From assembly GCA_026770575.1 (NCBI GenBank), contig MU657211.1, positions 187,141-243,856 of the forward strand: a DNA stretch of 56,716 bases. The letters run 5' to 3'. The notes under the pieces are model-generated. The model had not been told where the DNA came from and made no database searches. It saw only the letters and a list, made by a program, of their open reading frames with translations. Source of the stretch: Pelagophyceae sp. CCMP2097 (lineage: Eukaryota; Sar; Pelagophyceae). Shown here piece by piece: positions 1 through 56,716 of this stretch (the first letter of the stretch is position 1; each line of letters begins with the position of its first letter). The position numbers and the translations under genes are program-made.

Positions 1-92
1 GCCCCGGCTTGGGGGGCGGTGGAGGCGCGCGGGCAGACGGCGATGGCGTCGAGCCCCGGACCCCTGATTCCGGCAACTCGACGGTGAATCTG

Positions 93-2380
93 TTATTGTC
101 GGGGCATGCCAGTGGGTGTCCGAGTCCTCACAGACCGCCTTGGGGATGCACCAAAGGCAGTTCCCGCAGTGGTGGCTCCGTTTTGGAGGTAATCCAGAGT
201 GGCTTGCTTAGGAATCCTACTATCTCCGAGGCCCCTCAGCGCGGCGTCGGCGACGGACGCCTCGGCGACGGCCCAGACGGCCTCGAGCCTTTCACCGACG
301 TCGTCGACGTAGGCGTTGTGGTCTTCTTGGATCTCTTCAGCTTGCCCTTTGTCCGCCGAAAGAATGGCCGAAATATAATCAAAGGCCCGTCGGCCCCAAC
401 GCGCCATTGTCGCTAAACCCTGTTTTTTTTTTGCGCCGCCCCGAGGCCCGAGGGGCCTCGTCAAGACCGTCGCGTCGTCCGCGTCGTCGGCAAACGCGAC
501 GGCCTTGCGTTGGCTGGGTGGCTTCACGGCGAGGGGTTTCGCGGCGTGGAGCTCAGAGGCGGCGAAGCGCTCGTGCGTGGCGAGGAGGAGCGCAAAGGCG
601 TCGGCCTTGACTGCCCAGGGCGCTTGCCTCGACGCCAGCATCTTGATCCCCACGAGCTCCACCAGCCGCCGGAGCCTTTTAGGGGCATTTGCCACGCGCC
701 AGATGACGACGTGCAGCGCGCGCTTCCCGAAAGTGAGGTCGCGCTGCTCCAAGATTAGAGCATCTAAAGACTCGCACCGCACCTTGCGCGGCGGGCCGGA
801 GCCCGACGCGGCGAGCGTTGCCTCTCGCACAAACGACCCGGGCGCCTCGGCCTCGGACTCGAGCCACAGAGCGAGGTTGACGTCGTCGCGCAAAGGGAAC
901 GAGACGTCCACGCCTTCACCCTTGCACAGCACCGCCCCGGCCCGAGAGCCGCCGTCGGCAACGTCGTCGGCAACGACGTCGTCGTCGTCGCCTTCGTCGG
1001 CGTGGGCGCGGAGCCATTTCAGCGCTTTTTCGGCTTCGGGCGTCTGCGGGGTGACGGCAAAGCCGCACAGCAAACGGACGAGGGAGAACGTGCAGACGTC
1101 TTCGTCTGCGACGCACCGCGCGTCTCGGTGCGAGACCAAAGCATTGTCCGAGACAAAGGCGCGTCTCGCCAAACCCGAGAATTCCAAAGCGACGCCGGCC
1201 TCGGTCGGGCGGATGGACATGTCCCTGCGGGCGCGCGGGGCCCACTTCAGAGCGCCCGCAGCGCCAAAACTTTTCAGCGCAGCGCGGACGCCATCCAGCG
1301 CTTCCCCGCCGTTTCCGAGGGCGGGTGCGTAAGCAGTGGCGATGTCGCCAAGGTCTTTTTCGAGGTCCACGATCGACTCGCCGAGCGCGGCGGCGACCGC
1401 GGGGAGGCTTTGATCGCCGCCGCGCCACGCTGAAGGCAGTTCGATTTCGCGGAGGGCGGCCATGGCCGCTTGCCTCGCCGCCGCGTGGAGCCGCGCAAAG
1501 TCGTTGGGCTTGATAAAGCGGCGTGCTTCTTGTAATCCAACAAAACATAAAAGTCAACGTCCGACAGCCCCGCAGGCGCCAGCGCGTTTGCGAGCGCCGA
1601 AAGCGCCGGCGGCACGCGCCGCGCGGAGCCAGCGCCGGCGTCGCCGCCGACGAGGGCGAGACAGGCGCTGCGTTTGACAAAGTTGACGACGTTTCCGCCT
1701 TTCAGCATCACCTTGACCTCGCAGCCGACAGCGTCGACGATTACGTTTTCTAAAGCGGCGTGCACGTCTGCAACAAAGTCGACGAACGCGGCCGGCGATT
1801 GGTCGGAGAAGGCGGCGGTTGTAAGGTCCGTGAGGCAAGAAAACCATTTCCGCTTGATCATCTGCCAGGCCAACCTCCTCCTATAAACATCAAACGACCC
1901 GTGCTCCGCCAAAATCATAGCAGCGTCGACGTCGCAGCCCGCGCGCACAACGAACGAGTGCTTTGCGTCGGACTCTGCCAACACCGACTCGTAGAGTAAA
2001 GTTGCGTCGGGCACCGGCGGAACAATGTCGCGCCGAACCAACTCCAGCCGAGTCACGGGGGCAGGCAAGCGCCGCATGAAAGCCTCGGGCGTGGCCGCCT
2101 CGGCGGGCGGGACCGCCTCGGGCTCTGCCGCCCCCGCAGCCTCGGGCGCCGCAACCGCGACGGGCTCCACCGCCTCGGGCGCCGCCTCACCGGACTCCGT
2201 TGTCTCGGCCACCGCCGCCTCAGGCGCCTCGGGCTCCGCAGCCGCGGCGGGCTCTGCCGCCTCGGCGGGCTCTGCCGCCTCTGCCACCGCCGCCTCGGCG
2301 GGCTCCGCCGGTGCTGGCGGCGCCGCGCCCGCGTCTCCGCAGGCGCCCCAGTACCACAGCGAAGAGAGGTACTCGAGCAT
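93..2380 (-). CDS. putative nucleotidyltransferase-fold protein, reading frame broken once
   Basis: No family was recognised with confidence. The ATG at 2380 opens a protein with an Ala/Glu/Pro-rich low-complexity stretch (about residues 15-100) followed by a globular part. There, LKGGN and, about 40 residues later, SDVDFYVLL resemble the nucleotidyltransferase-fold signature (hydrophobic-GG/S, then Asp-x-Asp). The frame shifts near 1526-1533. Upstream it reads ...DFYVLLDYK; downstream another frame continues ...ARRFIKPNDFARLHA and runs to the stop at 93. No GT-AG intron fits there, and one extra base in the acaagaag stretch would join the frames smoothly. A sequence error or a recent frameshift is therefore likelier than two genes. 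The C-terminal half (about 450 residues) is mostly helical-looking and acidic in places. Function is inferred from a motif only. Confidence 0.5.
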
Positions 2381-2830
2381 GGTCTCCTCTGCGCGCTGCT
2401 GAGTCGCAAGGCCACCTCCAGCGAGCTCCGGCGACGGAGATGACTCTCCCGGCCGGCGAGAAATTCCAACGGGCTCGATTTGGCGATGGCTTTTAGCGAA
2501 CCGCGCGTTGGTCGAAAAAAAAGAAGTGAGTGGTCGGCCGGGGCCTGGGGAGTCGGGCCCGGGTGATCGGCACGAATGCAAAGACTTGAGTAAGGTTCGA
2601 GTCTTGACGGAGGAGATGCTCGCTCGGGAGGTCGAGCCCTGCCGGCCGGCCGGACGGAGCTCGGGGCGGCCGGCTGCTCGAGCCCGCCGGACGCACTGCG
2701 TTCGGGGCGGCGGGATGCGGCTGCGGCGGTCGTGTGCGCCGTAAAAAATGCGGCCCCGCGCGCCGTTTTGTGCGGCGCGTCGGTCGCGTTGACGGTCGGC
2801 GCCGGACGGGTCTAAAGGACCCATCTGACA
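2381..2830. other. spacer between two minus-strand genes
   Basis: This holds the upstream region of the 93-2380 gene and the 3' flank of the next one. An imperfect hairpin lies at 2581-2605 (arms aagact...agtctt). The ORFs here are arginine-rich shadows. No coding gene is supported. Confidence 0.4.
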
Positions 2831-5085
2831 CTAACAATAGTAAAAGGTGCCGCCGTCGCCGTCGTCGTCGTAGTCCTCGGCGGAAATGCGCGCCGGCCGG
2901 CGCACGCGGGGCGGCGAGAGCGAGGTGAAGCGCACCGGCCGGGGCGGCGAGAGCGAGGTGGAGCGCACCGGCCGGGGCGGCGAGAGCGAGGTGAAGTGCG
3001 GCCCGGGCGGCGAGAGCGAGGCGAAGCGCACCGCGCCGGGGGGCGGCCGCGAGCGCGGCCGCGCGGCCCGCTTCGCCCCGCGCGTTTTGCCGGCGCGCTT
3101 TGCCGGCGCCGCGGGCCGCTCGTTTCCGGCCTCTTCGTCGTCTTCCTCGTCTAGGGCCTCGGCGAGGCCGTCCAACGCCGCCGGCTCTTCGGCGCCTCGG
3201 GCTGCGACGCGGTGAACGCGGCGCACGGCTGCGAAGACCGAGTAGAACGCGCAGAACCAGAGAGTGATCATGACGACTGTTACGGGAAACCATTTTGCGT
3301 CGCCCGAACCCCCGAGCAGCAACGGCGCCTATAGGCGGCGGCGATCCACGAGGCGGCAGTCGCACGTCCCACGATGAGACCGCCCGGAGGTGCTCTCGAG
3401 CCGGTGCCTCCCGTTCTTGGGTGGACGCGGTCCCTCACAAAGGCCAGCGACGTCTCGTGCGCGTCGCTCCTTTTGTTTCGAGCATGTAGGAACCACAACG
3501 TATTGCGGACGTGCGAGTGCGCCAAATGGCCACCCGTCAACGAGAGGGCCAACATGGCGACGGAGACGCAGCCGAGGAAGGCGTAGGCGCCTCGCCAGAG
3601 CACCTCGAGCACGGCCTGCGACGAATCGCGGGCGAGCCTGAGCACGACGCACAACCGAGCACGCTCAAACGCCTGCAGCTCCAGTAAAGCTTTTTCGTTG
3701 GAGAGGCGTTGGAAGGTGCTCGAGAGCGTTTCCTCGGCTCGCCTGCGGAGTTGGTTCAAATTGGAATCTCCGCGAGATATCGCAGCGGCTTCGACGTCGA
3801 GGTTTGTGACGAATTCGACCGCAAGGACATTGAAGAGCATCAGCAGCGCCTCGTTCTCCAAGCGGAATTGCAGGTACGTGATCACCACCACCCCGACGAT
3901 GGACCTGACCGCGCGCAATGTTTTCGCGTCGGAAGGGCCGAAACGCATCGTCTCCCCCCGGCCTATCGTCCTGGTTTTCGACTTGCCGGCGCCGCATGCG
4001 GACAACACCTTTGCGATCATCGCCAGAGTGAGCATGGTTCGCGAGACTGTGCGGCCTCCGTCCTGCCAGTAGAAGCGGTAGACGCGCAGCGAGCCGAGGC
4101 GGCAAGAGTTGGACCTGCGAACAAGGCTTTGCGGGCCGGCAGGAGAGGCGGCCTATAGGCTTTGCGGGCCGGCAGGAGAGGCGCCTCGGAGCCGCGGTCG
4201 CACCAGCAGACGTAAGCGACGAGCACAAACGCGATGACGTCCAACGCAAAGTGGGTCAGCCACTTGCGCCGCACGTTGTCCCTACGACGCAGGCATAGGA
4301 ATCACGGAGGCAAGAAGGCAGAACTCCGTCTCCTCCTTTCGGCAAAGGTGCGCTCTTGAAAGGCCCCTGCGCTTTGGGGCGCCGATATGTGCGTCTTCAT
4401 GTGCCTGCGGAAGCCGGGCACGATAAAGTGCGCCTTGTGCGCGACCTGACCACGGCATTACGGTCCGTGGGGTTCCCCCCCCGCTGTGGGAATGAGATCC
4501 CACGGCCCCCGTGGGATCTCCCGTGATCGGATCTTTTGCGCGGCGACTCTGGTGAAAGACGACCGCGCCGACGAAGACGAGGAGGAGGGTCTGAACCAGG
4601 AAGATGGCCACGCAGACGACTGCGAGCGACAGCGTCACCTTGGCTCTAGGAGTGGCCGCCGCCACCAAGTAGATGGACGTCTGATCCTTTTCTCCGTTTA
4701 GCACCTCAGCCCAGACCTGCTCGTTCCTCGCCTTTTTCGAATGGAAGCGCTTCAGCCACGCCGCGTGTCTGTGGGGCGCTTTGATGCGGCGTTTCCAAGG
4801 AGTCTTGACGTGCCGCGCGGCCAAGCGCCCGTCGAGGAAATTCGCCTCGCTCTGCTCCAGCGTCGCGAGGCTCTTCGAGTGAGAAGCCAAGCTCGACGAG
4901 TTCGTCACGAACGACGCCGACGCATTCGCCGACGTTTTCGCCAAGCTCTTCGACGCCAAGCTCTTTTGCGCCGCGTTGGACGGGGCGAAATGAGGCGGCG
5001 GCGAAACGCCTCCTTTGTACTGCATCTTCGGCTTTGCGCCGCGCAGCGACAAAGGCTCCTTCGCCTCGTCCTGCGCGGCGAGCAT
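2831..5085 (-). CDS. multi-pass membrane protein, at least five exons
   Basis: Unrecognised family. The ATG at 5085 opens a basic, Ser/Ala-rich cytoplasmic leader followed by a strong membrane segment (around TLSLAVVCVAIFLV). Later exons carry further hydrophobic segments: FALDVIAFVLVAYVCW, a segment near SIVGVVVITYLQF, ALLMLFNVLAVEF, AYAFLGCVSVAMLAL and WFPVTVVMITLWF. Resolved exons are one ending at 4204, one at 4114-3439 and the last at 3328-2831. The joins use GTGCGA...GCAG (4203-4115) and GTGAGG...TATAG (3438-3329). A middle exon reading VAHKAHFIVPGF lies near 4450-4385, but its downstream splice was not resolved. The C-terminal tail contains five imperfect copies of an SLSPP-type unit, and the protein ends in an acidic, Tyr-containing tail. 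About six membrane spans suggest a channel- or bestrophin-like topology, but no pore signature was seen. Confidence 0.6.
4115..4203 (-). repeat. intron containing a 33-bp tandem duplication
   Basis: Within this 89-nt intron the 26-base block ggctttgcgggccggcaggagaggcg (written here on the + strand) occurs at 4125-4150 and again at 4158-4183, a 33-bp period. The duplicated unit includes a second TATAG|G acceptor-like site. Confidence 0.7.
4494..4520. repeat. perfect 12-bp palindrome with 3-base loop
   Basis: Arms gagatcccacgg and ccgtgggatctc flank ccc. It lies inside an intron of the membrane-protein gene, directly next to a run of C residues. Confidence 0.85.
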
Positions 5086-5922
5086 GACTGCAGCCCAATC
5101 CTTGACTACCCACCTCCCGAAACGTTCCGGGAATTTGTGACACCGACGCCGCGAGTTCCCATGGACGGTCCCGGGTTCACCCGGGGGATGACCGCGCCGG
5201 GGTCCCGCAGACCTCGCAGAGGCCCGGGAGGCACCTGCAACCGGCCCCGGCTATAGCCTCCACAAAGCGAAATATTTGAGGATTTTATGAAGCCTTGCTT
5301 CAGTCGGAAGGACTTCGGTCGTGGAGCGTCCGATGTCGTCGGTGGCTCCAGCTTGATAGAGGTTCGCCACTCTAACCCCATGCTCCTCGTGGCTGGAGAG
5401 GACTGTGAGCCTGGGTGAGAGCCCGGCGAGCTCGACAAGGCACCTCTCCGGCTGGCAAGGCCCCCTCGCGCAGCAGGACCTCGGATGGTGAGCTCCTGAG
5501 ATGGTGTGAAGAGTCCGCGGGCACCGTGCGACGAGGCACAAGGAGCACGATTATGCCACCCCGCACCGGGCGCCGCTGCGCCGGCACGCGGCACGGCCGG
5601 CGACGCTCGCCGCCGCCTGGGGCCGGCGCGCGTCGTGCGCGGCGCGCGGCAGCGGTCGTCGACGGCGCGCGCGGAATCGCTGGGCATTCAGCGGCGGACC
5701 GAGACCGAGGGCCTTTGGGCGGCGGTGGCCGAGCGCCGTTGGGTCGCCTCGGCCGTCGCCGAGGCCTTTGGGCTGCGGCGGCCGTCGCGCCGTCCGACGT
5801 CGCGGCGCCGACGCCGTCCGCCACGCAGTCCCGTCGCCTCGTCCGCCTCGACGCGGAGTCTTCGTGCGCCGCGTCGCGTGCCCGCGGCCTCTTTCGCGCG
5901 CGCCGACGGGCCTTTGGCGCTT
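5086..5922. other. unassigned stretch, possible decayed repeat
   Basis: No convincing gene was found. About 5255-5420 is less GC-biased than its surroundings. Its minus frame reads a protein-like string (ANLYQAGATDDIGRSTTEV) ending at a stop at 5251. This could be a remnant of a mobile element or a short exon. Long ORFs on both strands at 5.4-6.6 kb are Arg/Ala/Pro shadows. Confidence 0.25.
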
Positions 5923-6123
5923 TCACTCTGCGTCGGCGGCGGCAGCCGCGCGTTTCTGCTTCTCTTGGAAGTCGTGGACGCGGCGCCTCTGTTCGCAGCC
6001 GGCCTTTGGCGTTCGACGCGCCTCCGCAAAATGCGCGCCGGCTTCCCGCCGCGGCCAGAGCCGGTACAACCCGACGCCGACGGCGACGGCGGAGACGCCC
6101 GCGCACATCTTGCGCCAGCTCAT
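5923..6123 (-). CDS. possible N-terminal exon of a small membrane-anchored protein
   Basis: The ATG at 6123 starts MSWRKMCAGVSAVAVGVGLY, a short basic start plus one hydrophobic segment. A Lys/Arg/Ala-rich helical stretch follows, ending ...RAAAAADAE. A GTGAAAG donor is possible near 5928, and the following sequence is Arg/Ala-rich in all frames, so the rest of the gene is not resolved. It is divergent from the MYND fragment beginning at 6287. Confidence 0.3.
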   Translation of the reverse strand: MSWRKMCAGVSAVAVGVGLYRLWPRREAGAHFAEARRTPKAGCEQRRRVHDFQEKQKRAAAAADAE

Positions 6124-6286
6124 CCGACGAAGTTGAGCCCACCGCGGTACCGCGCGCGCCGCACAGTCGAACTTTCGGCAAACGCCGAAACTCGCGGTTC
6201 CTCACATCGAGAAATCTGGCGCTCGCCGCACGCGAGAAGTCTACTCCACCCGAGCGCTTTCGGACGGAGAGCCAGCCTCGCCCAGG

Positions 6287-6574
6287 ATGGTCGATCCGCA
6301 AACGGCGGCCGCTCCCACGCCCTGCTGCGTCTGCGACGCGCCTAACGGCAAGCACTGCACCAAGTGCAAATCGCGCCACTACTGCGGCAAGGCAGGCTCC
6401 AATTGCAACGAGCGCGGCTCGAGATCGTTGCCTCGCTCTCGTCGTCACGGTGTCCCTGCGCATCGGGCAAGCTTGTGCAGTGGGGCCACGCGCCGTCTCT
6501 GTGACCTTTCCCTGCAAGAGCGAGGCAACCGGCCGTGCGCCCTACTGGCGGCAAGGCACGTCGCATTCCATTGA
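6287..6574 (+). CDS. MYND zinc-finger fragment
   Basis: The ATG at 6287 gives MVDPQTAAAPTPCCVCDAPN, then a CTKCKSRHYCGKA motif. This is the first half of a MYND finger (C-x2-C, C-x2-C, Y-C). The second half expected in the family (CQ..DW..H...C) does not follow. The frame runs into GSNCNERGSRSL and Arg-rich sequence up to the stop at 6574. Either an intron begins soon after GKA or the gene is decayed. MYND fingers are protein-interaction modules, often joined to repeat domains in algae; no such partner domain was found downstream. Confidence 0.45.
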   Translation: MVDPQTAAAPTPCCVCDAPNGKHCTKCKSRHYCGKAGSNCNERGSRSLPRSRRHGVPAHRASLCSGATRRLCDLSLQERGNRPCALLAARHVAFH

Positions 6575-7782
6575 GCCGCGGCTCGAGGGACCGTCGCCCA
6601 TCGAGAACCCGCTCCCCGGCCCGTGCGTCGCTCTATCTGGGCGGTGACCACGCGCACGAATTTGTGCGTCCCAGATCTGCTCCCGAATCGCGCGCTTCGC
6701 GACGCGACGTGGGAAGCACGCGGAATAAACGAGCACGGCAAGGTGAGCCGGAGCGGACCTGCTGTGTCTGCAGGCAAGGGTTGGTGCAGTCTCCGGAACT
6801 GCCGCGGCAAGAACGGCCGCCACGTGCTCTCGTCCCTGCGCCGCCGGCGCCGGACGCGGCGCTCGCCAGAGGGACGCGCGGCCCCGGCGCCGGTCGAGGC
6901 GGCCGCCGGAGGAGCGACGGACATGCTGCGGTGCGCCTCGACGAGGCGCTCGCCCAGCTGAAGGAGAGCGCTGGTGAGATGACGCGGCCGAGATCGGACG
7001 CGCTTCAAAGGGGGGCTCTATGAGCTACTTCGGGGAATCGGTCCTCGAAGCAATTGCACGGGCAGGATGCCGAGTGGAAGGGCGCCGAAGTGTCGACGTT
7101 CGTTTGTCAGCTGAAGCGGCAGGACGAGATCGATGAGCTGCGCGTCCTCGCCCGACGGCGAGCTTCGACGATACGGTGCGGCTCTGGGGTGTTCTCTCGT
7201 ACGATGCTCGATTGCGTGCTCACCACCGCCGGCCTCTCCTCGCGGGTCTTGGGTTTTGGGGGTACATGGCAAGCACACTGTATTATTTAATGGGCTGCCG
7301 CCTCGTGCCAAGGCGCGAGGACCCGGCGTGTTCCGCGGTTCTCCTGATGCGGAGGCTGCCGTCCCGGAGCGAGACGAAGGAGGACGGCCGCGGCGGCGTG
7401 TGGCTCGTGTGTCCGCGGGCTGCTTGGCCGGGTAGTAGCGTCCTCGCAGCACGGCAGCATTTTCGGCCGCGCAGTCGACGGCGGCGCCTCCGCCGCGGGC
7501 GGTGCCGCGGATACTCAGTAGTGCTTTCCGGGCGCGGCGGCCGGCCGGCGCGGCGGCGGCCGACGACCCGGCGCTGGTCGAGACCTGCGCGGGCATTCGG
7601 TCCCGAGAGTCGTCTGTGGCGGGCCGGTCACACAGGGCGTGCGGCGGCACACTCAACCGAGCGCTTTCGCCGCCCCGCTCGGAAGGCCGCCCCCTCGGCC
7701 GGCCGCCGCGTCTGTTTGGCCCGCGGAGACGCTGCCATGGAGCACGGTGGTGGTGATTCGGAGAACTGGCCGAGGATGACGC
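6575..7782. other. unresolved GC-rich stretch
   Basis: Many overlapping Arg/Pro/Ala-rich ORFs occur on both strands. Short protein-like strings occur, for example MSYFGESVLEAIARAGCRVE from 7020 (+), but they cannot be chained into a gene. It may contain the decayed remainder of the MYND gene. Confidence 0.25.
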
Positions 7783-8591
7783 CTAGTCGCGGGTCCGTCG
7801 CGGCGCGTCGGCGCGCGGCGGGTCGCGCGGTCGACGGCGGGCGCGCGGCCTTTCGCGCGTTGAAGGTGGACGCCGGCGGGTGCAAAAGAGGAGCGAGAAG
7901 CAGCCGTAGATGATGAGGAGGATGCCGACGGCGGAGACGCCCGAGCTTTGGCGGAGGTCGAGCGTCGGCGCGGCGCCGTCGCGCGGCGCTTTTACGTCTG
8001 CGATGTACGCCACCGCCAAGTCGTACTTCTTCTTGGCCACCTTCCTCCCGAGTGTGCCAAACGACATGATGTGCGTCGACTCCTTGCCCGAAACGTCGCG
8101 CACGGTGACGGTGTACGAGTAGCCGAGCTTTCGCATCTGCTTGGCCTTCAAGCGCCGCGTGTCCACCACTCTACCGCGCCGCAGCCGCACGAGCTACGCA
8201 ACAGCGCTCACCGCAGCAACGCGAGAGACATCGAGGCCTCCGCGGCGTGCCACCGGGCACCACCGGCGGCGGCGTCCCCACCCGGTGCGCGCCGCACGCC
8301 CGGGGCGAGACGCACCTCTGCGTTGACGAGGTCGCCCTGCGCAGTCGTCTCGCCGTCGTCGACGGACGCCGTGCTGATTGCGCAGGGCCCGCCCTCGGTG
8401 CAGTTTACGGTGCGGACGTCGTTGGACTGGCCTAGCTTGCGGACGCCATAAACGACGGTCCCGAGGGACAAGATGAGCCAGACCACCGACCCCAGCACGG
8501 CCCACGACAGCGCTTTCCGCGACGGCCGCGCCGCAGATGTCTGCGGGCCCGAGAAGGGCAGCGAGTCCGCCGCGCTCCGCTTGCGAAACAT
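7783..8591 (-). CDS. two-exon protein with two membrane spans flanking a lumenal domain (DUF3592-like topology)
   Basis: Exon 1 is 8591-8316 and exon 2 is 8193-7783; the intron (8315-8194) is GTGCGT...GTAG. The joined protein is 228 residues. A basic N-terminus precedes a membrane segment (about residues 30-52, SWAVLGSVVWLILSLGTVVYG). A domain of about 110 residues follows, with alternating strands including KLGYSYTVTVRDVSG and KYDLAVAYIAD. A second span (VSAVGILLIIYGCFSLLFC) and an Arg-rich cytoplasmic tail end it. Two spans around a small beta-rich domain resemble DUF3592 proteins, though the resemblance is one of layout only. The start is the ATG right before FRKRSAADSL. Confidence 0.65.
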
Positions 8592-8892
8592 GGCCGTTCC
8601 GCAGCCGCGCCGGGCTTCTTCGGCAGATGCAAGGTGACTTTTGAAAAAAGGCTTACGTTTCGGCGAAGAATTCTTTAAAGTTTTTGCGTCTTCGTCGGCA
8701 ACAGTGCCGAAATCTAAAGGACTGGGGAAATTTCCAAAATCAATTAACTAATTAATTATTAAATATTCTGACGGGGGAGTCTGCGGTCCGGAATTTTTAA
8801 ATATCCGGAAACCCAAATATACACCCGAAAATATCGGAAATGGGGTCCATAACCTTGATTTTTGAGGACCGGTCCTTTGATTATTGAAGGAT

Positions 8893-9269
8893 TAGAGTAA
8901 AGGTCAATTTAAGAACCGGCTACTAGTAAGCGGAAAAAAAATCAGCGGCCCGGCGACGCCGTTGTTTGCGGTTTTGACGCTGCCAGGGAACGCGTCTGGG
9001 TCCCCTCCACCCACCTCCAAATCATCGCGTCCGCGGAGGACCTCCGTGAGAAATTTAGCATAGGCAGAGTCCGGACCAACCATCGGTTCTTAAAAAAACA
9101 ACCGGTCAGATTAAGAACCGGGCCCCTGGAGCCGGATAATATCCCAATAATGGGATTTAATGAATTTTAATTGGGTCTTTTTAATTCCTTATTGAGATAT
9201 TGAACGTCGTTTGTCGATTTCTTCGTCGGTTCTTAAATTGACCAGGTTCTTAAATTGACCTTTACTCTA
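8893..9269. mobile_element. MITE-like element with 25-bp terminal inverted repeats
   Basis: Left end 8893-8917 reads tagagtaaaggtcaatttaa followed by gaacc. The right end 9245-9269 is its exact reverse complement. If the outer TA is the target duplication, the inverted repeat is 23 bp with TA on each side, as in Tc1/mariner-type elements. The interior (about 330 bp) has no coding capacity. It contains further partial copies of the same motif (ggttcttaaattgacc at 9229-9244 next to the right end, and related ggttcttaa/ttaagaacc pieces near 9085-9120). This suggests a non-autonomous DNA transposon. Confidence 0.65.
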
Positions 9270-9367
9270 CCAGGGGCAATTTTGTCTGTCCGTCCTTCCG
9301 TCTGTCCTTCTGTCCCCGGGTAAATCCCCCCCCAGGTTCCACCTTAGGGAAGAAAAGGGCAGCAACT

Positions 9368-9491
9368 CGGCCGATTCAGCGATTGGTGGTTGATGCGATT
9401 GCTAAAATTGGGAGTGGAGGTCGAGCAGGAGCCTCATTGGAATCATCATAGAAGAAGTTTTTGGTCACAGGTTCGAATCTGGTTGGCCGCA
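9368..9491 (+). ncRNA. tRNA-like sequence with A-rich tail, possible tRNA-derived SINE
   Basis: The 5' heptamer cggccga (9368-9374) pairs with ttggccg (9483-9489) to form an acceptor-like stem, with one G-T pair. A D-arm/A-box-like segment follows (ttcagcgattggtggttgat). A good B box, ggttcgaatct (9470-9480), sits where the T-arm should be. About 75 nt separate the two, too long for a normal tRNA without an intron, and the T-stem pairs imperfectly. The 3' end runs into aaaaaaaacaaaaaaacaaa, as expected for a retroposed tRNA-derived SINE. An intron-containing or decayed tRNA gene is the alternative. Confidence 0.4.
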
Positions 9492-10082
9492 AAAAAAACA
9501 AAAAAACAAATAGCTCAATAAGAAATATAAAAATATAAAAAAGATAAGGAGGATTTGAAGGTTCAGCGATTAGTTAAATAATTTTAATTATTTACGTGGG
9601 CATTGCAATGGGATTTGGCTGTATCCTTCGGGTCCTCCGTGTGCCTCCGGCGCGCTCTTGTAATATATGAAATTAAAATCTTTCTGAACTTTTGTGTGAC
9701 TTTTAAAAATTGACTCACTTTTGGCGATATTCGAGAATTACTTAAAATAAAGGTTGATTTCAGCACTGCCGGTCGGCAAGATGTACGCGCGAGGAAGCCC
9801 CCGGCCCGTCGGTAACGCCGTGCGTGGCGCTCGGCACCCAGCGGATCCGCTTGGCCTCGCTCCGCCGCCGCCGCCGCTGATATTTAAAAAAAATTGGCTC
9901 CGGGTCCAAGACGGGATGCTCTACCGCGGCGCCTCGACGTCGACGCGGCGACTGCGGGGCCACGCCTCGCCACGTATTTTTTCGACTGGGGCGTGTTTTC
10001 CCTCTCCAAATTCCCTCTCAATTCGGTTGATTCATTTGGTGCGGCACGGTCGGTGAAGTCGGGGGCTCGCCCGACTCGTGGC

Positions 10083-13000
10083 ATGGCGGCATGCCAGGGC
10101 ACGCTCGACGTGGTGGTCCACTTCCACTCGTTTCGGAACGTCGACCTCTTCTCGCGCGGGTGCGCCGCCGCATTCGATGGCCTTTGGCGGGCGTTTTGGG
10201 CGGTCGGAGGAATGCCGCGTGCGTAGGATCTATATGGTCCGCGTCTCTTCCCAGACGAAGATGTCCAAGCACGTCGGTATCCCTTACTCGTACTACTCGA
10301 AACCCTCGACGCAGTCGACGTGAGATACCCCTGGACATCCGCCGCCGCGCGGCCGCGCGTCGCCGGCCGAGCCGCCGCGCGAGAGACGGCGCCGCTGCCG
10401 GCGCCGCCGCCGAGGGACGCGCCGCCCGACGGTAGAGAACGAATATAGCCAGCGCAGCCGCGGACTCCTCCGTCGGCCCGGCCGCCCCTCGAGACGAGAC
10501 ATTTGTTTCCAACCAGCTTGCCGCGTCGCAGGTTCGTCCGGAGCCAAGAGATCCCGGCCGCGCACGCCAGCACGCTGCCCGCGGTGCGCGCGGGGTCCCT
10601 TGCTGCGCGCGGGACTCGTGGGGCTCCCAAGGCTCGCGGGCGGCGTCGAGCCGCGTCGGGGCGCTGACCGTCGCGCCCAGGCGCAAATCGTCAACGAGTC
10701 GAGCGAATTCTCGACGCGAGCCTTTGTCATCAAGTACCGCGACGAACGGTGCGCGGCCCGCGCGGTTCCGTCGGCGCCTTTGCGCCTTGCGGCTGCGCGG
10801 CGCCGGCTCCTCGTTTCAGCGGCGGCATTGCGGCGTCTAGGCTCGAGCTGAACGAGGGCGTGCAGTTCCAGCTCCTCGTCGAGTCTCGGCTGACGGGCGA
10901 GGCGGACGACGCGCAGCGGCGGCTGGTATTCGAAAATGATGAGCCCATCACCATCAAACTCGACTTATTAATGGCCGAGCTGGAGAAGCCGGCGAATGAG
11001 GATCTGACGCCGACGCCCGTCTCCACCGTCGCGGCGGAGAAGCCGGCGGCGACGCCGACGTTTTCGCGGATCGCCACGCAGACTCTCTGCGTCGTGTTGG
11101 ATCCTGCCTCGCAGCAGTTGCACGCCTACTTCCCAGTCACCTTCTCCGCCATGCACTTCTGCCAGCTCGACGTCACCGCAAGCGCCCGCGCAGAAGAGGT
11201 CGAAATGCGGACTTTAGCAAAGGCGACCCGGCAGCAAAGAGGAGAAACGCTCGAGGAAAGACCCATGGCCATCTTGTGCAAAGGACGGAGCGAATGCCGT
11301 CGACCCGTGTGCCGTCGACGACCGGAGTGCCGTCGACGGGATTGCCGTCGAGCGTCTTAACGTAGGTGCACACGGCTTTGATCAACCTCAAGTTCCGCAA
11401 GCGCGCGTACGCGCGCGCCGACGGCGCGCTCAAGCAGCCCGTCGACGCGTCGCAGCCGCAGAGCTTCCACGAGCTCCTCTTCCCGGGGCGCAACGCCAAG
11501 CGACCTGTGCGTCGTCCCGCGACGAGGGTGACGCCCCCCTGCCGCGGCAGCCCGACGCTGTCCTAGGTGCCGCCGGGCGTGGCGCGGGCCATGTCGCACG
11601 CGCACTTGCAGCCGATGCTGCAGTCGCTGGGCGCGACTGCCGCGGCATTGCGAAACCTCTGCGCGGACACGGACGCGTTGTCGGACGCCGCAGCCGGCGA
11701 GGCGGCGCAGGACGCGGACGGCTCCGCGTCGTCGAGCAGCCAGGCGGTGCAGGGCGTGATTGCGCTGCTGCGCAAGCCCATGCTCGACGACGCCGAGGGC
11801 GGCGACGCCGACGGCGCGCGGCGCGAGGGCGCCGACGAGCTGTCGGAGCTGACGCCGGCGCGCGTGGCGGCAGCGATCGAAAAGGACATTAAGCTCGTGG
11901 CGCGGCGGCTGTTTCTGCTCTGGGGGCGCTTCGTGGCTTTGTTACCGCAGGACCAGCAACGGTGCGCGGGCCGCGAGGCGGGCCGCGGCGACGGCCTGTT
12001 CACGCACAACTCCGTCGTGGCGCGCCTCCACAAGACGTGGCTCGCGGCGCAGCGGCGGTGGTGGGCGTCTAGGCAGGTGGGCCACGTGGTACGCGTGCAG
12101 AAGATCCTGCAGCCCGCAGACGACGCCGCTCTGGGCCGCGCGTTCCGCGACGTGCGCGCGCGGCAGGACGCGCACCCGGCGCACCGCGCGCTGCACGTCT
12201 ATGACGAGGCCATGCTCCGAGACCCGAGGCTGCTCCCGGTCTGCGCGTCGCACTCCTTCTTACGACGCGACGAAATCGCCGGCGTCGAGGGCCGCGGCGC
12301 CACGCCCGGTTCGGCGCAAATCGGCGGGATCCCGGATCTGGACCCGGACGATTCATATAGTGGCCCTCATTTGATTGTGATGCAGCACGGGTGGTACGCG
12401 TCCTCGTTCGACATGCGCCTCCTGCGCGCCTACGCTTTACTTTTGTTCCCGCGCGCTATCGTCCTCTCGCCGCAGTCCAACGAGGACAATTCGGGCGGGT
12501 CGATGGGGCCCATGGGCGCGCGCCTGGCGCACGAGGTGCACACGTTTATCAAACACCGCTGCGACGAGCTCTGCGACCCGGACCCGCGCGTCGGCCGCAT
12601 CTCCTTCATCGGCCACTCGGCGGGGAGCATGATCGTGCGCACGGCGCTGTCGGCGCCGGCGTTTCGGCCCTATCTGGGAAAACTGCACGCCTTCATCTCG
12701 CTCTCCTCGAGCCACTGCGGCAACATGTTCGTGCCGTCGTCGTTGATCGCCGGCGGCATGTGGGCGCTGCAGCACATCCACCAGTCTACCTTTATGGACG
12801 AGCTCCAGCTCATCGATGCCAAGGACATGCGGGAGTCGTTCATGTACAAGCTTTCGCAGGAAAAGTGCTTCGAGTACTTCCGATACGTCGTCCTCGTCGG
12901 GTCGCACCAGGACAACTACGTGCCCATGCACACTGCGCAGGCCACCATCCCGCGGCCGGCGGAGGACGACAAGCGCGTCGACGGCAGCGCGTACATGGAA

Positions 13001-13204
13001 ATGGCCACAAATCTCATGGCCCCAATCTCACAAAAGACGGCCCAGTCCGCCAAGCAGACGACCGTCATCCGCCTCACCATGGACTACAAGTTCTCCCAGA
13101 CGAATTTGGACACAGTGATTGGCCGCGCCGCACACCTGGCCTACATCGACTCTTCGACGGCAGTCCTCCTCATCCTCTTCTCGCTCTACAACCTGCTCAA
13201 GTAG
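10083..13204 (+). CDS. FAM135-family lipase-like protein (DUF3657 + DUF676 alpha/beta hydrolase)
   Basis: Seven exons: 10083-10159, 10227-10319, 10453-10531, 10681-10748, 10841-11171, 11366-11506 and 11567-13204, joined to 808 residues. The N-terminus (TLDVVVHFHSFRNVDLFSRG, then IYMVRVSSQTK) matches the start of the FAM135 DUF3657 region. A central stretch (FVIKYRDERLELNEGVQFQL) continues it. Exon 7 carries the lipase domain: HLIVMQHGW (oxyanion strand), nucleophile Ser in GHSAGS, Asp in SHQDNYVP and His in GRAAHLAYIDS, so the Ser-Asp-His triad is complete. Animal FAM135 proteins have the same N- and C-terminal modules; their substrate is poorly known. Donors are GTGCG-, GTGAG-, GTTCG- and GTCAC-type. 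Intron 5 (11172-11365) carries a small repeat array. Confidence 0.88.
11291..11353 (+). repeat. short tandem repeat inside a FAM135 intron
   Basis: Four imperfect copies of a 14-17 nt unit built on tgccgtcgac lie within the 194-nt intron 5. Confidence 0.6.
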
Positions 13205-13595
13205 CCGCGCGCCGCGCCGCCAGAGAAGGCGCGCGCGCGCCTCAGCGCGCCATTTTCGACATTTTGCCATTTTCGAATTGCGTAAGAAAGCTGCGCAGTA
13301 CCACACCAGGCCGCGATGCCGCGAGGGATGCGGCGATCAGAGGTCCGCAACGTTTGCTCCTGGCCCCCGCGGGATGCGCTGCTGCCTTTGCCAGACGAAA
13401 AGAGTCCGTCGCCGTGCGGTCCGCCGCTGCGCCAAAGGAGCCCTCGCATGGTCAATCATTCACACTTGCCTTAACGTCCGACCGTGAACGTCCGACCGCG
13501 GCGGCGCGAGGCGGCATCGGCCGCGTGCGTCGGCTGCGCGCGACTTGTTCGCGCGCGGGCGGCGCGGGCGGCGGGCCGTCGGCTCGGGCGCCGCC
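13205..13595. other. convergent 3' spacer
   Basis: Lies between the stop of the FAM135-like gene (+) and the stop of the PH-domain gene (-). It should hold both 3' UTRs. No gene or structured element was recognised. Confidence 0.5.
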
Positions 13596-14716
13596 TCAGT
13601 GCCTGCGCCGGCCCTTTCTCTTGTTAATCAGGAGCGCGAAGCCGTCAGCGCAGAGCTCGCGCGTCTCCGGGTCCGCGAGTTCTAAATCGACGGACCGCTG
13701 AGCGGTAATGAGCGAAATGGACCGCACTTCGTTGTTTTGCACCGCGCGTGCCCCGCCAAAGTGGCCGCCGCGCCGCACTTCGATGACGTCGGCCACGGCG
13801 ATGCCCGCGAGCGCCGCGCCGGACCGCATGTTCGCGGGCGCCGACCGCCGGCTCGCAGACGCCGTGGAGGATATCGACCGCCGCAGCTGCGACTTTGCAG
13901 AGTCCCACAGAATCTGCGACTCGTCATCGGACAGCCAGACCTGAAGCGGCGGCGTGAGAGGGTCCGCGACTGCCTCGACGATGAGCGTCTTCCCCCGGTC
14001 CCCATCGAGCCTCTGTACGACTCGGCATCGTCCTCGCGGCGCCGGTCCGCGTTTGCCGACGGGCATGGCCGACGCGGGCCCTTTACGAGGCGGTCGTGCG
14101 GCCGGCCGCCGTGCCTGCCATGCTTTTTAACAAAAAAGCCCTTCTTCAGCATGATCAAAAACTCGTCGAGGAACATGTTCTCGCACGCCTCGAGCTTGAG
14201 GTCCTCTGTGATCTTCTCCGGCGCCCTAGATTTGGCGGTGAACGCGGCGGCAGGAAACGATTATGTGCACCGCAGCAGGAAACGATGAAAAACGCACTTG
14301 ACAAAGTCTTCGGTGCGCGTCCGCGAGAGCCGCTCGACGGACACGTCGTACGGGTCCGTCGCCTGGTTGGAGGCGTTTGGGGCGGACAAGCGAGGGGCAC
14401 GCCGCGGCGCGGGGCAGAGCGCCTCTTAGACGACGTTGGCGGCGCTCCGGCGGCGTCGACTCACGTTTTCGTCGTCGGAATCGAGGTCGTCGTCCGCGCT
14501 CCGGTTCATCACGTCGGTCAGCACCTACCGCGGCGCCGTCGGGCGGCGTTTGCGGCCTTTGGAGTCCACCCGACGCACGGAGAAGATGGTGCCTTGACCG
14601 CTCGAGCTCAGGCGGCTCTTCGGCGGCTGCGTGGGCGCGTCGTCGTCGTCGTCGTCGGGCTCGTCGCCGGAGGCGCAGGCCATGATGGAGACGAGGGCCG
14701 ACGACGCGGAACCCAT
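13596..14716 (-). CDS. PH-domain protein with PLC-type pleckstrin fold
   Basis: Five exons: 14716-14579, 14524-14465, 14362-14298, 14225-14087 and 13940-13596, giving 248 residues. Introns are GTGCGT...TAG (54 nt), GTGAGT...CAG, GTGCGT...TAG and GTAAAG...CAG. After a Ser-rich, Asp-run leader (residues 1-46) comes LKKGFFVKKHGRHGG, then VWLSDDESQILWD, then IAVADVIEVRRG and SISLITAQRSVDLELAD. This is the strand order and wording of PH domains of the phospholipase C class (lipid-binding basic strand 1-2, RSLDLE-like strand 7). No catalytic domain follows. The N-terminus MGSASS is a possible N-myristoylation site, so membrane recruitment through lipid plus phosphoinositide is inferred. Confidence 0.78.
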
Positions 14717-15192
14717 CCTGGCGAAGCGCCGAGCGACGCGCCAGAGGATGCGAGAGCGACCGCGCCAGAGGAGGATGCGAGCACCGCCGGAGGACCGGAG
14801 CGGCGGGAGGAGCGCGGGCCTCTACGACGCGGACATGCACGGGTGCGACGATTTGGCAAACCGTGCACGCGTGATCCTCAATAGCGTCACCGCGGTGGGA
14901 TTCAAATCCAGCATGGTTCAAAGGAACCAAACCGTTTTCCAATCTTGTGGCCGCCCGGCTTTATCATTGTCTGCCGCCGAGCTCTCGTTGAACGATCCTT
15001 CGACGCTGGCCACCTCGGGGACCGGCGCTCTGGGGCTGTAGCGACCCACGGCAAAACTGTTTTTTTTTGCAGTTTAGGACCGTGAACGGACGGAAAAGTC
15101 GTTGTTCAGCAAAGGAACAGGGGCGCGGACGGTTGCGGCGCGCGGAGGTCCCTGCCCTTTCTCGTGAGGGCGTCCGCCGCGGTCGTCGCAGC
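14717..15192. other. divergent upstream region of PH-protein and CAP-G genes
   Basis: 476 nt between two start codons pointing away from each other. It includes a T-run at about 15059-15067. No conserved core-promoter motif was recognised. Confidence 0.5.
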
Positions 15193-18100
15193 ATGGCGCC
15201 GCTCGACGTCTTACCCGCCAACGAGCTCGTGGGCCTGCTGCGCGACTCTGCGCGGTCCAAGTCGACGCACGCGCGCGGCCAGCGCAAGGCGCAGGAGCTC
15301 CTCGCCGCGGGCCCGCTCTTCGAGCGCGAGACGGACGGCGGGTTCTTCGAGCACTTGCGCCGCGTGCTCGTGGTGAAGAAGCGCGACGGCGGCGTCGACC
15401 GCGTCATCGCGTTCATCGCGCAGCTCGCAGCAAACTCCCTCGCTAAGTCAAAGGAGGACGCCGCCGCGAGCGAGGAAGAGCCGACGACCGAAGTGAGTCC
15501 GCCCGCGCCGGCCGCCGGGACGCGCGGCCCCGTCGAAGAAAGGCATTCGCCGGGTGTCCAGAGAAACGCCCGTGTGTCTCGAGCCAGCCCCCGACTTTTA
15601 GCGCGCTAGGCGCCGCAGAGGGTCTTCGTCTCCAAGTTGCTCTGCGAGTGCGTCTCGCCTCTTCGTCCCTCGCCTTTGCCCCGCGGCGAGCCTCGCGCGG
15701 CAGGCTCTCGGCGGCGACGGGCGCCGCCGACGGCGTCGTGCGCCAGCGCGCGTGCGAGCTCGTGGCGCGGTGCCTCGACGCAATCCTCCTCGCCGACGAC
15801 GAGGCCGAGTTCGAGGAGGAGGACTGGGCGACGCTCGTGCGTCTGAAAAAACACCAAAGCGGGGCGCGGGCGGGAGCGCGAGTCGCAGGTCCACGCGCTC
15901 GTGCCGCGCCTCCAGGACAAGGTGGCGGCGGTGCGCGCGCACGCGTGCTCGGCGCTCGCGCGGCTGCAGGAGAACGACACTGCGAGCTCGGCGTCGGTGC
16001 GTGCCGCGCCTCGGCCGCGCGGGGTGTAATCTGCGGCGTAGGCGGCGCTCCTCGAGGCGATGCAGTTCGACCGGTGCGCCGAGGTGCGGCGCGCGGCGGT
16101 TTATGCCATCGAGCCTTCTCGGCGGACGTTGGTGCCGCTGTACACGAGGACGCGCGACGTCGACGCGGGCGTGCGCGCGGCCGCGTTCGACGTGCTGCGG
16201 AAGAAGGTACCCTTCACCTGCAAGCTAGTGACCCGCGCGCGTACCGTGGCCCTGATGCGGCGCGGCCTGGCGGACCGCGAGCCGCGCGCGCGCGTCGCCG
16301 CGCTGGCGCTTTTACTGCGGTGGTTTGCCGCCTCGTCCATAAAATCGTCGCCCGCCAAGCTCGTCGTCGCCCTCGAGGGCGCCGGCGCCGAGCAGGCGTG
16401 CCTCCTCGCCCTCCGTGCCCTCCACGCCGCGGCGGTGGCGCTGCAGGGCGACACGCGCAACCGCGACTTTGAAGCGCACGCGGCCAAGGCAAAGGCGCGC
16501 GGATGGCGCGCGCGGAAAATAAGCGACGACGGCCTCGACTTTGACGCCGACGTCCTCTTCTTTGACGCGGAGGAAGACGAAGACGGCGCCAAGAAGGGCG
16601 CGTTCACGTCGGCGGAAGCGCTGCGAATCTTAGAGGCCGCGTTGGCCCAGGCGGACACCGACGAGCTGGCCAAGGACCGCGCGTCCATGGGCCCCGGCGG
16701 CCTGACGAGCCCGAAGAAGCGCGGCGGCGGGGCAAAGCTCGACAGCCGGGCGGCTCTTCTTGCGGCCATGCTCCCGGGCGCCGAGCCGGAAGCGTTCTTT
16801 GCCGTGGAGCCGGACGCGGCGCAGCTCTCGGCGGCGCAGGCCATTTCGCTGCGGTCCAGGCTCGATTGCGAGCTGCGGCCGACGGCGCCGGCGTTGACGG
16901 CGGGGGCGCTGCAGGACGCGCTGGCGGCGTACTCGACCGCGCCAAAACTCGCCGCTCTGCTGGAGACGGCGAGCGCGATGCAGGTCGAGGTTTCGGCGGA
17001 CTGCGAAGACGAGGAAACTTTAGCGTTGGCGGAGGACCGCGAATTCGTGGCCGGCCAGCTGCTGCGCCTGGCCAGGGTGGTGATGGACGCGCACGTGATG
17101 GACATCTCTTCCGCTCGCCAAATCGCAGAGACGATTGCAGTTCACTTTGCGGCGCACGCGTCGCCGACGGCCTTGCGCGCCTCGCTCGCCGGTGTCGTGG
17201 CCGACGCGCTGTTTGCCGCGAATGATGACGTCGCCGCGCACATGCAGACGCTCGCAGACGCCAAAGCAGTCTGCGAGCGCCGCGCGCTGGCCCTCGCGGC
17301 CCAGCTCCTCGGCAACGCTTTGGACGCCTCGAGCGACGCGGCCAGACTCGAGGTCTTCGCGCGCGCCGTCGAGGACGATTTCTTCTTGCCCGCGTTGATC
17401 TCGCCCGACGGAGAGGCGCGCGCCGCCGCCGTCGTGGGGCTGGGCAGGCGGTGCCACACGTCGGTGGCGGACGCGGCGCGCCTGGCGCCCGTGCTGCGCC
17501 GCGTCGCGCAGAAGGACACGCAGGAAAAGGTGCGCGGGCGCGCGGTGCAGGCCTTTTGCGACGTGGCCCAGCTGCAAGGCGCGGCCACGTGCGAGGGCGT
17601 CGCGGAGACGCTCGTGGCCCTCATCCGCGACGAGTCGCGCGCCCTCGGCGCCGTGGCCGCAGAGGGCGCCGCGAGGCTGCTGCTCTCGGGCCGCGCGGCG
17701 CCCGACGACGAGGCCCCGCTTCTGGCAGAGCTCCTCGTCTTCTACTTTTCCGACGCGCAGCAGGAAGACGAAGAAGAGGACGACGACGACGAAGAGGACG
17801 ACGGCGAGGACCTCGCGCTCGGGAGCCGCGTCCGACTGCAGCAGGTGCTCGCAGTCTTCTTTGCAGGCTACTTCTCATCGCAAGCAAACGACGCCGTCGT
17901 CGGCGCCGTGGCGCGCTCCTTGTTGGCCGCGCCCGCGGGCGGCGACGCCGGCGACGCCGCGGAGCGCGCGGGGCGGGCGCTGCGCTACGTTGTGGAATTG
18001 GCCGCGTCTGCCGGCGTGAAAGCGTCCTCGTTGACGTTTGTCGTCGAGTACGAAATGTGCTTTTCCGTCCTCGAGCACGCCGCCGCCGGCGGCGACCACT

Positions 18101-18663
18101 TGGCGGCGGCGGCCGCGTTGTGCAAGGCGCTCTCCACGCTCGGCCTGCCCGTGGACGCGCCGCCCGCGCACGCCGCGACGCTCTCCGCCGTCGCCCGGCG
18201 CGCCGCCGCCGCCGTCGACGCGTCTAGACTGCCCGCCGCAGCCGCGCGGCACATGCGCGCGTTTGCGGCCAAGGTCCACTCGCCCGCCGACGCCGACTCT
18301 GCGTTGGACCCGCGCGGCATCCTCGCCGGCGACGACGACGACGACGCCGATGACGCGCGGCCGGCGCGCAAGAACGAGGCGCCGAGCCGCGGCGCGCGCA
18401 GTGCGCGCAAGGCCGTGTCTTACTGCGAGAAAGACGAGGACGACGTGCCGACGCGGCCGCGCGCCGCCGCGGCCGACGAGGCGGCGTGCGGCATCTGCGG
18501 CCGCGTCGACGACTCTGCGACGGTCTTGCTCTGCGATGGCTGCGACGGCGAGTTCCACATGGCCTGCCTCGATCCGCCACTTTCCGCAATCCCCGAAGGC
18601 GACTGGTTCTGCCCCGAATGCGCGGCGGCCGCGGCAGACGTACAAGACCAGCAAGACGAGTGA
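15193..18663 (+). CDS. condensin complex subunit 3 (CAP-G) with C-terminal PHD finger
   Basis: Five exons: 15193-15492, 15610-15647, 15704-15836, 15889-15996 and 16042-18663, giving 1066 residues. The first four give short HEAT-type helices typical of CAP-G (ADGVVRQRACELVARCL, VHALVPRLQDKVAAVRAHAC). The large exon continues with AAVYAIEPSRRTLVPLYTRT, RDVDAGVRAAAFDVLRKK and a RRGLADREPRARVAALALLL repeat, the CAP-G signature region. The rest is HEAT-like with an acidic run. CAP-G is the HEAT subunit of condensin I/II that binds DNA with the kleisin and compacts mitotic chromosomes. Unusually, residues about 1007-1060 form a canonical C4HC3 PHD finger (CGIC, CDGC, HMAC, WFCPEC) in the same exon. 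Human and yeast CAP-G proteins end without one. The fusion is read directly; histone-tail reading is inferred. Confidence 0.85.
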
Positions 18664-19000
18664 ACCCCCCGCACGCCGCCGCACGGCGCACCCGCCATCC
18701 GCCGAGCAAAGGCGCCCGGCCCTTGAATAACGTGCCGCATTCCCCTGACCCGCCACTCCCGGGGCATGACCGACGTCGCAAACGGGCCTACTCTTGGCCG
18801 CACTGGGGCCACATGGATGCGACTTCACATTCAACCAACTCGGCTGCTTCGAGGCGCCAGCGCCAGCCAGCGCCGCCGGGCCGCCGCAGGATCCGTTCAC
18901 GCAGAGTCACGATTTCGATGATTTAGTAAGGTTCGAAGGTGGGGTCGGAGCCCGGAAGTCTCTTGAGACGAGGCCCACATAGGCAGAAGGCATCGACTGC
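18664..19000. other. spacer between CAP-G and the RAP protein
   Basis: Same-strand spacer holding the 3' UTR of CAP-G and the upstream region of the next gene. Short open frames are present but no gene is supported. Confidence 0.5.
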
Positions 19001-21508
19001 ATGCGCAAGTTCCGGCCCCGCACGTCGCTGGCGGGCCTCCGACCGCCGATCCGCCACTTCGCCGCCCATGGTCCGGCCGAAGCGCAGCTCTTCGTGCGCA
19101 ACCTGCCGAGCGGCGCCGAGGCGGACGACGTGCGCGGCGCCTTCGAAGCCGTATGCACCGTGCTGGGCGTCCGAGTTCCTTTGGACAACGCGACGGGCCA
19201 GTCGCGAGGCTTCGCCTTTGTGACCATCGAGGCGGCGGAGTGCGACGTCGTGCGCCGCGAGATGGACGGTGCGCTCTTGGGCGGCCGCAAGATTGCGGCG
19301 CAACTCGCAACAGCTTCCAGCAAGGCGCCGGCTCACTCATCGAGCCGGTCGCAGCGTTCCGGCGGCAAGGCAGCGGCGATCGCGCTGAACAAGCAGCTCA
19401 TCTCCAGCGAGACCGCCGCCGACGTCCTGTCGCTCTTCGAGAACAAGGGCGGCGATTTCAACTACGTCAACTTTGCGACGGCGCTCCATCGCCTCGGAGT
19501 CCTCAGCCGCTCGTTCCACACGTCATCTCGGCCGCTCCTGCACAAGTTGGTGGAACGCGCTGTTTCGAGCATTAGAAACGAGTCGAACCAGTGGGAATCA
19601 CGCGAACTTGCGAGTGCGAGCTGGGGTATTGCCAAGATTGGCAACGTCGAAGCGCCGGCGCTGTTTGAGGCGGTCGCCGGAGAGGCAACAAAGAAGATCG
19701 CGGCGTTCAATTCACTATCACTCGCGAACATCGTGTGGGCCTATGCGACGGCGGAAGTGGAGGCGCCGGCGCTGTTCAAGGCGGTCGCCGCAGAGGCATC
19801 AAAGAAGATCGCGACGTTCAACTCGCAAAATCTCGCGAACACCGTGTGGGCTTATGCGACGGCGAGAGTCGAGGCGCCGGCGCTGTTTGAGGCGGTCGCC
19901 GCAGAGGCACCAAAGAAGATCGCGACGTTTAATTCCCAAGAGCTCGCGAACACCGCGTGGGCTTATGCGGCGGCAGGAGTCGAGGCGCCGGCGCTGTTCG
20001 AGGCCGTCGCCCGAGAAGCACCGAAGAAGATTGCCACGTTCAATTCGCAAAACCTCGCAAACACTGTGTGGGCCTTCTCGACGGCGGGCGTCGCGGCGCC
20101 GGCGCTGTTCAAGGCGGTCGCCACAGAAGCGCCGTCGAAGATCGCAACGTTCCTCCCGCAGAACCTCGCAAACACCGTGTGGGCTTATGCGACGGCGGGA
20201 GTCGAGGCGCCGGCGCTCTTCGAGGCGGTCGCCGCAGAGGCACCAAAGAATATCGCGACGTTCCACTCGCAAGCGCTCGCAAACACCGCGTGGGCTTATG
20301 CGACGGCGGGCGTCGCGGCGCCAAGGCTGTTCAATGCAGTCGCCGCAGAAGCATCGAAGAAGATCGCGACGTTCACCGCGCAAGCGCTCGCAAACACCGT
20401 GTGGGCATATGCGACGGCAGGAGTCGAGGCGCCGACGCTGTTCGAGGCGATCGCTGGGGAATCATCAAAGAAGATCGCGGCGTTCAATTCACAATCGCTC
20501 GCGAACACCGTGTGGGCATATGCGACGGCAGGAGTCGCGGCGCCGGCGCTGTTCGAGGTGATTGCCGCTGAAGCATCAAAGAAGATAGCGACTTTCGATT
20601 CGCAAGCGCTCGCAAACACTGTGTGGGCTTATGCGACGGCGGGAGTCGAGGCGCCGGCGCTGTTCGAGGCGGTCGCCGCAGAGGCACCAAAGAAGATCGC
20701 GTCCTTCAACACGCAAAACCTCCCAAACACCGTTTGGGCTTATGCGACGGCGGGTGTCGTGGCGCCGGCGCTGTTCGAGGCGTTTGCGTTGAGAATCAAA
20801 GCGAAGATCAGCGAGTTCAGTCCCGGCGCGCTGTCTCAGTTGCATCAAGTCTACGTTCATCTGCGACTAGAGGCGCCGCAGCACGCATTGACTTTAATGC
20901 TGAGTCGGCACGAGGCAGACATTCGTGCAGCTTATGGTCGTCAAGAGCCGAGTCCATCTCGAACGCAGCATGATGTGTCGGCGGCGCTCTCCAGCATCGG
21001 ATGGGCGCATGAGTTCGAGCACGTCACTGCCGAAGGGATCAGCCTCGATATGGCGCAGCCGGAGTCAAAGGTTGCGGTGGAGTTCGACGGCCCGAAGCAT
21101 TATCTCGTGGGCTCGTCGGATGGCGTTTCGACTCGCGTGCTCGACGGCACGTCCAACTTCAAGGAGAGGCTTCTCCGCCGTCTGGGCTGGAAGCTGGTCC
21201 GCGTGCCTTACTTTGAATGGGACGTGCTGCAGTCGGGTGCCGAACGAGAAGCTTACCTGCGCGACGGAATGGCCGCCGCGTTGAGTCCGAACCGAGACGC
21301 CGCTGTCCAGTCGGCGGACGGAGGCGATGCGCCGGCGACGAAGGGCGAGGCTGCGAGCCGCGAGTGCGGCGAAGCAGCGTACTCGCGGATGACGGTCAAG
21401 GATCTCAAGGGGCTCTTGAAAGAGCGTGGCCTCAAGCAGGCGGGCCTCAAGAGGGAGCTCGTCCAGCGGTTCGAGGAGGACGACGAGAGGCGGAGGAACG
21501 CTGTCTGA
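19001..21508 (+). CDS. RRM, 37-residue helical repeat, RAP and SAP organelle RNA-binding protein
   Basis: Single exon, 835 residues. The N-terminus MRKFRPRTSLAGLRPPIRHF is Arg-rich without acids, like a mitochondrial or plastid leader. An RRM follows (residues about 28-105: LFVRNL as RNP2, RGFAFVTI as RNP1). From nucleotide 19658 there are ten nearly identical 37-residue units of the pattern ALFEAVAAEAxKKIATFNSQ, then LANTVWAYATAGVEAP, and an eleventh degenerate unit. Next is a RAP domain (about 670-745; VAVEFDGPKHYL and LGWKLVRVPYFEW) and a SAP motif (about 793-827; TVKDLKGLLKERGLKQ). Repeat plus RAP proteins (octotrico- and heptatricopeptide classes) bind and process organellar RNA; the 37-residue length fits the heptatricopeptide type. 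Adding RRM and SAP ends to one chain is uncommon. Confidence 0.88.
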   Translation: MRKFRPRTSLAGLRPPIRHFAAHGPAEAQLFVRNLPSGAEADDVRGAFEAVCTVLGVRVPLDNATGQSRGFAFVTIEAAECDVVRREMDGALLGGRKIAAQLATASSKAPAHSSSRSQRSGGKAAAIALNKQLISSETAADVLSLFENKGGDFNYVNFATALHRLGVLSRSFHTSSRPLLHKLVERAVSSIRNESNQWESRELASASWGIAKIGNVEAPALFEAVAGEATKKIAAFNSLSLANIVWAYATAEVEAPALFKAVAAEASKKIATFNSQNLANTVWAYATARVEAPALFEAVAAEAPKKIATFNSQELANTAWAYAAAGVEAPALFEAVAREAPKKIATFNSQNLANTVWAFSTAGVAAPALFKAVATEAPSKIATFLPQNLANTVWAYATAGVEAPALFEAVAAEAPKNIATFHSQALANTAWAYATAGVAAPRLFNAVAAEASKKIATFTAQALANTVWAYATAGVEAPTLFEAIAGESSKKIAAFNSQSLANTVWAYATAGVAAPALFEVIAAEASKKIATFDSQALANTVWAYATAGVEAPALFEAVAAEAPKKIASFNTQNLPNTVWAYATAGVVAPALFEAFALRIKAKISEFSPGALSQLHQVYVHLRLEAPQHALTLMLSRHEADIRAAYGRQEPSPSRTQHDVSAALSSIGWAHEFEHVTAEGISLDMAQPESKVAVEFDGPKHYLVGSSDGVSTRVLDGTSNFKERLLRRLGWKLVRVPYFEWDVLQSGAEREAYLRDGMAAALSPNRDAAVQSADGGDAPATKGEAASRECGEAAYSRMTVKDLKGLLKERGLKQAGLKRELVQRFEEDDERRRNAV
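19658..20878 (+). repeat. in-frame 111-bp tandem repeat array, about 11 units
   Basis: Ten well-conserved 111-nt units plus one diverged unit encode the 37-residue helical repeats. Positions 12-16 and 19-21 of each unit vary most (for example NSQNL, NSQEL, LPQNL, HSQAL, TAQAL, DSQAL), the kind of pattern expected for base-contacting residues. Confidence 0.9.
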
Positions 21509-21992
21509 TTGATAACGCTGTATAATACGTCCACTTGTCCACTTGCACACTCTTCGGACTAGCCCTCCTACGGCTACTCCACCAAGAAGAGGGACCCGCA
21601 GCGACGCCGTGGATTTGGTGCGGAACACTTTTTTAAAGATCACTACTCGTGTATCGGGGGCCGGGTGCCCACCCGAAACGCGCGAGCCGTCAGGCCGTCG
21701 TCGAGTGTGAGCTGGCGCGTGCGCGAAGAGAGCACGTCGGTGGTAGTAGGTCGATTGCAGCCACCCGCGGCACTCGCCCAGGATGAAGTCTGGGTCTGTG
21801 TCGCATGTTGGGTGGTGGGGTGTTCGGGCGGACGTGTCACACTTTTTAAGGTGACACGTCCTCCGTCATAAATCTGCAAATCGCGGCGGTTTCCACCGAC
21901 GGTTCCTCGTTGCGTGCGCGCCGGCTTCACGCTTCTCGACCTTGACGCCGCCGGGAGCGCGCGAGTCTAGGGCGCCGCGGGGGAGAGCTCGC
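21509..21992. other. convergent 3' region between RAP gene and selenoprotein PDI
   Basis: Holds the 3' UTRs of the RAP protein (+) and the PDI (-). The only strong structure is the 11-bp perfect hairpin at about 21830-21861, listed separately as a candidate SECIS. Confidence 0.6.
21821..21875 (-). promoter_or_regulatory. candidate SECIS element in the PDI 3' UTR
   Basis: Read on the minus strand, starting about 124 nt after the PDI stop codon. ATGA (21869-21866) is followed by a stem GGACGTGTCAC pairing perfectly with GTGACACGTCC, capped by a 10-nt loop with five A residues, and then GCCCGAA. This gives the SECIS elements ATGA, helix, A-rich apical loop, and GA of the 3' quartet. The distance from ATGA to the loop A run (18 nt) is longer than in most eukaryotic SECIS, so the assignment is provisional. 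Location and structure fit a TGA-containing gene. Confidence 0.5.
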
Positions 21993-22910
21993 TTAGAGCT
22001 CGTCCTTCTTGGGCATCGAAGCCAACACCGACTTCATGATGCCGAGGCCGGCCTCCTTGATGGCCGCGAGCTTGTCCTCCTTGGTCTTGGTGAACTCCTC
22101 GTACTGCTTCTGCAGCGTCTCGACGGACGTCTTGAACGTCGTCTCGACTTCGGCGAGCTCGGCCTCGGCCGCGTCGACGAGGGCCTTGAGCGCCACGGCA
22201 TCCATGGCCTGGAACTTGATGATCTCCGCCTTCTTCGCGGCGTCGCAGATGTCGATATTCTTCGGCGAGCACATGGGGTTGAGCTTCTCCTCAGCGAACT
22301 TCTTCAGGGCCTTGTCGTCGCGGCCGCCCTCGTACTTCTGTAAGTCGGCCGGGTCCCCGTACCTATCACATCAGAGTGAGCTTTCTTCACAGCCCAAGAG
22401 GCCCGCGTCTACGCACAGGATGGTCGGGAAGCCCTTGACACCGTTGGAGTCACAGAGAGGCTTGCCCGTCGACGTGCAGTCGACATCGCCGACGAGCTTG
22501 GTGGGATGGTCCTTGTAATCAGACATCAGGGCGTCCCAAGCGGGCCTAGAGGCGATGGACGTCTCGCGCGATGCCCGGGGGGTCCCGCCGCCGCTTCGCA
22601 CGCGAACGAAATATTTCAGGCGACTCGTGGGCGACTTCTTTCATTGAAAGACGCCGGGCGACGCACTTCATCTTCTTGCAGTGGCCTCACCAAGGCGCCA
22701 AGAATTTGATGAAGACCTATAGGCGCGCGCGGTCGAGGTGCACGCCAGAGGCGAGCGACTCGCGACGTTACAAATATTTCCCCAAAAAGAGGTGGCGCAA
22801 AAGAGGTGGCGCCGCACAGTCTTCCCAGCAACTGCGTTGTCGTAGTTGTCGGGAGTGAGCTCCATGGCCGAGGCCGCGCCGAGCGCGAGGGCGAGGACGA
22901 ACTTCATCAT
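21993..22910 (-). CDS. selenoprotein protein disulfide isomerase (WUGHC active site, KDEL)
   Basis: Four exons: 22910-22818, 22716-22667, 22545-22417 and 22362-21993, giving 213 residues counting TGA as selenocysteine. MMKFVLALALGAASAMELTP is a signal peptide. Exon 2 reads VFIKFLAPW-TGA-GHCKKMK (TGA at 22689-22687). Every PDI has W-C-G-H-C-K there, so the TGA replaces exactly the first catalytic cysteine and the frame stays open after it. Exon 3 gives PAWDALMSDYKDHP, VGDVDCTSTGKPLC and KGFPTIL (the cis-Pro loop of the thioredoxin fold). Exon 4 is a helical tail ending in KDEL for ER retention. PDI oxidises and isomerises disulfides in the ER; selenocysteine should raise reactivity. PDI-like selenoproteins are known from microalgae. 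Reading the TGA as a stop would leave a 40-residue stub, which the conserved downstream sequence argues against. Confidence 0.85.
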
Positions 22911-23086
22911 TTTGTCGTGGACACGTGTCGACGTACTTTTAGAAAAGATCGAAAACAACGGAATCGAAATCGGCGAGTTTTGGAATTCTCGGGTTCGTCT
23001 CGACAGGACTGATCGGCGCCCGCCCGGGGGATGGAAGGAGCGGCAGCGGAGCATCTGCCTTGCCCGTCCAAGATGCGGTGCCTCTG

Positions 23087-24591
23087 TTAAAGGAAGCCGC
23101 ACTTTGCGATTTCTTGCTTGCCTATTTCATTGTGCCCGCTTCGCGCGTTGCACTGGAAGTTCGTGCCGAGGGACTGGACGTAGTGGATCCAGAGGTGCGG
23201 GATGTACAAGACGTCGCCGGCTTCCAGGATTGCTTCAAACGCGCGCAGCTCTTGGAAGAGGGGAAACTTGTCCGCGTCGACGGGCCGCGACCAGTCGACC
23301 TGCGAGTGCCTGCCCGAGGGGTGGCCGCGCGGCAGCAGGTAGGCGTGGGCGCACTCGCGCGGCGCGGCCATGACGTATCTCCGCCGGCCCGAGTTGGCAT
23401 GGCTCGGCGGGCCTCCGAGTTCCGCGACAAAGTTTCTGGAGCCGTCGTAGTGCGCCTCCGCTACGATCCCAGCCGCGCCGAAGCGGCAGTGCGCGCCCTT
23501 GGACAGCTTCGGGAACGGCACGAAGAGCGACCTGCACACGGGGGGTCGTCGCGCGGCAAAGCGGGCCCGCGTACGCACTCCTCTGCCGTGAAGATTGGCA
23601 CGTCCTGCGACGTCACGTCGGGCGGCGAGACTCGGAAGTAGTAGTGCGGCTCTAGAATAGTCGTGTTGTAGCTCCGCGCGGCGGACTCGAGCCACTGTGC
23701 ATAAGTCATCCTGACGTCGGTCGTGGGTCTTTGCCACTCGCCGGGCGTGCGGCTGCCCTGGCCATAGTACATAAAGTGGTTGTCGTCGCTCCGCTCCGCC
23801 GTGTACGACCGTCTACCGAGGCGTTTCTCCAAGAAGCCGGGCGTCGACCACTGCGCCGCCGTCTCCATCGCCGCGGCGTTGTTCACGACAATAAACGGCA
23901 ATTCGGCGTCGCGGAACTTGACGGCAGCGGCGTGCTGCAGCTCGTCGTTGTAGTCGAAGCGACAGAGCGAGGCGTAGTGCCGCGGCGGCACTTCTATCGT
24001 GTCGGGCGGCCAGTTTGACGTGAGTTCCAGGATGCCGTACGCGCGCGGGTACGCTGCTTCGACGGGGCCGTCCTGGTCCGTCGCTTTTCGAGCGTCGACG
24101 CCGCGGCTCAATAGGTAGACGTAGCGCGCGCAGTCTAGACTGATGGGGTCGACGGACACAGAGTCTTTTGAATGCGTCGTGTAGTGGCCTCGCCCCAGCG
24201 CTCCTTCGACGCTGTCGACGGCCGCGAGCCTTACCGCCTCGATGGCATTTAAAGACCCCATGTAGACGCCGCCCGGCTCGGACGCGGCGCGCCAGGCGCC
24301 CTTCCAAGTGGCGCCGACGGTTCCTATTCGCCGGAACGCGGCCAGCGGCTTCTCGTAGGACCCCGCCGCGCGGAGCCGCTGCAGCGCCGCCGCCGCCGCG
24401 ACGGCCGTGGCGCCCAGCGGCGCGTCGCGCGGCGCACTTGATGCGCCGGCGGCGAAGTGTGCGATCGCAAACGAGGTGGCCGCGACGCCCACTAAGAGCA
24501 CGACGAAGAGGCACAGCGCCGAGTTTCCGCGACGGCTCCGTCGCAGGTCCCTCCGCTGCGGCGCCTGCGGGCCGCGCCGCATCGAACTCAT
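23087..24591 (-). CDS. membrane-anchored JmjC/cupin-8 Fe(II)/2-oxoglutarate oxygenase
   Basis: Two exons, 24591-23579 and 23531-23087, joined by a 47-nt GTGCGT...GCAG intron, giving 485 residues. After an Arg-rich N-terminus comes one membrane segment (ALCLFVVLLVGVAATSFAIA), giving type II topology. The middle part is unassigned. The C-terminal half is a cupin-8/JmjC domain: IVAEAHYDGSRNFV supplies the HxD pair, RRYVMAAPRE is the 2-oxoglutarate strand, GDVLYIPHLWIHYVQSLG supplies the distal His. The metal triad is intact. Such enzymes hydroxylate proteins or act as demethylases; a lumenal catalytic domain points to the secretory pathway. The start is the ATG after an in-frame GTG. Confidence 0.75.
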
Positions 24592-24788
24592 CGCGGGCGC
24601 CACACACCTCGAAGGCCCAGGGCTTCCGCCGCGCCGCCCGCGCGCGTGCGGATCTCCGAGTCGTTTTTTAGATTATTTTCGGCGATAAATTGTTTCTTGC
24701 CAGTGACTCAAGTTCCAGTCGCGACCGTCGGAAGGAACTTACCCGACCGACCGGACGTCAACGAACCTGGCGCTACCGGCGTCTTATC

Positions 24789-26411
24789 TTAGAAGAGCCG
24801 TAGCCAGTCTTCTACGGCGGCTGCGGCGTCGTAAGGTGTGCGCGGCAGCGCGGAGATGACGGCGATGGAATCTGCGCCGGCGCGGACCACACTGGCGGCA
24901 GTGTCGAGCGTGATGCCGCCGATGCAGACGAGCGGCGTCGTCGGCGGCAGCAAAGCGCGCCACCTTGAGACCATGTCGACGCCGCGCGGCGAAAAGGGCA
25001 CGGACTTTGACGTGGTGCCGAAGATGGGCCCGAGAGCGACGTACGACGGCCGCAGCTGCAGCGCCAGGGCCAGCTCCGACTCGCAGTGCGTCGAGAGGCC
25101 CAGGCGCAGGCCGCTCTCTAAAAGCTCGTTGAGATCCGCGGGTGTGGCGGCCTCCAAGTCCTCCTGGCCGAGGTGGACGCCGTAGGCTCCATGTTTCGCA
25201 GCCAGCCGCCAATGGTCGTTCACCCAGAGGCGCTTGTTGCACCGCCGCGCCGCCGAGACGCAAGAGACGACGGCGGCATCGACGTCGTCCAACGATTGGT
25301 CCTTGACGCGGAGCTGCACGTCGGAAACGCCCAGGTCGAAGAGCTCTTCACACCGCGACGCTGAGTCGCCAATCGCATAGAGGCCCATCGCCGCGCACCC
25401 ATCCAGCGTTGGCGGCGGGAACGCGGCGTTGTCGGCGAAGAACGAATCGAACGCCGGCACGTCGCGCCGCAGCGTCGGGCACGCGTCGCCCTGGACAGGC
25501 CACGTCTGCGACGCCAGTGCGGCTGGCGCGCCCGCGCCCAACTTCGGCGCGTTGGCAATGGCGGCGTGGCAGACGCCCTTGGCGACGACTAAAGCGTCGA
25601 GCATGGGTGCGCCCGACGCCAGGGCGGCGGCTAGAGCGCTGGAGAGCACGCAGCCGGTCCCGTGCGCGCCGCCGGCCACCGCGTCCTCGAGCCGCGGCGA
25701 GGCGAGCCACCAGGCGGCGTTTCCATCGTAAAAGTAGTCGCGGCACCAGGCGGTGTCGGCGTCCCAGTGGCCGCCCTTTAACAAAATGGACTTTGCCTTG
25801 GTCTGCTCCACGAGCGCCGCGGCCGCGCGCCGGACGTCGGCCGGCGCCGAGATGGCGCCGGCGGCCCAGCCCAAAAGCTGCTCGGCCTCGCGCGCGTTGG
25901 GCGTGAGCACGTCGCAGCGGGGGAGCACGCGGCTCAGGACGACTGCGCGGCCTTCGTCGTCGATCAACTTCGTGCCCGACGACGACGCAAGCAGCGGGTC
26001 GACGACGACGCGGCAGTGTTTGGGCTTGCGGGCCTCGAAATAATCAGCGACTTCAATCGCCGTGGCCGCCGTGCAGAGCATGCCGACCTTGACCGCGTCT
26101 GGCGCGAGGTCGACCTCGAGCGCGGCCAGCGTCGCTCGGACGTGCGCCGCCGGCGTCACGGCGACGCCGAAGACGCCTAGCGTGTTCTGCGCCGTCAGCC
26201 CCGTGACGACGCTGCAGCCGTGCACGCCCAGGGCGTGGAAGGCGCGGAGGTCCGCCTCGACCCCGGCGCCGCCGCCAGAGTCCGACCCGGCAATAGTCCA
26301 CGCTATAGGCCGCTTCGACACCGCGCTCAGCGCCCGCGCGCCCGAGCGGCCGCCCACGGCGCACAGCAAGAGGCACCGCCGCGCAAACGCGCGCGCGGCG
26401 GGCCGAGCCAT
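24789..26411 (-). CDS. bifunctional ThiD-ThiE: HMP-P kinase / thiamine phosphate synthase
   Basis: Single exon, about 540 residues. An Arg/Ala-rich leader of about 35 residues ([20 protein letters not shown]) looks like an organelle-targeting or signal sequence. The ThiD half follows: [45 protein letters not shown] and the anion-hole [16 protein letters not shown]. From about residue 300 the ThiE half shows [39 protein letters not shown] and VCIGGITLD. ThiD phosphorylates HMP-P to HMP-PP and ThiE couples it to thiazole phosphate, giving thiamine phosphate. This is the order of plant TH1-type enzymes. No TPP aptamer (CTGAGA with a downstream ACC/GCG core) was seen in either flank. Confidence 0.92.
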
Positions 26412-26613
26412 GCTTCCACGGGACGACGACGTCACGACGTCTCGAGTTCCCGATACGACCGTAACGACGATAAGGAGAATTTGTGCAGGGTTGACAACAG
26501 TTTCAAGTTGTACGAGTCTTTCGTCGAATCAGCGTCGACGGACTCGTCACGGAGCTCGTCGACGGCGCGCGCCCTTGCTTGGCGCGGGTGCGGGAGGCCC
26601 GCGGGCGGCCTCG

Positions 26614-28211
26614 ATGGCGAAGCTCGAGCCATCGCCGGTGGCCACCGACGACGGCGGCGCGGACCGGACTGCTGCGCGGAGCCGCATCGGGGCCTTGGAA
26701 GAGGAGCTCAAGTCGCTGCGCGCGGCGAACCGATTGCTCGAGACGGAGCTGCGCGAGACTACCGAGACCATGTCGGCCAACGTCGAGGACCGGGACCGCG
26801 TCATCGCCATGAAAGGGCAAATCATCCAGGATTTGGTGCACCAGCGCGCCGAGTACGTAGCTCTGCGCAGCCGAGGGGCCCATACGATTATTCTGGCGCA
26901 GGATCGAGCGCGGCATCGCCACGACGAAGGAGCGCCACCACGTGCGTCCCCGGGGATGGCTCGCTTCGGGCCGCCTCGCGCGCCTCTTGACGCGCGCGAA
27001 AAGGCGCTCTTCGCGTCCTCCGCGACCGAGTACACGGCCAAGCGCCTCTCCATGGAACGCGAGGGCGAAGAGGTGGAGCTGCAGCTCGAAAAGTTCGGCA
27101 AGCTCCAGCTCCAGCGCACCGTCCGCGCCAGCGTCGAAGGCAGCCTGTTGTGGCTCGCGGACAGACTGCTTCGGCGCATGCCCGTGCACGAGGCATGAGG
27201 GTTACCGGCAAGGAGTGACAAGAGCGATGCATGCCTCGACGCTCGAGACTGTGGCTCTTGCGGGCTCTGTCCGAAGTCGCTGGTCGACGTCGCCCGCGCA
27301 GGCGCTGACGGACGAGCTATACGCTGCGCGCGCCGACTTCGACGCCGTCGTGGCTGAGCAGGCGCAGGCCATGGCCGCTTTTGAGGACAAGATCAAAGCC
27401 GAGGAGCTCGGCTGGGTCCAGGAGCTGGCGTGCGTGTCCTCGGGAGTCGTGGCCGGCGTGTCCTTGAGAGGCCCTCGGGCGGCGTTGAGCGGCCCTTAGG
27501 CGGTCCGCCGAGGCGTCTGCGAAGAAGCAAAAGGAGATTGTGGACAACGTCACTCTAAAGTTCGACACCATGCAGCGCGAGCACCGCGAGATGCAGCGGA
27601 GAATGCGCCACCAGGCCCTGGCCATCGGCCGGCTGCTGGATGAGAACAAGGCCAAGCTCGAGGCCAAAACTTTGAAACGCGTCGAGTACGATTCTTTAGT
27701 CGAGGAAAACGCCCTCTCGCACAAAAAGCTCGGCCGCCTCGCGCACGCCGCCGAGCAGGCCTCCTTCCTCGGCTTCGGCGACTCGACGCTCGCCACGATC
27801 GACGGAAGCACGTTTGGGGCGCACTTTGCGCTCCACGCCTCCGTCGACGGCTCGCTCGCCGCGTCGAGACAGCCGAGCCCGCCGCGGCCGTCGCCGGTCC
27901 TCGAGAGCCCCGCCTCTCAGCGCGCCTCGACGCCCGCGGCGCGCGCCTCGTCGCCGGCGCGCGACTATAGCGCTTCCGCGACGCCCACGGCGCCGCGGTT
28001 GCCGCAGCCGCCGCGCCGGGCGGCGAGCCAGTTCGTCATCAAGACGGGCAGGCAGCTCGTCGACCCGCGGGACGCGGAAGACGCGCCGCCCGGCTTTGAG
28101 CAGCTCGACGTTTGGTTGGGAGAAGCGCTCGAGAAGTCCGCCGCCGCGAGCAAGAGCCTCGACGTCTTCCTCGCCTCGGCGCCGTACCCCCGAAATCCCC
28201 GAAGCGAGTAA
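26614..28211 (+). CDS. coiled-coil protein
   Basis: Model: 26614-27183, 27302-27429 and 27500-28211, giving 469 residues. The first boundary (GTGCAC donor at 27184) is less certain than the GTGCGT...TTAG intron at 27430-27499. Heptad-rich helices recur: [60 protein letters not shown] and [20 protein letters not shown]. The last third is Ser/Pro/Ala-rich, with a short conserved-looking end ([15 protein letters not shown]). The stretch at 26860-26990 is a poor coding match and may hide another intron (possible GTAGCTC donor after RAEY). No family was recognised; a structural or scaffold role is inferred from the coiled coil alone. Confidence 0.6.
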
Positions 28212-28482
28212 GCGATTCGTCAGCCTCGCACGGCTCTGGCGGACGCGGCGCCGCGCGCGGTCCGCGTACGCAGAGAATCGATTGAGTTGACGTCCAATTT
28301 TTGCAAAATCAAACGTCGACGTATGTCAACAAATCCAGGAACGTGCTTGTGCTTTTCTGCGCGCATATCCGCGCAAGGGTTGCGCGCCAGCCGCCCATCT
28401 TGGGAATCGGCATCCGCGGCGCGTTCCCGCGGGCGTGGACGTCCGTGGACGCGGGCGTGGGATCGGGCGGAAAGTTTGTCGC

Positions 28483-30787
28483 ATGTCCGGCGGGCCAACG
28501 TCCGGTGGCTTCGGCATGCCGTACCACCGGCCTTCGTCGTCGGCGGCGCCGCCGCCGCCGCCGACGGCACCGGATACTTTGCGCATCTCCGTCGTCAGCT
28601 GCGCCAACCTGAAGATCAAAGACCGAGGGTTCTTCGGCGTCGGCGGCTCCAGCGACCCGTGAGTTGTGGTGCAACTCTGCAAGGCAGCCGATTGTATACA
28701 GCTGCCGGCGTCATTTCGTGGTAGGTTCGTGCAGCTCGTGCTGGGTGACGAAAAGATGCGGACGCGGACGATAAAGAAGGACTTGAACCCAAGGTTCGAG
28801 GAGACGTTCGAAGTCCAGCTCATCGGCGACGGCCACGCGCGCGGCCGCGCGCTCACCGTGCCTTTAGAAGTGACGGTCTGGGACGAGGACCTGGGCGGGC
28901 TGAAGCAGGACTTTATCGGGAAGATTGCTGTGGATTTCGTGGCCCCGGACGTCGTGCGCTACCAGCTCTGCGACAGAAAGGGCAAGCCCGACGTCGGCCG
29001 CGGCACCGTCGAGCTCAAATTGGAGCTCGTGGACACGAGCTGCCAGTGGTTCAAAGAGCCTTTAGATGACGTGACGAAACCGCCCAACGAATTCCGAATC
29101 GCCTTACTCCGAGGCAGGAAGCTTAAGGCCATGGACGGCATCCTCTGCTCCACTTCCGACCCCTACGTCGTTTTGACTGTCGACTCGCCCGAGTGCGTCG
29201 CAGAGTTCCGCACCGCGACAAGGATGCGAACGCTGTCTCCCGTCTGGGACGAGGAATTTGCTTTCGAAGCCTCGCAAGACGCTACCGTACACCTCACAGT
29301 CTACGACTACGACGTCGGCCGCAAGGACGACGTCCTGGACCACGCGCGCCTGTCGCTACAGCAGCTGGTGGCGCGGCCGCCGGGCGGGAAGCCGACGAAG
29401 CACGCGCAAGCGGCCGTGTGCCGCTGGCTCCCGCTGGACCGCCGCTCCGAAGTTTTAGTCGTCGCGCAGTGGCGCTACTCGGCCCGCATCGCCGCGCCGT
29501 TTAGAGGGGCGCACGTCGACGCATTAGCTTTTGCGTTTCCAGAGGCGCTGCGGGGCGACGTATCCAACTTATACGATGATTACGACGGCGACGTCCAGTC
29601 GGCGTGCGCCGCTCTGACTTTGAAGTACGTCGGCGGCGCCGGCCGGAGCTTTCGATTCGCGCACGCTCCTGTCCGTTTGAACTCTTTTATTAAGAGCGAC
29701 GTGCACCGCGACCCGACCGCTTCCGACTCCCCACCGAGGCGCGACTCCGACGACTCCGTCACCCCGGACGACGGGCTCACGGCGACGGAGGATTTGACGT
29801 GGTCTTACTTTGCAGAGGAAACAAATCCCTTACTCGCCGAGGCCGCCGCGGCGGTCAACGCCAACGCAAACGCCGCCAACGCAGACGCCGCCAACGCAGA
29901 CGCAAACGCGCCGGCGGGCGACACGCCTCGCTCGGTGGCGGCGCGGCTGCTGCGCGCGCAGCCTGCCGTGGCGCTGCTGCCGACGGCGGTGGGTTTGGAC
30001 AGGTCGAAGCGCATTAAGATAGAAACAACGTTTAGTTTGGAGAACAACACGCTCGAGGAGCAGAGCAGCGTCCGGCTCTGGGCCGCGGAGCACTTCCAGG
30101 GCGAGACGATGCTCAAGGTGGCCGTGCACCGCAGCGCGCGCGACTTTGTCACGCTCCGGCAAGGCTTGGAGTACAAGTGCGTACTCTTTTGCGTGTCTCA
30201 ACACCCTTTGATGACTTGGTCAGAGCCGTCACGCTTTCCCCCAGGCTCGCGCGGACGGCGGCGGTGGCGCGCGGGGGCGCGGACGAGCTTCCGGAGCTGC
30301 CGCCGTGGATCGCAAAGCTCGCAAACTTTAAGCCCATTCAGCGCGACGCGCGGCGCTTCGCCACCGCCGCGTCCGTCGGCGCCATCGGCCTCGTCGGCGT
30401 TTCCGTGGCCGCCTGCGCCGGCGGTATGGAAACGCGGCACGGGGATGAATCCCGGCGAGAGACGCGGGGGGATTCGTGCGTCGTCGAAAAAACGGTTCCG
30501 TTTGGGTCATAGGCAAAGGTGCGCCGAAAAGGCGCCGCCGCATGAATATCAATAATCACGGGTGCCGGAGTGATGACTAATAACGGGTGCCGGAGTGAGT
30601 GCCAGCGGCGGCTTTTTCAAAGCCGCGCTAGGTGGCGACGGGCGGGCTGGCTCCGGCGGTCCTCGCCGCGGGCGGCCTCGCCGTCGGCGCCGCGGCGGCG
30701 GCCGGCGTGCAGCTCGGCCACCGCGTCGACGCCAAGCAATACGCCGCGTCTGCGATTTTGGTCTACGGGATGGGCGAGGACCTCTGA
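28483..30787 (+). CDS. tandem C2-domain protein with C-terminal hydrophobic region
   Basis: Four exons: 28483-28658, 28725-30176, 30224-30404 and 30632-30787, giving 654 residues. A Pro/Ser-rich start leads into the first C2 domain: LRISVVSCANLKIKDRG, then across the intron FVQLVLGDEKMRTRTIKK, LNPRFEETFEVQL and PLEVTVWDEDLGGLKQDFIG. The second C2 domain follows (FRIALLRGRKLKAMDGI, STSDPYVVLTV, LSPVWDEEFAF, VYDYDVGRKDDVL). Asp residues at the Ca2+-binding loops are mostly kept, so Ca2+-dependent membrane binding is plausible. After an Ala/Asn repeat comes a unique region and a Gly/Ala-rich hydrophobic C-terminus (VGAIGLVGVS...). The last splice is less certain. The next reading frame, a PAK-like kinase, begins immediately, and the two could be one gene. 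Confidence 0.7.
30553..30600 (+). repeat. direct repeat in intron
   Basis: Two copies of aat(c/a)acgggtgccggagtga within the proposed last intron of the C2 gene. Confidence 0.6.
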
Positions 30788-30788
30788 G

Positions 30789-32534
30789 ATGCCACCATGC
30801 CACCGGCGCCTCGTCGCCGAATTGAGATGCCACCGGCGCCTCGTCGCCAGCGCGTCATCTCAGAGGTCACCCGCCTTCTCAGAGGCCACCGGCGCCTCGT
30901 CGTATTCGGCGCGCGTGGTCGCCTTGGTGACGGCCTTTGCTAGGCTCTACGAGTCGCACGTCAAGTCTGGGCGGTATGATCTGGCTTGGCTGGTGCACGT
31001 GATTTCCATTGTGGACAAGGCCGGCGACGCCGAATCCTCCGCTTTCCTCAAACGCTTCCTTTGCCACGGCGCCGACGTCGCAAAAGCGCCGAAGAAGGTC
31101 TCCTTCGACCCGACAACGGACGAGGCCAAGGGCGGCTTCCCGGACTTCCCCCTGACGTCCAAGATTCTAGAAGGCTCCGGCGTGCGGCGGCGAATCAAGA
31201 AGCTCCTCTCCCGCACCAAGTCGGAAAAGGCCATGCCGAAGCCCATGGACATTGGAAACCCGACGGACTTTCAAAGGTTGACTCACGTCGAGGCCAAGGA
31301 CGCGGGCTTCACGGGCCTCCCGCCAGAATGGCAGCGCGCCCTAGAGGCGGCGGGCCTCTCCGAGGAGCAGATCGGGCTGGACCCCGACGCGGCCGTCGAC
31401 GCGCTGGCCTTTACCATGCGAAGGTCGACCATCGAGCCGGAGGAGGAGGACGAAGAAGAATTCGCAAGGAGTACGACCCTCCGCCGACCCAACCAGCTCC
31501 ACCTCCCGACGGCGTCCGAGGTCGACCTGCACTTGGACCGCGTCTTCTCCGACGAGATCGAAGAGTGCGTCTTTTGTCTGTTCGATGCTTTGGAGCGCCG
31601 TCCCGAGTGTCGACGCGTCAGGCGCGACCCGGTCCCCGGCACGTTCGACGGTTTGGAGAAGCTCGGATCCGGCGTCACGGGCGTCGTCTACGCGGCGACG
31701 GACGTGCGCACGGGGGCCAAGGTGGCGTTGAAGTACTGCCCGTTGGCCGAGCTGAAGCACCTCAAGTGAGTGAACAATGTGTGGAGGCCCGTGGGGTTCT
31801 TCGAAGCGGTGGAGCGTGGGCCGACGAAACGACGCAATCTGGCTAGGACGGAGATCGCGCTGCAGCGCCTGTGCAGCCACGCGAACGTTGTGAACTTGCT
31901 GGAGGCGTTCCAGACGAAAGAGGACGTCATCCTTGTTTTGGAGCTGATGACGGCGCCCCTGACAAACCTCTGCGACGACCCCAACGCGGAGATGCACATT
32001 GCGTACGTGCTGGAGCAGACGCTGGCCGCGCTGGAGTTTATGCACGGCCAGCACCGCCTTCATCGAGACATCAAGAGCGACAATCTTCTAGTCGATTTAG
32101 AAGGCCGCGTCAAGGTGGCCGACTTTGGCTTCGCGGCGCCGCTGTCCAAGCAGCAGCAGCAGCGCGCCTCGGTCGTGGGCACGCCGTGCTGGATGGCGCC
32201 GGAACTCATTCGGGCCGAGCAGTACGGCTGCGGCGTGGATTGCTGGAGTTTGGGCATCGTCGGCATCGAGCTCGCGCAGTGCATCCCGCCGTACATGGAC
32301 GAGCCGCCGATGCGCGCGTTGTTCATGATCGCGGCCAACGCGCCGCCGGTGCTGGACGAGCCCTGGAACTGGTCCGACTCGTTTTCGCATTTCCTCCACG
32401 CCGCGCTGGTCAAGGACCCCTCTCAACGCGCCTCTTCCGCCTCGCTGAGGGCGCACCCGTTCGCCCAGTCCAAGTGCACGCAGGCCGAGTTTGCGATCCT
32501 GGTGAAGCAAAGGTTGGCCGCGAGTCGAGATTGA
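30789..32534 (+). CDS. PAK-like (STE20 group) protein kinase with CRIB motif
   Basis: Exons 30789-31765 and 31847-32534 (GTGAGT...CTAG intron), giving 554 residues if the ATG at 30789 is used. That start is weak because the first 45 residues come from a repeat (EMPPCHRRLVA). At about 155-186 the CRIB/p21-binding motif reads IGNPTDFQRLTHV then GFTGLPPEWQ, the site that binds Rho-class GTPases such as Rac and Cdc42. The kinase shows a Gly loop LGSGVTGVVY, VALKYC (catalytic Lys), HRLHRDIKSDN, VADFGFAA, and GTPCWMAPELI (typical STE20 activation segment). All catalytic residues are present. PAKs control cytoskeleton and polarity. Because it follows the C2 gene with a 1-base gap, a C2-CRIB-kinase fusion is possible. 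Confidence 0.8.
30795..30903 (+). repeat. repeats of gccaccggcgcctcgtcg
   Basis: Three copies of gccaccggcgcctcgtcg (near 30797, 30827 and 30885) plus a truncated one, at the boundary between the C2 and kinase reading frames. Probably part of an unrecognised intron or a local minisatellite. Confidence 0.55.
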
Positions 32535-32739
32535 TCTTTTCCCGGCGGAGTTGTACCTCGACCCGCCTGACGTACTCGGGATTCCTAACGTCATTTTTCA
32601 GCCGCCGCCTCGATCGGATTAGGGCCGTCCTCAAGACCCCCAGTCTTTCGGGTTCCAGACAAGCCCCCCCAGTGTCTCCTGAAGGTGGCCACTGCAATTG
32701 CAGTTGGTCCTCCACCATTAACTGGAGGGGTTCCGACTG

Positions 32740-32760
32740 AAGTACGCATCGTACTTCAAT
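32740..32760. repeat. short palindrome upstream of the EF-hand gene
   Basis: tgaagtacg-cat-cgtacttca, a perfect 9-bp inverted repeat ending about 10 nt before the start codon at 32771. A second palindrome, aactgcaattgcagtt-like, lies at about 32691-32706. Could act in the promoter or the 5' UTR. Confidence 0.5.
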
Positions 32761-32770
32761 AGATATCAAG

Positions 32771-33929
32771 ATGCTCCGCCTCGCGCTGCGCTGCGGCCAG
32801 CGCGCCGCACCGGCCTGGCGGGCGCCGCAGCGCCAAGTGCGCAACGTCACCGCCTCGGCCATGACCGCACGCCTCGTCGGCGAAGCAGGGTCAACCGCAG
32901 CGTCGGAAAGGCACAGACCAACGACGAGGGCCCGAGACGGCCCGACTGCTGAAAGGCGCGGGCCGAAATGCCACGAGGCAAACTCGCGGGATGCATAGGG
33001 TTGATACGTCGCCAGAGGCAAAGGATACCGAGGCTCGTCCTGCAGGTACGAGGGCGGTCTCGATGCGATCCTCGCCCGCCTCGACAAGGACGGCAACGGC
33101 ACCGTCGACGGGCCCGAGCTCGTGCGTCGAACCTCGCCTTGCAAAATGCAGGATGGGTCCTTTTCACTTGAAGTGATAGGCTGCGGGCCTGCGCGCGGCT
33201 GGCCTGGAGATTTCGGATGGTGCCTTGAAGAAGCTCATGGCCACGTACGCCACGGGCGCCGGCCAGACGCTCGACGCCAAGGACCTCCACAAATTGATCG
33301 ACGCCGTCAAGGAACACCGTTTTCACTCGTGCGTCGGCAGAGAGGGTTTGCTACAGGGTTCCTCTATAGGGTTTCTACAGCCTTCTCAAACGCCGATTAG
33401 GTACGCCGAGGAGGCGGTCCTGGCCGTGGTCTCGGCGGCCAAGCCGTCGCGGGGGAAGGCGGTGCCGCAGCGCCATTATGTGTTTGACAAGGACATGCAC
33501 TTCGAGGGCGCGATCGACGGCATGTTCGCCTCGCTCGACGTCTGCGGCCGAGTCCGGGATCCAGCCCAGGGGGGGCATATGCATATAGCAGGGGTCGTCT
33601 GGGACCCCGTGGGCCGGTGGGATTCCAACGTGGGCCGGCGGGATGCCGTAATTGATACGGCGATACGGTAGGTCAACGGCGACGGTATGCTGCAGCCCGC
33701 GGAGATCAAGGCCGCCCTGGCCAAGCGCGGCGTCGACGTGAGCGGGACCAAGTTCGACGATCTCTTCACGTTGTACGACGCCAACGGCGACGGTGCGTCA
33801 ATCCCCTCTCCAGACTCGCCCCCGCGCCCTAGAGGCTCCGAGGCGCCGCCTTCGACGCCTTTGCCCTCAGGCGTGCTGCAGCTCGGCGAGTTTGCGAAGA
33901 TGGTGGACATGCTCGAGCGCGAGGATTGA
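32771..33929 (+). CDS. EF-hand calcium-binding protein with mitochondrial-type leader
   Basis: Six exons: 32771-32889, 33046-33121, 33180-33328, 33401-33539, 33672-33792 and 33871-33929, giving 220 residues. MLRLALRCGQRAAPAWRAPQ is basic and amphipathic without acids, like a mitochondrial presequence. Three canonical 12-residue Ca2+ loops follow: DKDGNGTVDGPE, DVNGDGMLQPAE and DANGDGVLQLGE, the latter two forming a C-terminal EF pair. Between loops 1 and 2 is a helical insert (DGALKKLMATYATGAGQ; EEAVLAVVSAAKPS). Two introns (4 and 5) split EF loops between codons of the loop itself. A mitochondrial Ca2+ sensor is inferred; plastid targeting is possible. Confidence 0.82.
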
Positions 33930-34334
33930 GGCTTCACGTCGAGGGCCGAAGCCCGGCGCTCCGTCACGCGAGCGATGCCCCGGGGCCATCGAACCGGCTA
34001 TCGAAATGTATATGATCCTAATGTAGATCCGGAGATGGCCTTGAAAAAGGCCTCTGCGTCGGTGCCCATTCGAAGCCCAGGCCTGCAGGCTGGCCGCGGC
34101 CGGTGGCACAGTCTTGTCGCAAGGACGGCTCGCTCTTATGTGTGACCCATTCGGACCCCCGCGAGGGGGTCCGCGGCGCGCCGCTGGCGGCTCGGCGACG
34201 GAGGCCTCGCTTCGAGGGGCCTTGCTTGCACCCGGGGCCCTTGCAACCCTGTTTAAAAAATGGGCCGAGCCGCTTTGAGAGGTGGTTCTTTATCGGCCGC
34301 GGCGCGTCTCGGCGGGGGCCTTGCCGCGGGCGCC
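33930..34334. other. convergent 3' spacer
   Basis: Between the EF-hand gene (+) and the 5-phosphatase gene (-). No gene was recognised; ORFs here are shadows. Confidence 0.5.
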
Positions 34335-36244
34335 TCAGAGCTGCCACTCGAGCGCGGCGCGGACGGGAAAGTGGTCTGAGAGCACGCAGTCGGAGAGCGC
34401 GTCGTAGACCACGACTTCCACGCGCGCGTGCGCCGACGGCGCCAGCCGCCAGAGCACGCGGTCGCACCACGCGGGCCTGGACGCGGCGGTCGGACGCGCA
34501 CCGCAAAGGGGACCCGGGGTGGCCAGGACCCGGGGCAGTGCGGCCATGCCAAAACGAAAGAGACGCACCGGCGCTTGGCGACGTACTCCGTCGTGCCGCG
34601 AATGAGCTTGTACGTCGGCGCCTGGCGCAGCGTCGGGTTTTGACGCGGCGACGGATCTTCCGAGCCCTCTTGGTTCGATGGCATACGCACGAAGTGCCGC
34701 GCCGCCTCTTGGAAGCCGCCAAAGGCGTCGCCTCGTGATCGCGCCGTGTCCTATCACGCATATCGTTCGCTGGGCCTCTGCGGGCACGGAGGCTTCGATG
34801 ACGGAACCAAACTCGACGACTTACGAGCTGGTCGTACCGAGCGAGCTCCGCCCAGTCGCCCTGGTGGACGAGCTCGCGGACGCGCGCGTCAAACGCCTCC
34901 GTCGCCCGCTTCGCCGCCTCGTTGGCCTCGCCCGCCTAAGAACGCGGGACCCTGAAGCGCGGCGCGCTTCGACGGATTCGCGTTTCTGCCGACGAGTGCA
35001 TCTCAAAAAAGGTTCTCACGGCGGTGATGGCGGCGTTCTGCGAGAACCAACCGACGTTTGCGAGCGGCGTCCTAAGGCGCCTCGACTCGACCGCCTGTGG
35101 AGCAGGCGGCCACGGCGGCGGTCCTCACGCGGCAAAGGCAGAGATGATCGTGTTGGAGACGTTTCGCTCAGCGGCCCTGCGCGTGGCCTGCGCGGGCTCG
35201 TCGAGGCGGTAGTTCAGGTCGCCCATCCAGATGACGAGGTCGTGCCTAGCGCGGCGGACGTTCAGGCGAAAAGAGCACCCGATGGCAGGTCCCCGGCTCT
35301 TGTGCTCCTGGTCGGCTCGTCGAAAGCGGTTTCCGGTTTCCGGCCCGGCTTATTCGCGGGAGCACGTCGAGGATGTTTTCCTCGCCGTTGATGGCCGCCA
35401 GCGAGATGAGTTGGCTGTTCTTGGCCGCATTCACAATGGTATTATACTCGCCGTTGCGCGTCCCGAGCTGCTCCGGGTCCGAGGCCAGATGCGCATGGAC
35501 GACGCACAAGGACGCTGGGGGTTTGGCAGCGTCGAAGATGACGTCTAAAGAAACGGCCACGGCGCCTTTGTTGCCCATCGTGCCGAAGAAGCCCGTCTTG
35601 AAGACTTGGGCCTTTCGAAGCGAAAACGCCGGCGCCGAGGGCGACTTGGCCTTGAAGACGAAGAGCGCGAGGCCCACGAGCGTGACTTCCGTGATGAGGT
35701 CGTGCGTCTCCTCCAGAAGGCCCACGAGCAAAGCGAGCCACTTGCGCAGCCGCTCCGGCACCAAAGCCTCTGAGAGGCGGACCTAGCGACGGTCCGCATG
35801 TTTCGCGATCGTGCTCTCCCACGGCGCCCTCCGCCTCTGATGCCGCCGTTTGCGCCGTGATACGGTCCACGTTTGTCATCCCGGCGCAGGGGCGGACTTC
35901 GCTGAGCGTCTCGCGCACGACGTTCAACCTAGGCCAGCTGTGGAGCGGCGGCCGCGCCACACCGGCCCTTTCTGGAGACGGGGGCATTTTCAGCAAGCGA
36001 CTCACGCCTTGATCTCGATCACCTCGACGAGCCTGTTATTCAAGGGTCTTCGCGGGCGGCGCGTGCCCCCCCATTTCGACGGGTGGACGTACCCTGCGCA
36101 AATGAGATCTGCGCCGTCGCAGAGCGTCTCGTCGACCCATTGCTTCAAAACCGCCACCAAATCGACCTGGTTGATCGCGGCCGGGTCGAGGCCGCAAATG
36201 TTCCAGACCCCGGTCAGGACCTTGACCGTGGACGCGCCCTCCAT
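34335..36244 (-). CDS. inositol polyphosphate 5-phosphatase (IPPc domain)
   Basis: Ten exons. Resolved: 36244-36093, 36032-36006, 35928-35871 (likely), 35245-35129, 35071-35020, 34935-34825, 34750-34691, 34621-34569 and 34476-34335. Exon 4 starts at 35782, but its donor near 35370 was not resolved. The IPPc motifs occur in order: VLTGVWNICGLDP (Mg2+-binding Asn), GLVEVIEIKALNV (catalytic Glu), GFFGTMGNKGAVAV, VVHAHLASDPEQLGTRNGEY, VIWMGDLNYRLDE, APTYKLIRG, RPAWCDRVLWR and LSDHFPVRA. This is a complete catalytic domain and little else. It removes the 5-phosphate from PI(4,5)P2 or soluble inositol phosphates. The usual GFQE at the second motif reads GLVE; the metal-binding Glu is kept. Confidence 0.85.
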
Positions 36245-36488
36245 GGCCACCGAACAAAAAAATGTTTGGGTCGTTCGCTAAAATAATATACGTCATTTCG
36301 GCGCGATGAATCCACACAATGTCATGGGGCGTTTCTTGCTTAAGTCTCTTAGGAAGATCCACCCTGGCGTTGGATCTACGAGAGTGGTCGACAAGAGTAG
36401 TCGACACGCAGTGTGCTTAAACACTGGCGTCGGGTAGTGTTAAAGGCGGAGAGTGCCCAATCTCAGAATGGGCGCCTCTCCGGGCTGT

Positions 36489-38527
36489 TCAGGGCAAGCC
36501 GCCTTCCTGGACGCTGACCTTGATCTGCGGCGGCGCGCACGTGGAAGTCTCCTTGACCGCGGAGTAGTTGTACGCCAGCGCCGCGACGAGGGCGGCGCCG
36601 AAGATGACGCCCAATGCGATGACGGCGTCGGTCCACGCGCGCACCGAGTTCGACGAGATATGAAACAGAGCCTCTGCGCGGTTGATGCCTGAAATGGCGA
36701 CGAAGACGGCGAAGACGAGGAAGGAGTAGCCGACGGACTTGTGCGTCAGCTCAAAGGCGCGGCGCTGCACCGTGGGCCCCTCGTGGTCGTCGGGCCCCGT
36801 CGACTTGTGCTTGTGCGGCCGCACCATTCCGAGGAGGATGTTGAAGCCGGCGAGGGACATTAACGCGATGCCGAGCTTGGGGTGGCGGCCGTTGATGTGG
36901 TCTGCGTTGTCGGCGTTTTCAACCGCGAAGACGACCGTCAGCACGCCCGAGAGCGCCACCGCAATCGCGGCGAGCTGGAAGAAGATGTGGATATAGAGCC
37001 ACTTGCTCCCGATCTTCAGCTTGGCGACGAGCACGCCCGACGGGAAGCACGCGTTCATGGCGAAGATCATCATGATGCCGTGCGCCTTGACCTTGGCCGA
37101 CGAGACCGACTTCGTCGTCACCGTCGACGAAGAGCACGTCTCCAAGTCCAGCTTGACGGCCCCGCGCGCGTCGTGGTACTGCAGCGTGTCGGACCCATAG
37201 GCCCAGATGAAGACCTTGCTCAAGACGCCGAGGTCGCGGTCGTCGAGCGCCACCGTAAACTCCAACTCAGTCGTGTCGCCGACGGCCGCGCTCGACGTGC
37301 CAGTCAGCGTCTGCGACCCGGAGCCCAGGAGCGACTCGGCCTAGGCGGATTGCGGTACAGGCACGTTGGGACTGCGGCGGCCGGCAGACGCACGCTGCCA
37401 GTGTTCTTGTTGACGAGCGCGTACTTTTGCGGCAGCGATGTCGCCGTGCCGATGACGGCGTTGGAGCCGATCATGCCGCCGTCGCTGGAAAAGCCCATCG
37501 AGGCCCAGCCGTTTCGCTGAGAGATGAGGAGGAAGCGCACCGCATTCGCCTATGCACGCCGTCGCGGCGATGGCGCGTCGCGGGGCCGGCGTGGGGCGCA
37601 CCTCGAGGAACCAGTGAAGCTTGAGGCCAGAGTCAAAGGCCTGTGCAACAAGTGTCAGTCGACGGAATCAGCGCTGCAGGCATGACTCGCGTATTCGAAC
37701 TCGTAGCCGGCGCGGTCGCTGATGCACGAGACCACCGTGGGCGCCACCGACGGTTGCGGCGTCGTCGGCGTCGGTGTCGGCGCGGGCGTCGGCGACGTCG
37801 TCGGCGACGCCGTCGTCGGCTTGTTCGTCGGCTCGCCAGGCACCGGCGTCGGCTTGGCCGTCGGGCTCGTCGTCGGCTGCGGCGTCGGCGCCGGCAACGG
37901 AACGGCGGCAGCGAGGGTTAAAGTGCACCCGGGCACTGCGGTGACTTGCCCGTACCCCGGCGCCCAAAAACCAGTCATCACCACGTCCCCTGAAGCGGGC
38001 ATCTTCACGTTGAACGGGCCCAGGCCCTGGTTCGTCGAGAGCTGCATCACGCGCGACAAGTCGGGGCCTGGCGCGGCGGTCCGCGGACGCGTGCGCGGCC
38101 GTCGGGGAAATTTTCAAGCGGCTCGGAATCGGCCGCCGCACGCGCCTCGCGGCGCGCGCCCTCCGCGGCGCGGGACTCACAGGTCTTTGCTGTGGTGTCA
38201 AAGGCGGCGCCGCCGGTGAGCTGAATGTAGAATTGCCCGCCCGTGTTCGAGAGCGACGCCGAGAGCACCTCCCCGGCAGAGTACGTGCCTGCGTCCACGC
38301 TCCTCGGCGACGCTTTCGGCCTTCGGGCGGCAGGGCTACGCACCGCCGCAGGCGATGGGAGAACCCGCGCGCATGAAGCTGACGGTGCGGCTGGACGAAG
38401 CGACGATTGTCTGCCCCATGACGCGGTCGACGCCGGCGACAAGCGTCCGTGTGCAGCCAACAAAGTTCGGGTAGCCCGAGACGACGCCGATACCCGCGGC
38501 CAGCGCCATCACGACAGCGAGGCGCAT
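36489..38527 (-). CDS. DOMON-cytochrome b561 ferric-reductase-like protein
   Basis: Exons 38527-38344, 38288-38181, 38067 to about 37675, 37640-37602, 37549-37394 and 37340-36489. MRLAVVMALAAGIGVVSG is a signal peptide. A secreted N-terminal domain follows (CTRTLVAGVDRV; TYSAGEVLSASLSNTGGQFY), then a Pro/Thr mucin-like linker. The DOMON domain shows GLKLHWFLE, NGWASMGFSSDGGMIGSNAV and SKVFIWAYGSD. The b561 core then has five or six spans with the four haem-binding His in AHGIMMIF, LYIHIFFQ, GRHPKLGIA and LTHKSVGYSF. The layout matches animal FRRS1/SDR2 and plant CYB-DOM proteins, which carry electrons across membranes from ascorbate to ferric iron or radicals. The splice between exons 3 and 4 (near 37660) could not be resolved. 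Confidence 0.82.
37740..37925 (-). repeat. coding Pro/Thr low-complexity linker
   Basis: Trinucleotide-rich tract (gtcggc/gtcgtc on the + strand) encoding PTPQPTTSPTAKPTPVPGEP-type sequence. A likely O-glycosylated spacer between the secreted domain and DOMON. Confidence 0.75.
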
Positions 38528-39400
38528 AGTTAAGTACTGCTCCCGTTAGTTCGGCTTCTCAGTAAATTCTGAAAGCGGAACTTTATTGAGCTCCTCTCGA
38601 ACGTCAGATGACTTTCGGTCTGACATTGCAGCTGAAGTTTGAAAATACACGCTTACAAACGTCTCGTGCGAGAACGTCCTTAGAGGCACTGGCACCGGGA
38701 TTCGCCGCCTGGCTGCCTCACAATCGCGGCGGATCCACTGACATACTTATGGCCCAGTTATGGGCCGTCCCCCCAAGTTTTTAAGCCAGCAAAGTTTCAG
38801 CCGTGTTGACTTCCTTAACGCCGAAATATGGGAAGCATCTTTGTGATATAATGTGCTTCTTCCGCGAGAAAGTTCTTTTCAAATAATTGTCTCGGGCGGA
38901 GCGCGGTGCGCACCTCCCTCGTCGAGGCGCGGGCTCGCATGTTCCAGAGGGACCTCCACAAGGACGCCAAGACATTTCTTATTCGGCTTCAACTCCAGCT
39001 GGAGCAAGTTTCGGGGCCACGCACGTGTTTCGAACAAGTCGGTGGCTCGCACGAGTTTGGGATCTCACTGAGGACTCGTCGGCGGGGTGCACTTAACAGA
39101 GCATGTACAACTATAGTCTTTGGGGCAGTACTTGCAAGCCCAGGTGCTGACGAACCTTCGCCGAAAAATCGCCGCAGCAATTATTCCCACGAGCTCGGGT
39201 GCAAATTGCACTCTGCTGTGCGGCGCGTGGTCCGCTTCCTCTCGTCGAGGCGCCGCTCGGCGACCTCGAGGGGCGTCGCGAGGGAGCCCGAGCGGCCGTC
39301 TCCGGCGCGCGGCGTCTGTCGCGTTGCGGCGGCGTCTGTCGCTTTGCGGATTCCGGGGAACTTTCCTTCGGATCTCGGCCGCCCGCGTGCGTCTTGAGCG
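38528..39400. other. long divergent intergenic region
   Basis: 873 nt between the start codons of the b561 gene (-) and the DUF3638 gene (+), less GC-rich from about 38530 to 38900. It contains a short direct repeat (cttatggcccagttatgggcc, about 38747-38767). No gene is supported; it probably holds both promoters. Confidence 0.55.
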
Positions 39401-42400
39401 ATGGCGCCCTGCCCAATCTGGGAGTCGGCGGCGTGGCACGACGCGTTTGATCTTGGAGATGAGTGCAAAAAGTCGTGCGGCAAGTCTGGTCCGACGGACG
39501 GCCTCGACGCTTTGCGAAAACTGGCCGCGCCCGGCGTTTCCGCGGTGCTCGACCGGGCCGCGGCGTGGGAGGCGGCGGACCTCTTCACGCTCGCGGCCAA
39601 CGTTTCTGAAACTGTCGCAAGCCTCGCGCCGGGAAACTCGGCCGTCGTCCGCTGCGGGCCGAGGTCGTACGTGGCCGTTTCGCGGCGCGCGGCGGGCGAA
39701 TACGATTTGGGCTACGCGGCCACGTCGGGCGCCGCCGCGGCGTGGCAGCCGACGCGCGTCGATCCAATCTCTGGCGGCATCGAGCGCGACGTCGTCTCCG
39801 TTGTCCGGAAGTGCGACACTGAGCGCCTCACCGCGGCGGCGACGTGGGTCGCCCTGCTGCGGCCGCGCTTTGCGGTTCCGGACAAGAAGAAGCCCGGCGC
39901 CGACGACGACGCCATGCTGACGTATGCCTCAATCCTCTCGTACGTCGGCGGCGACGTGCAGCCGGGCGGCGTCTGGCGCCTCGCGCCGCGCGAGGCCAGG
40001 CCAGAGGCGCGCCGCGCGCTCCGGGCCGCGGAACAGGCCCTCGCCGGCGGCGGCGCAGCGTCGCTGGCTAAGCGCGCGACCGCGGGGCTGGAGATGGTGC
40101 AGCAAACTGCGGCGACGCTCGGCGCGGCCGCGTCGAATCTCGGCGCGGCCGCGTCGAATCTCGGCGCGGCGTTCTCCGCCGCGCCGGCCGAGGAGGCGGA
40201 CGATTTGCTGCTGCACGACGCTTCTGGGTGCGCGGCGCTCCTCGGCGCCCTCGAGTTCGCTCTGGGCGAGGCCGCGGCGCTCGACCTCCGACTCCGCCTC
40301 GCAAACGCGGCGCTCGCCGAGCTGGACGCGCGCGCGGACGACGCTGTTCGCAGTTTGGGCCGCGGCGCGCGGCGCGCGCTCTTGATCGGTGTCCGTAGAC
40401 TCGGCCACGAGGCGCTGCGCTGCGGCGCTCCGCAAAACGTCCTCCAGAGCGTCGAAGCGATTGCTTCAAGGGTGCGCGCGGCCGTTTCCGCCGGCCCGCC
40501 GCGTCAAAATGCGTCGTCGACGGGCGGCGGGATGACCGAGTTTTCACTCTTCGACGGCTTCTGCGACGTCGTCGACGAGGACAAACTCGCCGGCCCCGCC
40601 GCGTCCGACTTCCGGCTGAACCGGCCGCCGGATATCGCGCGCGTCGGCGGTGAAGGGCGGTTGGAGACGATGCGCCAATGCCTCGACGCTCTCAAAGCGG
40701 CCAACGACGCGTGCACGCTGCTGGCGAACAATTCCCCACCCGACGACGCAAAGTCGCGGCTGCTCCGAAGGACGACAGTGGAGCACCTCGCGCTGCGCGT
40801 GCTGCCTTTGGCTGCAGCGCCGGCGGCCATGTGGGACGACGCGGAGACGACTCGGCACGCGCAGCTCGACGTCCTAAGGCTCGTCGGTTTAGTAGCGCGG
40901 CACTACGCAGCGGCGTGCGCGCCGCTCGTCCACTCTAAGAAGAAGCAGTTCCTCCGGAGTGAGGCACGCCTCGAAAAAGCGCAGCGTATTTCTACTGCGT
41001 CGTCGTTGCTCATGTTCTGCGACGCCGTCACACGCTGCGCCGTCGCCGACGGCCTCCGCGACGGCGACGCGTTCGCGAGGCGCTACGCCGGCCGCGGCGA
41101 CCGAACAAGGCCCGGTGGCTTCGCCGCGGGCGCGCGCGAGATCAAAGACCTCGTCGCTGCGGATTCGGAGACGTGGCTCGCCTGCGACGCCGCAGTCTGC
41201 GAGGTTCGGGCGGCGGCGCTGATGTACTTTGGCGCTTTGGCGGACGTGGCCGTGCCGACTTTTTCTTTTGCCGAGAAGGGTATGACCCTCGGCGCCGGCG
41301 ACGGCCTGCTAATCTCCGAGCTCGCGACGGAGCTCGGCTACGAGTTCAAAGGCGAGGCGGACGCCGCGGCGTCTACTTTAGCCTACGTCTCCGGTGCGAA
41401 CCGAGAAATCGTCGACGAGTGCCCCGCGCTGCCCCTCTTCCGCGACGCGCACGTGCTCCTCCGCCTCCTCTGCGCTCCTACGCTCGCCGACGTGCTCCGG
41501 CCGAATGCGGTGCACGGCTGGCGCAGTGTTGACTTTGCCCTGGACTGGTCCTTGGACGGCAAGCGCAGGCTCAAGCTCGCCGCGTTTGGCCTCGCAGACG
41601 TCGACGTTTCTGCCGCGGGCAAGAAGCGGGAGAGCAAGAGCGTCTTCTCCGGCCTGCTGTCGCTCGGGGCGGCGCCGCCGCAACACTCGGAGAGCGGCGC
41701 CGACGCTTCAAAGCTGGCCGGCGGCAAGACCGGCGCCATTTCCGACGAGGCGGACGTGCTCTTCCTCGAGGCGCTGCCGACGTTTGGCGGCGCTCTGGGC
41801 GCGCGCGACGCCGAGCTCGTGCTCTCGTACCTGACGGCGCCGTACGTGCGCATTCCGCTCCTCCTCCAGCTGTTTTCGAGCGCCGCCAGATTCGCGGCCC
41901 TCGCGGCGCCAGAGCTGCAGCGCGTCTTGGACTCTGCAATCTTCGAACCGGGCCCCTACGGCGACTACGAGGCGAATGTGCCGACAAAGGCGCCGCTGGT
42001 CGGCAAAAACGCCCAGGCGGCGACCACGCTGGGCTTGCTCGTGAACGAGCTGCACAAGGGCCCCGCGGCCGTGCGCGCCGCCGTCGAGGCCTTTGGGTGC
42101 CGCATCCGCGAGCTCGACCCCGGTTCGCTGTCGTCGGCGGGCGGGGGGGCGCACTCGCACTCTGAAGCCATTCTTTACACGCTCCGCCTCCTCGGCCGCC
42201 TCGAGGGCTACGTGCTCGTGGTCCTCCGCGCTTTCACGGGCGACGCTCTGCGGCCCGCCGAATGCGCGCGCGTCCATCTCGAGGCCATGGCTTTGGCGCT
42301 GGAGACGATCCTGCGCGGCGAGGGGCGGGAGATGCTGGACAAGTGGCTTTGCAAAGAGGCTTCAGGGAATCGCCTTCCAGCATGCTGCGCCGTGCACCAG

Positions 42401-45400
42401 GCCCAGGCGCTGAGCCACGCCTTTGCCGGCGGCTCTGATGCGATGGACAGCGACGCCGCCGCGCGCCTGGCGGCGGCGATGCTCTTCCTCGGTCAGAACC
42501 AAAAATTGACGGCCGGCGCTCGCAAAAGGGCCGACGACCAGGGCGCGGCCGTCGACGTCGAGTTGGAAGTCTATTCTGCGTTTTCGCGCAAGCGCTGGTC
42601 CGTGCTCGCCGCCGTGCGCGGCGAATTTGGGGCTGGGGTGCTGGAATTTGCGGTGGCAGCGGTCACGCAAGTGGATAAAGCGCAAAAGGCGGACGCCCAA
42701 AAGCCAAACGAGAACCGGCGCTGGGTCGAGCTCTCCCACGGCAAGGACGCCTCGGACGTGGCCTCGCGGCGCTGGGGCGTGGCGCGGTTTTCGCCAGAGC
42801 AGCGCGTTTTGTTGCCGGCCGTGGAGCAAGGCGGCCAATACGAGGCGTGGCTCGGGTCGGCTCTATCAAGCGTCTCGGCGTGGTGCGACGTTGAAGTGGA
42901 TTTGCAAGTCGGCGCGTTAGTCGTCCGCAGCGCCAAGCTCGGCGTGCTGGAAGACGACATCGCGCGGCGCGGCGACTTTACGGAACTGTTTGGCGAAGAC
43001 GAGCTGCAGTGCGCCGTCCTCGCCGACGCGACAAGGCGCAGGCAGCGCCGCCTCGTCGGCCAGCGCCACGACGTGGCGCTCTGGACCGCCTGGGCCGCGG
43101 CACCGCCGACGCAGGCTGGAAGCATGGTGGCCTCGGTCCTCGCGGGCGTGCCGCTCGGCCTCTCTGGCCAGCGGCCGGCGTGGGCCAATCGGATTTTGCA
43201 GGAGCACTTTGCCGCGTGGATCTTGAAGAACCGCTCCTCGGCGGTGAAGCTGCCTCTCCCGCGCTGGGCCGACTGCGCCGAGGTCCGCGGCGACTGGGCC
43301 GTCATGAAAGGCACGTTCCAAGGTTTCGAGGCGAAGTGCGTCGTGACGCGGCGGCCCGAGAGCTCCACCGTCTTCCGCAAAGTGGTACACGGCGGCCGCG
43401 CGGCGCACTGGGCTTTGGTGTTTTCGTCGGATGCTTCGATGGCTTTGGACGACGGCAATGCCGAAGTTTCCGCGTTTTACGGCGGCGAGCCCAGGCCGTT
43501 GGAGAGCGGCAGCGGCGACGACGACGAAGACGCGGCCGAGGACGCGCGGCTGCCCGGGCGGATCTCCTACGGCGTTGAGGCGAACGAGCCCTCGCTCGTC
43601 GTGACGCGCGCCCCATCAAACGGCGGCGCCGACGAGCGGCTCTGCCCGCACGCGCTGCTGCGCGGCCTGCTGCCGACGGCTTTGGTGACGTTGTATCGCT
43701 TCTGGTGGACCGTGCCTGCCGCCGACCAGCGCGTGGTCGAGTTAAAGGGCGAGCCGCTCGACGTGCGTCATTTACGCGTTTCCGTCTCCGTCGACCGCCA
43801 AACGGGCCGCGCCGGCGTTTCGCGGGCAGACGGCCGCGTCCTCGTCAACGTCGTCTCGAGCTGCGCGCTCGCGTCGGAGGCAGCGCCTCTTTTGGACGAA
43901 CTACGAAAACTAGAGACGGCCGCGTGGACGGTCGTCTGGCGCAGCGGCGCGGGCGACTGGCTCGTCGAGTTGCCGCGTTTAGGGCTCACCTTTGCCGGCG
44001 ACGGCACGCGCCTCGAGTCGCGCGACTTTGCGGAGTACACCTTAGACGCCGGCCGCAAGCACGCGCCGCGGCTCGAACGCCTCGTGCGCGCGCTGCCGCA
44101 CGGCGTCGTGCTCTACACGGCCACGGCCGACGCTTTGGTCGTCGCACCGGCGACTGTCAAGCCCGTCGTCCGCGAGGGCTCTACGGACGTCGCTTTGGAG
44201 CGCAACGACCGCGCGTGGCTCTCAAATTGCGGCGCCGAGACGGTGCACTCCTGGGCCGTGCATCTGAGCACGACGTGGATGACGAGCCCGACGTTGGCGG
44301 CGGCTTTACATTTGCTGCTCTGGCGCAGCGTCGACGCTTCAGGCGACGGCGACGGTGTCGTCTCCGCGTGCGCCATGGCGCCGTCCGTCGCGACGGACAA
44401 GGCTCTGGCAAAAGACGAGGCGCAGTTGTGGCAGGCGCTGGAACGCGTCACGGCGGACGACGACTCTGCGGACACAAACGCTTTACGTTTGAGGCTCGCG
44501 CTGGCGACGCGCGCGGCGCACCCGGCGATGCGCGCCGCGTTCTGCGCGTCGGCGCCGCTGCGCCGCGCGTGGCGCAACTACGCGAGGTCTGCAAACCGAG
44601 TCGACGCGCGCTGCCGCCTCGCAGCCGAAGACGAGCTCAGGATTGCGGAGATCGTCGGCTGCCGCCCGCCGCCCGCCGATTCCGCAAACGACGAGTTCGC
44701 CGCGTCGGACGCCGCGGACAAACTCGAGCTCTGGAACCGCCGGTGCGTCGTTTCGGCCGTGGCCGGCGGTTTGCGTTTGGACGGCTGGGCGTCAGCCCAC
44801 TGGGCCGCCACGTCGTCGCCGTACCATGCCTGCCGCCGCGGCTGCGGCGACGTCACGCTCGACGTGACGGCGCTGCACCAGCCACAAAGCCCGCGCGGCG
44901 AGTCTAATTCGGCAGGGCCGTGGTCGACCGAGGCTTTGGGAGTCGTCGATGGGCACCACCGCGACGCCCCCGGCGCTGGCCGAGGCGTGACGCCGAAGAT
45001 GATTTCAGCAGTCCTCGAGGGTGGCGTCGACTTGCGCCTCGACTTTGTCTTGATTTACGAGTTGCTCGTCGGCCAGCGCGGTATTTCAGCGTCGTCGGAG
45101 CGCGGCGGTTCCAAGGACGCTTCAATGTCGAAAATCGTCGCCGACTTGCTTCTTTCGTGCGCGGCGACGCGCTTTCAGCCCGCGGGGCTGTTGTCGGTTT
45201 TGCAGCTGCTGAGCGCGTTCCCGGTTGCGCGGAGGGCGGCGTTTGAGATCAGCCGCTACGAGGCCACAATCGCAGACGAGGCATCAAAGCTGGATTCCAA
45301 AGAGGCAAACGAGTCGCAGGGTTTGATGGGCGCGCTGGGACTGCTTGGGAAGGTCAAGGGCGGTGTGAAGCACCTCGCTGCGGCGGGGCAGGCCTTTGTG

Positions 45401-48400
45401 CAAAAGGATGGCACCGTGAACAAAGACGTGAAAGCGCTCGTCGTTGCGCGCGCCAACGAGCATCTGCTGCGGCGGATTGCAAAGGTGCTGCGCGCGGCGG
45501 TGCCCGCCAAGCTGCTCACCGAGCGGCTGCCGTTCCCGCTCGGCGCTTTGGAAAAAGACCGTACCGGAGCGGCGCGCGACCACTTGGACCTTTTAAAGCC
45601 GCCGGCGCTCGATTCGAAACGCTTCGCTGCGCCGAGATGGACAAACGCCTGCGACCGCTCCGAGTACGCTTTGGATGGCCAAGCGGCTGCCGACTTTGGG
45701 TGCGGCTTCGGCTGCGGCCGCCAAGTGGTGGAGGCTGTGGGAGTGCACTTCGTCAAGCCCCCGGCCATGTCCGAGGCGTACCCGTTTGACTTGGACGGCG
45801 TGCTCCGCCAGGTCGGCGGCGCGGCGTGGGCGGCCAAGACGCTGGAAAGGCTCAAGGGCGACGTCGACGCTGCGCGGCGGCGCGCAAAGGACGAGGCGTC
45901 GGTCCCAGAGTTCGCGTCAAAGGCCTTCCGAGACGGCGACTGGGCGCAGCGCTCACAGAGCGTCGACGCTTTAGTAAAGACGCTGGCTGGGGCGACAAAG
46001 GTGGACGACTTGGCATTCCGCGCGGCTTTGGACGGCGTGGAGGCACTCGCCAACGTCGACTCCTCCGCCGAGCGCGCGCTGGAGAGGCGCGTGGCGCTGA
46101 CGCAGCACACGCTGACGTTCGACCGCTGCGTGGCCACGCTGCTCTGCAAGGACGGCGCCGCGCGGTTGACGGCGCTGAACGGCGGCGCAAACGCAAACGC
46201 CGTGCTCCAGGCCACCGCCGCGGCGCTCGTGCTCCAGGGCCGCCTCGTCGCGCGGCGCAACGCTCTAGCAAAGGCGCGGAACTTGGAGCGCCTCGCGCGC
46301 GCCGCAGGGGCCGACGAGGCCGCGGCCAAAGAGTGGGACGTCGGAGTGGAGGCGTGCGCCGAGGCCGTTTCTGCGCCGCGGCCCACGGTGTCGGCGAAAG
46401 GCGTCTTGGACCCGCGCTTTGTGGTGTTTGAGTTTGCGTCTGCCATCGTGCTCAGGGAGTCGCAGCACGCTCTCATCAACACCTTCGTCCTGGCCGAGGC
46501 GTCCGAGTCCCGGGCGCTGGTGCACCAGCTCGTCATGGGCGCCGGCAAGACGACGGTCGTGGCGCCGCTCCTACAGATCCTCATCGCAAATTCAGACCGC
46601 AAGCTCATTACGGCCGTCGCGCCCCGGCCTCTCATCGAGATGACAAAGGCCGTGTACCGCGCCGTCTTCGCGAGCCCCGTGCTGCAGCGCCCCGTGCTCT
46701 CCTTTGAATTCGAGCGGACGACGAGGGCGGACGCGGCTTTGGTGTCCAAGCTGGCCTTTGCGAGAGAGACGTCTGGCGTCGTAGTCGCGGCGCCGTCGGC
46801 CATCAAGGCTTTTATCCTAAAGTTGTGCGAGCTGGAGCACGGCGAGGTCTTGGCGGAGAAGCAGGCCGCGGCGGCGATGAAGACGAAGACGAGTCTCTTT
46901 GTAAGATTTTCCAACAAGTTTTCGGACTTGGCCGGCGGCGGCGAGGAGGCTTCCGTGCACCGCGCACTCGCCGAGCGGCGCGTGGAGCGCAAGTTTTACG
47001 CAGCCGCTTTCCGCATCTTGAGCGAGGGCTGCGCTTTACTGGACGAGGTGGATCTGCTCCTGCACCCGTTGAAGTCCGAGCTCAACTGGCCGCTCGGGGA
47101 GAAGCACGCTCTCGACTTTACAATGCCCAGCGGCGGCCAAATCGAAAAACAAGGCGCGCGGGCCTCCATAGCCATGGGCCCCACCTGCTCCATGGGCGCG
47201 CGGTGGCGGCTGCCGTGGCGCGCCATTGGACTCATAGTCGACGCGTTCGAGGCGCGAACAAGGCCCGGCCACAACGACGACTTGGCCGCGGCGGTGCGCC
47301 GAGGCGTCGAGGCGCGCGCGCTGCAGCGAGCGCCCGCGTCGGGATTGACCACCGCACAACGTGGGAGCGGAAAGGGGTGATTCCCCGAAGAGTTGAGTCA
47401 GCGGGTCGACACCGGGTCCGGGTCCGACCCTGACCCGTGCAAGACCGGGGTCGGGTTCGGGTCCGGGCCTTGGCCGCGGACCCACGGCCGGGTCCGGGTC
47501 CGGCCTCGGCCCACGTGGGTCCGGGTCCGGGGCTTGTCGAAGACCCGCCCCGGCCTGGCGTTGCCTTTGTCGACGCTGGTTGAGTTGCCGTCGAAGGTCA
47601 AACTTTCTAGGTGCGTCCCCCATCTCGTCCTCGTCGATCCGCGCTTCTACCACGAGTCTTTATTGCCCTTTGTGGCGACGGAGATGGTCGACTACCTCGT
47701 CGAGCAGTGCGGCGGTGAAACGGGCGGCGTCGCGAAGAGGCGCGAGGACGCTTTGGACTACGTCTCCGCGCAGCACCCCACCCCCGAGTGCCGAAACGCC
47801 GTGGCCAAGCTCGGCGACTCGGACATCAAGCACTTGAACCTCTGCCGCGACTGGGTCTTGGTCCTGCTGCCCTGGGTTTTATCCAAGACGAACCGAGTCA
47901 CGTACGGCATGCTCCGCCCGCAGGAGATCCGTCGAGACGAACCAAAGGGCCGGCGGTTCCTCGCCGTGCCCTTTGCGGGCAAGGACGCGCCGACGGAAGC
48001 TTCAGAGTTCTCCAACCCGGACGCGGCCATTGGGCTGACGGCGCTCGCGCTCCGATACGAGGGGATGAGCAGGCTCGCCGTGCGCACCTTGCTCGTGGGC
48101 CTCCGCGACGACTTGGCCCAGGAGCACGGGCCTTCGGCGCAGAGGCCGGCGTCGTTGCTCTACGTGGGGCTCGTCGAGGCCGCGGGCGGGCACGTCCGAG
48201 GCACGAACGCGTCCAAGCTATCGCTGGCCAACACGCAGACGACGCTGGCGAACAGCCAGGCGAGCAGGCCGGCGAGCAGCCAGGCGCTGGCGAACAGCCC
48301 CGCGGGGGAGCGCGACGAGGCGGAGCTGCGTCACAAGCTGTGGCCTCTGGCGGCTGTGGACGTCCGGGACGAGGACCAGGTTTCGACCCTGCACAAACTC

Positions 48401-51400
48401 CTCGAAAAGGCGCCGCGCGCCATCGAGCGCTACCTGGACGAGCACGCCTTCCCGGAGACGCTGGCGTACCGGTCGTTGAAGTTGGCCGCGTCGGGTCAAG
48501 TTTTAGGAGGCGACTTGTGCTTCAAGAGCCGACTCGGCTTTTCTGGGACTCCAAACGACCTGCTGCCCGTCGAGCTGGGCGCGCCCGTCTTTGCGCAGGG
48601 CGACGACGCGCGCGTCCTGAGTACGCTGACTTGCGACGACGTTTGCTCGCTTTGGCTCGTCGGCTCGGACTGGTCGCCGACCAAACTCCTTGACGACATT
48701 TGCGCCACGGCGGTGGCGCGGGGCAGGCACGCTCTCATAGACGCGGGCGCTTTGGTGACGGGCTTGTCGAACCACGCCGTGGCGGCGTACTTGCTGGCCC
48801 GCCTCGACTCTTCGAAATACAAAGCGGCCTGCTTCATTGATGAAATCGGCGAGAAGAAGATCATCACGCGGTCGGGCCCCGGCGCTTCAGGCCCTCTGGC
48901 GCTGGCGGCGGCGGGGGTGGCGGTGGAAGAGACGTTTACCTTTTACGACCAGTCGCATTGTACGGGCATGGATATCCCTCAACCCGCGCTTTGCAGTGCT
49001 GTTGTGACGCTCTCAAAGGACTGCAGCTTCCGAGACGCGGCGCAGGCGGCTTTTCGGATGCGCGGCATAGGACGGGGGCAGTCTATCTCTTGGTGCGTGA
49101 TCCCCGAAGTCGCCGAGCTCATCTCGAAACTGGCCGCAAAGCTCGCCAAGCCGTCCAAGCCGTCCCGAAACTGGCCGCAAAGTCCCGAAACTGGCCGCAA
49201 GCCGTCCAAGCCGTCCAACAACCCTGCGCCCGACGAACCGCCCACGCTCGGCGACTGCTCGGCGTGGCTCTACGCGAACGGCTTCGGGATGGAGGCGGCG
49301 CAGCACCGTTTGCTGGCGGCGCAGACGATTGCGAACACGTGGCGGAAACGCGCCTTCCGCCAACTTTTGGGCCAGGCTTCGCAAGCCGAGGCCGAAGCGG
49401 CGGCGCCGTCGTCGAAGCCTACAGAATCGCAGAAGCGCCGGCGCGAGTGCGTGGAAGTGTTCTCGGAGAACATCGACCTGGCAGTGTCGAACAGCGCCGC
49501 CCCACCCGCAAACGTTCTGGCGCGCCTCGAGGGCGAAGTCAACCGGCGGCAGGCGGCGTGGCTCGACGGCGACGCCGCCGCCGCCGCAATCGTCCGCGAG
49601 ACGCTGGCAAAGGTGCGCGCCATGGCTTCAAAGACGGCAACGAGCGTGGAAACGGTCTGTCTAGAAGACGAGTCTGAAAACCAGCGCGAAGAAGAGCAAG
49701 AGCAGGAACAAGAGCAGGAACAAGAGCAGGAGCAAGAGCAGGAGGTCGAGGCGCCGGCGCCGGGCGACTATTTGCGCGAGGACGAGGCGGCGGGAGCGTG
49801 GGACATATTCGAGGCTCTCTCGAAGCCTCTGCCTGAGTGCGCGGCCGGCGCGGCGATGTGGCGCTGGAGCGCGTTTGGCGTTGGTGCGGCGCCACTGGCG
49901 TTTCCGGGGGAGCTGGCGCTGACGGACAACTTTTATTCGCAAAGATGGAAGAGGACACGGCGGCGGATCAAAAATTCTTCAGTGATTGTAGAGTGGCAAG
50001 GCGGCGGGACGAAGTTCTTCTGCGTCGTCACGCTCAAGGAGGCAGAGGCTTTACGGCTCGTCTGCCACAACGCTTCGAATGCGCCGCCGTTCGCGCTGCG
50101 GGGCCTCGCGCGGTGGGGAGAGGACTCGGACGACCACGCCGGCCGCGCAGGCGACTTCCTGGCGGCGTCGCTCCTCGGCGAGACCGCCGCGCAGACGCAA
50201 CGCGAGGCGGGCGCCGCGTCGTTTGATGAAGTTTCGTTCCTCGCGGCGGCGGCGCTGAGATTCATCGATATTGACCTCGACCCGCACCCAGCGGCCGTAA
50301 AGGCGCTGCTGGGCTTGTTCGCCGGCGACGTAGGTGCGCGCAGACTCTGGTGGGAGAGCGTGCGCGCGCGGCGGAGGCGCGCGAAGAGGCCGTGGGAGCG
50401 TACGGCCGTCGCCCCGTTGCTCGGCGGCAAGCCGGCCGCGTCCGACGACGGCGTCGCGGCGGACCTGTCTAGGAACCGCGTGGCGCTGCGCGTGGCCGAC
50501 GCTCTGGCGGCGCGCGGCGTGGACGCCGCATCTGCCTTTGCCTTTTTCGACGGCGACGGCGACGGCTGCGTCAGCCGAAACGAGTTGAACGCGATGCTCG
50601 ACGTGCTCCTCGAGGGCGAAGGCGCCTCTTCTTCGCAAGTCGCCATGCTGGCCAGGCACCTCGACGCCGATCGAGACGGTTCGATTTCTCGGGAAGAATT
50701 CCAAGCCGCGTTCCAACCTCTCATCGCCGCGCGCGCCCCGCAGGGCGCGCTCCCCGTCGCAGTCGCCTACGCCGCGCCAGCGCCGCAGCCGGGCTCGGCG
50801 CAGAATGTCGCCTCGGCGCCGCCGCTCCCGCCTCGGACGACCGCTGGCCCCGCGCAAACGGCCGCCGCAGCCTCGGTGCCGGCGCTCCCGCCTCCAACGA
50901 CCTTACCACGAGTGGGCCCCGCGCAAACGGCCGCCGCTCCCACGGCCCCCATTGCCAAGCTGCCGAGCGTGGTTGCTGGGCGGCGGTGCACGGTCGACGT
51001 CGTGCCTGTGTCGCGCTTCCTCGCGTGCTGCTGGGACTCGCAGGGCTGCCTGGTGCAGCGCGACTCTTCTCTCTGGCGCGTGGACTGTTTGCAAAACGCA
51101 CCGAAGAAAAACGGGCTCACGATATGCCTCGGCGACCACGTCTCCTCAAAATTCAAGCAACCCGCCCTCGTCAAAGCCGCCTGCCTCGCCTTCTCCGACG
51201 CCGCGCCGAGCTTCTTCGCCGCCTCGCCCACGCTAGCAGAACTGCCGTCGATCGTCGACGTTTGCTGCCCGCACCCGGTAGTGTACCACCGTGCCTGGGA
51301 GATGACGACCCACGGCCGGCAGCACCTCTACGTCTGGCGACCGGCGCCGCCGTCGGACCTCTACGTCGCACTCGGCGTCCTGGCCACGACGCAGCCGCAG

Positions 51401-51643
51401 CCGCCGCCCCTCGACGCCGTGCGGTGCGTACCGCGGTGCTGGACGGAGCCGCTGCGCACCGCGCCAAAGCTGCTCTGGGACACTGTCGGATTGGGCGGCG
51501 CGCCCGGCGGCCTCTGGCGCTATGGCAAGCTCGGCCTCGTTGCGGTCGGCCAGAACAGGGACGCGCCGCCGGACTTGCACGATTTGGCACCAGAGCTCAT
51601 CAATGTCCCAGCCTTTCTCGAACGGGTCCGCGGCACCTTCTAA
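39401..51643 (+). CDS. giant DUF3638/DUF3645-type P-loop protein with EF-hands and Vps62-like C-terminus
   Basis: Two exons, 39401-47337 and 47611-51643, joined to 3,989 residues; the intron is GTCGGG...CTAG. The first about 2,300 residues are unassigned, alanine-rich and helical. Then come a Walker A (MGAGKTTV, Gly2380-Thr2385), a Walker-B-like LLDEVDLLLHPLKSELNWPL, and after the intron CVPHLVLVDPRFYHESLLP, LGFSGTPNDL, FYDQSHCTGMDIPQPALC and AAFRMRGIGRGQSI. These are the motifs of the large DUF3638/DUF3645 proteins of fungi and protists, which look helicase-like (motif VI Arg). An EQ repeat, two EF loops (DGDGDGCVSRNE and DADRDGSISREE, about 50550 and 50670), a Pro/Ala linker and a Vps62-like end (YVWRPAPPSDLYVALGVLAT) follow. 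Activity is unknown; Ca2+-regulated ATPase is an inference. Confidence 0.8.
47338..47610 (+). repeat. intron with GGGTCCGGG minisatellite
   Basis: The sole intron of the DUF3638 gene. About 47400-47545 is built of many variants of gggtccgggtccg / gggtcgggttcgg. The frame is broken by a TGA at 47378, and removing the intron restores it. Confidence 0.75.
48226..48312 (+). repeat. coding minisatellite (Ser/Gln/Ala/Asn)
   Basis: Repeats of gcgaacagccaggcgagc-like units encode ANSQASRPASSQALANS within the DUF3638 protein. Confidence 0.6.
49125..49222 (+). repeat. coding repeat (Pro/Ser/Lys and Trp-Pro)
   Basis: Duplicated cgaaactggccgcaa and ccgtccaagccgtcc blocks encode KPSKPSRNWPQSPETGRKP within the DUF3638 protein. 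They lie between the motif VI region and the tail. Confidence 0.6.
49690..49744 (+). repeat. coding Glu-Gln repeat
   Basis: Tandem gagcaggaacaa units encode an (EQ)n run just before the C-terminal part of the DUF3638 protein. Confidence 0.85.
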
Positions 51644-51761
51644 GACCCCCTGTAACAATCTATCGACTCGCTCGAGCCGCAAATCGGTGTGTGTGGGCCA
51701 GACGAAACGAGCGGGTCCGACATGTCACACGGGGAGACAATACATTAAGGGCACATGGGCT

Positions 51762-52589
51762 TCAGGAGACGGCGCAGGCGGCGCTCTTCTTCTTCGTTCT
51801 CCGGAGCGCGCCCATGGGGATGAATAGGCGGCCCGGCTTAGACTGGTGCGCGTCTGCGGGTTGCCGGAGGTACGCCCCGGCGAACTCGAAGCGCTGCGCA
51901 AACTTGTCCGGCAGCGTCGGCCGGATCTCCATGACCCAGGTCCAGTACTCCTCCACCTCCGGCCCGCCGCGCGCCGGCAAGACGCGCTTGATCTCGCCGC
52001 AGCAGAGCGGGCAAAAGGCCCACGCGCCCTCGGTCCGCGACTCGCCGATGCCGTGCTGCTTCATGCAGCCGCGGCAGACGCACTTGTGCTCGCAGGGGAA
52101 GAGCACGTCCTCGACGGCCGCGCCCTGGCACATGCAGCACCGTGCGGCGGCGCCGAGCGCGCGGAAGGGCCGCTCTCGCGCGTACGTCTGCGCCAGCGCC
52201 ACGTAGTCCTTGTTCTGCCGCCGCCGCAGCTGCTTCCGCTCCAGCAGCGCCGCCGCCGCCGCCGCCGGCGGCTCGGCCGGCGCGGCCGCCGGCTCGGCCG
52301 GCGCGGGGCCCGCCGGCGCGTCGTCGGGCGAGCAGACGGCCGCCGTCGCGCTGCTCGCCTCGTAGGCCTCGCCGTCGAAGCACGCCGCGCCCTCGCGGTG
52401 ACCACCGTCGCCGCCGCCGTCGCGCAGGCTGGCGGCGCCGTCGAACTCGGCGGCCGCGGCGGGTCCACCGACGACGACGCCCGGCGGCGGTTCCCACTGC
52501 GTCTCCCCCGTCGCCGAATTGAGGTAATAGACGTGCCGCGTCGCCGCGTCCTCGTGCGCCGTCCACACTGCCGCCTCGCGGTCCACCAT
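51762..52589 (-). CDS. WW-domain plus RING-finger protein (putative E3 ubiquitin ligase)
   Basis: Single exon from the ATG at 52589, 275 residues; the frame is open further upstream to 52673 but that part overlaps the divergent promoter. A WW domain (residues about 8-38: AVWTAHEDAATRHVYYLN, then TGETQWEPPPG) binds Pro-rich ligands. An Ala/Pro/Glu spacer follows. At about 150-200 a C3HC4 RING reads CCMCQG, LFPCEHKCVCRGC and WAFCPLC. The tail has EEYWTWVMEIRPTLPDKF. The RING suggests E2-dependent ubiquitin ligase activity with substrate choice through WW; inferred from domains. The gene is head-to-head with the DnaJ gene, 134 nt apart. Confidence 0.82.
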   Translation of the reverse strand: MVDREAAVWTAHEDAATRHVYYLNSATGETQWEPPPGVVVGGPAAAAEFDGAASLRDGGGDGGHREGAACFDGEAYEASSATAAVCSPDDAPAGPAPAEPAAAPAEPPAAAAAALLERKQLRRRQNKDYVALAQTYARERPFRALGAAARCCMCQGAAVEDVLFPCEHKCVCRGCMKQHGIGESRTEGAWAFCPLCCGEIKRVLPARGGPEVEEYWTWVMEIRPTLPDKFAQRFEFAGAYLRQPADAHQSKPGRLFIPMGALRRTKKKSAACAVS

Positions 52590-52723
52590 CGGGCCAAGCG
52601 CCCGCCAAATCCCGAGCCAGCTGCGCAGAACCGACACACACCAAATGAAGATCGCCAAAAAACAACTCTGCAACGGACTCGCAGGCGCTACCGGTTTCCT
52701 CGGCGTCGTTGTACACGGGCGCG
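52590..52723. promoter_or_regulatory. short bidirectional upstream region
   Basis: 134 nt between the start codons of the WW-RING (-) and DnaJ (+) genes. No recognised core element. Confidence 0.45.
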
Positions 52724-53937
52724 ATGGACGACATGGCCCCCGAGATGGCGTCCAAGGTGCGCCGCCGTTGTGATGCTGCTTCGAGGTCGAACGACGAGAC
52801 CCGTGTAAACCAAACCTGTTGCTAGGACTACTATGATATCCTGAACGTCGCGCGCGCGGCGACGGACACGGAGATCAAGAAGTCATACCGCAAGCTGGCG
52901 ATGAAGTGGCACCCGGACAAGAACCCGGAGAACGCCGAGCAGGCGGCCGTGATTTTCCAGGACATCGGCGAGGCGTACAGCGTGCTCTCGGACAAGGCGA
53001 AGAAGGCGGTCTACGACCAGTACGGATACGAGGCGCTGCGCGACGGCGTGCCTGACGAGCACGGCGGCATGCGCGGCGGCTGGTCCTACAAGCAAAACGC
53101 GACGGAGATCTTCGCCGGGTTCTTCGGCACGTCGAACCCGTGAGTACCGAGGCCAGGGCCCGTCCCTCTCCCCTCGAACCCACGCTGTTGCGCGCAGGTT
53201 CGCGGACTTTGGCTTTGGGGACTCTGTGCCGTTTGCGACGCGGCTGCGCAAGGTCGGCCCGAAGAAGATGGACCCGTACTCCCTTGATCCGGCGTCATAG
53301 ATTTCGATGCGGTTCCCTGGGCCGGCGCACAGAGGGCGAGCCTCCCTCTTAGGATCCTGAAGCCGCTGGAGTGCACGCTGGAGGAGCTCTTCAACGGCTG
53401 CGTGAAGAAGTACCAGGTGACGCGCAAGCGCCTCGTGCCGACCGAGGGCGCCGAGGCCTACGCCGACGAGACGAAGACGCTGACGATCCACGTCAAGCCG
53501 GGCTGGAAGAAGAACACGAACGTGACGTTTGCGCAGGAGGGCGACGCCGCGCCCAACGTCATCCCCGCGGACATCGTCTTCCAGCTCGCCGAGCTGCCGC
53601 ACCCCACCTTTGCGCGAGAAGGCTCCAACCTCGTCTTCACGTCCGAGGTCTCGCTCGCAAAGGCGCTCGTCGGCACCATCATCGAGGTGCGTCTCCCCTT
53701 CACCTCCGGCGCCTTTGGCGAATAGCGTCGCAGGTGCCGACGCTCGACGGCCGCGTGCTCTCCATCTCGTGCCCCGAGATCATCTCGCCGGGCTACTACA
53801 AGACGATTCCCGGCGAGGGCATGCCGCTGTCCAAGACGCCGAAGGTCCGCGGCGACCTCGTCGTCCGCTTCAAGATCGCCTTCCCGCAGTACCTCGGCGA
53901 AGCAAAGAAGCAAATGCTCCTCAAGATCCTCTCCTAG
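52724..53937 (+). CDS. type II DnaJ/Hsp40 co-chaperone (DNAJB class)
   Basis: Five exons: 52724-52756, 52826-53139, 53198-53275, 53353-53686 and 53734-53937, giving 320 residues. Exon 1 is a 33-nt start ([11 protein letters not shown]). The J domain ([23 protein letters not shown] in [11 protein letters not shown]) is complete, so Hsp70 stimulation is expected. A Gly/Phe region holds [18 protein letters not shown]. The two substrate-binding domains follow ([75 protein letters not shown]). There is no zinc-finger region, which makes it type II. No signal peptide or retention motif, so cytosol/nucleus is likely. Confidence 0.93.
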
Positions 53938-54351
53938 GCCGCCCCGCGCAGGGCGAGCGACTGCCCCAAAGGCGCGCGCGCCGCCCCGCCACCGCGCCAA
54001 AGCGGCGGCAGTAATCTTTCAAGTGTTGGAAAGCCGCCGTTCGAACCCCACCTCGACCTAATCGGTACCGTCCGAGTCGAGAGCCGGGCGCGCCGCGGCC
54101 GAGCAGAGGCCGCGGCTCGAGGCGCACACACGGCAGCTCCCACGCCCGTCGCCAACGAAGCGTTTCGGAAATTTTGGATCGGACGGGAATTTGGGAGGCT
54201 TCGAGTCGAAATCCAAATCTTCGGTTCTGGAACTGTTCTGTGCACGAGATCGTTAACGGCCACTGCACAGTACTGGCATCCCAACCCTGCCCTCGTCTCT
54301 CCGTCCTCGTCGGCCCTCGAACCTCCTCGTACGAATCGGCACGTCGAGCGA
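53938..54351. other. spacer between DnaJ and PhyH-like gene
   Basis: Same-strand spacer with the DnaJ 3' UTR and upstream sequence of the next gene. No gene or structure was recognised. Confidence 0.5.
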
Positions 54352-56100
54352 ATGGCGCGTCCCGTTTGGCTTTTTCGAGTCTGCGCTGCGCTGGGCGCCG
54401 TCGTCTCCGCCGCGCCGGCGGGGGGCTTGGCAGCCGATGTGCTCGCCCGCGGCTTCGCCGTCGTCGACGGCGCCGTCGACGGTCCGATCGCCGCGGAAAT
54501 CAACCGCAAGGTCCACGCGCGCGTTTCCGTCGGCGGCTGCAGCGGCGGCCACGGCGACACGGTCTCGAAATGGCTGCACAAGGTCCGCCGCGGCCCGCGC
54601 GAAACGCCGATGTCGAGCCGCCGCTAGGTGTGCGCGCTGCCCGTCGACGACGCCGACACGTTTGCGGTCCTCGGTAACCTCACGCGGGAGTTTGCGAAAG
54701 TCGTCGAGGCCGTGGCCGGGCCAAACGCGCGGCTCTGCGATCACGCCGCGACGATTGCCTACCCCGGAGCGGCTCCCGCCGACGTCACCGCGCAAAACGC
54801 TGCCGTGACCGTATTCGTCTTTCTCGACGGCGTCGCCGAAGCGACCGCCGCACCGCTCCACGTCTGGCCCGAGACGCACCGCATCGACCGCAGCGGCCCG
54901 CCGCCGACGGCCAAGCTCGCGCCGCCGCAGAAGCTCGCGCCACTCCAACCGGGCGCCGTCGTCGTCTACGACGGGCGGCTCGAGCGGCGCTTCGCCGCGA
55001 ACGACGACGCTTCGCCGCGCTCCGCGTTCTACTTCTCGTACTGCCCGGCCGGCACGGCGGCGTCAACGATGATGCCGGAGGACCGCGGCGCCGACGGCCT
55101 CGGCCGCCTCGGCCTCGCCGACGTCGTCGCGGACCACCCGGACGCCGCGGCCTCGACGGGTGGTTCCGAGAGCGAATCCGACGACCAAGCTTGCCTCGAC
55201 ATGCTCGTCGACGCCGCGCCGATCTTGACCCCCACGAGCGACTACGGCGGCGCCGTGGACTCTGCCGACGCGGCGAGCGACGACGACTCTCGTATCGTCA
55301 GATTGCTTCGCGACGAACGGCTGGACGGCGACGAATGGCGCCGCCGGTACCAGAGCGAAGTCCTCGGCGCCGCGCGCCCCGTCGACGAATACGGCGGCGG
55401 CGAGGTCGGCGTGCGGTCTCCTCACGGCGGACGCCTCGAGAGCGTCTACGAAGGCGAGAACGAGGTCTACAACGACGACGGCGAGTACGAGAACGACGAC
55501 GAATCCTTTAACTTTTACGACTCCGAGTTCATGGAGAAGAGCGCGCAGCTCACGCAGCTCGACGACGGACGGCTGGACGGCGACGAATACGACGACGACT
55601 TTGATGCCGGGGCACGGTTCCGCGGCGGGGCCTCGGACGACGGGGCCCTTTACGACGACGTCATCTACGATACGAACCCCTCTCACTACTACGACCCTCC
55701 GCCAGACGACGACGCCGGGGCCTGCGCGGCGGCGCGCGGCGCCGTGGCGGATATGCCAGAGGCGGAGATATCCCGCTTCCCGCCCTGTACGTGGCCCGCG
55801 TGGTCGACGCACCGAGGACCCGCGGACCTGCGCGCGCGCGTGGCCATGGCGCTCTTCCGCCGTGTTGCCGCACGCGACCAAGCCGGGCGCTGCGGCGAGG
55901 ACCTGCTCGCGGCGTTCACCGAGGTCGGCGCGTTCCGCCGCGACTCCGTGCTCTGGGACGTCGTCGACCGCGACTCCGCGCTGGCCGGGGCGCCGCCGGG
56001 CCGCCGCGCCGTCCTGGAGCAGGCCTGGCGCGTCGTCGACGGCGCCGTCGCCGTGGAGCGGCAGCAGGCCGCGCACAGGGGCCGAGCCGTGGCGCGGTGA
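54352..56100 (+). CDS. secreted PhyH-like (phytanoyl-CoA dioxygenase family) protein with acidic C-terminus, HxD lost
   Basis: Exons 54352-54582 and 54628-56100 (GTCCGC...CTAG, 45 nt), giving 567 residues; the in-frame TAG at 54625 is the intron end. MARPVWLFRVCAALGAVVSA is a signal peptide. The first 290 residues resemble a PhyH-type Fe(II)/2OG fold: LARGFAVVDGAV, TVFVFLDGVAEATAAPLHVW, then PETHRID (distal His region). The proximal motif, usually H-x-D after a Pro-Gly turn (PG....H.D), reads YPGAAPADVTAQN, so the His and Asp are missing. The rest is strongly acidic (DGDEYDDDFDAG) with a small folded C-terminus. Catalysis is doubtful; a binding or non-enzymatic role is possible. Confidence 0.6.
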
Positions 56101-56716
56101 ACGAGGCTTTCGAGAGGCACGCGGCCACGCCCGGCGGCCCTTCGCCCGCGGCGAGAAGCCGGCGCGCCCCCAGGGTCGCCGCAGCAACCTTCCTAGATCT
56201 ATTATTGTTTTCCTTTTGAATTGTCCGAGCGCGAGCCCGGGGAGTCGTGGCCGCTGCGGCTCGATCGACCCTCCTGCGGCACCAGCAACGGCTCGGGGAG
56301 AGCTCGGCGGCGGCTTCAAAGGGAGGGCTCCTGCCAGTGCCGTTGCGGCCTTGCCGCGAGACGCTCGCCCACTTTTAACAGCTTTTGCCAGCCTCGGACT
56401 CCATCATGCGAAATCGCCAAAATACGCTAATTTTATTTGGCGAAGATTGGGTCCGTGTGGCAAGCGGGCGTGCACCATGGTTGCCACCGGGTCCTCGGGC
56501 TGGGCACCTCGGGCTGGGCACCGACCAGGCCCCCTGGTTATGCTCACGTCGCGGCGTCGCGGGAGGGCGGCGCGGTCGAGGGAAGGATAATTGTCATTAG
56601 AAAATCGTCGATGTGTGTCGTTGTTACGCTGCGTCCCGAGGGACCCAGGACAGCGTAGTGCAATATATGTTACTTTGTTAGTGTTATAATGAGTGGTTAA
56701 GAGAGCTCTTCTTCTT
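56101..56716. other. 3' flank at window end
   Basis: No gene was recognised. Composition becomes more AT-rich toward the end (from about 56590). Short ORFs are not protein-like. Confidence 0.5.

Follow-up and report, generated by a model that had tools for sequence, protein, structure and literature searches.

A probable selenocysteine-containing disulfide isomerase of the endoplasmic reticulum in the pelagophyte CCMP2097

Does an in-frame TGA that falls on the first catalytic cysteine of a protein disulfide isomerase (PDI) gene break this gene, or is it read as selenocysteine (Sec)? The question is raised by a locus in a 56,716-nucleotide stretch (the window) of the genome of CCMP2097, an Arctic pelagophyte isolated from a sea-ice brine pocket (PMC9756366). 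A preliminary description of the window proposed that a KDEL-tailed PDI with one thioredoxin domain has Sec in place of its first active-site Cys. This proposal is supported by a hairpin downstream of the gene, by TGA codons in its paralogs, by purifying selection and by public open reading frames that start past the site. With a probability of about 0.94, the sequence evidence leads us to conclude that the gene encodes a single-thioredoxin PDI of the endoplasmic reticulum (ER) similar to EhSEP2 of Emiliania huxleyi, in which the UGA at codon 41 would be decoded as Sec under the direction of a SECIS element in the 3′UTR, thus creating a UGHC redox pair.

The preliminary description named neither the strand nor a SECIS element; it read LAPW-TGA-GHCKKMK in frame in a second exon and followed a thioredoxin-fold protein over four exons to a KDEL end. 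Splicing of the minus strand bore this out: the interval singled out is exactly exon 2, and the four exons, separated by introns of 101, 121 and 54 nt that all have GT...AG borders, form a CDS of 642 nt (Table 1). The translation, MMKFVLALALGAASAMELTPDNYDNAVAGKTVFIKFLAPW*GHCKKMK...KKDEL, comprises 213 residues with a single internal stop, the TGA at codon 41, and the frame is closed by TAA. The N-terminus encoded by exon 1, judged by eye, is likely a signal peptide, and the GFPTI stretch in exon 3 is what we take to be the cis-Pro loop. Pfam recognized one Thioredoxin stretch (residues 16-115) and assigned no family to the final ~90 residues, a charged tail that appears helical on visual inspection; the C-terminal KKDEL is an ER retention signal. 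Among solved structures, the best match was to the domains of TXNDC5 (ERp46; 8eky and 3wge), which have the thioredoxin fold and APWCGHC, and PDIA3 was also among the best. Unlike the window protein, TXNDC5 (8eky) has three matched thioredoxin domains and is a Cys form, the best stretch covering residues 16-119 with no match to the tail.

Table 1. Features of the putative Sec-PDI gene in the window, and loci of the same genome with a sense SECIS-like hairpin 3′ of the matched stretch
Feature	Position or locus	Strand	Remarks
Exon 1	22818..22910	-	ATG, hydrophobic N-terminus, start of thioredoxin domain; homologous to exon 1 of paralog C7
Exon 2	22667..22716	-	VFIKFLAPW-U-GHCKKMK, active site
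Exon 3	22417..22545	-	thioredoxin domain including the GFPTI stretch
Exon 4	21993..22362	-	last part of thioredoxin domain, charged C-terminal tail with KDEL, TAA stop
In-frame TGA, codon 41	22687..22689	-	first Cys of CGHC; TGC in C7, TGA in C14 and C40
KDEL ER-retention signal	21996..22007	-	sequence
SECIS-like element	21824..21869	-	stem with ATGAC at its 5′ side and CGA at its 3′ side, topped by an A-rich apical loop
PDI	L010 (C14), L005 (C40), L002 (C7)		hairpin downstream
GPx	L029, L030, L031, L032		hairpin downstream
Rdx	L024		hairpin downstream
SelM-like	L027		hairpin downstream; energy per base close to that of L032

Among the 120 best-matching relatives, 100 have a Cys at the site of the TGA. 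To see what stands there within the same genome, we can turn to the 22 stretches matched in a protein search of the genome, from which five paralogous genes (C7, C14, C40, C4 and C119) were read, the weaker matches on C42, C18, C60, C1, C22, C11, C28 and C8 being left aside. Including the window gene, three of the six genes read have TGA at the site and three have Cys. The closest, C7, encodes a protein (P0001, CCMP2097) that is 84% identical to the window product and reads FAPWCGHC, its TGC being one base away from the TGA in the window; C4 and C119 both read YAPWCGHC. The other two carry the stop codon, C14 within QAPW-TGA-GHC and C40 within LAPW-TGA-GHC, where the Trp codon immediately preceding the TGA is interrupted by an intron; both are probable further Sec-PDI genes. 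If so, a single pelagophyte would possess three probable PDI genes of this kind. The comparison of the window gene with C7 gave dN 0.085 and dS 1.395 (dN/dS 0.06) for codons 42-213, as compared to dN 0.204 and dS 0.606 for codons 1-40, thus indicating that the part downstream of the TGA is kept as protein. The claim that the TGA sits on the catalytic Cys beyond chance is strengthened by this selection, by the same codon being TGA in C14 and C40, and by the SECIS-like hairpin.

This hairpin, ATGACGGAGGACGTGTCACCTTAAAAAGTGTGACACGTCCGCCCGA, lies 123 nt past the stop codon of the PDI gene on the same strand. The 101-nt stretch bearing it folds with a z of -4.16, and its ATGA and GA sides, its A-rich loop and its likeness to elements of sibling genes make it a candidate SECIS. 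When the window was scanned on both strands for ATGACG followed by a hairpin and GA, with an energy cut-off of -0.40 kcal/mol per nt, a SECIS-like hairpin started at only one of 41 ATGACG hexamers, namely that of the PDI gene, the criteria and thresholds having been fixed post hoc with this element already seen. Dinucleotide shuffling of the 501-nt 3′ flank, at the slightly stricter cut-off of -0.45 (the real element has -0.62), gave 3 passing sequences per 1000 with ATGA and none per 1000 with ATGACG. A looser scan of the window, for any ATGA with AA in the loop, passed eight starts, the element of the PDI gene among them. In the latter element the A-run is 17 nt away from the quartet, which is long, vs. 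13 nt in C7. An AA in the apical loop, as demanded in the strict scan, is present in the elements of the window gene, C7 and L024; those of C14, L029, L030 and C40 pass only when this demand is dropped. Known SECIS elements include ones with C-rich loops. These results come from a fold-and-motif scan. With the Rfam covariance models, neither the window locus nor seven sibling loci yielded a SECIS, so these models are non-discriminating here; across the eight loci fetched, they gave a lone sub-threshold microRNA match at L005, with no SECIS and no tRNA-Sec. A SECIS_4 search of the genome was uninformative because the controls were equally silent.

We extended the ATGACG-hairpin-GA scan to 22 fetched loci of the CCMP2097 genome. 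Sense elements 3′ of the matched stretch were found at nine of them, including GPx, Rdx and SelM-like loci as well as the three PDI paralogs C14, C40 and C7 (Table 1). No sense downstream hairpin was found at L003, L004, L008, L012, L014, L015, L016, L018, L019, L021, L025, L026 and L028; a sense match upstream of the matched stretch at L016 and antisense matches at L012 and L018 indicate that chance matches occur at some loci. Two neighbouring GPx copies (L031-L034, contig C111, 58327-60409) each have a TGA in the first of their matched stretches, and the SECIS-like hairpins downstream of L031 and L032 are identical.

With these data in hand, other explanations of the TGA may be weighed. A Cys gene broken by a TGC-to-TGA nonsense mutation, that is, a pseudogene in the making, would need just the one base by which the window gene differs from C7 at this codon. 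However, such a gene would hardly be expected to show a dN/dS of 0.06 past the TGA, intact splice sites, an intact KDEL and a SECIS-like hairpin, to share the TGA with C14 and C40, or to have, four residues upstream, the Leu typical of other non-Cys relatives (see below), and we regard this possibility as very improbable. We give equally little credence to the annotated 167-residue protein (M885DRAFT_521361) as the real product, which would begin at the Met beyond UGHC and lack both signal peptide and active site. It does correspond to a public protein: P0003 (CCMP2097) covers 78% of the query at 100% identity, its first residue being the Met immediately past the TGA; it represents a cluster at 90% identity that draws in part on MMETSP transcripts. 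Similarly, P0121 (MMETSP only) is 100% identical to the C40 product and starts at the Met past UGHC. Starts at this point are what one expects if a stop codon is present there in the RNA, and gene callers often shorten selenoproteins so that they begin past the Sec codon. Moreover, a protein without the active-site motif and the N-terminus would still have kept its KDEL, while exons 1 and 2 retain good splice sites and can be aligned with the Cys paralog over their whole length. If the Sec reading is true, the public gene model, devoid of the active site, would need correction.

There is also scarcely any likelihood, in our estimate, that UGA is reassigned or read by an ordinary tRNA (e.g., for Cys or Trp) with no selenium route involved. 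What speaks for it is the failure to find parts of the Sec machinery in the 66.2 Mb assembly, where the Rfam tRNA-Sec model gave none (53 of 5768 candidates scored), two tRNA-Sec patterns gave three matches, none of them tRNA-like (one checked with ARAGORN), and the selD/SPS model gave zero candidates. The absence of tRNA-Sec and SPS is weak evidence, since the assembly searched had 66.2 Mb vs. 85.8 Mb for the published one (PMC9756366). On the other hand, SepSecS is present in the genome, and TGA appears where selenoproteins would have it: inside four of six stretches matching GPx, as NVASx-TGA-G at L029 and L030, and inside both Sep15/SelM matches, where it follows CPG in the SelM-like L027, with SECIS-like hairpins downstream of L029, L030 and L027. 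One of three Rdx matches also has TGA; it is long, possibly spanning an intron, and contains two such codons. Furthermore, the stop codon after KDEL in C7 is itself TGA, so the genetic code is not simply reassigned, and a code reassignment was rejected on this ground. For Aureococcus, also a pelagophyte, 82 selenoprotein genes are predicted (PMC7539508), and a PDI is among its listed selenoproteins (PMC5917014).

Under the Sec reading, the protein would reside in the ER by virtue of its N-terminus and KDEL, UGA at codon 41 being read as Sec with the help of the 3′UTR hairpin. The selenolate at position 41 may then attack the substrate or form mixed Se-S bonds with it, and Cys44 would resolve them, as expected from what is known of Sec and PDI active-site chemistry. 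With Sec as the attacking residue, exchange should be faster and the site less prone to over-oxidation. By analogy with this chemistry, the UGHC enzyme presumably acts in thiol/disulfide exchange.

The relatives of the window protein revealed a second position that changes together with the site. Three protein searches, each represented by its best 120 matches (of 2041, 349 and 5010), listed 285 distinct proteins. Among these, the motif x-A-P-W-x-G-H-C is present in 276, with Cys in 250 and another residue in 26 (22 W, 3 G, 1 R); seven of the nine listed proteins without it begin at a Met past the site. The 26 non-Cys proteins (P0009, P0018, P0028, P0029 and others with W, G or R) come mostly from metagenomes. 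TGA stands for W under genetic code 4 and for G under code 25, which gene callers for metagenomes may use, so most of these proteins probably derive from Sec genes hidden as Trp or Gly. Four residues upstream of the site (-4), the 26 non-Cys proteins listed have Leu (25) or Gln (1), while the 250 Cys proteins have Phe (229), Tyr (20) or Gln (1), i.e., Phe/Tyr in 249 of 250. The third search, with a W form as a query, favours W proteins; in the first two combined, among the matches listed, the split is 16 of 16 with Leu/Gln vs. 208 of 209 with Phe/Tyr. As related sequences are non-independent, the split should not be taken for a p-value. The genes read in CCMP2097 follow the same pattern, with L, L and Q in the putative Sec forms and F, Y and Y in the Cys forms. 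A looser difference concerns the second residue past the Pro of GFPT, where Ile replaces Leu in 24 of 26 non-Cys vs. 33 of 250 Cys proteins listed; at this position, C40 and C14 have Leu and Val, respectively.

To follow the exchange along the family, trees were used. When 22 rows of a 124-row tree are labelled as presumed Sec, those starting past the site included, 12 changes are required, 7 of them forced by well-supported branches. In a quick 127-row tree built with both sites masked, and with C14, C40 and the rows starting past the site left out, the non-Cys label (27 rows) requires 14 changes, 3 of them forced, and the Leu/Gln label (28 rows) requires 15, with 4 forced. A few joint switches of Sec/Cys and of the -4 residue thus appear firm on these sequence data, and more are likely. 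In thioredoxins, the residue before A-x-W-C is aromatic and packs near the active site; the -4 residue corresponds to it and should likewise sit next to the active site in PDI. We therefore put forward, with the odds evenly balanced, that Sec and Cys were exchanged several times in this algal PDI family, each time along with the -4 residue (Phe/Tyr with Cys, Leu/Gln with Sec), which would mean that the selenium form needs a matching pocket, and that the window gene and C7, with its Cys, its Phe and a retained hairpin, represent such a switch caught in the act. The coupling can be tested directly by swapping the -4 residue in both enzymes. The closest precedent we have seen is mammalian GPX6, for which Sec loss with repeated accompanying changes has been described (PMC10958145).

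The direction of the switch may be judged from C7. Its hairpin, ATGACGGCG...CGCCCGA, lies 63 nt past the stop codon and is likely a fossil SECIS, the term used for SECIS remnants in genes that have lost Sec (PMC2500217). In the 124-row tree, C7 joins the window gene (100/99) in a group whose other members (P0014, P0015, P0021, P0034 and P0116) each begin at the Met past the site and probably represent Sec forms; a Cys group including Chrysophaeum (P0004) is sister. The branches that nest C7 have moderate support (94/89, 90/54 and 82/61), and the bootstrap had not settled. With C7 nested among likely Sec forms and still having its hairpin, a Sec-to-Cys reversal is the likelier direction. The presence of a probable Sec gene and its 84% identical Cys twin in one genome would provide a natural experiment on the value of selenium to an ER PDI.

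The enzyme type as such is already known. EhSEP2 (BAD98262.1) of the haptophyte E. huxleyi is described as a PDI-homologous protein with one thioredoxin domain and -UGHC-, and as the most abundant 75Se-labelled selenoprotein of this alga (PMC6254913). The window gene resembles it in having a single thioredoxin domain, PDI homology and TGA-GHC in frame at the active site, which would place Sec first in -UGHC-; it differs in belonging to a pelagophyte and in being known from sequence, and the likeness is one of description rather than of alignment. P0284, a diatom relative among the matches listed, bears the source name "disulfide-isomerase-like protein EhSep2". The algal selenoproteome survey sorts PDI selenoproteins into groups PDI_a to PDI_e (PMC7539508), and the window gene would belong to PDI_a, a PDI-like subfamily with a single Sec. 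The novelty suggested by the preliminary description therefore holds weakly, for this species rather than for the type: CCMP2097 is unnamed in the examined text of the same survey, no report combining CCMP2097 with selenoproteins was found in the literature searched, the CCMP2097 literature searched contains no word in "seleno-" and "selenium" once, and the motifs APWUGHC, LAPWU and WUGHC had no match in the literature searched. The Leu/Gln vs. Phe/Tyr split four residues upstream is perhaps new, and the supplementary alignments of the survey may show the Leu.

Several other frames of the window lie around the PDI gene. A frame at 23087-23737 on the minus strand, with a Cupin_8/JmjC_2-like domain, adjoins it. 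Convergent with it on the plus strand, a large open frame (19001-21508) with RRM, FAST_1-like repeats, RAP and SAP domains likely encodes an RNA-binding protein of the organellar repeat type. At 24789-27530 on the minus strand, a fused ThiD-ThiE (phosphomethylpyrimidine kinase and thiamine phosphate synthase) is encoded; the listed frame upstream of its domains has three TGAs read as U and is likely non-coding in that part.
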